From an uncultured Lachnospiraceae bacterium (GTDB lineage Bacteria > Bacillota > Clostridia > Lachnospirales > Lachnospiraceae), in the NCBI GenBank assembly GCA_902777355.1, contig CACYTU010000046.1, positions 1 through 42,360 of the forward strand: a stretch of DNA of 42,360 nt, read 5' to 3'. Position numbers and translations under genes: made by a program. Shown here one piece after another: positions 1-42,360 of the stretch. Each line of letters starts with the position of its first letter. Position 1 is the first letter of the stretch. The notes beneath the pieces were generated by a model. That model searched no databases. It was given only the letters and a program-made list of their open reading frames with translations, and was not told the DNA's origin.

Positions 1-264
1 AATCCCTGTAACAGGGGATAGAGGGTATGTGTTGACCCTGCGAGGCTGGTCAGTCTCGCGAAGCCCCGGCCGACGAAGTCGTCCGTGGGTACATCACAGC
101 TACTGCAGTTTGACGTATTGTTATTCTCACTGACAATCAATATTCTTAATCCTGAAGGGAGCAGAGTATCTGAATATGATCGACCCTGCAATTCGATTCC
201 TCGGGAGACAAGGCACCGAACTTATATAGGGGAATAGCCCGGGTGTGGACAAGCTCCCGAGACA
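1..264. other. Non-coding left edge with inverted repeats
   Basis: I see no convincing gene here. Positions 64-97 carry a 34-bp sequence that recurs in inverted orientation at 33353-33386, just before sbcD. Two perfect 8-bp arms, CTCGGGAG near 202 and CTCCCGAG near 254, flank about 45 bases and could pair. This lies directly downstream of the minus-strand gene that ends at 265, so it could act as a 3' structure, but there is no clear T tract. The window edge cuts the context. Confidence 0.5.
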
Positions 265-840
265 TCAGCGGAATCTGTACATGCCACTGTCCCCCGCGGG
301 TGTGACGTAGCGGCGCAGCGTCCTGACATCATGATCAAGATAAACCCTGACCAGGGCTTCTGTGCCGATCTCCTTCTCGATTTTCCTTATCGCCGGCTGG
401 TATTTCAGATATCTGTTTTCCGGCATTACCAGGTCTTTGTAGCGGGGACCGCAGACCAGGCTGGTCAGATACTCTGTCAGCCCTTCGTTGATCCGGATCC
501 AGGGGCGGCTTACAATCACGCCGGAGGACCAGACGCCTATAGAAGGCTGGAAGCGCGCCGCCCGGTGGATGAATTCATGAACCAGGCGGGCCTCCGTGAC
601 GGGCAGCCCCTGGTCGTGATAGCAATAGATGCTTCCGTCCCTGAAATCACACATGGAAGGAGAATCATTCCAGAATAGTTCCCATCCCGCAGCGTCGCGG
701 TAGCTCACATAATATACATTCCGGTAAATCGGATCCACTCTGCGCCCGGAAATATCCAGCCCCAGGAAATTTCTGTGGAGGTCTTCGTATCTGCCTCCCA
801 GGATCCGGCGGATCTCATGTCTCTGAATTCGAATTTTCAT
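265..840 (-). CDS. HExxH zinc-metalloprotease-like hypothetical protein
   Basis: The frame is open further upstream into the GerMN gene, but the ATG at 840 gives a compact 191-residue protein without that overlap. The key motif is VHEFIH at about residues 87-92, which is a perfect HExxH. It is followed about 27 residues later by INEGLTEYLT, where the Glu of NEG is placed like the third zinc ligand of gluzincin peptidases. I infer a small zinc-dependent peptidase or a peptidase-derived domain. No signal peptide or membrane segment is evident, so it is probably cytoplasmic. No good Shine-Dalgarno site precedes 840, so the start is uncertain. It lies downstream of walR-walK-gerMN on the same strand, separated by a palindromic repeat at 857-902. 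The family is not recognised beyond the motif. Confidence 0.6.
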   Translation of the reverse strand: MKIRIQRHEIRRILGGRYEDLHRNFLGLDISGRRVDPIYRNVYYVSYRDAAGWELFWNDSPSMCDFRDGSIYCYHDQGLPVTEARLVHEFIHRAARFQPSIGVWSSGVIVSRPWIRINEGLTEYLTSLVCGPRYKDLVMPENRYLKYQPAIRKIEKEIGTEALVRVYLDHDVRTLRRYVTPAGDSGMYRFR

Positions 841-856
841 ATATTTCCAACCAGGA

Positions 857-902
857 GGAGACAGGGGACGGTTCTGTGTCTCCTGAACCGTCCTCTGTCT
901 CC
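857..902. repeat. REP-like imperfect palindrome
   Basis: Two 18-bp arms (857-874 and 885-902) are inverted copies with a single difference, around a 10-base loop. There is no T tract, so it is not a classical terminator. From memory, palindromes built on GACAGGGGACGGTTC are scattered in many bacterial genomes and resemble REP elements mobilised by RAYT (Y1-type) transposases. No such transposase lies in the window. It sits between the GerMN gene and the HExxH gene. Confidence 0.6.
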
Positions 903-913
903 TACCGTCAGTC

Positions 914-1858
914 TTAATTCTCTTTGGTCTTGACGATTTTGGTATTCTTCTGCAGCAGGTTTTCAGAATCGAGCGAGTAATGTTCCATGAAGACAGGATG
1001 TTCCTCACCGTCGATCAGAATCTGCACCTGCCTGATCGACGGCAGTTCTGTGAGAGAGTTGACGATCGAATAGATCGCCACCTCCGGTTCGACCGGGTAG
1101 GGATTGGTGAGGAAGGTCTTGTCAAAAGTGATCGTGCAGATATTGTCGCGGGTCAGGACATTGACCACCTTGGCCTCCGCATTGATCGTGGGATAGTTGA
1201 AATCTCCCTTGGGTCCCTTGATGATCTGTTCCGCGACCAGTTTCTCCATAGGAATATTACCGTTGTAGACAACGGTGCGGTAGGTGTCCACCAGCTTTTT
1301 TCCGTCCTCGGACGCAAAATACAGGTGCATCTCAGTCCGCTCATAGTTGAGCATCTCGCTTCCGGAATTGTAGATAAACTGTTCCGGTGTCATATTCACG
1401 GACTTGTTGCCGCGCTCATCCACAAGCAGTGCTCCGTTGACTCGGATTGTCACCTTGTTAATTTCTTCGATTCCGCAGATCGTATTGACAATTGTGGCCC
1501 TGACAAGTTTCTCGGTGATTTTCTCCAGGTCCTTGTATCCCGCGGAGCAATCGATCGTGATTGTGTTTTCCTCGATCGAATAGTCCTGAATCTTGAAACC
1601 TTTGACCGGTCCCGACAAGCCCTCCTCCGGATAGTCGAGAGCCAGCTGCTCCAGAAGCTCCCCTGCCTGTTCTTCCACCGTTTGGGAATCGGGTTCATAC
1701 ATTCTCGAGAGAATCCCAGTCCTGGTCGAATTAAGATAAAACACTTTCAGGGAATCTTCAGAAGAACCGCTCTTCGCGCATCCGCTGACAATGCAGAGAA
1801 GACACAGACACAGGCAAAGACAGGTGATCACGGTCAGGGAAGTCTTTCTTTTTTTCAT
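914..1858 (-). CDS. GerMN-domain lipoprotein
   Basis: This 314-residue protein starts with a lipoprotein signal: basic KKRK, a hydrophobic Cys/Leu-rich stretch, and a lipobox ending in VSGC with Cys27 as the likely lipidated residue. The rest reads as two GerMN-type repeats, roughly residues 35-150 and 170-300. GerMN domains occur in spore germination protein GerM and in cell-surface lipoproteins and are thought to bind cell-wall or protein ligands. Its ATG overlaps the stop codon of the upstream histidine kinase in an ATGA arrangement, so the two are translationally coupled. This suggests a membrane-anchored partner or accessory of the WalK-type kinase, in the place that YycH/YycI occupy in Bacillus. 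The regulatory role is inference. Confidence 0.8.
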   Translation of the reverse strand: MKKRKTSLTVITCLCLCLCLLCIVSGCAKSGSSEDSLKVFYLNSTRTGILSRMYEPDSQTVEEQAGELLEQLALDYPEEGLSGPVKGFKIQDYSIEENTITIDCSAGYKDLEKITEKLVRATIVNTICGIEEINKVTIRVNGALLVDERGNKSVNMTPEQFIYNSGSEMLNYERTEMHLYFASEDGKKLVDTYRTVVYNGNIPMEKLVAEQIIKGPKGDFNYPTINAEAKVVNVLTRDNICTITFDKTFLTNPYPVEPEVAIYSIVNSLTELPSIRQVQILIDGEEHPVFMEHYSLDSENLLQKNTKIVKTKEN

Positions 1859-3774
1859 GCGTCCACCTCCCCGCTGTTTTTCTCTGAAGTCTGCTCCCGG
1901 TTCTCCGCCTGCGGTTTTTGCGTCTGAAGTTTCTTCGCCTGGTCATTCTCTATCTGCGTGTTCTCCGCCTGAAGGTTCTGCACCTGCAGGTTCTCAGCCT
2001 GAAGGTTCTCCGCCTGCGGTTTTTGCGTCTGCGCATTCTCTATCTGCGGATCCTGCGTCTGCAGGTTCTGCTGGTTCCGCCTGTTTTTTCCGTTCTTTAC
2101 GGCATTCTTTTTTTCGGGCTTTTCCTTTTCTGCCTTGGATTTCCTGCGGGACACATGGACAGTTTTTTCAAGGTACTTCTCCCGAGCGCTGCTGTTCCTT
2201 CTCACGCGGAGAAGACGGGAGATCTGCCTGCGCTGGTCACCGACCCGAAGTTCCATAGGCTGGGTGGAATATCTGAGCGGAATGCGTACCACGAAGGTAG
2301 TGCCCTCACCCTCTTTGCTGGTCATGGAGATCGTCCCGTGATGGCGCAGAGCCGCGCTCTTTGTGATCGAAAGGCCCAGTCCTGTTCCTCCGATCTCCCT
2401 CGATCTCGACTTGTCGACACGATAGAAGCGCTCGTAGACCTTCCCCTGTGCCTCTTCAGGAATTCCGATTCCTGTGTCCTCGACAGTCATCTCAAAATAC
2501 TGGTGGTCGGCGTCTATGGTGAGAATCACTCTGCCGTCGTCACGGTTGTATTTGATCGCGTTCTCCACCAGATTGTTCATGATCTGACTGATGCGGGTCG
2601 CATCGACCTCGGCAAAGACTTCCTTCTTATTGACCAGGGTCAGCTCTATATTGCGAAGCCGGGCTATGGGCTTGAGTCTCTTCATGGCGGACTCAGCCAG
2701 CTCATTGATGTTCGTTCTGACAACGACAAGTTCGACGTCAGACCGGTCCTCTTTTACCATTGCCAGAAGATCCGAGATGATCTTGTTCTCCCGGTCGATC
2801 TCATGATCAATATCTTCCAGGAACTCCCGGTAGACTGCCGGATCCACTTCATCCTCGGACAAAAGCGAGGCTGCGAGCACCTTCATGGAAGTCATAGGGG
2901 TCTTGAGCTCATGCGACACATTGGCGACGAATTCCTGCCGGGACTGATCCAGAGCATTCATACGGCCCAGAACATTGTTGAAAGCATCCGCTATATGAAT
3001 CGTCTCCAGATACTGCGGAGCACTGATCGGCTCATTCGAATATCCTTCCTTGACCTCACGGATATCTCTGGACAGCACCTCAAAGGGCCGCACCAGGGCC
3101 CCGGAAATCAAAATGGAAGCAAAAAAAACCACTACAAGCATCATGGCCAGCAGGAGCATGGCCTTCCTTCTGAGAATCTCTTTTGTCTTCGTTATGTATT
3201 CCGTGGAAGTGCTGGCGACCATGACTCCTCTGATCGTATTAGTCTGGGTCTTATATGCCGAGGACAAGTCGCTCACGCGCACGGCTGAATCCAGATCCCG
3301 CATGGACCTGGTCTCTATGATGGGCATGACGATCTCGATAAAACCGTATTTGGCGTCATAATTTTCACTTCCGCCGCTCCCGTCCGCGGTAAGGCAGCTG
3401 ATTACATCCTGCGACACAATGGTCTTGTTTTCCGAGAGTCCGTATGTATCTTTTATGACGGTCAGGTTGGGATCTACGATCAGCAGACGGCCGTCATACA
3501 GTGTCGCAAACTCCGAGAGCTGCGCGTCGACCAGCCCTGACTCCTGGTTGACCATATAATTGCTGGTGATCAGGTGATTGGCCAGAGAACGAAGCTGCCC
3601 TTTGACCCTCTCCACACGCACTTCCACTGCGCGCTTCTCATAATCGCGCAGAATGCCGTTCTGGACAAGGACACAGGGCACCACACCTACCACAAATATA
3701 ATGATGAAAAAGATCACACGCAGACTCTTCAGAAATGTCAGCCTGTCCAGGATCTTTTTTAGCCTTTCTTTCAT
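1855..3774 (-). CDS. walK: WalK/PhoR-type sensor histidine kinase
   Basis: The ATG at 3774 is chosen because GGAG lies 7 bases upstream; the frame continues to 3807 without a ribosome site. The 639-residue protein has a first membrane segment near residues 18-38, an extracytoplasmic sensor region, a second membrane segment near 207-228, a HAMP linker, a HisKA domain with FVANVSHELKTP (phospho-His about residue 288), and a HATPase_c domain with NNLVENAIKYN, DTGIGIP and GGTGLGLSI. It should autophosphorylate and pass phosphate to the response regulator encoded just upstream. WalK proteins control cell-wall metabolism in Firmicutes, although PhoR-like sensors look similar. The last 70 residues or so are an unusual tail of five-residue Gln/Asn/Glu/Ala repeats. 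The stop overlaps the start of the GerMN lipoprotein gene. Confidence 0.9.
   Translation of the reverse strand: MKERLKKILDRLTFLKSLRVIFFIIIFVVGVVPCVLVQNGILRDYEKRAVEVRVERVKGQLRSLANHLITSNYMVNQESGLVDAQLSEFATLYDGRLLIVDPNLTVIKDTYGLSENKTIVSQDVISCLTADGSGGSENYDAKYGFIEIVMPIIETRSMRDLDSAVRVSDLSSAYKTQTNTIRGVMVASTSTEYITKTKEILRRKAMLLLAMMLVVVFFASILISGALVRPFEVLSRDIREVKEGYSNEPISAPQYLETIHIADAFNNVLGRMNALDQSRQEFVANVSHELKTPMTSMKVLAASLLSEDEVDPAVYREFLEDIDHEIDRENKIISDLLAMVKEDRSDVELVVVRTNINELAESAMKRLKPIARLRNIELTLVNKKEVFAEVDATRISQIMNNLVENAIKYNRDDGRVILTIDADHQYFEMTVEDTGIGIPEEAQGKVYERFYRVDKSRSREIGGTGLGLSITKSAALRHHGTISMTSKEGEGTTFVVRIPLRYSTQPMELRVGDQRRQISRLLRVRRNSSAREKYLEKTVHVSRRKSKAEKEKPEKKNAVKNGKNRRNQQNLQTQDPQIENAQTQKPQAENLQAENLQVQNLQAENTQIENDQAKKLQTQKPQAENREQTSEKNSGEVDA
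1900..2075 (-). repeat. In-frame 15-bp tandem repeat coding the WalK C-terminal tail
   Basis: About ten imperfect 15-bp units encode five-residue blocks such as PQAEN, LQAEN, LQVQN, TQIEN and LQTQK. The unit is a multiple of three, so the number of copies can change without breaking the frame. The tail follows the catalytic ATPase domain and is expected to be disordered. Confidence 0.85.
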
Positions 3775-3819
3775 AAAAATCTCCGACTTGACCTGATCGA
3801 ACTGCAAAAAGCAGCAGCG

Positions 3820-4021
3820 CTCCTGACACTTTCCATGTCAGGAGGGCATCTTTTGTTTTTTCGCTTTTCTCGGATTGGACCTGTAAAAGTGCCTGTTTCG
3901 CTCAGACCGGGCCTTTAAAAATACCTGTTTTGCTCAGACCGGGCCTTTAAAAATACCTGGTTCGCTCAGACCGGGCCTTTAAAAATACCTGTTTTGCTCA
4001 GACCGGGCCTGAAAAAATGCC
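3820..4021. repeat. walR-walK spacer: hairpin plus four 32-bp direct repeats
   Basis: Four units of about 32 bp, each containing CTCAGACCGGGCCT followed by an A-rich stretch, fill about 3893-4021 immediately after the walR stop. Next to them is a perfect 9-bp stem-loop (CTCCTGACA and TGTCAGGAG, about 3820-3845). On the minus strand the hairpin is followed by only a short T run, so it could attenuate walK relative to walR or protect an RNA end. Confidence 0.7.
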
Positions 4022-4027
4022 CGGCTC

Positions 4028-4729
4028 TCACCTTTCATGAGCCCGGAAATAATAACCGACTCCCCACTTGGTCTGCACATACCTGGGCTCGGAGGCATTG
4101 TGCTCGATTTTTTCGCGGAGACGGCGGATATGGACATCCACAGTGCGGACATCCCCGGGATAGTCCTTCCCCCAGACCATCTGCAGCAACGTGGTGCGGC
4201 TGTAGACCTTGCCGGCATGTGTGGCCAGAAGTTCCAGGAGCTCAAACTCCTTGCTGGTGAGATTGATCTCCTTGTCAGCCAGAGTGACACGGCGGTTGTC
4301 CAGGTCCATTCGGAGGTCACCCACCTCGATGATATTTTCATCCTTGACCTCAGCCTTCCTGCTGCGGGAAGTGCGGCGGATGATGGCTTTGATCCTGCCC
4401 TTGACCTCCAGTGGATTAAAAGGTTTCGTCACATAATCGTCCGCCCCGTAATCCAGGCCAAGGATCTTGTCCATGTCGTCGCCCCTTGCAGTGAGCATGA
4501 TAATCGGGACGTCGGAAAACTCCCTCACCTGCTGCAGCACTTCAAAACCGGAGAGTTTCGGAAGCATGACATCCAGGAGAACAATATCAAAATGCTTCTC
4601 CCTGATGGCATTGACCGCCTCTTCTCCGTCATAGGAGCAATCCACTTCATACCCTTCCTGCTGCAGGCTGTATCGAAGTCCCTTTACGATAATCCTTTCG
4701 TCATCAACGACCAGAACCTTTGCCGCCAT
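4028..4729 (-). CDS. walR: WalR/OmpR-family response regulator
   Basis: This 233-residue protein has a receiver domain with the acidic pair D9-D10, the phospho-acceptor Asp53 in IVLLDVMLP, the switch Thr in MLTAR and the conserved Lys in VTKPF. A winged-helix DNA-binding domain of OmpR type follows (residues about 130-230, with LTSKEFELLELL and VRTVDVHIRRLREKIE). An ATG preceded by GGAG six bases upstream fixes the start. It lies just upstream of the histidine kinase on the same strand and is its likely partner. Similarity to WalR/YycF is strong, though PhoP-type regulators of Clostridia are close. The 5' region has four repeated hairpins (4761-4923). Confidence 0.9.
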   Translation of the reverse strand: MAAKVLVVDDERIIVKGLRYSLQQEGYEVDCSYDGEEAVNAIREKHFDIVLLDVMLPKLSGFEVLQQVREFSDVPIIMLTARGDDMDKILGLDYGADDYVTKPFNPLEVKGRIKAIIRRTSRSRKAEVKDENIIEVGDLRMDLDNRRVTLADKEINLTSKEFELLELLATHAGKVYSRTTLLQMVWGKDYPGDVRTVDVHIRRLREKIEHNASEPRYVQTKWGVGYYFRAHER

Positions 4730-4760
4730 TCATTTCTCCTTTTCTCTTCCGTAATTCTAA

Positions 4761-4923
4761 GTATGCAGTCCTCTGCATGATTGTAGTATGTGCTTGCAGG
4801 CATACAGTCGTCTGTATGTTGTTTATGCATGCCTGTTAAATATACTTACAAGTATACAGTCCTCCGTATGATTGTATATGCATGCCTGTTGTATATGCTT
4901 ACAAGTATACAGTCCTCTGTATG
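4761..4923 (-). promoter_or_regulatory. Four repeated, covarying hairpins before walR
   Basis: Four short stem-loops lie at 4763-4778, 4801-4818, about 4855-4870 and 4907-4922, spaced roughly 35-55 bases apart. On the minus strand the stems are ATGCAG/CTGCAT, CATACAG/CTGTATG, ATACGG/CTGTAT and ATACAG/CTGTAT, with AGGA or ACGA loops. One stem position reads G-C, A-T or G-T in different copies, and the G-T pair is allowed only in RNA read from the minus strand. That fits a structured walR leader. Alternatively it is just a tandem array with a palindromic core. Confidence 0.5.
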
Positions 4924-5005
4924 ATTGTTTTTTTATGATTGCAAGCCGACAATTCCTGCATAACTGATATTTGATTTTAGCTGTCTGCCGCTTTGGCAAT
5001 TGATT

Positions 5006-5911
5006 TTATACAGTAATATAATCCTGCATCTTCCGGAAACTGTTCTCTTTGATACCTGAGACATTCATTATGTCTTCTATCGATTCAAACTTTCCGTTTT
5101 TTTCTCTGTATTCGATGATCTTTTTGGCCTTGCTCTCACCGATTCCGGGTATTTCCATCAGTTCCTCGACAGAAGCAGTGTTGATATTGACCCTGCGGAC
5201 TTCGGCGGAACTGCTGCCGCTCTCAGCATCCGTTCTAAGGGTGTCCTCCCCACTGACAGGGCCGCGGGTGATTCCCGGACTGTCCATGTCTGCCGTGGAA
5301 AGAACAGCTCCCTCCGTTTTTCCGTTTTCGCCATCCTGCCTGAGCTTTTCCGCTTCTCCGACTGTAGGTACCCTGATCTGCCAGGAGTCCTCCAGTTTCA
5401 TAGCGAGATTGAGGAAGGAGGTGTCCGCATCTTTGTCGAAGCCTCCTGCGGCTTCTATTGCGTCCCGGATTCTGCTGCCCTCAGGGAGGGAGTAAACTCC
5501 CTCTTTTTTCACCGCTCCGCAGACATGAACCGTCAATGTTCTCCGGCTGTCATCTTTCTCCTGCCCTCCGGTATTTGAAGCAGACGCGGGCTCTTTCCCG
5601 GCTGCATCCTCCGGATTATCGGGGGACTTATCGAAAGGCTCCTCCTCTTCCGCAAGAGTTCCGTTAACAGGCTCCAGCACGGGCTGCGGAGAGCGGGTCC
5701 CACACCCGCACAGAAAAGAAAAAAGAATCACGACTACAGGCAGCATAAAGAGAAATCGCCCCGGAATGCCGGATGCACGGTTCCTCTCTCTTCCGAAAAA
5801 TAAAGGTGCTGTATCCGCGCAGCCTGTTATTTTCCCATCAGTATGAAGCAAGGGTGTTTTCAGGCAGATATTTTTTATATATACTTTTTTTAAACAGAAA
5901 AAAGACATCAC
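5006..5911 (-). CDS. comEA: ComEA-like helix-hairpin-helix DNA-binding lipoprotein
   Basis: A GGAGGT seven bases upstream supports the GTG start at 5911 (an ATG follows at 5908). The 301-residue product has an unusually long N-terminus of about 50 residues before a hydrophobic segment, FLFMLPVVVILFSFLCGCG, which could be a membrane anchor or a lipobox. An acidic low-complexity spacer follows, then an SLBB-type domain (about residues 125-180, TVHVCGAVKKEGVYSLPEG), a Ser/Gly-rich linker, and two helix-hairpin-helix motifs at the C-terminus (VNINTASVEELMEIPGIG and the final 30 residues). ComEA binds double-stranded DNA outside the membrane during natural transformation. No comEB or comEC lies nearby, so competence itself is unproven. 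It may be translated from a transcript separate from walR. Confidence 0.85.
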   Translation of the reverse strand: MMSFFCLKKVYIKNICLKTPLLHTDGKITGCADTAPLFFGRERNRASGIPGRFLFMLPVVVILFSFLCGCGTRSPQPVLEPVNGTLAEEEEPFDKSPDNPEDAAGKEPASASNTGGQEKDDSRRTLTVHVCGAVKKEGVYSLPEGSRIRDAIEAAGGFDKDADTSFLNLAMKLEDSWQIRVPTVGEAEKLRQDGENGKTEGAVLSTADMDSPGITRGPVSGEDTLRTDAESGSSSAEVRRVNINTASVEELMEIPGIGESKAKKIIEYREKNGKFESIEDIMNVSGIKENSFRKMQDYITV

Positions 5912-6563
5912 ACAATGACCTCCGATCCATACTTCCGGCGGTTAATACACTGTGCGATAATAAGATTGTAACATTTTTGTCATATTTTACAAGGCAAACA
6001 TTTTTAAATGCGTCTATAGGGAATGCATCTATTGTATCTATGGCTTCTATTATACCTATGGCTTCTATATATCTATGGCTTTTATAATATGATGTAAAGG
6101 TCAAAAGCCAGGAAAAGGCTCTGAGTCTCGTCAATATACACATACAACCGCAGGACCATTGCGCAGCTCCGAAGGAGATGTTGCGTGCCTGGTACTTGGG
6201 CGCTGGTTTTTAGCGCCCTTAGTACCGCTGCCAGCGAACATCATAATATCTATGGCCTCTATAGAAAACATATCAGATATACATTTAGTAAGCATATCAG
6301 GTGCATATTTAGTAAGCATTTCAGATGCATATTTAGTAAACATTTCAGGTGCATATTTAGTAAATATTTCAGACACAAACTTTATAAACAGCTTTGATGC
6401 ATCTTTCTTAAACATTTCAGATGCTCATTTACCAGGCATCTCAGATTCACATTCAGGAACACGGCTGCCATCCCCTTGTCCTTCTTGCACCAATCCTTTT
6501 TGGGGAGCCTGATCCTGTCAGTGATATTTGTTATCCTTTCTTAATGGAGGTTATGTCAAGGTT
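5912..6563. other. Long gene-free spacer with AT-rich tandem repeats
   Basis: No credible gene was found. Positions about 6026-6085 hold imperfect copies of CTATGGCTTCTAT. Positions 6089-6246 hold a copy of a dispersed element. Positions about 6255-6450 hold eight or so degenerate 24-bp units built on TTTAGTAAGCATTTCAGATGCATA. Open frames across the repeats on both strands only reflect the 24-bp period and have no ribosome-binding site. GGAGG at 6546-6550 and AAGG at 6558-6561 belong to the next gene. Confidence 0.6.
6089..6246. mobile_element. Dispersed repeat element, divergent copy 1 (MITE-like)
   Basis: Bases 6089-6163 match 20915-20989 almost perfectly (75 bp, one or two differences). 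Copy 1 then diverges and has its own strong hairpin at 6191-6226 (GGTACTTGGGCGCT pairing with AGCGCCCTTAGTACC). It ends in CATCAT, complementary to the ATGATG at its left end. The right terminal inverted repeat is less complete than in copy 2. Confidence 0.55.
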
Positions 6564-7508
6564 ATGTGTACTCGGTTCTACATTGAACCCGGCAGCCCGT
6601 CAATGGAGCTGATTGCGGAAAAAGCGAAAAGATCCCCCGTGCTGAGGAGGTTTCTTCTGAACAGGCCTGAAGAAGGCGATCTGCTTCATACCAGCGGCGA
6701 GATCCGTCCCACAAATATCGTGCCTGTCATTGCTCCCGACCGGAACAGAAGTCCGGAAGTTTATCCCATGAGGTGGGGTTTTCTCCTTCCCGGCCGCGGT
6801 CCTTCAGGAAGAAAAAATGCGGCGATGGGAAATGATACTTCAGGCAGAAAAAGCGCTGAGGCAGGGCGCGAATTTTCTGACCGGAAAGGCGCTGAGGCAG
6901 GGCATGAATCCTCTGGCCGGAAAAGCGCTGAGGCAGGGCGAGGCATGCTGGTGGTCAACGCCAGAGTGGAGACCGCTGCCCAAAAGCCTTCTTTTCGGGA
7001 TGCCTGGCTCAGGCACCGCTGTGTCGTTCCAGCCTCCTGCTACTTTGAGTGGGAGCATTATATGGACGAAAAAGGACGAAAAAAAGCAGGGAGGAAATAC
7101 GCAATCTGCGCGGGAGAACGTCTGCCGGATTTCTCTGATCACGCTCTTTCGCCTGCAGTTCAGGATGTTCTTCCTCTTTCTCAGACAGCCGGGGATGCTC
7201 CTCTTCTCTTACAGGCAGCTCAGAAGGAAGGAAATAATCATTCTGATTCCTCACTTTTACAGGAAATGACGGGGCAGGGAAAAAATCCCGCCTCCCTTAC
7301 CTGGCTGTGCGGTCTGTACAGAATCGAAAACGGGCTGCCGGTCTTTGTGATCCTGACCAGGGAACCCGGGCCGGAGCTTTCCCGCATCCATGACCGCATG
7401 CCCTTGATCCTCCCCGAGGAGGATGCATATGAATGGATCAGGCCCGAAGCTGACCCGCAGGACTTCCTCTCCCGTTCCCTCACGAAAATGCATTTTTCCC
7501 CGGTCTGA
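6564..7508 (+). CDS. SRAP-domain protein (YedK/HMCES type)
   Basis: The ATG at 6564 is chosen because it places the catalytic Cys at position 2 (MCTRF), as the family requires after Met removal. Further family signatures are VVNARVETA (Asn), [14 protein letters not shown] (Glu) and IHDRMPLIL (His) near the C-terminus. These proteins bind abasic sites in single-stranded DNA through Cys2 and protect or process them, acting in the SOS and replication-stress response. The protein is about 314 residues, longer than the usual 220-230. The excess lies in a repeated insert ([11 protein letters not shown]-like units, about residues 85-130) and a second variable insert near residues 190-245. Both replace loops, so activity may be kept. 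It stands alone on the plus strand, with a terminator downstream. Confidence 0.9.
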
Positions 7509-7557
7509 TCATCCTGTACACCGGAAGGGCAGCTGCAGCATTTTTACTCCGCAAACT

Positions 7558-7642
7558 CTGAAGTCACGGCTATTGCGCGATGATAAAGTCTCCCTTTTTG
7601 CACGCATATTCTACGTCTGAAGTCACGGATATTGCGCGATGA
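7558..7642. repeat. 26-bp direct repeat pair
   Basis: CTGAAGTCACGG(C/A)TATTGCGCGATGA occurs at 7558-7583 and again at 7617-7642, with one difference, 59 bases apart. It lies between the SRAP stop codon and the terminator. Its role is unknown. Confidence 0.7.
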
Positions 7643-7655
7643 AGAATAAAATAAT

Positions 7656-7716
7656 CCCCGCCGCTGCGCGGAATGTAACGAATGACACATTTCCGGCGCA
7701 GAAGGCGGGGTTTTTT
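7656..7716 (+). terminator. Rho-independent terminator, possibly bidirectional
   Basis: CCCCGCC (7656-7662) pairs with GGCGGGG (7704-7710). Inner arms (CTGCGC and GCGCAG, then GGAA and TTCC) extend the stem. TTTTTT follows on the plus strand. On the minus strand the stem is followed by ATTATTTTATT, so it may also end the larA transcript. Confidence 0.8.
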
Positions 7717-7821
7717 CTTTTATATCTATATCAATTTATCAGACTGAACAGGTCCAGGTCGGTATAAAGGATCAGACTGTGGAGACAGCCTGCTGCCGGA
7801 CAGAAAAGTCTTCCGGAAGGG

Positions 7822-9099
7822 TCAGTCCCTTACGACGACCGAGATTCCGTTGGGTATGCAGGTCAATGATGCGTTTTCGCCCTTGATCTCCCTGGCGCGC
7901 CTGTAGGCGGCCTCGAGGGTAGGCGCGTATTCCATCTTCAGGCCTTCGATCATGTCCTTCTGGTCTTCGTTGGCGACAAAGATCACCTTGTACTTGCGGA
8001 CAATGCGGGCCAGGATCTGGCTGCACCACTGGTCGGGAGCGGTCTTTTCCTGAGGGGTGGCCAGGAATTTCTGATAGGCGGTCTCGATATCGGGTTCGTC
8101 CGCGATAATGTGATAGAAGAAATCACCGCCCGTGCCATCCGAGCAGGAGGCCAGCATGATGATGACAGCGCCATCGTTTGCGGTTGCCTCGCCGGCTGTC
8201 ATGCCCTTGGGGGACTGATAGGCGTTCTGGTCCAGAGGATAGCCGCCGTTTGTGGTGATGACGATATCGGCATAGGCAGGCTTCACGCACACATAGTCAG
8301 CGATAAAGTCACAGCCCTTGCGGTGAGCGGTCTCATAGTTGCCTGCAAAAGCCGCAACAGTCTTTTTGTTCTCATCGATGACAACGTTGACGATATAGGC
8401 CAGCTTTGCCATTTTCGCCGCCGCCAGCATATCTTCATGCATGGGATTGTGGTCCAGAATTCCGGTGCGGGAATAGGGGCTGTCGATGAACTTGGAGCAG
8501 TGGTTGCCCATGACTGTGACGGCATCCGCCACGCCCGGGAGAATGCTCTTGCGCCCGCCCGAGAAGCCGGCGAAGAAATGAGGCTCGATAAAGCCTTCCG
8601 CGACCAGAAGGGAAGTTCCGATCGCGACCTTGTCTATGATGCAGTCAGGCCCGCTGGGCAGGACGCCGACCTTGACATTTTTCGAGGGATCGTGAGCGTC
8701 ATGGACTACGATATGGTCCTTAAACTCTTCGTAAAGCTCATCGCCCAGTTTGTTTTTGAGTTCCTCGATGGTTGTGGGACGGTGGAAGCCTGTGGAAACC
8801 AAAAGGGTGATCTTGATATCGGGATTGCCCTGGCGGAGTTCACGGACCATGTTGGGCAGAATGTCTCTGCTGGGAACAGGTCTTGTGTGATCGCTGATGA
8901 TAATGACACAGTCCTCTTTTCCTTTGGCCAGCTCATACAGCCTGGGGCTGTCAATCGGATTCTCCATTGCCTCACGTACGATATCAAGGCCTGTCCTGTC
9001 ACTCTTGAGCTGGTCCACTTTACTGGTCAGGACGGGTGTATCGTCCGGTACCTGCAGGTCCTGTGTGGTCTGTGCATAAAAAAATTTGACTGTCTTCAT
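7822..9099 (-). CDS. larA: LarA-type nickel-dependent lactate racemase
   Basis: This 425-residue protein has the length and motifs of the LarA family, which interconverts D- and L-lactate or related 2-hydroxy acids using a nickel-pincer (NPN) cofactor. Seen are SDHTRPVP, STGFHRP (catalytic His region), EPHFFAGFSGGRKSILPG (a His and the Lys expected to bind the pincer cofactor covalently) and GGYPLDQNAYQSPKG. It is probably cytoplasmic. Cofactor synthesis needs LarB, LarC and LarE, and none is in the window, so they must be elsewhere or this is a paralogue with another substrate. It stands alone, with about 470 bases of spacer before it. Confidence 0.9.
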   Translation of the reverse strand: MKTVKFFYAQTTQDLQVPDDTPVLTSKVDQLKSDRTGLDIVREAMENPIDSPRLYELAKGKEDCVIIISDHTRPVPSRDILPNMVRELRQGNPDIKITLLVSTGFHRPTTIEELKNKLGDELYEEFKDHIVVHDAHDPSKNVKVGVLPSGPDCIIDKVAIGTSLLVAEGFIEPHFFAGFSGGRKSILPGVADAVTVMGNHCSKFIDSPYSRTGILDHNPMHEDMLAAAKMAKLAYIVNVVIDENKKTVAAFAGNYETAHRKGCDFIADYVCVKPAYADIVITTNGGYPLDQNAYQSPKGMTAGEATANDGAVIIMLASCSDGTGGDFFYHIIADEPDIETAYQKFLATPQEKTAPDQWCSQILARIVRKYKVIFVANEDQKDMIEGLKMEYAPTLEAAYRRAREIKGENASLTCIPNGISVVVRD

Positions 9100-9575
9100 A
9101 GATTCTGACTCTCCTTCCCCTAAAAGAGAACTATTCTGTATCTGTCCTTCCGTTTCAGTACGCTGGTGATCTTTCTGACTGGCGTTGCGTATTCACACGT
9201 TTTTTCCGACACAGAATACTGGTCACGACCGGCTGACGGCCGTAAACATATGCCGGATTCAGGCCCGACTTCCCCTTAATTAATTTTACCATCCAATCCA
9301 CATATATCCACTCTGTTTATACAATTTCCGGAAAAGGCTCAAAAAAAATACAAAAAATACACCGGCCGGCCTGTGCCATAACAGGACAGAAGAAGCCGCG
9401 GCAGCTCCCTCTCCCGGGTGCAGGCCGCGGCTTTGCCATATCTGATATTCATCCGATATTCTGTTTTCTGTTTTTACGTTTTTCTGTTTTTTACGTTTTT
9501 ATATCCACTATTATTATGTCCACAATTTTTTTATGTCCACTATTTTTATTTTCTATATTCTTATGTTCTGTTTTT
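9100..9575. other. Spacer between larA and corC, hairpin and AT-rich repeats
   Basis: No gene is seen. A stem of GAAGCCGCGG and CCGCGGCTT (about 9394-9433) around a 23-base loop may stop transcription, but its T tract is weak. Positions about 9465-9590 hold imperfect 14-20 bp repeats (TTTTTACG and TATGTCCACTATT). No clear promoter was picked for larA. Confidence 0.5.
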
Positions 9576-10835
9576 TTAATTTTTCGATGGAGATTTGTCC
9601 ACAAATATTTTCCGGACTCTTCTCTCTGAGATCTCCAGGATCCGGAAGTCAACGTTTTCATAACTGAATGTACTGTTGACATTGGGAAATCCATTGTTGA
9701 TCTCGATGCACCATCCGCCCACTGTCTCGGAGTCGAAGGGGAATTTGTCCTCATCCCAATGCATCAGTTCCAGGAAGTCGGATACAGGCATGTCTCCGTC
9801 AAGTTCATAGGTCCCGTCGCCCTGTTCCACGACTTCGCGCTCAACCGTATCTGTCTCATCCCAGATTTCTCCGACAAGCTGTTCAAGGACATCCTCCATG
9901 GACACGACACCCAGAGTGCCTCCGTACTCATCCGTGACAACAGCCAGATGCTGCTGGGAATTGCGAAGTGAAGACAGCACCGCGGGCAGCTTCATTGTTT
10001 TATACACGTAGCAGGTGGGCATCAGAAGCTTCCTGATCTCCACCTTGTCGCGGTCGATCATGGCCTTGAGCACCCGGTTCAGGGACAAAATGCCGATCAC
10101 ATGGTCAATGCTGTCCTCGTAGACCGGAATCCGTGAAAAGGGGGATGTCTCGATCAGCTGCAGGATTTCATCCCAGGGATCATCAATATCGATAGCGGTG
10201 ATATCCACGCGGGCAGTCATGACTTCAGAGGCGGATGTCTCGCTGAAGTCGATTGCGGCGCTGACGAGCTCCGAGGCATCCTCGTCGAGAATATCCTCGT
10301 TTTCCGCCATGTCGATCATGGTGTGAAGTTCCGCCAGGACCACATCGCTGTCATCGGACGGCAGGTCCGGCAGAAGCCGGGTGATCAGATTCACAAGCCC
10401 GACCACGATCACGGTCACAGGCTTAAGGACGATCATCAAAACATGCAGGGGACGGGCAAAAGCCCGGGCAAAGCGGGTGGCGTTCTTCTTTGCCGTGATC
10501 TTGGGGATGGTCTCCCCGAAGATGACGACTGCGATTGTGATCGCAAGGGTCGAAATCCATGTATATTCTTCACTGAGAACTGCCATGACCGCCAGTGAAC
10601 CCATGGAAGAAGCCGCTATATTGACCAGATTGTTCCCCACGAGAATGGCTGAGAGCACAACGTCGAAGCCCTCCCGGATCCTGACCGCTCTGGCTGCCTT
10701 CCTGTCCCCGTTATCTCTCTGGTGCTCCAGACGCACCTTGCTGCAGGCAGAATAGGACATTTCCGACGCGGAGAAAAAAGCAGAACAGGCGATGCAGAAA
10801 ATGATGCCGGCTATATAGACATAAAACATACCCAT
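9576..10835 (-). CDS. CorC/HlyC-type membrane protein (CNNM + CBS pair), copy 1
   Basis: This 419-residue protein has an N-terminal DUF21/CNNM region with three or four membrane segments (about residues 1-140), a CBS-domain pair (about 200-320, with FSRIPVYEDSIDHVIGIL and LAVVTDEYGGTLGVVSMEDVLEQLVGEIWDE) and a C-terminal CorC/HlyC transporter-associated domain. The family is linked to Mg2+/Co2+ efflux or homeostasis and is often misnamed hemolysin. It starts six bases after the stop of a second copy; its ribosome site, GGAGG, lies in the tail of that gene, so the two are co-transcribed. The substrate cannot be read from sequence. Confidence 0.9.
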   Translation of the reverse strand: MGMFYVYIAGIIFCIACSAFFSASEMSYSACSKVRLEHQRDNGDRKAARAVRIREGFDVVLSAILVGNNLVNIAASSMGSLAVMAVLSEEYTWISTLAITIAVVIFGETIPKITAKKNATRFARAFARPLHVLMIVLKPVTVIVVGLVNLITRLLPDLPSDDSDVVLAELHTMIDMAENEDILDEDASELVSAAIDFSETSASEVMTARVDITAIDIDDPWDEILQLIETSPFSRIPVYEDSIDHVIGILSLNRVLKAMIDRDKVEIRKLLMPTCYVYKTMKLPAVLSSLRNSQQHLAVVTDEYGGTLGVVSMEDVLEQLVGEIWDETDTVEREVVEQGDGTYELDGDMPVSDFLELMHWDEDKFPFDSETVGGWCIEINNGFPNVNSTFSYENVDFRILEISERRVRKIFVDKSPSKN

Positions 10836-10841
10836 CCTCCG

Positions 10842-12359
10842 TCACCTCCTGTTATTTGTGCCGCTTTTGGAAAAGGCGCGGGAATAGTGCCTGCCCTGTT
10901 CCTGGCGGATCCGGTAGGCGCGCCCTTCCGCAAATGCGCGGGCATCCTCTTCTGTAAATCCACCTTCATCAGATTCTGAACCGGCATCATCTTCCGGAGA
11001 ACTGTCTCTTCCCTCAACGTGGTCGTCACTGATAAACCGGCCGGTCTCGGGATCTATGCCCGACATTGCGGCGGCGTCACGGTCTTTCTCCAGTTCTTCC
11101 TCCGTCAGACGCCTGACCTTCAGACGCATGATGCGGTTCTGGCGCATCACGAGAATGGAAATCTCAATTCCAAGGTATTTAAAGCTGTCGCCGGCGACAG
11201 GAATCTGAGGAAATACTTCATAGGCCAGCTCATTCATCAGCTTGCGTCCGATTCTCTCCTCTTCCGCCTCCGTGTAGGGAATTCCCAGCTCGTCCAGCAC
11301 ATCGAGCACATGCTCCTCCGGATTGACGCTGTAGGAGCCGTCCGTCATCGGCACGACGTTGCGCACCGCGCGGTCGTCCTCGTCCCAGATTTCGCCAACC
11401 AGCTCCTCCAGAATGTCTTCGTCAGTGACGATTCCCAGGGTCCCGCCGTAATTGTCCGTGACCACCGCGATATTGATCTTTTTGCGCGACATAATCTCCA
11501 GAAGATCATCGATCTTGGTCGATTGATGAATGAAATAAGGCTCATAGAGCAGCGGACGGATATCCAGCGCCCGGCCTCTGCGGATATAGTGGCGGATATA
11601 GCGGCGGATGTGCAGGATTCCGATAATATGGTCGATCGACCCCTCATAGACCGGCAGGCGGCTGTGATTCTGCTCCTTGATAAATGCCAGAATCTCTTCC
11701 TGAGGCATATCGATATCGATCGCCGCCACATCGACCCGGCTTGTCAGGATACTCTCTACTGTGACTCCGCCGAACTGCAGGGCGGATGAGATGAGATCTT
11801 CCTGCTCCTCGTCAATCTTGCCCTCCTCGGCCATATCCTCGATGATATCGTAAATATCATTTTCGGTGACAGATGTCTCGTCGTCCCCTTTCGTCAGTTT
11901 CGCTGCCGCATTGCCGATCAGTGTCAGCAGTGCCGCCAGCGGGCCAAGGATCTTCATCAGCACATTGAGCAGCCATGCCGTCGAAAGGCTTAGGGGTTCA
12001 CAATATTTGCGCGCAACACTTTTAGGCAGCATCTCTCCGAAGAAAAATACTACCAGCGTGGTGACCAGTGTGGAAATGGAAACTGCAGAGACGCCCCATC
12101 GCTTGGTCACATAGACGGTCACGATGGAACCGGTGGCAATGTGCACTATATTGGTGCAGATCAGAAGCGTTGTGATTGCTTTTTCAAACCGCTCAGTAAT
12201 ACGAAGGGCACGCACAGCCCTGGCATCCCCTTTTTCCGCAAGTGTCTTCAGACGCACCCGGGAGACCGATGAGAACGCTGTTTCCATCACGGCAAAGAGC
12301 ATAGCGGCTAAAAGCAGCAAAAGAATAATCAGCCATGTAGATCGACTGGCATCATCCAT
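10842..12359 (-). CDS. CorC/HlyC-type membrane protein (CNNM + CBS pair), copy 2
   Basis: This is a 505-residue paralogue of the next gene, with the same order: DUF21/CNNM membrane region (residues about 5-140), CBS pair (about 200-330, with HSRLPVYEGSIDHIIGILHI and IAVVTDNYGGTLGIVTDEDILEELVGEIWDE), then the CorC-associated domain. It differs by an acidic C-terminal extension of about 80 residues (DDHVEGRDSSPEDDAGSESDEGG). Tandem CNNM proteins may form homo- or hetero-dimers through the CBS domains, which bind ATP-Mg in characterised members. It is the first gene of the pair. The perfect palindrome at 12425-12474 lies upstream. Confidence 0.9.
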   Translation of the reverse strand: MDDASRSTWLIILLLLLAAMLFAVMETAFSSVSRVRLKTLAEKGDARAVRALRITERFEKAITTLLICTNIVHIATGSIVTVYVTKRWGVSAVSISTLVTTLVVFFFGEMLPKSVARKYCEPLSLSTAWLLNVLMKILGPLAALLTLIGNAAAKLTKGDDETSVTENDIYDIIEDMAEEGKIDEEQEDLISSALQFGGVTVESILTSRVDVAAIDIDMPQEEILAFIKEQNHSRLPVYEGSIDHIIGILHIRRYIRHYIRRGRALDIRPLLYEPYFIHQSTKIDDLLEIMSRKKINIAVVTDNYGGTLGIVTDEDILEELVGEIWDEDDRAVRNVVPMTDGSYSVNPEEHVLDVLDELGIPYTEAEEERIGRKLMNELAYEVFPQIPVAGDSFKYLGIEISILVMRQNRIMRLKVRRLTEEELEKDRDAAAMSGIDPETGRFISDDHVEGRDSSPEDDAGSESDEGGFTEEDARAFAEGRAYRIRQEQGRHYSRAFSKSGTNNRR

Positions 12360-12860
12360 AGAAGTATATCACTCTCCTTTATTTCTTCTGCCGGACACGG
12401 ACCTGATCCGGCACCGGCTTAAATAATCAGGAAATCACGTGTACTGCGTGATGAATCAAAAACAATTCCTGATTTCGAAAGTATACCACACAACATAGAT
12501 GTTATCAAACTTTTCACAGCTATACTGCCGCCTGTTTTTCGCCCTGTAAAACTGCTCTCAGTCATGAGCCATATAAATTTCCTGCATAGGCCGTCACCGC
12601 GTTTTTTTAGTCATTCCATTAGATATCGACCATTGATTTGTACGATTTATAGTTTGATAATTCTCTAAGAGGCACACATGAAATAATGCCTGTTTTCCGG
12701 GCGGGATAATGTCCGCAAACCCGCATGCATCCATATCGGATCCGCGGTTTTCCGGCCTGTCTGCCCAATCCATGGTCCCCCTTCCGGACTGAACTGCTAC
12801 ACTTGCGTATCCGGGCTTTTGTCCGGGCACACATGATCAATCTGAAAAGGAGTCTAAAGA
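12360..12860. other. Divergent spacer between corC pair and ald
   Basis: No gene is supported; a 78-residue open frame at 12594-12830 lacks support. A nested palindrome lies at 12425-12474: outer arms AATCAGGAA and TTCCTGATT, inner arms ATCACG and CGTGAT. It could be an operator or RNA hairpin for the minus-strand corC pair. The ald promoter candidate and its leader occupy the right part. Confidence 0.5.
12633..12661 (+). promoter_or_regulatory. Candidate sigma-A promoter for ald
   Basis: TTGATT (12633-12638), a 17-base spacer and GATAAT (12656-12661) fit a sigma-A promoter. Transcription would start near 12668, giving a leader of about 190 bases before the ald ATG. Confidence 0.4.
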
Positions 12861-13973
12861 ATGAAAATCGGATGTGTAAGAGAAATCAAAAACAATGAAT
12901 TCAGAGTGGGGCTCACTCCCGACAATGTACGGGCATATACAGCTGCAGGCCACGAAGTCCTCATCGAGAAAGGTGCCGGTCTTGGCTCCGGTTTCCAGGA
13001 TGAAGAGTACATCGCTGCCGGCGCTTCCATGTCCGACAGCGCTGCGGATGTCTGGAATAATGTCGAGATGATGGTAAAGGTCAAAGAGCCGCTCGAGGAG
13101 GAATACCCCCTCTTCCACGATGGACTGATTCTCTACACATACCTTCATCTGGCAGCCGACAAGCCGCAGGCGGATGCCCTGCTTGCCGGCAAAGTAAAAG
13201 CCGTGGCCTACGAGACCATGCAGGAAGATGACCGTTCCCTTCCCTGCCTGGCTCCCATGAGCCAGATCGCGGGACGTCTCTCCATCCAGGAGGGCGCCAA
13301 ATACCTGGAGAAGCGCTTCGGCGGTGAGGGAATCCTTCTGGCGGGCGTTCCCGGAACCCCCAAGGCAAATGTCGTCATTCTGGGCGGCGGCACGGTCGGC
13401 ACCAATGCCTGCAGGCTCGCCGTCGGTATGGGCGCCAATGTGACGATCTTCGATGTCAATCTGAAGCGTCTGGAGGAGCTTGACAACATGTTCGGTTCCC
13501 GCATCCAGACCCTGGTCTCCACTGACAGCAGCATTGAGAAAGCTGTGAAGGAAGCCGATCTCGTGATCGGGTCCGTCCTGATCCCCGGCGCTTCGACCCC
13601 CAAACTCTTTAAGAAAAAATACCTGCCTGAGATGAAGAACGGGGCGGTTTTCGTGGACGTGGCGATCGACCAGGGCGGCTGCGGCGAGAGCAGCAAAGTG
13701 ACGACACATGACGATCCTGTCTTCATCGAAGAGGGAGTCGTTCACTACTGCGTGGGCAACATGCCCGGTGCGGTTCCGCGCACCAGCACCATCGCCCTGA
13801 CAAACGCAACCCTCAGCTACGGTCTGAAGATCGCAAAAGACGGTCTGGAAGCTGCCTGCAAAGACAGCCGCGCTATCCTTCTGGGAGTCAACTGCTACGA
13901 CGGCAAGATGACAAACAAAAACGTCGCGGACGCTCTGGCCTATGACTATGTCGATCTCATGACCCTGATCTGA
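12861..13973 (+). CDS. ald: Alanine dehydrogenase
   Basis: AAGGAG lies about nine bases before the ATG. The 370-residue protein matches the family along its whole length: substrate-binding REIKNNEFRVGLTP at the N-terminus, VKVKEP with Lys75, catalytic His96 in YLHLAAD, and a Rossmann NAD site GGGTVGTNACRLAVGMGANV near residues 173-192. It also has DVAIDQGGC and the C-terminal NMPGAVPRTSTIALTNAT. It catalyses NAD-dependent interconversion of L-alanine and pyruvate plus ammonia in the cytoplasm. In anaerobes it may serve alanine catabolism or ammonium assimilation. It is a single gene with its own candidate promoter and a terminator. Confidence 0.96.
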   Translation: MKIGCVREIKNNEFRVGLTPDNVRAYTAAGHEVLIEKGAGLGSGFQDEEYIAAGASMSDSAADVWNNVEMMVKVKEPLEEEYPLFHDGLILYTYLHLAADKPQADALLAGKVKAVAYETMQEDDRSLPCLAPMSQIAGRLSIQEGAKYLEKRFGGEGILLAGVPGTPKANVVILGGGTVGTNACRLAVGMGANVTIFDVNLKRLEELDNMFGSRIQTLVSTDSSIEKAVKEADLVIGSVLIPGASTPKLFKKKYLPEMKNGAVFVDVAIDQGGCGESSKVTTHDDPVFIEEGVVHYCVGNMPGAVPRTSTIALTNATLSYGLKIAKDGLEAACKDSRAILLGVNCYDGKMTNKNVADALAYDYVDLMTLI

Positions 13974-14021
13974 AAACACATTACACTGCAGTGTCATAAA
14001 ATACTATTAATGTCATAAAAA

Positions 14022-14087
14022 AGAGCCGCGCGGCCCCGGGATGATCAATCACAGATCTTCTTCCCGGACCGGGCGGCTTTTTTCTTT
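14022..14087 (+). terminator. Terminator after ald
   Basis: AGCCGC (14023-14028) and GCGGCT (14073-14078) pair, extended inside by GG-CCCGGG and CCCGG-CC. A T-rich tail follows at 14078-14087. The A-rich left flank lets it also serve the convergent ribH side. Confidence 0.75.
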
Positions 14088-14144
14088 TATTTTTTATTAT
14101 TTACTTTTTTACTTTTTCTTTTCCGCTATTGTCTGCCGGAACAG

Positions 14145-14612
14145 TCAGTCTCCCATTTCACGGATCAGGTTGACCATCTCGATAGCTCCCAGGGCGCAGT
14201 CATAGCCCTTGTTACCTGCCTTGGTGCCGGCGCGCTCGATGGCCTGCTCGATATTCTCTGTCGTGACCACGCCGAACATGACAGGCACGCCGCTCTCGAG
14301 AGAAGCTGCCGCGACGCCCTTGGAGACCTCATTGCACACATAGTCGTAGTGGCTGGTCGATCCGCGGATCACAGCGCCCAGAGCGATGACAGCGTCGTAT
14401 TTTCCGCTCTTTGCCATCTTCTTGGCGATGAGGGGAATCTCAAAGGCGCCCGGAACCCATGCGACATCGATGTTGTCTTCATCGATATCATGTCTGATCA
14501 GTCCGTCCATGGCTCCGCCCAGAAGCTTGGATGTGATAAATTCATTGAAACGGGCGACAACGATACCGATGCGGACTCCCTTTGCTACCATTTTGCCTTC
14601 AAATGTCTTCAT
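14145..14612 (-). CDS. ribH: 6,7-dimethyl-8-ribityllumazine synthase
   Basis: This 155-residue protein has the usual length of the family. It shows [10 protein letters not shown] near the N-terminus, [28 protein letters not shown] (His89-type catalytic residue in TSHYD) and [24 protein letters not shown]. It condenses 5-amino-6-ribitylaminouracil with 3,4-dihydroxy-2-butanone 4-phosphate, usually as a 60-mer or pentamer. GGAGG about ten bases upstream fixes the start. It is the last gene of ribD-ribE-ribBA-ribH, 94 bases after ribBA, and should be under the FMN riboswitch. Confidence 0.96.
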
Positions 14613-14706
14613 TTTATTTATTCCTCCATTCCTGATTCTCGAATATTTTAATCTGTTCTGTATTTCTCAAACCTTCTGCAGATTTGTCTGATATGGTCTG
14701 ATACTG

Positions 14707-15906
14707 TCAGATATTGATGATGTGGCCCATTCTCTTTTTCTTTGTCTTGAGATAAAAAGCGTCATAGGGTGTGACCTTCATCTGGATCGGCACCCGCTCA
14801 GAGATCTCCAGTCCGAACTCCTCCAGCTGGTAGACCTTGTCGGGATTGTTGGTGAGAAGGCGCATGCTCTTGACTCCGAGTTCTCTCAGGATCTGGGCTC
14901 CGATGAAGTATTCGCGCTCGTCTCCCCTGAATCCCAGGGCCAGATTGGCGTCAAGTGTGTCCATTCCCTTCTCCTGAAGCTCATAGGCGCGGAGTTTGTT
15001 GATCAGTCCGATCCCGCGGCCTTCCTGGCGCATGTAGAGGAGGATTCCCCTTCCTTCTTTTTCAATCTGGGTCATGGCCGAGGCCAGCTGCTGGCCGCAG
15101 TCGCAGCGCAGGGAGCCGAAGGTATCGCCGGTCAGGCACTCCGAGTGGACGCGGCAGAGGATGTCCTTTCCGTCGCCGATTTCTCCCTTGACCAGAGCTA
15201 CATGGTGCTCGCCATTGAGACGATTGACAAACCCGTAGGCGCGGAAATCGCCGTACTTGGTCGGCATGCTCACCTCCGCCACCCTGTCCACCAGCCTGTC
15301 GTGGCACTTCCGGTAGCTCTGCAGTTCCTTGATGCTGATGAATGTGAGACCCCATTTTTCAGCCAGCTGCTTGAGTTCTTTGGTCCGCATCATGGTCCCG
15401 TCTTCCCGCATGATCTCGCAGCACAGGCCGCATGCCTTCAGTCCCGCCAGCCGGCACAGATCCACAGTCGCCTCGGTGTGGCCGTTGCGCTCCAGTACTC
15501 CGTTGGGCTTGGCCAGCAGGGGGAACATATGGCCCGGTCTGCGGAAATCGCCGGGCTGGGCGTCATCCTGAACACAGGCCATGGCAGTCACTGAGCGCTC
15601 CTTGGCGGAGATTCCTGTCGATGTCGAAGCATGGTCGATGGAGATGGTGAAAGCGGTCTCGTGGTTGTCGGTGTTGGTCCTGACCATCTGCGGAATCTGC
15701 AGCCTGCGGACAAATTCCTCCGCCATGGGCATGCAGATCAGCCCCTTGCCGTGGGTGGCCATAAAGTTGATATTTTCTGTTGTCGCAAATTCCGCCGCGC
15801 AGATAAAATCTCCCTCATTCTCCCGGTCGGGATCATCCACCACAAGGATGATTTTGCCGTCCCTCAGATCCTGAAGTGCCTGCTCAATTGCCTGAAATTC
15901 ATTCAT
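14707..15906 (-). CDS. ribBA: Bifunctional DHBP synthase / GTP cyclohydrolase II
   Basis: The ATG at 15906 has GGAGG eight bases upstream; a GTG at 15909 is an alternative. The N-terminal half (to about residue 200) is 3,4-dihydroxy-2-butanone-4-phosphate synthase, with [22 protein letters not shown] and RPGHMFPL. The C-terminal half is GTP cyclohydrolase II, with the zinc Cys triplet in [15 protein letters not shown] and RQEGRGIGL. It supplies both precursors of riboflavin from ribulose-5-phosphate and GTP. At about 400 residues it has the usual fused length. Between it and ribE lies an array of 51-bp repeats. Confidence 0.96.
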
Positions 15907-15969
15907 CACTTTTTCCTCCGGATTTTTTCTTTACCAAAAAGCCCTTTTGCGGCAGCCTTAGCGCCGCCG

Positions 15970-16240
15970 GCTCTGATTCACATTGCTTTGTCCCCGTCCG
16001 CGGCCGCCTTTGGGCCGCTTCACCGGGTTCTCATTGCTTTGTCTCCGTCTGCGGCCGCCTTTGGGCCGCTTCACCGGATTCACATTGCTTTATCCCCGTC
16101 CGCGGCCGCCTTTGGGCCGCTTCACCGGGTTCTCATTGCTTTGTCTCCGTCTGCGGCTGCCTTTGGGCCGCTTCACCGGATTCACATTGCTTTGTCCCTG
16201 TCTGCGGCCGCCTTTTTGGCCGCTTCACCGGGTTACATAC
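15970..16240. repeat. 51-bp tandem repeats with internal palindrome inside the rib operon
   Basis: Five or so units (16021, 16072, 16123, 16174 and flanking partial units) repeat CACCGG(G/A)TT(C/A), an ATTGCTTTGTC segment and GCGGCCGCCTTTGGGCCGC. Each unit can form a small hairpin from GCGGCC and GGCCGC. The 51-bp period is a multiple of three, which keeps several frames open, but I see no ribosome site or gene. It separates ribE from ribBA within one operon. Confidence 0.85.
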
Positions 16241-16305
16241 ACTTTGATTCAAATATATATTTTTCCAGCTTTATATCTGCTTTCTGACACTTTACTGCGC
16301 TGGCA

Positions 16306-17034
16306 TCAAAAGCCGTTTTTCAATAAAAAGTCCCGGGTGATCCCGCCTGATGAAGAGCTTTTTCCCTTTGAAGCTCCCTTTGAAGCGCCGCTTCCCGGGA
16401 TCACGCTCCCTTCTTTTTCCTGTCCGGGCGCACTGTTGGGGGCAGGCCCCAGATAGAGCAGCTTCTCCACATATTTTCCTATGATGTCTGTCTCCAGATT
16501 GACCGAGTCGCCTTTCCTGCGGTCCTGCAGGGCCGTCACGCTCACCGTGTGCGGAATCGCGGAAATCGAAAAAGTCTGTTCCCCGACCTCCGCGACTGTC
16601 AGGCTGATGCCGTCGATCGTGATCGATCCTTTTTCCACAATGTACCTCATAACATGGGGTTCCGCCCGGAAAGTATACCAGACTGCGTTGTCATCGCGGC
16701 GCGTCTGTGTGATGATCCCGACGCCGTCCACGTGGCCTGCCACGATGTGGCCGCCGAATCTGCCGTCTGCCGCCATGGCCCGCTCCAGATTGACGCGGCT
16801 GCCGGGGGCAAGCTTTGAAAAGGAAGTCCTCCGCAGTGTCTCATGCATGACGTCTGCCGTGAAGGAATCGCTGCCCAGGCTGGTCACGGTCAGACAGATT
16901 CCGTTGACGGCGATACTGTCTCCGATATGTGCGTCTTCCAGCACTTTTTTAGCTGAAATCGTGAGTACTGCCGAGGCGCGTCCTTTTTGAATCTGCCGGA
17001 CGATACCCATCTCTTCCACAATTCCTGTAAACAT
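16306..17034 (-). CDS. ribE: Riboflavin synthase, alpha chain
   Basis: The ATG at 17034 (MFTGIVEEMG, the family's classic start) has GGAGG a few bases upstream; the open frame reaches 17046. There are two lumazine-binding repeats, residues about 1-97 and 98-200, each with a GDSIAVNGICLTV / GSITIDGISLTV type motif, and the first carries GGHIVAGHVDG. It dismutates two 6,7-dimethyl-8-ribityllumazine molecules into riboflavin. The last 35 residues or so are a Gly/Ser/Lys-rich tail absent from most homologues (EGSVIPGSGASKGASKGKSS). It is the second gene of the rib operon. Confidence 0.95.
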   Translation of the reverse strand: MFTGIVEEMGIVRQIQKGRASAVLTISAKKVLEDAHIGDSIAVNGICLTVTSLGSDSFTADVMHETLRRTSFSKLAPGSRVNLERAMAADGRFGGHIVAGHVDGVGIITQTRRDDNAVWYTFRAEPHVMRYIVEKGSITIDGISLTVAEVGEQTFSISAIPHTVSVTALQDRRKGDSVNLETDIIGKYVEKLLYLGPAPNSAPGQEKEGSVIPGSGASKGASKGKSSSSGGITRDFLLKNGF

Positions 17035-17127
17035 TTTTACCTCCAAATCCGGGCGCTGTGCCTCGTCGGAACAGCCTCCCGGTCCGCCCTTTCTCTTATG
17101 TCAGGATGCTCCTGACCAGGTACGGAG

Positions 17128-17284
17128 CAGAACATTTCAGTTCTTCCTCAGCCGGGTCCGGAACTGAACATCGCGGCTCTTTCTCTGCCTGCTTCAGCAC
17201 AGGACATCTGAGTTCTTCCCTGACCGGGTCCGGAACTGAACATCGCGGCTCTTTCTCTGTCTGCTTCAGCACAGGACATCGCCG
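17128..17284. repeat. Two-unit direct repeat of about 72 bp between ribD and ribE
   Basis: Two imperfect units share GGGTCCGGAACTGAACATCG and CTTCAGCACAGGACATC. The array runs into the end of ribD, so the last codons of ribD (about SGDVLC) are built from repeat sequence. It has no coding sign of its own. Confidence 0.8.
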
Positions 17285-18411
17285 CTCATCCTTCGCCCCG
17301 CGCTCCCTTTGCGGACTCTTCCCTGGATCAGATAGTCATCTCCAAGTCTGGAGACCTCGGTTCCTTCCAGCATAAAAGCCAGCCTGGGATCCATCACTCC
17401 TCTGCCTTCGACCGGGGATTTGGCGTCAGCTCCGCCGAATATTTTCGGTGAGATATAAGCCGCCACGCGGTTGACGACTCCGCTGCTGAGGGCCGACCAG
17501 TTGAGCGTGCCGCCGCCTTCCAGCAGAATGCTGTCGATTTTTTCCTCTCCCAGCTTTCTCATCAGCTCCGGCAGGTCGGGATGTCCGTCTGTACGCTTTA
17601 CTTTCAGGATCCTGCATCCCTTGTCCTCGAAGCGGGATATCTTCTCTATGTCGTCTGTGCAGGTCGCAAAGATAGTCGGCACCCGTTCCGCTGTCCTGAC
17701 AATATTACAGTCCAAGGGGGTCCTGAGATTTGTGTCACAGATGATCCTCACCGGATTTTTCGAATCCGGGAGGCGGCAGGTAAGCATAGGGTCATCGGCG
17801 AGCACTGTGCCCACTCCGACCATGATCCCGCTGAGATCGTGCCGCAGCTTCTGCACATGCCCTCTTGCCTTCTCTCCGGTGATCCACTTCGATCTGCCTG
17901 TGAAGGCGGCGATCTTGCCGTCCAGAGTCATCGCGTATTTCATGACGACATAGGGCGTCCCTGTCCTGATAAAGTGAAAAAATATCTCGTTGGCCTTGTC
18001 GCATTCCTCCCGGAGTACCCCTTCTGTGATCTCCACTCCGTGGTCTTTAAGAATCTGAATTCCTTTGCCGCACACCTGGGGATTGGGATCTCCGCTGCCT
18101 ATGACCACCCTCCGGATCCCCGCCTCCAGGATCGCGTCGGTACAGGGAGGCTGCCTGCCATGGTGGCAGCAGGGTTCCAGTGTCACATACATGGTCGCTC
18201 CTGCCAGAGGTTCCGTGCAGTGCCTGAGGGCGTTTCTCTCTGCGTGCAAGTCTCCGTAACGCTCATGGTATCCTTCCGCGATTACAGTCCCGTCATCCCG
18301 GACGATCACCGCTCCGACCACGGGATTGGGGGAAACCCATCCCCGGCCCTTTTCGGCCAGTTCCAGCGCCCGCCTCATATAGAATTCATCTGGCTTTCTC
18401 TGCTCTGCCAT
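17266..18411 (-). CDS. ribD: Bifunctional riboflavin deaminase/reductase
   Basis: The ATG has GGAGG about ten bases upstream. The 381-residue protein has an N-terminal deaminase domain (residues 1-145) with the zinc site HAE (DLHAERNAL) and PCCHHGRQPPC. A C-terminal reductase domain follows (about 150-365), with KYAMTLDGKIA, SKWITG and GIMVGVGTVLADDPMLT. It carries out the second and third steps of riboflavin synthesis. It is the first gene of the rib operon, about 560 bases downstream of the FMN aptamer. The C-terminus (KGSAGRRMSGDVLC) runs into a tandem repeat and may be recent. Confidence 0.96.
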   Translation of the reverse strand: MAEQRKPDEFYMRRALELAEKGRGWVSPNPVVGAVIVRDDGTVIAEGYHERYGDLHAERNALRHCTEPLAGATMYVTLEPCCHHGRQPPCTDAILEAGIRRVVIGSGDPNPQVCGKGIQILKDHGVEITEGVLREECDKANEIFFHFIRTGTPYVVMKYAMTLDGKIAAFTGRSKWITGEKARGHVQKLRHDLSGIMVGVGTVLADDPMLTCRLPDSKNPVRIICDTNLRTPLDCNIVRTAERVPTIFATCTDDIEKISRFEDKGCRILKVKRTDGHPDLPELMRKLGEEKIDSILLEGGGTLNWSALSSGVVNRVAAYISPKIFGGADAKSPVEGRGVMDPRLAFMLEGTEVSRLGDDYLIQGRVRKGSAGRRMSGDVLC

Positions 18412-18491
18412 TTGCTGTCTCCCTCCTTCCGGTCAATCCTCATTGGATTTACCCCGGGTTGATATTTCTTTGATTTCCAATTCAGTCCATG

Positions 18492-18520
18492 CGTATAAAT
18501 TCAACCCATGCATATAACAA
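18492..18520 (-). promoter_or_regulatory. Possible internal promoter before ribD
   Basis: On the minus strand TTGTTA, a 17-base spacer and TATACG lie downstream of both leader hairpins. If active it would bypass the riboswitch. The match is only fair. Confidence 0.25.
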
Positions 18521-18524
18521 ACAC

Positions 18525-18560
18525 AAAAAAATGCCCCGGACTTGAGGTTCTGCCGGCATT
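18525..18560 (-). terminator. Second terminator-like hairpin of the ribD leader
   Basis: On the minus strand AATGCCGG pairs with CCGGGGCATT, with a two-base bulge, followed by a run of seven T. It lies 114 bases before the ribD start. Confidence 0.6.
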
Positions 18561-18775
18561 TCTCCGTTTTTTAGAAAAGGCCATTTAGGGGATTCCAAGA
18601 GAATACCGCCCACTTTTCGTCAAAGCGGGAGCTGTCAGACAGTTCCTGAATCAGGGCATACTTTTTAAAAGAAATTTCCGTCAATTTTTCAGCAAGACCC
18701 CTGCGGATCGTTTTCCGCCGGGCACTCCGAACAATAAAATTCCGAAAAATAAAGCAGAAACAATTGTCATGAAAC

Positions 18776-18810
18776 AAAAAAACCCCGGAACTTTTCTATT
18801 TGTTCCAGAG
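18776..18810 (-). terminator. FMN-riboswitch expression-platform terminator
   Basis: On the minus strand CTCTGGAAC and GTTCCGGGG form a 9-bp stem (with G-T pairs), followed by TTTTTTT. It lies about 165 bases downstream of the aptamer and is the likely FMN-controlled stop. Confidence 0.7.
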
Positions 18811-18976
18811 CTTCGTTTCATAATGGATCATAATGAAGAGAATCATGTATCAGTCAGAACACGCATCCGCACTGTCCCGGCATGCGCCGGATCCGGCAGA
18901 TGACGACGACACAAACGCAACCCGGGACTTTTCCGTCCCGAAATGCACTCAGATTATCTCTGCTGATTCCATCCGA

Positions 18977-19085
18977 AATCTTCTTCCATCCAGACTATAC
19001 TGTCGGCCTCGGAGTTTCACCGGGTCATGCCTTGCGGCTCGTGGGCTATACCACCGGTAGGGACTTTCACCCTGCCCTGAAGATT
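18977..19085 (-). ncRNA. FMN riboswitch (RFN element)
   Basis: Read on the minus strand, the sequence contains the hallmark blocks of the RFN element: TCTTCAGGGCAGGGTGAAA, TCCCTACCGGTGG, AGCCCACGAGCC, the GCAAGGCATGACCCGGTG arm, ACTCCGAGGCCGACAGTATA and GTCTGGATGGAAGAAGA. P1 is AATCTTC (19085-19079) with GAAGATT (18983-18977). FMN binding lowers expression of riboflavin genes. It precedes ribD, with a promoter 19 bases before its 5' end. Confidence 0.95.
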
Positions 19086-19110
19086 CTTTATAAGATTAAA
19101 TTACTTTAAC

Positions 19111-19139
19111 ACTATACAGCAGTGAACAGAACCTGTCAA
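19111..19139 (-). promoter_or_regulatory. Sigma-A promoter of the rib operon
   Basis: On the minus strand TTGACA (19139-19134), a 17-base spacer and TATAGT (19116-19111) match the sigma-A consensus closely. Transcription would begin near 19104, just ahead of the FMN aptamer. Confidence 0.85.
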
Positions 19140-19302
19140 CAAGTCATGCGTTCGGAAATGTACTCCGAATGAACAAAAATGTACGCATATCTTTTTTACT
19201 GAAATGCAAATGTCATTTTTTAAAAAAGTCTCGTCATCTGCACAGAAAGATTTTAAACATGCAAAACACCTCCACAAACTCCGGCATTCCCGGAGCCTGT
19301 GA

Positions 19303-19440
19303 AGGTGCCAAATAACTGGTTGTGCTGTGAAGGTGCCAAATAACTTGTTTTTTTGTGAAGGCGCCAAATAACTGGTTGTGTTGTGAATGTGCCAAATAAC
19401 TTGTTTTTTTGTGAAGGCGCCAAAAAGCTTGTTGAATTCT
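19303..19440. repeat. Tandem repeat, about 28-bp units
   Basis: About five units of GTGAAGG(T/C)GCCAAATAACT(T/G)G plus a T- or TTGTG-rich tail lie between the rib promoter and the end of the NifX-FKBP gene. A small hairpin, CTCCGG and CCGGAG, lies at about 19277-19295. No gene is seen in 19140-19468. Confidence 0.85.
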
Positions 19441-19468
19441 TCCCGGAACAGATCCTGCGGTCAGGCTC

Positions 19469-20362
19469 TTACTGCACTTCCACCAGCTCGATGCGGAAGT
19501 TGAGCTCCTTGCCGGCCATCTCATGGTTGGCGTCAAGAGTGATCATCTTCTCATCCTTGGCTGTCACAGTGACAGGGAAGGGCTGTCCCATCATATTTCT
19601 GAGGAAGACGCGCTCACCGACATTCAGGTCCTCGGAGCCGGGGAGCTGACTGATCTCAATGGTGATGATATTTTCGGGATCAGGCATGCCGTAGGCTTCC
19701 TCGGGCATCAGGTGGATGTCGACTGTCTGGCCGACTTCCATGTCAGCCACTGCCTGGTCGAAGCCTCTGATCATCATGCCGGCGCCGCAGATGAAATCCA
19801 GGGTCTGGCCGCGGTCATAAGAGGAATCGAACTGTGTTCCATCGTTGAAAGTACCTCTGTAGTGGACTCTGCAGGTTCTTCCTGCATTTCTGCCTTCCAG
19901 AATGATCTGAGGAGCACCGCCGCCACAGCAGCCTCCGCAGCTTTCTCCGCATCCTTCTTCGCCGCAGCCTTCTTCGCCGCAGCCTTCTTCACCATCGCCG
20001 TGATGGCCGCACTCATGGCCCTCGCCGTGATGATGGTGGTCACAGTTGGCGCCCGTGGACACCAGGCTGCCGGCAAGATAATCACGGACTGCCTGGTCCG
20101 CATCCCCTTCGGCACCTGCCACCACTGTGATTCCCGCCTGCTGCAGAGCATTCATGGCACCGCCGCCCAGGCCGCCGCAGATCAGCACTTCGATGACCTT
20201 GTCCGCCAGAAGTCCCGCCAGCGCGCCGTGGCCGACACCGTTGGATCCGATCACCTCGGCGGAGACGATCTTTCCGTCTTCCACATCATAGACCTTAAAA
20301 GTCTCAGTTCTTCCGAAATGCTGAAAAATATTACCGTTGTCATAAGTTACTGCAATTTTCAT
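19469..20362 (-). CDS. NifX/NifB-like domain fused to a SlyD-like FKBP isomerase
   Basis: The ATG at 20362 (MKIAVTYDNGNIFQHFG) matches the conserved start of NifX/NifB/NafY-like domains, which bind iron-molybdenum or iron-sulfur clusters (residues about 1-105). Residues about 107-140 form a His/Cys/Gly/Glu-rich linker with HHHH, CGHH and repeated EEGCG and GCC, a likely metal-binding stretch. Residues about 143-297 are a SlyD-type FKBP with VHYRGTFNDG, TQFDSS, GAGMMIRGFDQAV, PEEAYG and the inserted flap with its chaperone-like C-terminal part. The frame is open to 20614 upstream, but without a convincing ribosome site. I infer a metal-handling or metalloenzyme-folding role. No nif genes are near. 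The Cys/His linker is coded by tandem repeats. Confidence 0.85.
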   Translation of the reverse strand: MKIAVTYDNGNIFQHFGRTETFKVYDVEDGKIVSAEVIGSNGVGHGALAGLLADKVIEVLICGGLGGGAMNALQQAGITVVAGAEGDADQAVRDYLAGSLVSTGANCDHHHHGEGHECGHHGDGEEGCGEEGCGEEGCGESCGGCCGGGAPQIILEGRNAGRTCRVHYRGTFNDGTQFDSSYDRGQTLDFICGAGMMIRGFDQAVADMEVGQTVDIHLMPEEAYGMPDPENIITIEISQLPGSEDLNVGERVFLRNMMGQPFPVTVTAKDEKMITLDANHEMAGKELNFRIELVEVQ

Positions 20363-20914
20363 CTGTTCTTTTTTCCTCTCTTTCAGATATGCCGGAGCTC
20401 TCCTGCGATGAGCCCCCGGAAAGTAGTTCGTGAAAACAATCTCTCCGACGGAATCCGCAGAGGTTTGCGGCACTCGATTATCGACGCAAATCTCCGAAAG
20501 ACCGGATATGCGGGCATATCCGTCTTTGCGGACGCTTGCTCGCTGTTTAATCAATCTTCCGCAGCGTGCCGCAGCACGCAAGTAGATTAAATTTAACGCA
20601 ATTGAATATATCATGTCAAGGGTATGTTTCCCTGTTTGGACAGCGGTTTTTTCCAGACTTTGGATAAAGTAATATTTTCCTGCCCGGGCTGCAGTTTTAT
20701 TCTGCCCGAGCTGTTGTATATTTCCATGTCTGGAAAGGTATATTTCCTTATCCGGATAGTGTTTTACTGCCCTGCCCGGGTATATTTACATTCCCTTCTT
20801 TTATTTTCTTCCGCAGAAAAATCACCGTATCAGAGAATGTTAGTATTGAATTGTCTGAGGACAGCACGGCATGATTCTATGCCGGGGCAGGGAAAAAGGC
20901 TGTATTTGTATTGT

Positions 20915-21039
20915 ATGATGTAAAGGTCAAAAGCCAGGAAAAGGCTCTGAGTCTCGTCAATATGCACATACAACCGCAGGACCATTGCGAGCGGCCGGTA
21001 CTTGGGCGCTGGTTAACCACCTTTTGACCCCGACATCAT
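20915..21039. mobile_element. MITE-like element, copy 2, with terminal inverted repeats
   Basis: The ends are ATGATGTAAAGGTCAAAAG (20915-20933) and CTTTTGACCCCGACATCAT (21021-21039), inverted copies with three differences. TTGT flanks both ends (20911-20914 and, overlapping the end base, 21039-21042), a possible target duplication. It has no coding capacity. The left 75 bp recur at 6089-6163. Confidence 0.65.
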
Positions 21040-21162
21040 TGTATATCACATCCTGCCCAGAGTGTGACGAGCAGACCTGCGACTTCTTTATTCCATGAAT
21101 CATTCCATGAATTATTCCATGTATCCTCGCATGAATCCTTAAAACTCCTTATTTCTTTTAAA

Positions 21163-21184
21163 GTATCCGCAATTGCGATACAAT
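21163..21184 (+). promoter_or_regulatory. Candidate operator/promoter of the kinase module
   Basis: A near-perfect palindrome, GTATCCGCAATTGCGATAC (21163-21181), overlaps a possible -10 box TACAAT (21179-21184). A weak -35, TTTAAA, lies 16 bases upstream. This suggests repressor control of the downstream module, but no regulator gene is adjacent. Confidence 0.3.
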
Positions 21185-21251
21185 AGGTTGAGCACGAATA
21201 CCTACTGTTCCGCTTTGCAGGATCAGGACAGAAACAGAATGGAGTGGACGA

Positions 21252-22829
21252 ATGCAGGATTTTACAAATTTATGGAAAGAACAGGATTTGCCTTCCGGCG
21301 AGACAACCAGACTCGACAACGCCCAGGACCAGTTCAATCTCTGGCTGAAAGAGAACGGTTTTTCCGAAGACGCGCTGGTCAACCCGGAAGAAAGCAGCCC
21401 TTTTGAGGATTCTTTTCAGGATCCGGATGACAACACCTGGAAATTCGAGGCAGGTTCCGCCGATGAAAATGAAGTATTCAAAAGCTTTTTTGCCTACATA
21501 CAGAAGAATGTGACCAGTGTTCCTCCCCACAGATATCTTCTGCGCCGCCTCCTGAGTCATTTCGGGATTTTTATCGGAACAAACAATTTCGAAGGTCTCT
21601 GGCAGCACGTGGAAAACGAAAAGTGGCGTATCTCCGGTGCGAACGGAAAGACCATGCTCAGTCCGTCACTTGAAGATAAGCTTGCCTCCGGAGAGGGCGG
21701 TACAGCTGAATCCATGGACGAAAAAGATTACAAAGAGATCATCACCGTCCTCAGCAACCGGCTCAAAGAATGTTTCCCTGATGGCATGATCAAAGGAGCC
21801 TGGACGACCTGGTTCCGCCAGCTGATCAAGGATCCCAATGTCGACCGGCTTCGCATGCTGGCTCTGGCCCTTAAATGGGACTGGGATACTTATCATCTTT
21901 TCAAGGCAAAAGTCCTCAAACGCCGCGCCCTGAATCTTCTGGACTGTGAAGACATTCTCGTTTTTATCAGCCTGAACTTTGCGCCCCAGTGCGGCAGAGA
22001 GCCTTTCGGGACCTATCTGAGCCTGCGGGATATTTATCTGGCGCCGCCCGCTTCCCGGCCTGACTCCGAAGCGGATCCTGAAAGCAGTGGAACTGCCGGA
22101 ACCGATACGGAAGAGAACAGTTCCGTAAAAATCGGGGATATGCTGAGCGAACTCCTGAGCCCCCACGGCGGTGTAAGCTCCCTCGACATTGACACACTGC
22201 TTTCGGAGCCGGACGAAAATCTGCTCCGGGTGATCCGGAAAGTAAACGAACTGAACAGCCGGAAAGTCATGCGCAGTCCCCAGAAAGTCTTCCTGGAGCA
22301 ATGGGATCAGTTCATGTATCACCTCTCTGTCCGGGAGGAATACTCCGGCTACGATAAGACAAACAAGCACCGTGTCTTCAAATATCTGTACGGCGAGAAT
22401 GTCGAGAGGCAGGTCAGCAGCTCAGGCGGCAACAGGATCGCGGATCTGCCGGACAGCAAAATGGCCCGCCTTGCGCCCGGCGGAGAAAAAGATTTTTACC
22501 TCGACAGTCAGGAATTTCTCGACACGCGTATCCGCGACAGTCTTTTTTATACTGTCAACTTTACATCCGACGAAGTGCGGCAGCGAAATCTGCTTCTCAC
22601 CATGGCATTTTTGAATTATGTCTATCTGGGAGGACTTCCGTCTTCCTATGAGATGAGAGTCGGTGAATTTTCATACAATGTTACAGACCTGCTGAATCAG
22701 TGCGGTTTTATGTCCCTGCACAGCGCGAGCGCCTACGACACTTTCCTCAAGCTTCTTTTGTCCTGCGAAGACCCCTTTGAGCTCTTCCGCTTTATCTGGC
22801 ACAAAAAGACAGAATCGGAATTCTGCTGA
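21252..22829 (+). CDS. Unrecognised 525-residue helical protein, module gene 1
   Basis: GGAG lies seven bases before the ATG. The product is soluble, with no signal or membrane segment. It is acidic at the N-terminus (NPEESSPFEDSFQDPDDN) and mostly helical after residue 75. Around residues 180-260 it reads LRMLALALKWDWDTYHLFKA, RRALNLLDCEDILVFISLNF, which resembles helical repeats I recall in clostridial proteins found beside kinase-domain genes (unverified). Residues about 270-300 are a Ser/Thr/Glu-rich linker. The C-terminal 100 residues (RQRNLLLTMAFLNYVYLGGL, YDTFLKLLLSCEDPFELFRF) look like a compact helical domain. The next gene follows after 193 bases on the same strand and encodes a protein kinase, so it may be a substrate, adaptor or effector. 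No function is assigned. Confidence 0.8.
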   Translation: MQDFTNLWKEQDLPSGETTRLDNAQDQFNLWLKENGFSEDALVNPEESSPFEDSFQDPDDNTWKFEAGSADENEVFKSFFAYIQKNVTSVPPHRYLLRRLLSHFGIFIGTNNFEGLWQHVENEKWRISGANGKTMLSPSLEDKLASGEGGTAESMDEKDYKEIITVLSNRLKECFPDGMIKGAWTTWFRQLIKDPNVDRLRMLALALKWDWDTYHLFKAKVLKRRALNLLDCEDILVFISLNFAPQCGREPFGTYLSLRDIYLAPPASRPDSEADPESSGTAGTDTEENSSVKIGDMLSELLSPHGGVSSLDIDTLLSEPDENLLRVIRKVNELNSRKVMRSPQKVFLEQWDQFMYHLSVREEYSGYDKTNKHRVFKYLYGENVERQVSSSGGNRIADLPDSKMARLAPGGEKDFYLDSQEFLDTRIRDSLFYTVNFTSDEVRQRNLLLTMAFLNYVYLGGLPSSYEMRVGEFSYNVTDLLNQCGFMSLHSASAYDTFLKLLLSCEDPFELFRFIWHKKTESEFC

Positions 22830-23022
22830 AAAACCATACCGTTCCCGGACAGACGGACAGACAGACAGGAGCCGCACGATCATCGCAGACAAATGACAGC
22901 CGTCGACACGGTCCGGTCAGAGATCATGACCGGCAGGATAAAGACAGGCTGCGCCTGCAGCCGCACTGAAGAAGAAGGCACAGATCAATAACCTGCATCA
23001 GCGAAAAAAGGAGATGTTTACG

Positions 23023-26000
23023 ATGGCGGAGCGAATTCTGATAAATAAAAGCAAAAAGGCAGGAAAGCGTATTCCCATGCCGGAGGGTACCGTTTTCCCG
23101 GTCACGGGAACAGATATCCTGATCGCGAGAGACGGAAAAGAAAACGAGTATTCCTCCGGCAGCACATGTCTGGTCTACAGAGGACATATTGTGTCCGGAA
23201 CCGGGATCGTGACCGGCATGCATGTGATCATAAAAGAATACTATCCCTCCTCCTGCAGTGATTCTGGCGGACTGGTCCGCCTTCCCGACGGTTCCCTGGT
23301 TCTGGAAAAAGGCGGGGAGGCAGACGTTTCTTTTTATAAAAACAAAGAGCAGTTTCTGCAGGGTCTGGAGTACCAGAAGGAACTGGCGGGCTCCAATGCC
23401 ATGGAGATTTCCATCCGCCCCCTCTTTATCAGCAACTGGGGGAACACCGTCTATATCATCAGCGACGCCCACAGGGGCAGCGACCTCAATCTCCATTCCC
23501 CCGGCTCTCTGAAGGAGGCGGTCTCCGTCGCGATCTCCTTCGCGGAGACAATGGGGATCCTGCACGAAAACGGCTATATCATGACCGATATCAAAGCGGA
23601 TAATTTTCTGTGGATCCAAAAGCCCAACTCCGTCCGGATCATCGATTCCGACAGCCTTGTGCCCTTCAGGGATCCGGTCCGCATGATGCAGAAACCCCTG
23701 TTTGCCAACAAGAATCACCGTGCTCCGGAGCTGGACTTTCTGCAGATCAAGATGCGGGAAGGGATTCCGGCGAAGGAAATGCGGATGCTCAAAAGGGTCA
23801 TGCTGACTCCCCAGACCGACCTGTACTCTGAAGGAGTCTTCTTTTTTGAACTCTTTTTCAAAAGACTTCCGGGATTCTCCGACTTCAGGTCCTATATAAA
23901 GCAGTGCGCAGAGAATAAGACCGACGGAAAGCAGCAGCTGATCGATGAGCTCGCAGCCCTGTACGGGTCCGAGATCAGGGAATCAGGCTCGGATACCACC
24001 CGGCTGCTGTCCTCTGTCCTGTCAATTCTCGAAAAAATGCTGATTCGCAATCCCGCCGAGCGGAGGTCCATGGGATACCGCGCCGACGGGGCCCTCGTTT
24101 CCGATTTAGAAGAAATCTATGCCCAGCTCTCCTCGGATAAGATCGTACTGCGCCGCGAAGCCGCCAGCGCCAACGCCAGATTCACCGCATACAACCTGCT
24201 GCAGAAATACCCGCTCTTCGACTATGCCGTGCCCGCAGCCCTGAATGCCCGCCCTTGTGCCGCCACAAAAGCTGCCGCTGAGACCAACGGGAAAGCTGCC
24301 GCCGGCACCTATGGAGAGGCTGCCGCTGGCACCGACGGGAAAGCTGCCGACGGCACCTATGGGGAAGCTTCCGCTGGCACCGACGGGAAAGCTTCCGTCT
24401 GTGCCGTCACAAAAGCTGCCGCAGGAAAAGAGCTCCGTGTCGCCATTGTCGGAAGCCACGTCATGCGGACAGACATACTCTCCGCTGTGCTGTCCATCGG
24501 ACAGATGCCGGATATGCCCCTGGTCGTGGAACTGATCTCCGAAGACGCGGAAGCTTTCTGGAAGGATTATTTATCGAAAAAGAACAACCCCGGACTTGCC
24601 GGGGCAGTGACCTGGGAATATGCGCAGGACAGCAGAGACGGTCAGTCACCTGCCTCCATGGAATTCGACGACCGGCTGGTCTCCCGCCCCCTCGCCCATC
24701 TGATCATTGACAGGCGGGGCTGGCCGGAATCGCGTGTAAGAAACTACTCAGGCACCAAAGCCGCTTCTCCCGATAAGTCAACAGATGCCGGCCATGAGCC
24801 TTATCCCGGCTATTACATCATCCTGGAGGAAAGCCCGGAGAAGAAAAAGGCCTGGATCAGATATGCCGCCCGCAGGGCAGCACAGATGAAGCAGGCCGCG
24901 AAAACGGCAATGATTGAGGACCTTTCAATGACTGCGGACATTTCAATGGCTGCAGATATTTCAATGGCTGCGGAAATGAAGCGGGCTGCCGGAAAAGACC
25001 GGGTGGCAGGCGCCGGCGTTCCCGGACCTGTTTTCATCGGTTATCTCAGATTTGAAAATGAAGAGCCTTCCCTGCGGGAATCCCTTTCTGACAGCAGTCT
25101 GCTGGCGGACTCCTTCACCCGAAAGAATTCTGACAGCCTGTTCCCGCACAATCAGAATACAGCTTCCTCCGCTGAGGTTCCCTATACTCTCTATGCGATC
25201 AGCGCGGAGGCTTTTACAGAGGATTACTCGGAAAAAATGTTTTCCGAAAAAATCTACCACATGGGTCTGATGGCTCACGCCTATTACTGCAAAGCCCTGG
25301 ATTCCGACGAAGAAATCGATATGGCTGCTCTGGAGCGGGATTTCCGAAAAGATTTTTACAATATCACTTCCTCCGAGCGATGTGCCCTGCACGGCGTCTA
25401 CAAAATGTCAGGCATCGGGATCGACAGCAAAAGACCCGGACATATCAGAAAATTCAACCGTATGATCAATGATCCTGCCGTCCTGGAAAAGCTGGCCTGG
25501 CTGGAGCACCTGAGCTGGACGGCCTTCATGCTCACATCGGGCGCAGTCCCGGTGTCCATGGACGAGTTTGAAAAATATGCCTATACCGGCTCCAATGACT
25601 GGAAAGATAAATCCAACAGCGCCCACATTCGTCATCCCCTGCTCGTGGCTTCGGGATACAGCACGGAAAACACCCTTCAGGGAATCCAGTCTCCCGAAGA
25701 GATCACGCCGGAAATGTTTGAGCGCCTGGATCCTCTGGACAAGGTCTCGGTCCGGATCACACGCTGGTACGCCTCCCGGCGGGAGGATTTCAAGGCCTGC
25801 TATCTGACCTGGCTGGAAGACCTTACGGCCCTCTGCAAAGGGACTGCCCGCACAGGCGGAGCTTCCCTGCCCGAAACCGCGGAGCCTGCCGGCACGGCAT
25901 TTTTGCCCTCTGGAAAAAACAGCCCCGGGGAGCATGATACACTTCAGGAGCAAAAGAATGCACAGGAGACACCCGGCGAAGAGACCGTCCTTCTTCTATC

Positions 26001-26259
26001 TGCGCTCAGGCAGAGCGGATTGGAATGCATAGAACTGGCCGGCAGCTCACTGGTCCCCCTCGAACCTGCCTGCAGGATGCAATGGCTGACAGCAGTGCAG
26101 AGAATGCAGGACCTGTATTCCGGCAGCCGCGAGGTTCTGGATCTTCTCCTGACCGCAAAGAACCGGATCATGAAGCCTGTCTTTCACTCTTTTGAGGACA
26201 GAGATTTTAAACAAAACGACAGAGAACTGACCAATGCCGTCATGGACATCATCTCCTGA
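23023..26259 (+). CDS. Protein kinase with Rossmann-like and RyR-like regions, module gene 2
   Basis: AAAAAGGAG ends at 23013, so the ATG at 23023 is preferred to the one at 23014. The 1078-residue protein starts with a Ser/Thr-type kinase domain (about residues 15-370): Lys71 in VIIKEYYP, the catalytic loop TDIKADNFL with Asp189 and Asn194, a metal-binding Asp208 in IDSDSL in place of DFG, and APE ending at Glu236. All catalytic residues are present, so it is likely active. Residues about 412-469 are an Ala/Gly/Thr/Lys linker of 8-residue repeats (GTYGEAAA, GTDGKAAD). From 470, ELRVAIVGSHVMRTDILSAV looks like a Rossmann-like fold. Near 825-925, WLEHLSWTAFMLTSG and NSAHIRHPLLVASG resemble prokaryotic RyR-like domains. 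The architecture suggests a nucleotide-sensing kinase. The RyR and Rossmann assignments are inference. Confidence 0.85.
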   Translation: MAERILINKSKKAGKRIPMPEGTVFPVTGTDILIARDGKENEYSSGSTCLVYRGHIVSGTGIVTGMHVIIKEYYPSSCSDSGGLVRLPDGSLVLEKGGEADVSFYKNKEQFLQGLEYQKELAGSNAMEISIRPLFISNWGNTVYIISDAHRGSDLNLHSPGSLKEAVSVAISFAETMGILHENGYIMTDIKADNFLWIQKPNSVRIIDSDSLVPFRDPVRMMQKPLFANKNHRAPELDFLQIKMREGIPAKEMRMLKRVMLTPQTDLYSEGVFFFELFFKRLPGFSDFRSYIKQCAENKTDGKQQLIDELAALYGSEIRESGSDTTRLLSSVLSILEKMLIRNPAERRSMGYRADGALVSDLEEIYAQLSSDKIVLRREAASANARFTAYNLLQKYPLFDYAVPAALNARPCAATKAAAETNGKAAAGTYGEAAAGTDGKAADGTYGEASAGTDGKASVCAVTKAAAGKELRVAIVGSHVMRTDILSAVLSIGQMPDMPLVVELISEDAEAFWKDYLSKKNNPGLAGAVTWEYAQDSRDGQSPASMEFDDRLVSRPLAHLIIDRRGWPESRVRNYSGTKAASPDKSTDAGHEPYPGYYIILEESPEKKKAWIRYAARRAAQMKQAAKTAMIEDLSMTADISMAADISMAAEMKRAAGKDRVAGAGVPGPVFIGYLRFENEEPSLRESLSDSSLLADSFTRKNSDSLFPHNQNTASSAEVPYTLYAISAEAFTEDYSEKMFSEKIYHMGLMAHAYYCKALDSDEEIDMAALERDFRKDFYNITSSERCALHGVYKMSGIGIDSKRPGHIRKFNRMINDPAVLEKLAWLEHLSWTAFMLTSGAVPVSMDEFEKYAYTGSNDWKDKSNSAHIRHPLLVASGYSTENTLQGIQSPEEITPEMFERLDPLDKVSVRITRWYASRREDFKACYLTWLEDLTALCKGTARTGGASLPETAEPAGTAFLPSGKNSPGEHDTLQEQKNAQETPGEETVLLLSALRQSGLECIELAGSSLVPLEPACRMQWLTAVQRMQDLYSGSREVLDLLLTAKNRIMKPVFHSFEDRDFKQNDRELTNAVMDIIS
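24259..24429 (+). repeat. In-frame 24-bp repeats coding the kinase linker
   Basis: Imperfect 24-bp units, alternately GGCACCTATGG and GGCACCGACGG types, encode eight-residue Gly/Thr/Ala/Lys blocks. A second small in-frame array near 24925-24980 encodes MTADIS, MAADIS and MAAEM. Confidence 0.8.
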
Positions 26260-26353
26260 TCTTCTTTTCAAAGGGCTCTGTGTTCTTTTGCAGTGATCAA
26301 ATACCAGAGATTTCAGCCCCAAGGAGGGCAGCCCCAAAAGGAGAGACCGATTG

Positions 26354-26917
26354 ATGATAACAGTTATCAAACGACACGGAAAACCGGTACAGGCATATAT
26401 ACTTGGAGAAGACTCTCCTGTCCTGGACCGGTTGATCCGGAGCGGAAAGATTATACCCCTTCCGGACGGAAACTATGAAGTGATGTCAAGAGAAGCCGTC
26501 CATGGGAACAGCGGACACGGAGAGACAGCTGCCAGGGGTGACTATATAAAGATTGATTCAGACGGATACCCGTATCCGGTCAGACCCGGTTTTTTCGAGG
26601 CAAACCACACTCACATCAAAGACAATGAATACATACAGAACCCCTCACCGATGTATGCCTGGACCATGGACCAGCCCATGTGCCCGGAAATTGAATTTTT
26701 ACAGCGAAATAAAGGGCTGATCCTCAACCGGGAGGATTTCAGCCACGCGTTCTCCGCCCCTCTGTGGGGAACCATCGAATCCGCCCCCGGCGATTCGGTT
26801 CTCGTTTTTTACAGTATCACTTATTCAGAGGACCACACAGTGACAGACGCGGACTACAACTTTGTCGTCCGGCAGGAATTCGACAAAAGCTACCAGGTAC
26901 TCCCGGGCCAGATATGA
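26354..26917 (+). CDS. Unrecognised 187-residue protein, module gene 3
   Basis: AAGGAG about 11 bases upstream supports the ATG at 26354 (a TTG lies at 26351). The product is a soluble protein starting MITVIKRHGKPVQAYILGED. The N-terminal third (PVLDRLIRSGKIIPLPDGNY) looks like a small beta-rich domain. It continues with DYIKIDSDGYPYPV, PMCPEIEFL, a C-terminal APLWGTIESAPGDSVLVFYS and DADYNFVVRQEF. I do not recognise the family. It begins 94 bases after the kinase gene on the same strand and is followed by a strong hairpin, so it closes the module. It could be a kinase substrate, an adaptor or a small regulatory subunit; nothing in the sequence decides this. Confidence 0.75.
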   Translation: MITVIKRHGKPVQAYILGEDSPVLDRLIRSGKIIPLPDGNYEVMSREAVHGNSGHGETAARGDYIKIDSDGYPYPVRPGFFEANHTHIKDNEYIQNPSPMYAWTMDQPMCPEIEFLQRNKGLILNREDFSHAFSAPLWGTIESAPGDSVLVFYSITYSEDHTVTDADYNFVVRQEFDKSYQVLPGQI

Positions 26918-26954
26918 TTATATATTTCCTCCCCTCCGACCGGCCCGAGTCAAT

Positions 26955-27033
26955 ACCCCGGCCCTCCTGAATCCCGGGGCGAAATCAAGAAAGCAGCATG
27001 GATGCTATTGCAGATCCATGCTGCCTTTGATTT
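26955..27033 (+). terminator. Strong hairpins ending the kinase module
   Basis: CCCCGG and CCGGGG (26956-26979) form one stem. A second, longer stem pairs AAATCAA...GCAGCATGGAT (26982-27003) with ATCCATGCTGC...TTTGATTT (27014-27033). The T tract is weak, so termination efficiency is uncertain, but the structure is clear. Confidence 0.6.
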
Positions 27034-27044
27034 GGCTCAGCTGA

Positions 27045-27187
27045 CAAATTCCCTGTCATTGTTTCCTGCCAGTATTTCCTGTCATTGTTTCCTGTCAGTA
27101 TTTCCTGTCATTGTTTCCTGTTAGTATTTCCTCTCAGTATTTCCTGTCATTGTTTTCTGTCTTTGTTTCCTCTCAGTATTTCCTGAG
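27045..27187. repeat. 13-bp tandem repeat reaching into the HD gene
   Basis: About ten imperfect units TTTCCTGTCA(TTG/GTA) fill the spacer and run into the last codons of the HD-domain gene at 27173. They are not coding on the plus strand. Confidence 0.85.
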
Positions 27188-27625
27188 AATCATCTCCTTT
27201 GAAGCCACATATTTGTCCGCCATGCAGACCAGGGCCGCCTCTTTTGAGCGGGGCGGGGAAAACAGGGTCAGAGGCCACATATGCCCCCGGATAATATTGA
27301 GTTCGTTGGGCGTCAGACCAAAATCCCTGCCGGCGTTTTCCGCCGCCTTACCGGGATGAGAGGTTCCGTGCCGGTAGGGGGTCAGCCCCTCTGCCTTGAT
27401 ATCATAGAGATAGTAGTCGTGCAGGAGGGCGCCCCGGGCAAGTTCCCGCTCGTCGATATCCCAGCCCAGCTTCTCGGCAAGCCGGAAGCTTGCCTCGGCG
27501 ACCTTGATGCTGTGGCTTAAAGTATTTGTTCCGAAATGCTGGGGGAACTCCTTCATCCGCTTCACTTTAGGATCCAGGAGCAGCCTGTTCAGTTCCGTAA
27601 AAAATCGTTCTCTGCTGTTTGTCAT
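27173..27625 (-). CDS. HD-domain phosphohydrolase-like protein
   Basis: This 150-residue protein has the HD metal-site pattern: a His in TNTLSHSIKVAEAS, the doublet in ALLHDYYLYD, a His in IRGHMWP and an Asp in CMADKYVASK. HD-domain proteins are mostly metal-dependent nucleotide phosphohydrolases, and small stand-alone ones often act in the cytosol on nucleotides. The substrate is unknown. The ribosome site is weak (GAAG about nine bases upstream). Its last codons (about residues 146-150, ILRKY) sit in the 13-bp repeat, and upstream lies a 15-bp array. It may be transcribed with the sbcDC genes or on its own. Confidence 0.85.
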   Translation of the reverse strand: MTNSRERFFTELNRLLLDPKVKRMKEFPQHFGTNTLSHSIKVAEASFRLAEKLGWDIDERELARGALLHDYYLYDIKAEGLTPYRHGTSHPGKAAENAGRDFGLTPNELNIIRGHMWPLTLFSPPRSKEAALVCMADKYVASKEMILRKY

Positions 27626-27647
27626 AACAATTCTTCGCTCGTTTCTC

Positions 27648-27788
27648 TGCTGTATTCTGATTGTCTATATTCTGACTGTCTATATTCTGATTTTCTATAT
27701 TCTGACTGTCTATATTCTGACTATCTATATTCTGACTGTCTATATTCTGATTATCTATATTCTGATTATCTATATTCTGATTACTGTT
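27648..27788. repeat. 15-bp tandem repeat, about nine units
   Basis: Units TCTATATTCTGA(C/T)T(G/A/T) are nearly perfect. No other function is evident. The spacer 27789-27915 holds only short palindromes such as GTGAGCTCAC. Confidence 0.9.
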
Positions 27789-27915
27789 TGTTTTCGGACT
27801 GACAGTAGTGAGCTCACATCCATCAGAATGGATTTCACTCCCTGCAGGAGGCGGCAGGAATCTATGCCCGCGATCCGCCCCCGCTCCTCCCCCGGTCCGA
27901 TTAAGTGCCTGCTCT

Positions 27916-30900
27916 TTAATCGTCCAGCTTCAGACGGGTATGGCTTCCGCCTTCCCTGGTCTTTTTCACAACGATCTGCCTGCCGATCCTGGACTTGAGC
28001 TCACTCACATGGGAGATGATACCTACCAGCCGCTCGCCGCCCTCAGTCAGGTCTTTCATGGCGTTCATTGCCTGGTCCAGTGTATCCTGATCCAGGGAGC
28101 CAAATCCCTCGTCCACAAACATGGTGTCCAGACGGATGCCGCCCGCATGGGACTGGATCTCATCGGAGAGACCGATGGCCAGGGACAGGGAGGCTATAAA
28201 GGACTCACCGCCGGACAGGGATTTGACACTGCGGGTACTGCCGTTATAGTGATCGATGACCTCCAGATCCAGACCGGTCTGGGACTGTGCGCCGGCATCT
28301 TTGACATCGACCCTGCGCAGATCATATTGCCCGGAGGACATGATCGCCAGACGTTTGTTTGCCCGCCGGATAATGCGGTCAAAGAGGGACATCTGGACAT
28401 AGGTCTCAAGTTCCACCTTGGATCTGCCCTTGAGTCCGGTCCCGGAAGCCGTGTTGGAAAGGGTGTTGATCTCATTATAGCTGCGCTCCGCCTCTATAGC
28501 CAAAGCACTGTGTTCCTGCAGCCTTTCCAGAGCTTTTTCGTTGGCGGTCAGACGTCCGCTGATGGTGACGATCCGGTCGTCATTGGCTTTTTGTCCCTCT
28601 TCATTCTCCTTCAATAACCCGGTATCTTTGGCCTTGTCATAGACGGGGGCTTCCTCAATCTCTTTCTCAATACTCTTTTTCAGGGTGTCGGTCTCTTTAA
28701 TCCGGTCCCGGATCCCCTGCAGGGTTTCCCGTGCCTCTTTTATGGCATCGAGGATCTCCTGATTCCTTACCTGGAACTGTCTGATGGCCTCTTCCGCTTC
28801 TTTCCTTCCATCATAATGAAGCTTCTTGCGGCGGTCATCTATATTCCTTTCATAATGCTTTCGTTTCTCTTCCAGCGCACCGATCGAAATATTCAGCGCA
28901 TTGATTTCTTCTCCCAGAAGACGGATTTTTTTCTCCAGGTCTTCAATTTCCCTGGTCAGTGTCTCCCTGCGCCTCTGCTTCTTCTCAAGAGCGGCAATAT
29001 TCTCTTCGCAGGCCCTGAGCTCGCCTTTGATCTCCTGCTCTTTTTCAGCTGCTTTCTCTTTGACAGCTCTCTTAAAGACATCAGAAAAAATACCGCTATC
29101 AGAATTCTTTTCAGCGGCCTGCCCTTCGGAGGTCTGCCCCTGCAGTTCATCCCTGAATCCGGAGTCTGTGCCGGTGACGGTACCGGAAAGGATTCCGGAA
29201 CTTAATCCTGAGCCGGTGCCTGAAACAGTCCCGTTGCCGAATCCGGTACCATAGGCGGCGCCGGTCCCGGATCCGGTCCTCAGGAGTCCGGCAACAGTCT
29301 CTTCTCCCAGCACTGCTGCTGCGCCCTCGCGCACGGCCTTCCACTTCTCGACTGCGGTCGCCTGGGCTGATGCCGCCTCCCTGTGCATATCCGTGAGCTC
29401 TTTATCCAGCACCTTTTTCTGTTCTTCCCGCTGTGGAACAGCCTGCTCGAGTTCACTTTTCCTCCCCGCCTTCTGCTCCAGAAGGCGGATCTCATTTTCG
29501 AGTGTCTGTAATCTTGCAGCGGTGGTATCGATTTCCTCCTGCAGGACTGACGAATCCGTCAGATTCTTTTGATCCTTCTCGTCCCCTGCCAGGGCTTCCG
29601 CGTTCTCCCGGCACTGCTTACTGTGGGAAGCGGCTTCCTGCGCCTTGGCTGCAGCCTGCCTGCCAAGTTCCGCAGACCGTTCAGTCAGGATCTTATGCTG
29701 CTGCTCCGCCTCTTTCAGTTCCTTTTCAAACCTTTTTCTCTCTATAATGGCGTCAGCTGCTGCCTTCTCCTGCTCTTTTGCCCTGTCGGCATCTTCTGTG
29801 TTGAGCCTGAGCAGCTCATCAGATGTCAAATCCTGCAGGCCGGGCTCATCCCGCAGCTGCCCCAGCATTCCTTCTATCCTGTCAGTCAGTCCTTTCACCT
29901 TTTCAGCCTGACTCCCGCAGTCTTTATCAGCATTATGAAAGGCTTGTTTGTCATCGTCTCTTCTGGCAGAAGCGGCGTCGACCTCATCCTGGGAAGGCAC
30001 ATTTTCCTCCCTCCTGCAGGGGGAAGGGTGATGGATAGAGCCGCAGACCGGGCAGGGTATGCCGTCTTCCAGCCTGGCCGCCAGAATGCCTGCCTGGCCG
30101 GCCAGAAAGCGCTGATACAGTTCCTCTGCCTGCCTGGAGGATTCTGAGGAAATCAGCGCAGCTTTTTCCTTTTCCCCAATCAGTTTGTCAAGGATGCCAT
30201 TCTCCCTGACAAGCTCCTTCTCGTATCTCTGCAGTTCATTGAGCTGCTTAGCCCGCTTCTCAGTTCTCCGGATCAGACTGTTGGCCTCCACCTGCTCTGC
30301 TTCCGCATTCTTGCGAGCTTCGATCTGTTCCCTGAGCCGGCCGGTCTTCAGCTCCAGGTCCTGCAGCTGCTCCCCTGTTTTTACGACCTCTTTCTGCAGA
30401 TTCTTTGCTTTTTCTTCCAGTTGATACGTTTCGAGCAGGGCATTTTGCAGGCCTCTCAGGTTTTTGCCGCGAAGGTCAGCATCTTTTTGTCTCTGGCGGA
30501 ACTCAGCCAGACTGACCTCGACGCCGGAGAGTCCGGAGAGTTCTTCCTTCATCTGCTTTGTGTTCTGCTCGTGAACTAATATAGCATCCTGTTTTCTGCT
30601 CTCCAGTTCCTTTTTCTGCTTCGCGGTCCTGTCCTCCGACCCGGCCTGAGCAATTTTCTGCAGAAGATCCCCTGCTCTGGACAGGCGGCTCCCTGTCTCT
30701 TCTTTACGGGCGCGGGCGGTGGCAAGCTCCTCTCCGACCCGGTCCAAAGTTTCCAGTTCCTCCTTACCGGAGGCAAGATTCTTCTCCAGTTCCTCCTTCT
30801 CAGAGGTCTTTTTGCGCAGCAGCAGCTCATTCTGCTCCTTGTCACGCACTGTGTCGCCGAGCCCTTTTTTCTCCTGCTCCAGAAGGTCATACTCCTGCAG

Positions 30901-31899
30901 AAGAATGGATTCCGCTACGGCTTTTTCACGGCAGGACTGTGCTTCAGCCTCCCTGCCCTCGGCTTCCTCCAGCACCTTTTTCTGAGCGGCCTCTTTCTTT
31001 TGTTCCTGATCGAGGATTTCCGCCTGCTTTTTCGCTTCCGCCTGCTTTTCCTCGATCTTTTGTGCCGCGTCGATCCGCTTGATCAGCTCTTCCTTCTCCG
31101 AGGTCAGGGCCCTTCTCCGTTCCTCTGCCGCTTTCCTGTTTTCCTGATCCGTCCTGATCAGTCTGCCGATCAGCAGGACACTCTCATCTGTCGTTTTTTT
31201 GTCCTCCAGAACCTCCTGCCTCCAGATTGTGGCAATCTCCGGGTCCGCGTCCGGGACGACATCCTCCAGGTCCCGTCTGCAGCTCCGGTGCAGATCCCTG
31301 AACCTGTCGCGGTAGACGGCAGCCTCCTCCTTCAGTCTCTCCTCCAGCTTCTGATAATTTTCCGTGTGGAAAATCCTGCTCAGGATTCCCTTCCGCGTCC
31401 TCGTATCTGCCAGCAGGAGCTTTAGGAAATCTCCCTGGGCGATCATGGAGATTCTGGAAAACTGCTCCTTGTTGATCCCCAGAAGGTCGGTGACTGCCGC
31501 CGTCACCGCCTGGTCTTTGGTGGTCTGAGAACCGTCCGGATGAAACAGGATGGACTCCGCCAGCTGAGTGGTCATACCACCCCTGCCTCCTTTGCGGGGG
31601 CGCTCATAGGAAGGAGTTCTCTGAACCTTATATTTTTTTCCACTGCACTCAAATTCCAGGCAGACCACTGTCTTGGTCTCCGGCCTGGCATACTGGGACC
31701 GGAGCATTTTGTTATCACGGTTCCTGTTGCTGGCTCCTCCGTAGAGGGCAAAGCTTATAGCATCAAAAATAGTCGTCTTTCCGGCGCCGGTGTCTCCGGT
31801 GATGAGATAAAGTCCCTCTGTGCCCAGTGCCTCAAAATCTATAGTCTCACTGGCCGCATAGGGGCCGAAGGCGGTCATTGTCAGCTTCAATGGTCTCAT
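27916..31899 (-). CDS. sbcC: SbcC-type DNA exonuclease subunit (SMC-like ATPase)
   Basis: The ATG at 31899 has GGAGG about ten bases upstream. The 1327-residue protein has an N-terminal Walker A GDTGAGKTTIFDA (near residue 35), long coiled coils, a zinc-hook CPVCGS near residue 616, the signature LSGGES near 1230 and Walker B with FVDEGFGSLD near 1262. With SbcD it forms a nuclease that opens hairpins and processes double-strand ends, using ATP. It is about 280 residues longer than the usual 1000-1050. Part of the excess is a Gly/Ser/Thr-rich repeat insert (GTGSG, GTVSG, GTVTGTDSG) near residues 873-916, and the rest may be longer coiled coils. sbcD lies 65 bases upstream on the same strand. 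Confidence 0.95.
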   Translation of the reverse strand: MRPLKLTMTAFGPYAASETIDFEALGTEGLYLITGDTGAGKTTIFDAISFALYGGASNRNRDNKMLRSQYARPETKTVVCLEFECSGKKYKVQRTPSYERPRKGGRGGMTTQLAESILFHPDGSQTTKDQAVTAAVTDLLGINKEQFSRISMIAQGDFLKLLLADTRTRKGILSRIFHTENYQKLEERLKEEAAVYRDRFRDLHRSCRRDLEDVVPDADPEIATIWRQEVLEDKKTTDESVLLIGRLIRTDQENRKAAEERRRALTSEKEELIKRIDAAQKIEEKQAEAKKQAEILDQEQKKEAAQKKVLEEAEGREAEAQSCREKAVAESILLQEYDLLEQEKKGLGDTVRDKEQNELLLRKKTSEKEELEKNLASGKEELETLDRVGEELATARARKEETGSRLSRAGDLLQKIAQAGSEDRTAKQKKELESRKQDAILVHEQNTKQMKEELSGLSGVEVSLAEFRQRQKDADLRGKNLRGLQNALLETYQLEEKAKNLQKEVVKTGEQLQDLELKTGRLREQIEARKNAEAEQVEANSLIRRTEKRAKQLNELQRYEKELVRENGILDKLIGEKEKAALISSESSRQAEELYQRFLAGQAGILAARLEDGIPCPVCGSIHHPSPCRREENVPSQDEVDAASARRDDDKQAFHNADKDCGSQAEKVKGLTDRIEGMLGQLRDEPGLQDLTSDELLRLNTEDADRAKEQEKAAADAIIERKRFEKELKEAEQQHKILTERSAELGRQAAAKAQEAASHSKQCRENAEALAGDEKDQKNLTDSSVLQEEIDTTAARLQTLENEIRLLEQKAGRKSELEQAVPQREEQKKVLDKELTDMHREAASAQATAVEKWKAVREGAAAVLGEETVAGLLRTGSGTGAAYGTGFGNGTVSGTGSGLSSGILSGTVTGTDSGFRDELQGQTSEGQAAEKNSDSGIFSDVFKRAVKEKAAEKEQEIKGELRACEENIAALEKKQRRRETLTREIEDLEKKIRLLGEEINALNISIGALEEKRKHYERNIDDRRKKLHYDGRKEAEEAIRQFQVRNQEILDAIKEARETLQGIRDRIKETDTLKKSIEKEIEEAPVYDKAKDTGLLKENEEGQKANDDRIVTISGRLTANEKALERLQEHSALAIEAERSYNEINTLSNTASGTGLKGRSKVELETYVQMSLFDRIIRRANKRLAIMSSGQYDLRRVDVKDAGAQSQTGLDLEVIDHYNGSTRSVKSLSGGESFIASLSLAIGLSDEIQSHAGGIRLDTMFVDEGFGSLDQDTLDQAMNAMKDLTEGGERLVGIISHVSELKSRIGRQIVVKKTREGGSHTRLKLDD

Positions 31900-31964
31900 G
31901 GGCCGTATTCCTCCCGTATATAATAAGAAATATTCACGACTCGCTCGTAAATCTTACGCGCAGG

Positions 31965-33338
31965 TCAAAGATTTCCCCAGATTTCTGTAATCAGTCTCGC
32001 TGCCAGTTCTTTCTGAAACTCACTCATTCCGGTCCCGTTCTGCTTCTCGTACAGTTCTCCGAGCACTTCGATCGGTTCCTTGTCCAGGGCTTCCTCCTCC
32101 GCGGCAATCCCATCGTCCGCCTGACCGGTCCGCGTGTTGTCATATTTGATTTCCATCAGATTTTTATAGAAACGCGAGCGCAGCCTGTACAGGGCCTGGT
32201 CGATATCATGCTCATCCGTCAGGATCACCCGGTAGTAATCCTCCGCGGAAAGGGCTGCCGTAAACTCCGGGCTCATGACTTCTGCAAAAGCCCCTCTGAC
32301 AGTCTTCAGGACCCGCCTTGCCTGCAGCGGAATTTTGGAGATCTCCACCTGTCCTTTTTCCCTCAGTTCCACAAGGGTCACGCATTTTTTCTGTTTCTCT
32401 TCAGAAAAAGAATACATGAGCGGGGAGCCCGCGTAGCGGACCGTGTCCCTGCCGATGTGCTGGGGACCGTGCAGGTGCCCCAGGGCGACATAATCAAAAT
32501 CATCGAATACGGAATATTCCACGTTGTCGAGGCCGCCTATATGCTTCTGCTCTGAATCGCTCTCCTGGGGACGGACGCCGTTGGCCGTCACATACTGGTG
32601 GGCAACCGCTATGTTCCTGGCGTCCGGATCGACCCCTGCATGGCGGATCAGGGTTTCCATGGCATCCGTCCACGTGACAATCCTGTCATCCGGCCAGGCA
32701 TCCCTGACGACAGAAGGATGGATATAGGGAAAAAGATAGACATAGACAGGTCCATAGGCATCCTCAAGCCGCACGGGCACAATGACGCCGCCTGTTCCGG
32801 AAACAGCTGACTCCACAGACTTCCGGCCCGCACCTTCTGCATGCAGGTCTGACGCAGCAGAGGCCTCTGAGTCCTCATGCAGGTCTGCTGCCTCCGAAGT
32901 CTCCCCCTCAGCATCGTCCGTATACGGGTCCGCTGACCCCAAAGGCTCCCCTTCCACGGAGTCCGCATACAGGTCATCCGCCTCCTCAGGCTCCTCGTCA
33001 CGGCGTGCGCCCGTGATCCGCCTGGAAATATGGATTCCGCTGTGTTCCATCACCCGTCCGCCATAAGAGACTCGCTCAGCAGAATCGTGGTTTCCGCTGA
33101 CTATAAAGACCTGCACACTTCTCGCGGTAAGCGAGACCAGGAAGTCGTCGAAGAGATTGACCGCCTCCACCGGAGGAATCGATTTGTCATAGACATCCCC
33201 GGCGACGATCACCGCGTCAGGATGCTCCCTGTCGATCAGTTCGATGACCCTGTCCAGAATATATTTCTGATCTTCGATCATGGGAAATCCGTTCACACGT
33301 TTTCCCAGGTGTAAATCCGAAAGATGGAAAAATTTCAT
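31965..33338 (-). CDS. sbcD: SbcD-type exonuclease subunit
   Basis: GGGAGG five bases upstream supports the ATG. The 457-residue protein shows the metallophosphatase motifs HLSDLHLGKR, AGDVYDKSIPP, VSGNHDSAERV, and further on VAHQYV and ALGHLHGPQ. It is the nuclease partner of SbcC (Mre11 family) and acts on DNA ends and hairpins. An acidic insert of about 80 residues (about 110-185) contains repeated motifs such as ADLHEDSEA and SDLHAEGAG. It is absent from most SbcD and fits the tandem-repeat habit of this genome. The 34-bp dispersed repeat (33353-33386) lies just upstream. Confidence 0.95.
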   Translation of the reverse strand: MKFFHLSDLHLGKRVNGFPMIEDQKYILDRVIELIDREHPDAVIVAGDVYDKSIPPVEAVNLFDDFLVSLTARSVQVFIVSGNHDSAERVSYGGRVMEHSGIHISRRITGARRDEEPEEADDLYADSVEGEPLGSADPYTDDAEGETSEAADLHEDSEASAASDLHAEGAGRKSVESAVSGTGGVIVPVRLEDAYGPVYVYLFPYIHPSVVRDAWPDDRIVTWTDAMETLIRHAGVDPDARNIAVAHQYVTANGVRPQESDSEQKHIGGLDNVEYSVFDDFDYVALGHLHGPQHIGRDTVRYAGSPLMYSFSEEKQKKCVTLVELREKGQVEISKIPLQARRVLKTVRGAFAEVMSPEFTAALSAEDYYRVILTDEHDIDQALYRLRSRFYKNLMEIKYDNTRTGQADDGIAAEEEALDKEPIEVLGELYEKQNGTGMSEFQKELAARLITEIWGNL

Positions 33339-33352
33339 TTAAACCTCCCAAA

Positions 33353-33386
33353 GTGATGTACCCACGGACGACTTCGTCGGCCGGGG
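33353..33386. repeat. 34-bp dispersed inverted repeat
   Basis: This is the exact reverse complement of 64-97, so two copies face each other 33 kb apart. It contains the short palindrome GACGACTTCGTC. It sits in the 5' region of sbcD. Confidence 0.8.
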
Positions 33387-33641
33387 TTTTACGCGCCGTT
33401 TCGATAATCGGAGAGAAATCCTCTCTTCAAAGTCTTTCATCTATGATCTTTGAAGTTGACGGTTTCCCGTTGACATTCTAAGTGAAAAAGCTTTCCGCGC
33501 CGCTCTTTTTACAGATAGATAAGGCATGGTTAAAACCTGTATTGCTCCGCGCGTAAGGCGCTCCCGCAATGCTTTTAGTATAATACCCCGAACTTCTTCC
33601 AGCCACCCTGCAAAAGAACAATTATATATTTTTTTCTGTCA

Positions 33642-33791
33642 GCCTGTTGCTGTTCACGCCCTCTCGAGGGCGTGAACAGCAACAGGCGAAAATCCCATTC
33701 CAAATCGCTTACGCGATGGGATTTTCGCCGTCAGACTCCGGTTTTTGCGCTGAAGATCGCGCAAAAACACGTCGAATTCGAGGCGGTCTGA
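33642..33791. repeat. Multi-hairpin element
   Basis: Three consecutive stems are seen. A 21-bp perfect stem with a 4-base loop lies at 33642-33687, a 14-bp perfect stem at 33685-33729, and a 10-bp perfect stem at 33741-33768. The last is enclosed by TCAGAC/GTCTGA (33731-33736, 33786-33791). There is no T tract at any stem. This is either a folded RNA or a mobile palindromic repeat. Confidence 0.75.
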
Positions 33792-34187
33792 GCAGTAACG
33801 TAAGCCTGCCTTATGGCTTCTGTTTCACAAATCATCGGCTGTCTTTTAGGGAAGTGTCCGCCTTTTCGAAGACATTCTTAATCATCATGCTCACAATTAA
33901 AAAGCTTAATCGAAAGCTCTGTTCTTCCCGTTGACAAGTCTGTTAAAACACACGTTAACCCCCATAGGCTTGTTCCGGAAAAGGCGCTGATCAATCCCCG
34001 GAGTCCAGGCGGGTTAGTGTACTAAAACAAAAACATCCGAACCGGCCTTGAGGCAGCGTGCCAGCCTTGACGGAGGGAATGATGTGTGATACGGTAATTT
34101 TTGCGTGAATTAAATATGACAGTTGAAACATTCGGAATATTATATCCAGACTTTCTGCTCTGGTTTACAGACCGGATGTGGATGTGA

Positions 34188-34275
34188 CTCTGGAGAATCT
34201 CGTTTTTGTTCGGGTACCGAAGGTGCAAGGCGGCACGGAATGTCCGCCGAATCTCTCAGGTAAAAGGACAGGGTA
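34188..34275 (+). ncRNA. Glycine riboswitch (single aptamer)
   Basis: Recognisable blocks are GGAGAATCTCG, CGGGTACCGAAGGTGCAAGG, CGCCGAATCTCTCAGG and TAAAAGGACAGGG, the glycine aptamer consensus. Only one aptamer is seen, not the usual tandem pair. It precedes a glycine/alanine:sodium symporter gene and a terminator, so it probably switches transcription on or off with glycine level. Confidence 0.9.
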
Positions 34276-34295
34276 AAAATCATGAATCTGGATTT

Positions 34296-34326
34296 CGGCC
34301 GTGGGATAGCTCCCCGGCCGTTTTTT
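34296..34326 (+). terminator. Expression-platform terminator of the glycine riboswitch
   Basis: CGGCCGTGGGA (34296-34306) and TCCCCGGCCG (34311-34320) form the stem around TAGC, followed by TTTTTT. It lies between aptamer and symporter gene. Confidence 0.85.
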
Positions 34327-34382
34327 CATTGCACACCGACGCATATCAACAGATAATAATCCCACAGGAGGAATACGGCATC

Positions 34383-35771
34383 ATGCTCCACATTGTACAG
34401 ACCATCAATTCCTATCTATCAGACTACGTTCTCATGATCCTGCTGCTGCTCGTAGGTCTGTGGTACACATTCAAAACCAGATTTGTCCAGATCCGCTGCT
34501 TTGGAGAAGGTCTGCGGAGTGTGTTCGGAAATCTCAGTCTGCATGGCAAGAAGCATGAAAAGGGCATGAGTTCATTCCAGGCTCTGGCCACTGCCATAGC
34601 GGCTCAGGTCGGTACGGGAAATATCGTCGGTGCCTCAGGCGCTATCCTGACAGGCGGGCCCGGCGCCATTTTCTGGATGTGGCTCATAGCCTTTTTCGGC
34701 ATGGCTACTATCTACGCGGAAGCCGTTCTCGCGCAGGAGACAAGAGTACACGGTAAGGGCGACCATATACTGGGAGGACCGGTCTACTATATCAGAACAG
34801 CATTTAAGGGAGCCTTCGGCAGGTTTCTGGCCGGTTTCTTTGCCTGCGCGATCATCCTGGCTCTGGGTTTCTTCGGCTGCATGGTACAGTCCAACTCAAT
34901 CGGTTCCACGATGCATACCGCCTTCGGCTTTCCTTCCTGGATCATGGGTGCCATCCTGGTCATCGTCTGCACCTTCATTTTCCTTGGCGGTATGAAGCGT
35001 CTGGCTTTTGTCACGGAAAAGATCGTCCCGATCATGGCGGCCATATTCCTGCTCGGAGGACTTGTCGTACTGCTCATGCGCTTCACCCTGATTCCCGCGA
35101 CATTCGGCTTGATCTTCCGTTACGCCTTTGCCCCCCAGGCAGTCATCGGCGGCAGCTTCGGTATGGCTCTCAAGACAGCGGTCTCCCAGGGCGCCAAGCG
35201 CGGGCTCTTCTCCAATGAAGCAGGTATGGGCTCCACCCCCCACGCCCACGCGCAGGCCAATGTTCCGACTCCCCACGACCAGGGCGTCGTGGCCATAATA
35301 GGTGTCTTCATCGACACCTTCGTAGTCCTGACCCTGAATGCCCTTGTCATCATCTCGACCCTCTACACACCCGGTGGAATATTGGCCAACGGATACACCG
35401 GAAAGGAAGTCAGCGCGGCGGGCGAAGTGATCACCAAGACCAATCTGGCGCAGACAGCCTTCGGCACCGTATTCGGCACAGGCTTCGGCAACATCTTCGT
35501 CGCTGTCTGCCTGCTCTTCTTCGCCTTTTCGACAGTGCTCAGCTGGAATATGTTCGGCCGCATCAACGTGATCTACCTTTTCGGCCACAAAGCCGTGGTT
35601 CCCTATCAGATCATCTCCCTGGTCTTCATTTTCCTGGGAACCCTTGCTTCCAATGACCTGGTCTGGGAACTTTCCGATATGTTCAACCAGCTCATGGTCA
35701 TCCCCAACTCAATCGCCCTCTTTGCCCTGACGGGAATGGTGGTTGCTTGTTTGAAAAAGAAAAAATCCTGA
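34383..35771 (+). CDS. Sodium:alanine/glycine symporter (AGCS family)
   Basis: The ATG at 34383 (MLHIVQTINSYLSDYVLMIL) has AGGAGGA about ten bases upstream; the open frame extends through the riboswitch to 34206 but is not translated there. The 462-residue protein has many membrane segments. It shows AGCS motifs such as SSFQALATAIAAQVGTGNIV, GGPGAIFWMW, RGLFSNEAGMGSTPHAHA and SWNMFGR. It imports alanine or glycine with sodium. The glycine riboswitch points to glycine as substrate or efflux signal. The next gene on the same strand is far away, and a terminator follows at 35915. Confidence 0.93.
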   Translation: MLHIVQTINSYLSDYVLMILLLLVGLWYTFKTRFVQIRCFGEGLRSVFGNLSLHGKKHEKGMSSFQALATAIAAQVGTGNIVGASGAILTGGPGAIFWMWLIAFFGMATIYAEAVLAQETRVHGKGDHILGGPVYYIRTAFKGAFGRFLAGFFACAIILALGFFGCMVQSNSIGSTMHTAFGFPSWIMGAILVIVCTFIFLGGMKRLAFVTEKIVPIMAAIFLLGGLVVLLMRFTLIPATFGLIFRYAFAPQAVIGGSFGMALKTAVSQGAKRGLFSNEAGMGSTPHAHAQANVPTPHDQGVVAIIGVFIDTFVVLTLNALVIISTLYTPGGILANGYTGKEVSAAGEVITKTNLAQTAFGTVFGTGFGNIFVAVCLLFFAFSTVLSWNMFGRINVIYLFGHKAVVPYQIISLVFIFLGTLASNDLVWELSDMFNQLMVIPNSIALFALTGMVVACLKKKKS

Positions 35772-35775
35772 TCCC

Positions 35776-35910
35776 GGCCTTTTGTCCGCCGCAAGATGGA
35801 AAGATTCATTACGCGGGCCGTGTCAATAGGGCAGAGGCTGCCACGCCGCCCACTACCCCCGACCGGCCTTTTGTCCGCCGCAAGGCAGAAAATACATTAC
35901 ACAGGCCGTG
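35776..35910. repeat. Two-unit direct repeat after the symporter
   Basis: Two imperfect units share CGGCCTTTTGTCCGCCGCAAG, then GAAA, TACATTAC or TTCATTAC, and GGCCGTGTCA. They lie downstream of the symporter gene and before its terminator. Confidence 0.75.
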
Positions 35911-35914
35911 TCAT

Positions 35915-35962
35915 AAAAAAACCGCTGCCTTCCCTCACACTTGGGAAAGCAGCGGTTTTTTT
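35915..35962. terminator. Bidirectional terminator between symporter and argD
   Basis: AAAAAAACCGCTGC and GCAGCGGTTTTTTT (inner CTTCCC/GGGAAAG) form a strong stem with T tracts on both strands, serving the symporter on the plus strand and argD on the minus strand. Confidence 0.9.
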
Positions 35963-36065
35963 CGGATTATATATTATTATTCATCCCGCAGGACTCGCGG
36001 GCGAGTCCTGAATCATTCATAAGCGGAAGTAACATGTTCTTCCGGTGTCATCGGGTACCGTTTTT

Positions 36066-37277
36066 TTATTCTGCCAGGTTCCCGGCGATCGCAGCGCCCA
36101 GTATCTCTGCCATCTCGTCGATGTGCTCTTTCTCTGTGACCAGGGCAGGCACGAAGCGGATGATGTTGGCACCGGCATTGATCAGAATGAGGCCTTTGTC
36201 CATGGCGTCCCGGATGATCGGGCCGACGGGTCGGTCAAAGACCAGTCCCTGCATGAAACCGACGCCGCGGTGCTCTGTGATGCAGCTGTATTGGGAAGCC
36301 AGCCTGTCCAGTGTCTGAGTCAGGTAAGGAGCGGTCTCTGTCACGTGATGGACCAGGTCCAGGGCCTCATATTGGTCGAGGACTGCATTGATCGCCGCAC
36401 AGGCGAAAGGATTTCCGCCATAGGTCGTGCCGTGATCTCCCGCGACAAGAGAGCTCTGTCCGACTTCTTCCGTCATCAGGAAGGCGCCTACCGGCACGCC
36501 GCAGCCCAGAGCCTTGGCACAGGTCATGATGTCGGGACGGATGCCGAAGCGGTGCCATGCGAACATGGAGCCGGTGCGTCCCATACCGCACTGGATCTCA
36601 TCAAAGATCAGCAGGATGCCTTTTTCATCGCAGAAAGCGCGAAGTCCCTTAAGGAAGTCTTCAGAAGCAGGCAGCAGGCCGCCTTCGCCCTGAACAGGCT
36701 CGACGATGACCGCGCAGGTCTTGTCGTTGTAAAGAGCCTTCACGCTGTCGAGGTCATTGAGGCGGGCGAACTGCACGTCGCAGGGCATCTGGCCGAAGGC
36801 TTCGCGGTAATGGGGATTGCCCGTGACCGAAAGGGCGCCGTAGGTGCGGCCGTGGAAAGAATTTTCCATAGCGATCACCTGGTGGCTTCTGCCCCCGTCT
36901 TTGAGGAAAGCGTGCTTCATAGCTGATTTGAGGGCGCCCTCCACGGCCTCCGCTCCGCTGTTGGTAAAGAAGACGCGGTCCATGCCGGAGACCTTTTTCA
37001 GCCTTGCGGCCGCTGTGATAGCGGGCTCGTTGTAAAAATAGTTGGAGGTGTGCAGAATCTTGTCGATCTGCGCCTTCAGAGCGTCATTATAAGCCTTGTT
37101 ACCGTACCCCAGCGCGAAAACCGCTATGCCGGACATGAAATCCAGATATTTTTTGCCGTTTATATCGTAAAGATACATTCCGTCGCCCCGGTCCAGAACG
37201 ATCTGATAGCGATTATAGGTGTGGAGCAGATCCTGTTCGGCCTGGTCTATCATTGCCTTCATTTTATTGTCTTCCAT
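36066..37277 (-). CDS. argD: Acetylornithine aminotransferase
   Basis: This 403-residue protein belongs to class III PLP aminotransferases, with FMSGIAVFALG, SGAEAVEGALK, SFHGRTYG, VEPVQGEGG, DEIQCGMGRTG, the PLP-Lys in CAKALGCGVPVG and GDHGTTYGGNP. It converts N-acetylglutamate semialdehyde to N-acetylornithine using glutamate, and may also act in lysine synthesis. It is the last gene of the minus-strand arg set, 60 bases after argB. ArgC, which makes its substrate, is not in the window. Confidence 0.96.
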   Translation of the reverse strand: MEDNKMKAMIDQAEQDLLHTYNRYQIVLDRGDGMYLYDINGKKYLDFMSGIAVFALGYGNKAYNDALKAQIDKILHTSNYFYNEPAITAAARLKKVSGMDRVFFTNSGAEAVEGALKSAMKHAFLKDGGRSHQVIAMENSFHGRTYGALSVTGNPHYREAFGQMPCDVQFARLNDLDSVKALYNDKTCAVIVEPVQGEGGLLPASEDFLKGLRAFCDEKGILLIFDEIQCGMGRTGSMFAWHRFGIRPDIMTCAKALGCGVPVGAFLMTEEVGQSSLVAGDHGTTYGGNPFACAAINAVLDQYEALDLVHHVTETAPYLTQTLDRLASQYSCITEHRGVGFMQGLVFDRPVGPIIRDAMDKGLILINAGANIIRFVPALVTEKEHIDEMAEILGAAIAGNLAE

Positions 37278-37336
37278 TATTTAATCCTCTACTTTATCCT
37301 GTATTCTGATTTTTTTATTTCTCCCGGTTCTGTTTT

Positions 37337-38245
37337 TTAATATCCTCTGTCAGCGTTGTAGTCGCCCTTGTAGAAGACGGTTCCGACGCCTCTGTCCGTG
37401 AAGATTTCCAGCAGCAGGCAGTGGGGGATCCGTCCGTCCAGGATATGAACACGGTGCACTCCGCCCCGTACGGCGTCGGTGCAGTTGGCGAGTTTGGGCA
37501 GCATGCCCCCGCCGACGATTCCTTCCTTCACCAGATTTTCCGCCTCGTTGATGTTGATGCGGCTGATCAGAGAATCCGGCTCGTCGAGGCTGCGGAGTAC
37601 GCCGGTGATATCGGTCAGGTAGACCAGCTTGTCGGCGCAGACCGCACGGGCAATGGCGCTTGCCGCCTCGTCCGCATTGATATTGTAGGTGTTGAAATCA
37701 TCGTCCATTCCCAGGGGAGCAACGATGGGCAGGTAGTCCTTTTCCAGCATATCGAAGAGGATCTTGGGATCAACGTCCGTGACCTCTCCCACAAAGCCGA
37801 TGTCCTTGCCGTCCGCGTATTTTTTCTGTACGTGCAGAAGGTTTCCGTCCTTGCCGCTGATGCCGACTGCCCGGATCCCCAGCTCCGCAACCATGGAGAC
37901 CAGCTTCTTGCTGACGCTGCCCAGGACCATCTCGGCGATCTCACAGGTCTCCGCGTCCGTGACACGAAGGCCGTTGACGAATTTAGCCTCCTTGCCGCTC
38001 TTTTTGACCCAGCTGCTGATAGCCTTGCCGCCGCCGTGTACGATAATGGGCTTGAAGCCGACCAGTTTGAGCAGGGTGACATCCTGGATCACGCTTCGCT
38101 GAAGCGCCTCGTCACTCATGGCGCTGCCGCCATACTTGACGACGATGATCTTCCTGTTGAATTTCTGAATATAAGGAAGTGCCTCGATCAGCACCTGCGC
38201 CTTCTGCTGCGCCTCAGTCTGTTCTTTATTCAGATAAGGTTCCAT
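37337..38245 (-). CDS. argB: Acetylglutamate kinase
   Basis: This 302-residue protein shows KYGGSAM near the N-terminus, IIVHGGGKAISSWVKKSG, VNGLRVTD, NINADEAASAIA and LTDITGV. It phosphorylates N-acetylglutamate, the usual control point of arginine synthesis; arginine feedback sensitivity cannot be read with certainty. It lies between argJ and argD on the minus strand, with a repeat-filled gap of about 210 bases from argJ. Its length is typical. Confidence 0.96.
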   Translation of the reverse strand: MEPYLNKEQTEAQQKAQVLIEALPYIQKFNRKIIVVKYGGSAMSDEALQRSVIQDVTLLKLVGFKPIIVHGGGKAISSWVKKSGKEAKFVNGLRVTDAETCEIAEMVLGSVSKKLVSMVAELGIRAVGISGKDGNLLHVQKKYADGKDIGFVGEVTDVDPKILFDMLEKDYLPIVAPLGMDDDFNTYNINADEAASAIARAVCADKLVYLTDITGVLRSLDEPDSLISRININEAENLVKEGIVGGGMLPKLANCTDAVRGGVHRVHILDGRIPHCLLLEIFTDRGVGTVFYKGDYNADRGY

Positions 38246-38263
38246 TTTTTTCTTTCCTTCCTG

Positions 38264-38445
38264 TATCCTTCAATCTGTATCCTTCAATCTGTACCTTTCA
38301 GCCGCTTATGCTCCGCGTTCCCGCAGTGAGGAAAACAGATCTGCTGTTCCTGCATCCTTCTATCGCATGGATTCCGCGTTCCCGCAGTGAAGAAAACAGA
38401 ATTGCTGTTCCTGTATCCTTCAGCCGCGTGTATTCCGCAAATGGT
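38264..38445. repeat. Two-unit repeat of about 68 bp between argJ and argB
   Basis: Units share TCCGCGTTCCCGCAGTGA, GAAAACAGA and TGCTGTTCCTG. Each contains AACAG/CTGTT arms that could form a short stem. Smaller ATCCTTCAATCTGT copies precede it at 38264-38300. Confidence 0.8.
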
Positions 38446-38457
38446 ACCGGTTGATTC

Positions 38458-39723
38458 TCAGCTGCGGTAATCCGCGTTGATCTTTACGTAATCATAAGTG
38501 AGGTCGCATCCCCACGCCGTGGCGGAAGCCTGGCCCATGTGGAACTGAGCGAGAATCGTGACTTTTTCTTTTTTCAGCAGTTCCGTGGCTTCTTCTTCGC
38601 TGTAATCCGCGGCTGCGCCCTCTGTGAAGATCAGCATACGGCCGGGTGTGCCGTCGGCTGACACGTTTTCCTCATCGACAAAATAGAGCTGCAGATCATC
38701 GGGGTCAAACTCAACACCCGAGTATCCCAGGGCGCAGAGGATTCTGCCCCAGTTTGCATCGCTTCCGAAGATGGCCGCCTTGGTCAGGCTGGAAGTGATG
38801 ACAGATTTGGCCAGGATGCGGGCGTTCTGTTCCGTATCCATACCCTGCACGTTGACCTCGATCAGCCTGGTAGCGCCCTCCCCGTCTCCGGCCATCTGCA
38901 TGGCCAGCTCCTTGCAGACAGTATAAAGGGCCTCATAAAGAGCCTGATAGGCAGGTCCGTCCGCCTTGTCGATCACAGGATTTCCCGCCTCGCCGTTAGC
39001 GAGGACCAGAAGTGTATCGTTGGTGGAGGTATCTCCGTCGACCGAGATCATATTGAAGGTGACATCCACAATGGCGCTCACCGCAGTCTGAAGCACGGAG
39101 GCCTCCACCGCGGCATCGGTCGTCACATATCCCAGCATGGTGCACATATTGGGATGGATCATGCCGGAACCCTTGGCCATGCCGCCGACGGTCACGGTCT
39201 TTCCGTCGATCTCAAAAGTGCAGGCACACTCCTTTTTGTGGGTATCGGTGGTCATGATGGCCTGCGCCGCTGCTGTGCCGTGAGCCAGGTCCTCTCCCAG
39301 CCCTTCAGCCAGCGCCGCGACACCCGCGCAGATGCGGTCGATCGGGAGCTGGAATCCTATGACACCGGTTGAGCCCACCAGCACGGAATCAGCAGGGACC
39401 TGCAGATGGTCTGCTGCCGCGCAGGCCGTCTGACTGCAGTAATCCAGCCCCACCTGTCCGGTGCAGGCATTGGCGATTCCCGAATTGACGACTACGGCGT
39501 GCATGGGTTTCCCGCTGCGGACAAGATCTCTGTCCCAGATGACCGGAGCAGCCTTGACGACGTTCCTGGTGAATGTTCCGGCTGCCGCACAGGGCGACTT
39601 GCTGTAAATCATCGCCATATCCGTTCTTCCCTGATACTTGATCTGTGCTGCTGTCGATGACGCCTGAAAACCTTTTGCGGCTGTGACGCCGCCCTCTGTC
39701 ATTTTCACAACTATACTTCCCAT
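38458..39723 (-). CDS. argJ: Bifunctional ornithine/glutamate acetyltransferase
   Basis: GAGGT six bases upstream supports the ATG at 39723. The 421-residue protein has VNSGIANACTG, GSTGVIGFQLP, the autoprocessing motif KGSGMIHPNMCTMLGYVTTDA-like around residues 184-203, and the C-terminal DYVKINADY. By analogy the chain cleaves itself before Thr195, giving alpha and beta subunits. The residue before the Thr is Cys instead of the usual Ala. ArgJ recycles the acetyl group from acetylornithine to glutamate and can also use acetyl-CoA in some species. It is co-oriented with argB and argD. Confidence 0.95.
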   Translation of the reverse strand: MGSIVVKMTEGGVTAAKGFQASSTAAQIKYQGRTDMAMIYSKSPCAAAGTFTRNVVKAAPVIWDRDLVRSGKPMHAVVVNSGIANACTGQVGLDYCSQTACAAADHLQVPADSVLVGSTGVIGFQLPIDRICAGVAALAEGLGEDLAHGTAAAQAIMTTDTHKKECACTFEIDGKTVTVGGMAKGSGMIHPNMCTMLGYVTTDAAVEASVLQTAVSAIVDVTFNMISVDGDTSTNDTLLVLANGEAGNPVIDKADGPAYQALYEALYTVCKELAMQMAGDGEGATRLIEVNVQGMDTEQNARILAKSVITSSLTKAAIFGSDANWGRILCALGYSGVEFDPDDLQLYFVDEENVSADGTPGRMLIFTEGAAADYSEEEATELLKKEKVTILAQFHMGQASATAWGCDLTYDYVKINADYRS

Positions 39724-39804
39724 GCCTTACCTCTTTTACTTGTAAATATTTGTCAAATAAATTTGCCTGTGATCATTCTTTATATATGTTCGGACTGACC
39801 TTTC

Positions 39805-39925
39805 TTTTTAAATAGGGATCGTTCTTTTTAAACAGAAATCATTCTTTTTTAAACAGGGATCATTCTTTTTAAACAGGGATCATTCTTTTTAAACAGGGAT
39901 CATTCTTTCTTTTTTATTATAAGAG
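39805..39925. repeat. 20-bp tandem repeat, about six units
   Basis: Units (G)GGATCATTCTTTTTAAACA fill the gap between argJ and the acetyltransferase gene. They are AT-rich and non-coding. Confidence 0.9.
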
Positions 39926-39927
39926 GA

Positions 39928-40413
39928 TCATTCTTCCTGATATTCCACAAATTTCGTGATATTTTCCTCGTTCAGGACGAACTGGTAATAATTGCAGTCC
40001 TGCCGGCAGGTCCAGCCGATCTGCCTCCAGAAAGCATTTCCCACGTCATTTTTGGTAAAAGCGATCAGGGTCACGCGGTTGATCCTCTCCCTGCGCAGGG
40101 CATTCATGCAGTAGCCCACCATCTGACGCCCGATTCCCTGACGGCGGTATTTTTTTGCCACGCATACGTGGTAGAGACAGCCCTGGCGCCCATCGCTTCC
40201 GCACAGGATCGCGCCGACAACCTTCTCTCCGCAGACCGCCACGACACTGGTCGTGGGATTTCTTTTTAAAAAGCGCTCTATTTCTTCTCTTGTATCATCG
40301 ATACTCCGGATCCCGAAACCATGAATCGTCATCCAGAGGCGTTTGACCTGTTCATAATCCTCGATGATCATGGCCCGGATGCGGTATTGCACCGGTTGTT
40401 TCTGTTCTGTCAT
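39928..40413 (-). CDS. GNAT-family acetyltransferase next to arg genes
   Basis: The frame extends to 40452, but the likely promoter start (about 40454) would leave no leader, so the ATG at 40413 (MTEQKQPVQYRIRAMIIEDY) is preferred; one at 40437 is also possible. The product is a single GNAT domain: DYEQVKRLW, VVAVCGEKVVGAILCG, VAKKYRRQGIGRQMV (acetyl-CoA binding loop) and FWRQIGW near the end. Its place as first gene before argJ-argB-argD suggests it may act as a short N-acetylglutamate synthase (ArgA-like), but GNAT substrates are hard to infer. It is cytoplasmic, about 160 residues. Confidence 0.8.
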   Translation of the reverse strand: MTEQKQPVQYRIRAMIIEDYEQVKRLWMTIHGFGIRSIDDTREEIERFLKRNPTTSVVAVCGEKVVGAILCGSDGRQGCLYHVCVAKKYRRQGIGRQMVGYCMNALRRERINRVTLIAFTKNDVGNAFWRQIGWTCRQDCNYYQFVLNEENITKFVEYQEE

Positions 40414-40460
40414 ATATTTTCTGTCTTTCTTCTCCATCTGTTTTTTTCGCATGTCTTTTC

Positions 40461-40488
40461 ATTATAATACAATCTCTTTCACATGCAA
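40461..40488 (-). promoter_or_regulatory. Promoter of the GNAT-argJBD operon
   Basis: On the minus strand TTGCAT (40488-40483), a 16-base spacer and TATAAT (40466-40461) match sigma-A well. Start of transcription would be near 40454. Confidence 0.7.
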
Positions 40489-40563
40489 GAAAGAAAAGGC
40501 CGGATCATCAATGGCCGTACGCTTTAAGTAATATACATTATTCCCGCATATTTGTCCAGCTGT

Positions 40564-40619
40564 ATTGAATATTTTTCCATTTTATACAATGAATATGCAT
40601 TTTTCATTAAAAATATTCA
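40564..40619. promoter_or_regulatory. argR box: ArgR-box-like operators between divergent arg genes
   Basis: TTGAATATTTTTCCATT (about 40565), ATGAATATGCATTTTTCATT (about 40589) and AAATATTCAC (about 40611) resemble the ArgR box (TGAATAnnnnATTCA type). TGAATA at 40590 and TATTCA at 40614 are inverted. They lie between the divergent arg operons, so a repressor here could control both. Confidence 0.4.
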
Positions 40620-40630
40620 CATTTTGGGGC

Positions 40631-40659
40631 TTGCATTCGACCATTGAATGATGTATAGT
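40631..40659 (+). promoter_or_regulatory. argG promoter
   Basis: TTGCAT (40631-40636), a 17-base spacer and TATAGT (40654-40659) fit sigma-A. Start near 40666 gives a leader of about 108 bases before argG. Confidence 0.7.
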
Positions 40660-40773
40660 GATAAACGTTCCGAAGAACAAACAAAAAAAAGTATTACGGG
40701 ACATAATTCTCATAGACAACATTATAAATAGATACTGCCGGTAATCTGCCGGTAATCATCAGGAGGAAAAAAC

Positions 40774-42000
40774 ATGGGCACAGCAAACGAAAAGGTTATT
40801 CTGGCATACAGCGGCGGTCTGGACACAACAGCGATCATCCCCTGGCTGAAAGAAAATTACGGCTTTGATGTCGTCTGCGTCTGCATCGACTGCGGACAGG
40901 AAGAGGAGCTTGACCACCTCGAAGAGCGAGCCAAATACTGCGGCGCCGAGAAGCTCTACATCCTCGATGTGACCGATGAGTTTGCCGATGAATATATCGT
41001 TCCCTGCGTACAGGCCCATGCCGTATATGAAAACAAATATCTCCTGGGCACATCAATGGCGCGTCCTCTGATCGCCAAAAAGCTTGTTGAGATCGCGCGC
41101 AAGGAAGGCGCGACCACGATCTGCCACGGTGCGACCGGCAAGGGCAATGACCAGATTCGTTTCGAGCTGGGCATCAAGGCTCTGGCTCCCGACCTCAATA
41201 TCATCGCCGCCTGGAGAAGCCCCAAGTGGAACATGGATTCCCGTGAGTCCGAGATCGAGTACTGCAAGCAGCACGGCATCGAGCTCCCCTTCTCTGCCGA
41301 CAGCAGCTACAGCCGCGACCGCAACCTCTGGCACATCAGCCACGAAGGTCTGGAGCTTGAAGATCCCGCGCAGGAGCCCAACTATGACCATCTCCTTGTC
41401 CTGAGCCAGACTCCCATGAAGGCTCCTGACAAAGTCACCTATGTCACCATGACTTTTGAGGCGGGCGTTCCCAAAACCCTCAACGGCAAGGCTATGAAGG
41501 TAGCCGACATCATCCGCGCCCTCAATAAGCTGGGCGGCGAGAACGGCATCGGCATCATCGACATCGTCGAGAACCGTGTCGTCGGCATGAAGTCCCGCGG
41601 CGTCTACGAGACTCCCGGCGGAACGATCCTGATGGAAGCTCACCAGCAGCTGGAAGAGCTCATCCTGGACCGCGAGACCTATGAGCTCAAGGACGAGATC
41701 GGCCACAAGTTCGCCAGTCTGGTCTACGAAGGAAAGTGGTTCTCTCCTCTGCGCGAGGCGGAGCAGGCCTTCATCGAGTCCACACAGAAATATGTCACCG
41801 GCGAAGTGAAATTCGGTCTCTACAAGGGCAACATCATCAAGGCCGGCACATATTCTCCTTACTCCCTGTACAGCGAGAGCCTTGCCTCCTTCACAACAGG
41901 CGACCTCTATGACCACCATGACGCCAGCGGCTTCATCACTCTGTTCGGTCTTTCCACCAAAGTCCGCGCGATGAAAATGCAGGAGACAGGCCAGCTTTAA
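40774..42000 (+). CDS. argG: Argininosuccinate synthase
   Basis: AGGAGGA about eight bases upstream fixes the ATG. The 408-residue protein has the PP-loop AYSGGLDTT near residue 12, [30 protein letters not shown] and the C-terminal catalytic region. It joins citrulline and aspartate with ATP to give argininosuccinate. It is divergent from the arg operon and shares the ArgR-box-like region. argH does not follow; a terminator-like hairpin lies downstream. Confidence 0.97.
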
Positions 42001-42089
42001 GTCTCACGCCGCCGCAAAGATAAAGCAGGATTTATACAACAGGTTTCATAGAACAGTTTTTTTAGAAAAGGTTTTTATAGAACAGGATT

Positions 42090-42142
42090 GAACTCCGGGA
42101 AGAGCTGACACACGTAAGACGCGTGGCAGCTCTTCTTTCTTC
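42090..42142 (+). terminator. Terminator after argG
   Basis: GAAGAGCTG and CAGCTCTTC pair, extended inside by CACACG/CGCGTG with one mismatch, followed by TTTCTT. A T-rich stretch follows. Confidence 0.75.
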
Positions 42143-42360
42143 GACTTATCGACTTATCCTGCAGCTTATCCTGTCTGCGCCGAAGCAGGTCAGCATAACC
42201 GGCCCGCTGCGTAAGCTGTGCAGACCGTCCCCTGTCTCCCTTCAGTCAGGTCTGCACTCCGGGTTACAGTTCAGGCCATGCTGAAAACAATACGCCTTTT
42301 GTGCATCACAGTTTCGGCGGGACGCTCCCGCTCCGTGAAAAACGCAGCGGATACTAAGCT
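42143..42360. other. Right edge, no gene seen
   Basis: Short imperfect repeats (CGACTTATC, GCTTATCCTG) near 42140-42175; nothing else can be supported. The window ends here. Confidence 0.4.

Follow-up and report, generated by a model that had tools for sequence, protein, structure and literature searches.

The window analysed here (a stretch of 42,360 nucleotides on contig C46 of an uncultured Lachnospiraceae bacterium) contains three consecutive plus-strand genes that raise the question of what a bacterial protein kinase with a ryanodine receptor-like (RyR-like) C-terminus is doing, and whether the helical protein encoded before it (HEL) and the small protein encoded after it (P0003) take part in the same process. 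The initial annotation suggested that the trio forms a signalling or defence module in which the kinase (P0002) senses a nucleotide or a nucleotide derivative and phosphorylates its neighbours, the functional link being drawn from gene order; this interpretation is partly supported by the comparative results presented below (see Table 1 for coordinates).

Table 1. Features of the three-gene locus, in window positions.
Feature	Position	Strand	Basis
Gene 1, HEL	21252..22829	+	ORF, 525 aa
Gene 2, P0002, kinase with Rossmann-like and RyR-like parts	23023..26259	+	ORF, 1078 aa; Pfam Pkinase
Gene 3, P0003	26354..26917	+	ORF, 187 aa; relatives
P0002 kinase domain, approximately residues 32-370	23116..24132	+	Alignments A4 and A9; limits approximate
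P0002 in-frame 24-bp repeats, Ala/Gly/Thr-rich linker	24268..24397	+	Tandem Repeats Finder
P0002 Rossmann-like part, approximately residues 468-600	24424..24822	+	Alignment A12
P0002 RyR-like domain, approximately residues 730-1073	25210..26241	+	hhalign chain and putative ligand residues
Hairpin 3' of gene 3, terminator-like	~26977..27038	+	Fold z −5.7

The arrangement of the locus was as originally described: three open frames of the given lengths and of similar base composition (GC of 0.51, 0.55 and 0.51 for HEL, P0002 and P0003, respectively, which resembles that of the 12 other long window ORFs compared) are followed by a strong hairpin (−35.9 kcal/mol; none of 200 shuffles was as good), a structure absent from the output of a simple terminator scan. 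Each chosen ATG is preceded by GGAG or AGGAG; P0002 has an alternative ATG at position 23014 that would yield 1081 aa (the chosen one is preceded by GGAG), and P0003 has an in-frame TTG 3 bases upstream of the chosen start. The genes are separated by gaps of 193 and 94 bases, and the closest long flanking ORFs (19469-20614 and 27173-27625) are both opposite in direction to the trio. The source assembly, a metagenome-assembled genome (MAG), spans 3.87 Mb over 150 contigs, with completeness put at 84% and contamination at 5.1%. A mobile origin of the trio was considered and rejected: kinase alignment A4 and P0003 had no relatives in viral contigs, P0003 had no match in phage records, near-identical plasmid DNA was not found for the trio, and its codon use is host-like. 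Weak matches were obtained for P0002 in two plasmids (E 4e-5 and 6e-4) and for the P0003-like protein of locus L072 with phrog_419 (E 1e-4; none for the P0003 of the window). The window neighbours of the trio resemble housekeeping genes, an observation that weighs against the gated module preferred below. In a search for an empty site, none of the 10 relatives examined had the window neighbours tested on the flanks of the HD gene that adjoins the trio.

The kinase assignment of P0002 passes the Pfam Pkinase (PF00069) cut-off (32.8 versus 31.7 bits, E 6e-8), and the catalytic residues listed in the initial annotation (Lys71, Asp189, Asn194, Asp208) are all present, and none of them varies in alignments of 4 and of 5 kinases that include the window protein. 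Judged by its residues, P0002 is an active-type kinase. Its core matched the PADLOC profiles mad6 (E 1e-6) and PD-T4-6 (E 1e-5); the likeness to these defence kinases is limited to the Ser/Thr kinase core, the remaining domains and partners differ, and the score stayed below the NCBIfam MAD6 equivalog cut-off (13.7 versus 460 bits). A phylum search with kinase alignment A9 gave matches in 332 of 398 genomes, a count that says little on full-length P0002, with at most two candidates scored per genome and nearly all of the matches listed spanning the kinase core only. The AlphaFold model of P0002, calculated from a 4-row alignment, reached a mean pLDDT of 36.

Behind the kinase domain, a beta-alpha-beta pattern with a GxG-type turn suggests a Rossmann-like part, for which a profile of 18 sequences gave no significant PDB match (best E 0.07). 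The RyR-like character of the following domain, proposed in the initial annotation, escapes Pfam (no match of P0002 to RyR, PF02026, at E ≤ 1; 7 of 21 Rossmann-RyR proteins match it at E ≤ 0.05) and is reached through intermediates. In hhalign comparisons, canonical RyR (6 sequences) was linked to a channel-type RyR set (E 7e-10), that set in turn to the domain of kinase/nuclease type (E 1.5e-10 with 9 sequences), and the window domain alone to its own family with that domain excluded (E 4e-28); seven control pairs with P0003 or the kinase ranged from E 0.05 to 0.75. Compared directly, canonical RyR and the kinase-type domain were weakly linked at E 9e-4, and the window domain by itself matched neither canonical RyR (0.15) nor the channel set (0.096), so that its link to RyR depends on its family. 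The profile of the 21 Rossmann-RyR proteins also matched PDB entry 6uhi, a chimera of ryanodine receptor 1 (E 6e-6). At the level of profile comparison through intermediate families, the C-terminal part of P0002 is thus confirmed as RyR-like.

The putative ligand residues of this domain can be compared with those of the phage protein RyDEP, which binds 2'/3'-cADPR via HxxW, H and D residues according to a 2026 preprint (PMC13232231). H829, W832 and H871 of P0002 match these binding positions (PMC13232231); all 21 Rossmann-RyR proteins compared, which cover four architectures, have them, and they make up three of just seven invariant columns. The fourth position corresponds to a column with Asp in 20 of the 21 proteins, represented in the full window protein by D1066 in the motif FKQNDR; since a long insert places it 195 residues after H871, compared with 17 in RyDEP (PMC13232231), D1066 is the least secure of the four assignments. 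HxxW and the Asp motif are also found in the stand-alone true RyR proteins of L035 and L078, which lack a His at the H100 position; HxxW was not seen in the canonical RyR proteins of L099 and L100 in the same residue scan. Adenine ligands are also noted for the R12 domain of animal RyR3 in the preprint (PMC13232231). The likeness to RyDEP and the R12 family PF02026 accordingly consists of the HxxW, H and D positions and of the profile link via channel proteins; in contrast to RyDEP, P0002 is a host protein, fused to a kinase, interrupted by the long insert and below Pfam detection, and its binding is a prediction. The conserved putative ligand residues strengthen the idea of nucleotide sensing by the kinase, whereas the ligand as such, probably an ADPR-like or other adenine nucleotide, is deduced from them.

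No family was assigned to HEL in Pfam, NCBIfam, PADLOC or PHROGs at E ≤ 1, and a profile of its C-terminus, the best conserved part of the protein (approximately residues 386-525), gave nothing significant against the PDB (best E 1.0). The helical nature ascribed to it agrees with a low-confidence AlphaFold model (4-row alignment, mean pLDDT 45). Among 99 relatives (own genome included), HEL was matched in 3 genomes, P0003 in 3, and P0002 in 16, with most of the latter matches spanning either the kinase only or the RyR part only; against 392 genomes of the order, the kinase alignment matched 12. A HEL homologue adjoins a Rossmann-RyR kinase in five other genomes. In two of these, called as the same genus as the window genome (L035 in G033, L036 in G043), a HEL homologue of 935 and 926 aa, respectively, lies upstream of a kinase of 1186 and 1195 aa with a 4-base overlap, and a true RyR gene (PF02026, E ~3e-35 to 8e-35) follows the kinase. 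In two further genomes, which are among the 12 matched by the kinase alignment and belong to one other genus (L072 in G415, L073 in G443), P0003-like, HEL-like and kinase genes form one run with a membrane-Rossmann-RyR gene after it, and in L073 a TIR-WD40 gene is placed between P0003 and HEL. The fifth, from another genus and found via P0003 (L092 in G743), shows HEL, kinase and P0003 ordered as in the window. All three genes thus stand together in three genomes beside that of the window, one of them with the window order; co-occurrence across distant genomes, named initially as support for a module, extends to other genera, the known cases all being within Lachnospirales and none in a distant phylum.

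The pairing of HEL with the kinase was also approached from the HEL side. From 478 ORFs of loci mostly picked for a kinase match, an iterated search with a profile of the HEL C-terminus recruited 17, all of them in kinase-bearing loci; with the same profile, no HEL was found at the kinase-bearing loci L038, L041, L044, L045 and L046 (the last on a 3.3-kb contig). Against 196 whole genomes, a less biased sample, the profile gave 12 matches in 10 genomes, with a kinase within the 1.5-kb flanks in seven cases, just beyond in one (G212), a PP2C phosphatase instead of a kinase in two, and neither in two. Three of the 12 (G196, G212 and the window) are rows of the search profile; without them, a kinase was present at 5 of 9 matches and PP2C only at 2 of 9. 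HEL, PP2C and kinase occur together in G204 and G101. These neighbourhoods support HEL as the probable recurrent partner of the kinase, and its travelling with a kinase or a phosphatase would fit a partner that is phosphorylated. L051 carries a fusion of a HEL-like unit (E 4e-30) with sigma-70 regions 1.2 and 2, one gene away from a same-clade kinase in which a different C-terminus replaces the Rossmann-RyR part; this sigma factor fusion points to a possible role in transcription rather than killing.

P0003 matched no Pfam, NCBIfam or PADLOC family at E ≤ 1, gave weak rows only in PHROGs and, as a profile, nothing significant in the PDB (best E 1.1). P0003-like genes were located at 10 places, two of them derived from kinase neighbourhoods and eight from P0003 searches (matches in 3 of 99 and 6 of 397 genomes, the window in both). 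A partner gene was seen at 8 of the 10 places: HEL and kinase in the window, L072, L073 and L092, a TIR-WD40 part fused to P0003 in L088, a TIR gene overlapped by 4 bases in L090 or situated one gene away in L050, and an adjoining Rossmann-RyR-nuclease gene in L089; none was seen at L049 and L091 (contigs of 3.9 and 6.5 kb). Counted for the eight loci from P0003 searches, six had a partner, which was HEL plus kinase in two and a TIR or Rossmann-RyR-nuclease gene in the other four.

TIR genes were more frequent near the module than expected. Twelve of the module-bearing genomes contain 51 TIR_2 matches; at distances of up to 10 kb from the 15 module loci, 10 TIR genes were counted versus 0.46 expected (approximately 20-fold enriched), 7 of them within 5 kb versus 0.31 expected; since genomes and loci were chosen for the module, one TIR belongs to the P0003 fusion and TIR genes cluster, the Poisson value overstates this enrichment. 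TIR genes were present at 6 of the 15 loci. The window locus is among the nine without, and none of the 5 TIR_2 matches of its genome is located on contig C46.

The Rossmann-RyR unit is elsewhere fused to K+ channels, other membrane proteins and CARF-type PD-(D/E)XK nucleases. In 15 proteins of 509-562 aa from relatives, the C-terminus is RyR and the Rossmann-like part lies between channel and RyR; the six scanned all match Ion_trans_2 (best 6e-15), and those displayed show the TVGYGD filter. Card1_endonuc matches, all below the Pfam cut-off, were obtained for L039, L078, L089 and L033:10125-13637 (contig C68 of the window's own assembly), and PADLOC CARF4_PDDEXK matched the kinase C-terminus of L072 (6e-14) and the C68 protein (4e-9); the nuclease E, D and K motif residues were seen by eye in L072, L073, L078, L033 and L039. 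The resemblance to Card1/Can2-type CARF nucleases lies in the related PD-(D/E)XK domain that follows Rossmann-RyR in L072, L033, L039, L078 and L089, whereas the window kinase ends just past the RyR motif and has no such domain. Because relatives fuse the unit to channels, membrane proteins and nucleases, it behaves as an interchangeable regulatory part, and this swapping of outputs supports the RyR-like unit as a putative gate. On C68, membrane-Rossmann-RyR, TIR, solute-binding-like and Rossmann-RyR-nuclease genes succeed one another on one strand, so that the window assembly appears to split over two loci what L073 has in one. The assembly being a MAG, C68 could be a foreign contig.

Taken jointly, an active-type kinase, a HEL partner, an RyR-like gate and an ADPR-like or adenine ligand probably describe the locus correctly. 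In the mechanism proposed, the RyR-like pocket (H829, W832, H871, D1066) would bind a nucleotide of the ADP-ribose type, for which a cyclic ADPR from a TIR protein encoded elsewhere in the genome is the likeliest candidate; binding would switch the kinase on, the kinase would phosphorylate HEL, which would pass the signal on, and P0003 might help to regulate or recruit TIR or RyR partners. The window copy would represent the kinase branch, the nuclease branch with its TIR gene being that of C68. Such a module would most likely serve in anti-phage defence of the Thoeris kind or in another nucleotide-alarm response. The supply of the ligand by TIR is read from the neighbourhoods of relatives, we infer a defence function in the same conditional sense, and a TIR-linked, Thoeris-like role is plausible; for the whole chain of ligand-gated phosphorylation, TIR supply and defence included, we consider the chances evenly balanced. 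Points that count against a gated module are the missing TIR at the window locus and at eight others of the 15 module loci, the dependence of the RyR link on the family of the window domain, the 195-residue insert, the stand-alone RyR proteins of L035 and L078 that lack the His, the low pLDDT values, the five kinase loci without HEL and the HEL-sigma factor fusion of L051. Thoeris consists of TIR plus a cADPR-gated effector. The likeness to it is the nucleotide gate on an effector together with the TIR genes at related loci; it differs in that the window locus has no TIR, that no ThsA SIR2-SLOG or macro-domain effector was seen, and that the effector would be a kinase.

The most serious alternative, though a somewhat unlikely one in our judgement, is a metabolic or stress sensor outside immunity, in which Rossmann-RyR would report on the state of adenine nucleotides, NAD or potassium, and physiology or transcription would be adjusted through the kinase and HEL. 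The HEL-sigma-70 fusion one gene from a related kinase, the K+-channel-Rossmann-RyR proteins of many relatives, the lack of both TIR and nuclease at the window locus and the adenine ligands reported for RyR3 R12 (PMC13232231) would all suit it; the TIR enrichment with the P0003-TIR fusion, the CARF-type nuclease fusions, the NB-ARC/TPR kinases and TIR-NB-ARC proteins in related loci, and the patchy occurrence (HEL in 3 of 99 relatives) argue against it. That the window copy is a decaying remnant, perhaps non-functional after the loss of its nuclease, appears improbable: P0002 indeed stops after the RyR-like motif where the kinases of L072, L073 and L078 continue into a nuclease that shows the E, D and K motif residues, and it has repeat-rich linkers, but the kinases of L035 and L036 likewise have no complete nuclease motif (by eye), and the three open frames, the kept catalytic and putative ligand residues, the host-like codon use and the strong hairpin are at odds with decay. 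More improbable still is a linked regulator within the Firmicutes GTPase/tubulin/vWA conflict systems of the GAP1-N2 type, whose tubulin and vWA sets are described in PMC7159879: vWA in L035 and L036 and Tubulin_2 in L036 lie near the kinase genes of G033 and G043, whereas such genes were not seen in the ORF lists of L072, L073 and L092 (partly Pfam-scanned) or among the three window genes. Three neighbours without functional link, a reading to which the gaps of 193 and 94 bases and the two of eight P0003-search loci with HEL and kinase would lend themselves, are very improbable given the recurrent HEL-kinase adjacency and the same trio in L072, L073 and L092, from two other genera.

For the gated kinase preferred here, no paper on an RyR-bearing bacterial kinase was found in the open-access literature (title or abstract start, among the matches listed). 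A 2015 survey of nucleotide-centred conflict systems may reportedly already mention prokaryotic RyR fusions. In the passages covered, words that begin with RyR or ryanodine do not occur in PMC7159879, whereas PMC8195603 has two with ryanodine and none with RyR. The word "kinase" occurs 0 times in the text of the RyDEP preprint (PMC13232231).

HEL and P0003 represent two gene families that are unnamed in Pfam, NCBIfam and PADLOC. Beyond them, a new form of TIR immunity in Lachnospirales is conceivable, and we put it forward tentatively: RyR domains would read cyclic ADPR, the RyR-gated kinase with its helical partner would be one effector, and the same gate, swapped onto K+ channels, membrane proteins and CARF-type nucleases, would let one alarm nucleotide drive several outputs. 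Phage RyR proteins have newly been reported to destroy or trap ADPR-type signals (PMC13232231); bacterial RyR domains would, if the proposal is true, be the reverse, namely receptors for such signals, and protein kinases would join the possible outputs of TIR signalling. The system would then parallel, in bacteria, the action of cADPR on ryanodine receptors, and the question of which ligands RyR domains bind, and for what reason, would become directly testable with soluble bacterial proteins.

The Rossmann-RyR unit (Rossmann-like plus RyR-like) was found in K+-channel-Rossmann-RyR proteins of same-genus relatives (L101, L105, L107, L113, L114 and L116), these six RyR-bearing proteins being the ones covered by the channel-domain check; RyR-bearing frames of similar kind (470-690 aa) were present in further genomes among the 99. 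The proteins of L089:13473-16364 (963 aa) and L090:4681-7440 (919 aa) had a RyR-like stretch in common with the L092 kinase from another genus, and neither had a match in Pfam.

On C68, another contig of the window's assembly (L033:10125-18532 and L034), consecutive genes encode membrane-Rossmann-RyR, TIR, solute-binding-like and Rossmann-RyR-nuclease proteins; beyond this row lie genes for DUF4062-AAA, transglutaminase-like, vWA and zinc-ribbon proteins and an FRG-domain gene. In two genomes assigned to the window's genus (L035:5-3036 and L036:1-7010), Sel1/SseB and vWA genes were located near the RyR and kinase genes, in L036 together with a Tubulin_2 gene. At L051:6873-9152, sigma-70 regions 1.2 and 2 are joined in one protein to a unit resembling HEL, the first module protein, with a same-clade kinase one gene away.

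Further features of the window
Feature	Position	Strand	Source	Remark
FMN riboswitch	18974-19088	-	Rfam	
Tandem array, 13-bp units	27048-27185			downstream of module
Tandem array, 15-bp units	27653-27782			downstream of module
Glycine riboswitch	34180-34281	+	Rfam	

Around the L073 kinase operon of another genus, five TIR_2 matches occurred within approximately 36 kb (G443:C31:6825-42875). A STAND part is common to the kinase-NB-ARC-TPR protein of L075:6407-10804 and the TIR-NB-ARC-TPR protein of L078:1-4882, the latter neighboured by a close homologue; the L075/L078 pair looks as if kinase and TIR had been exchanged on one sensor.
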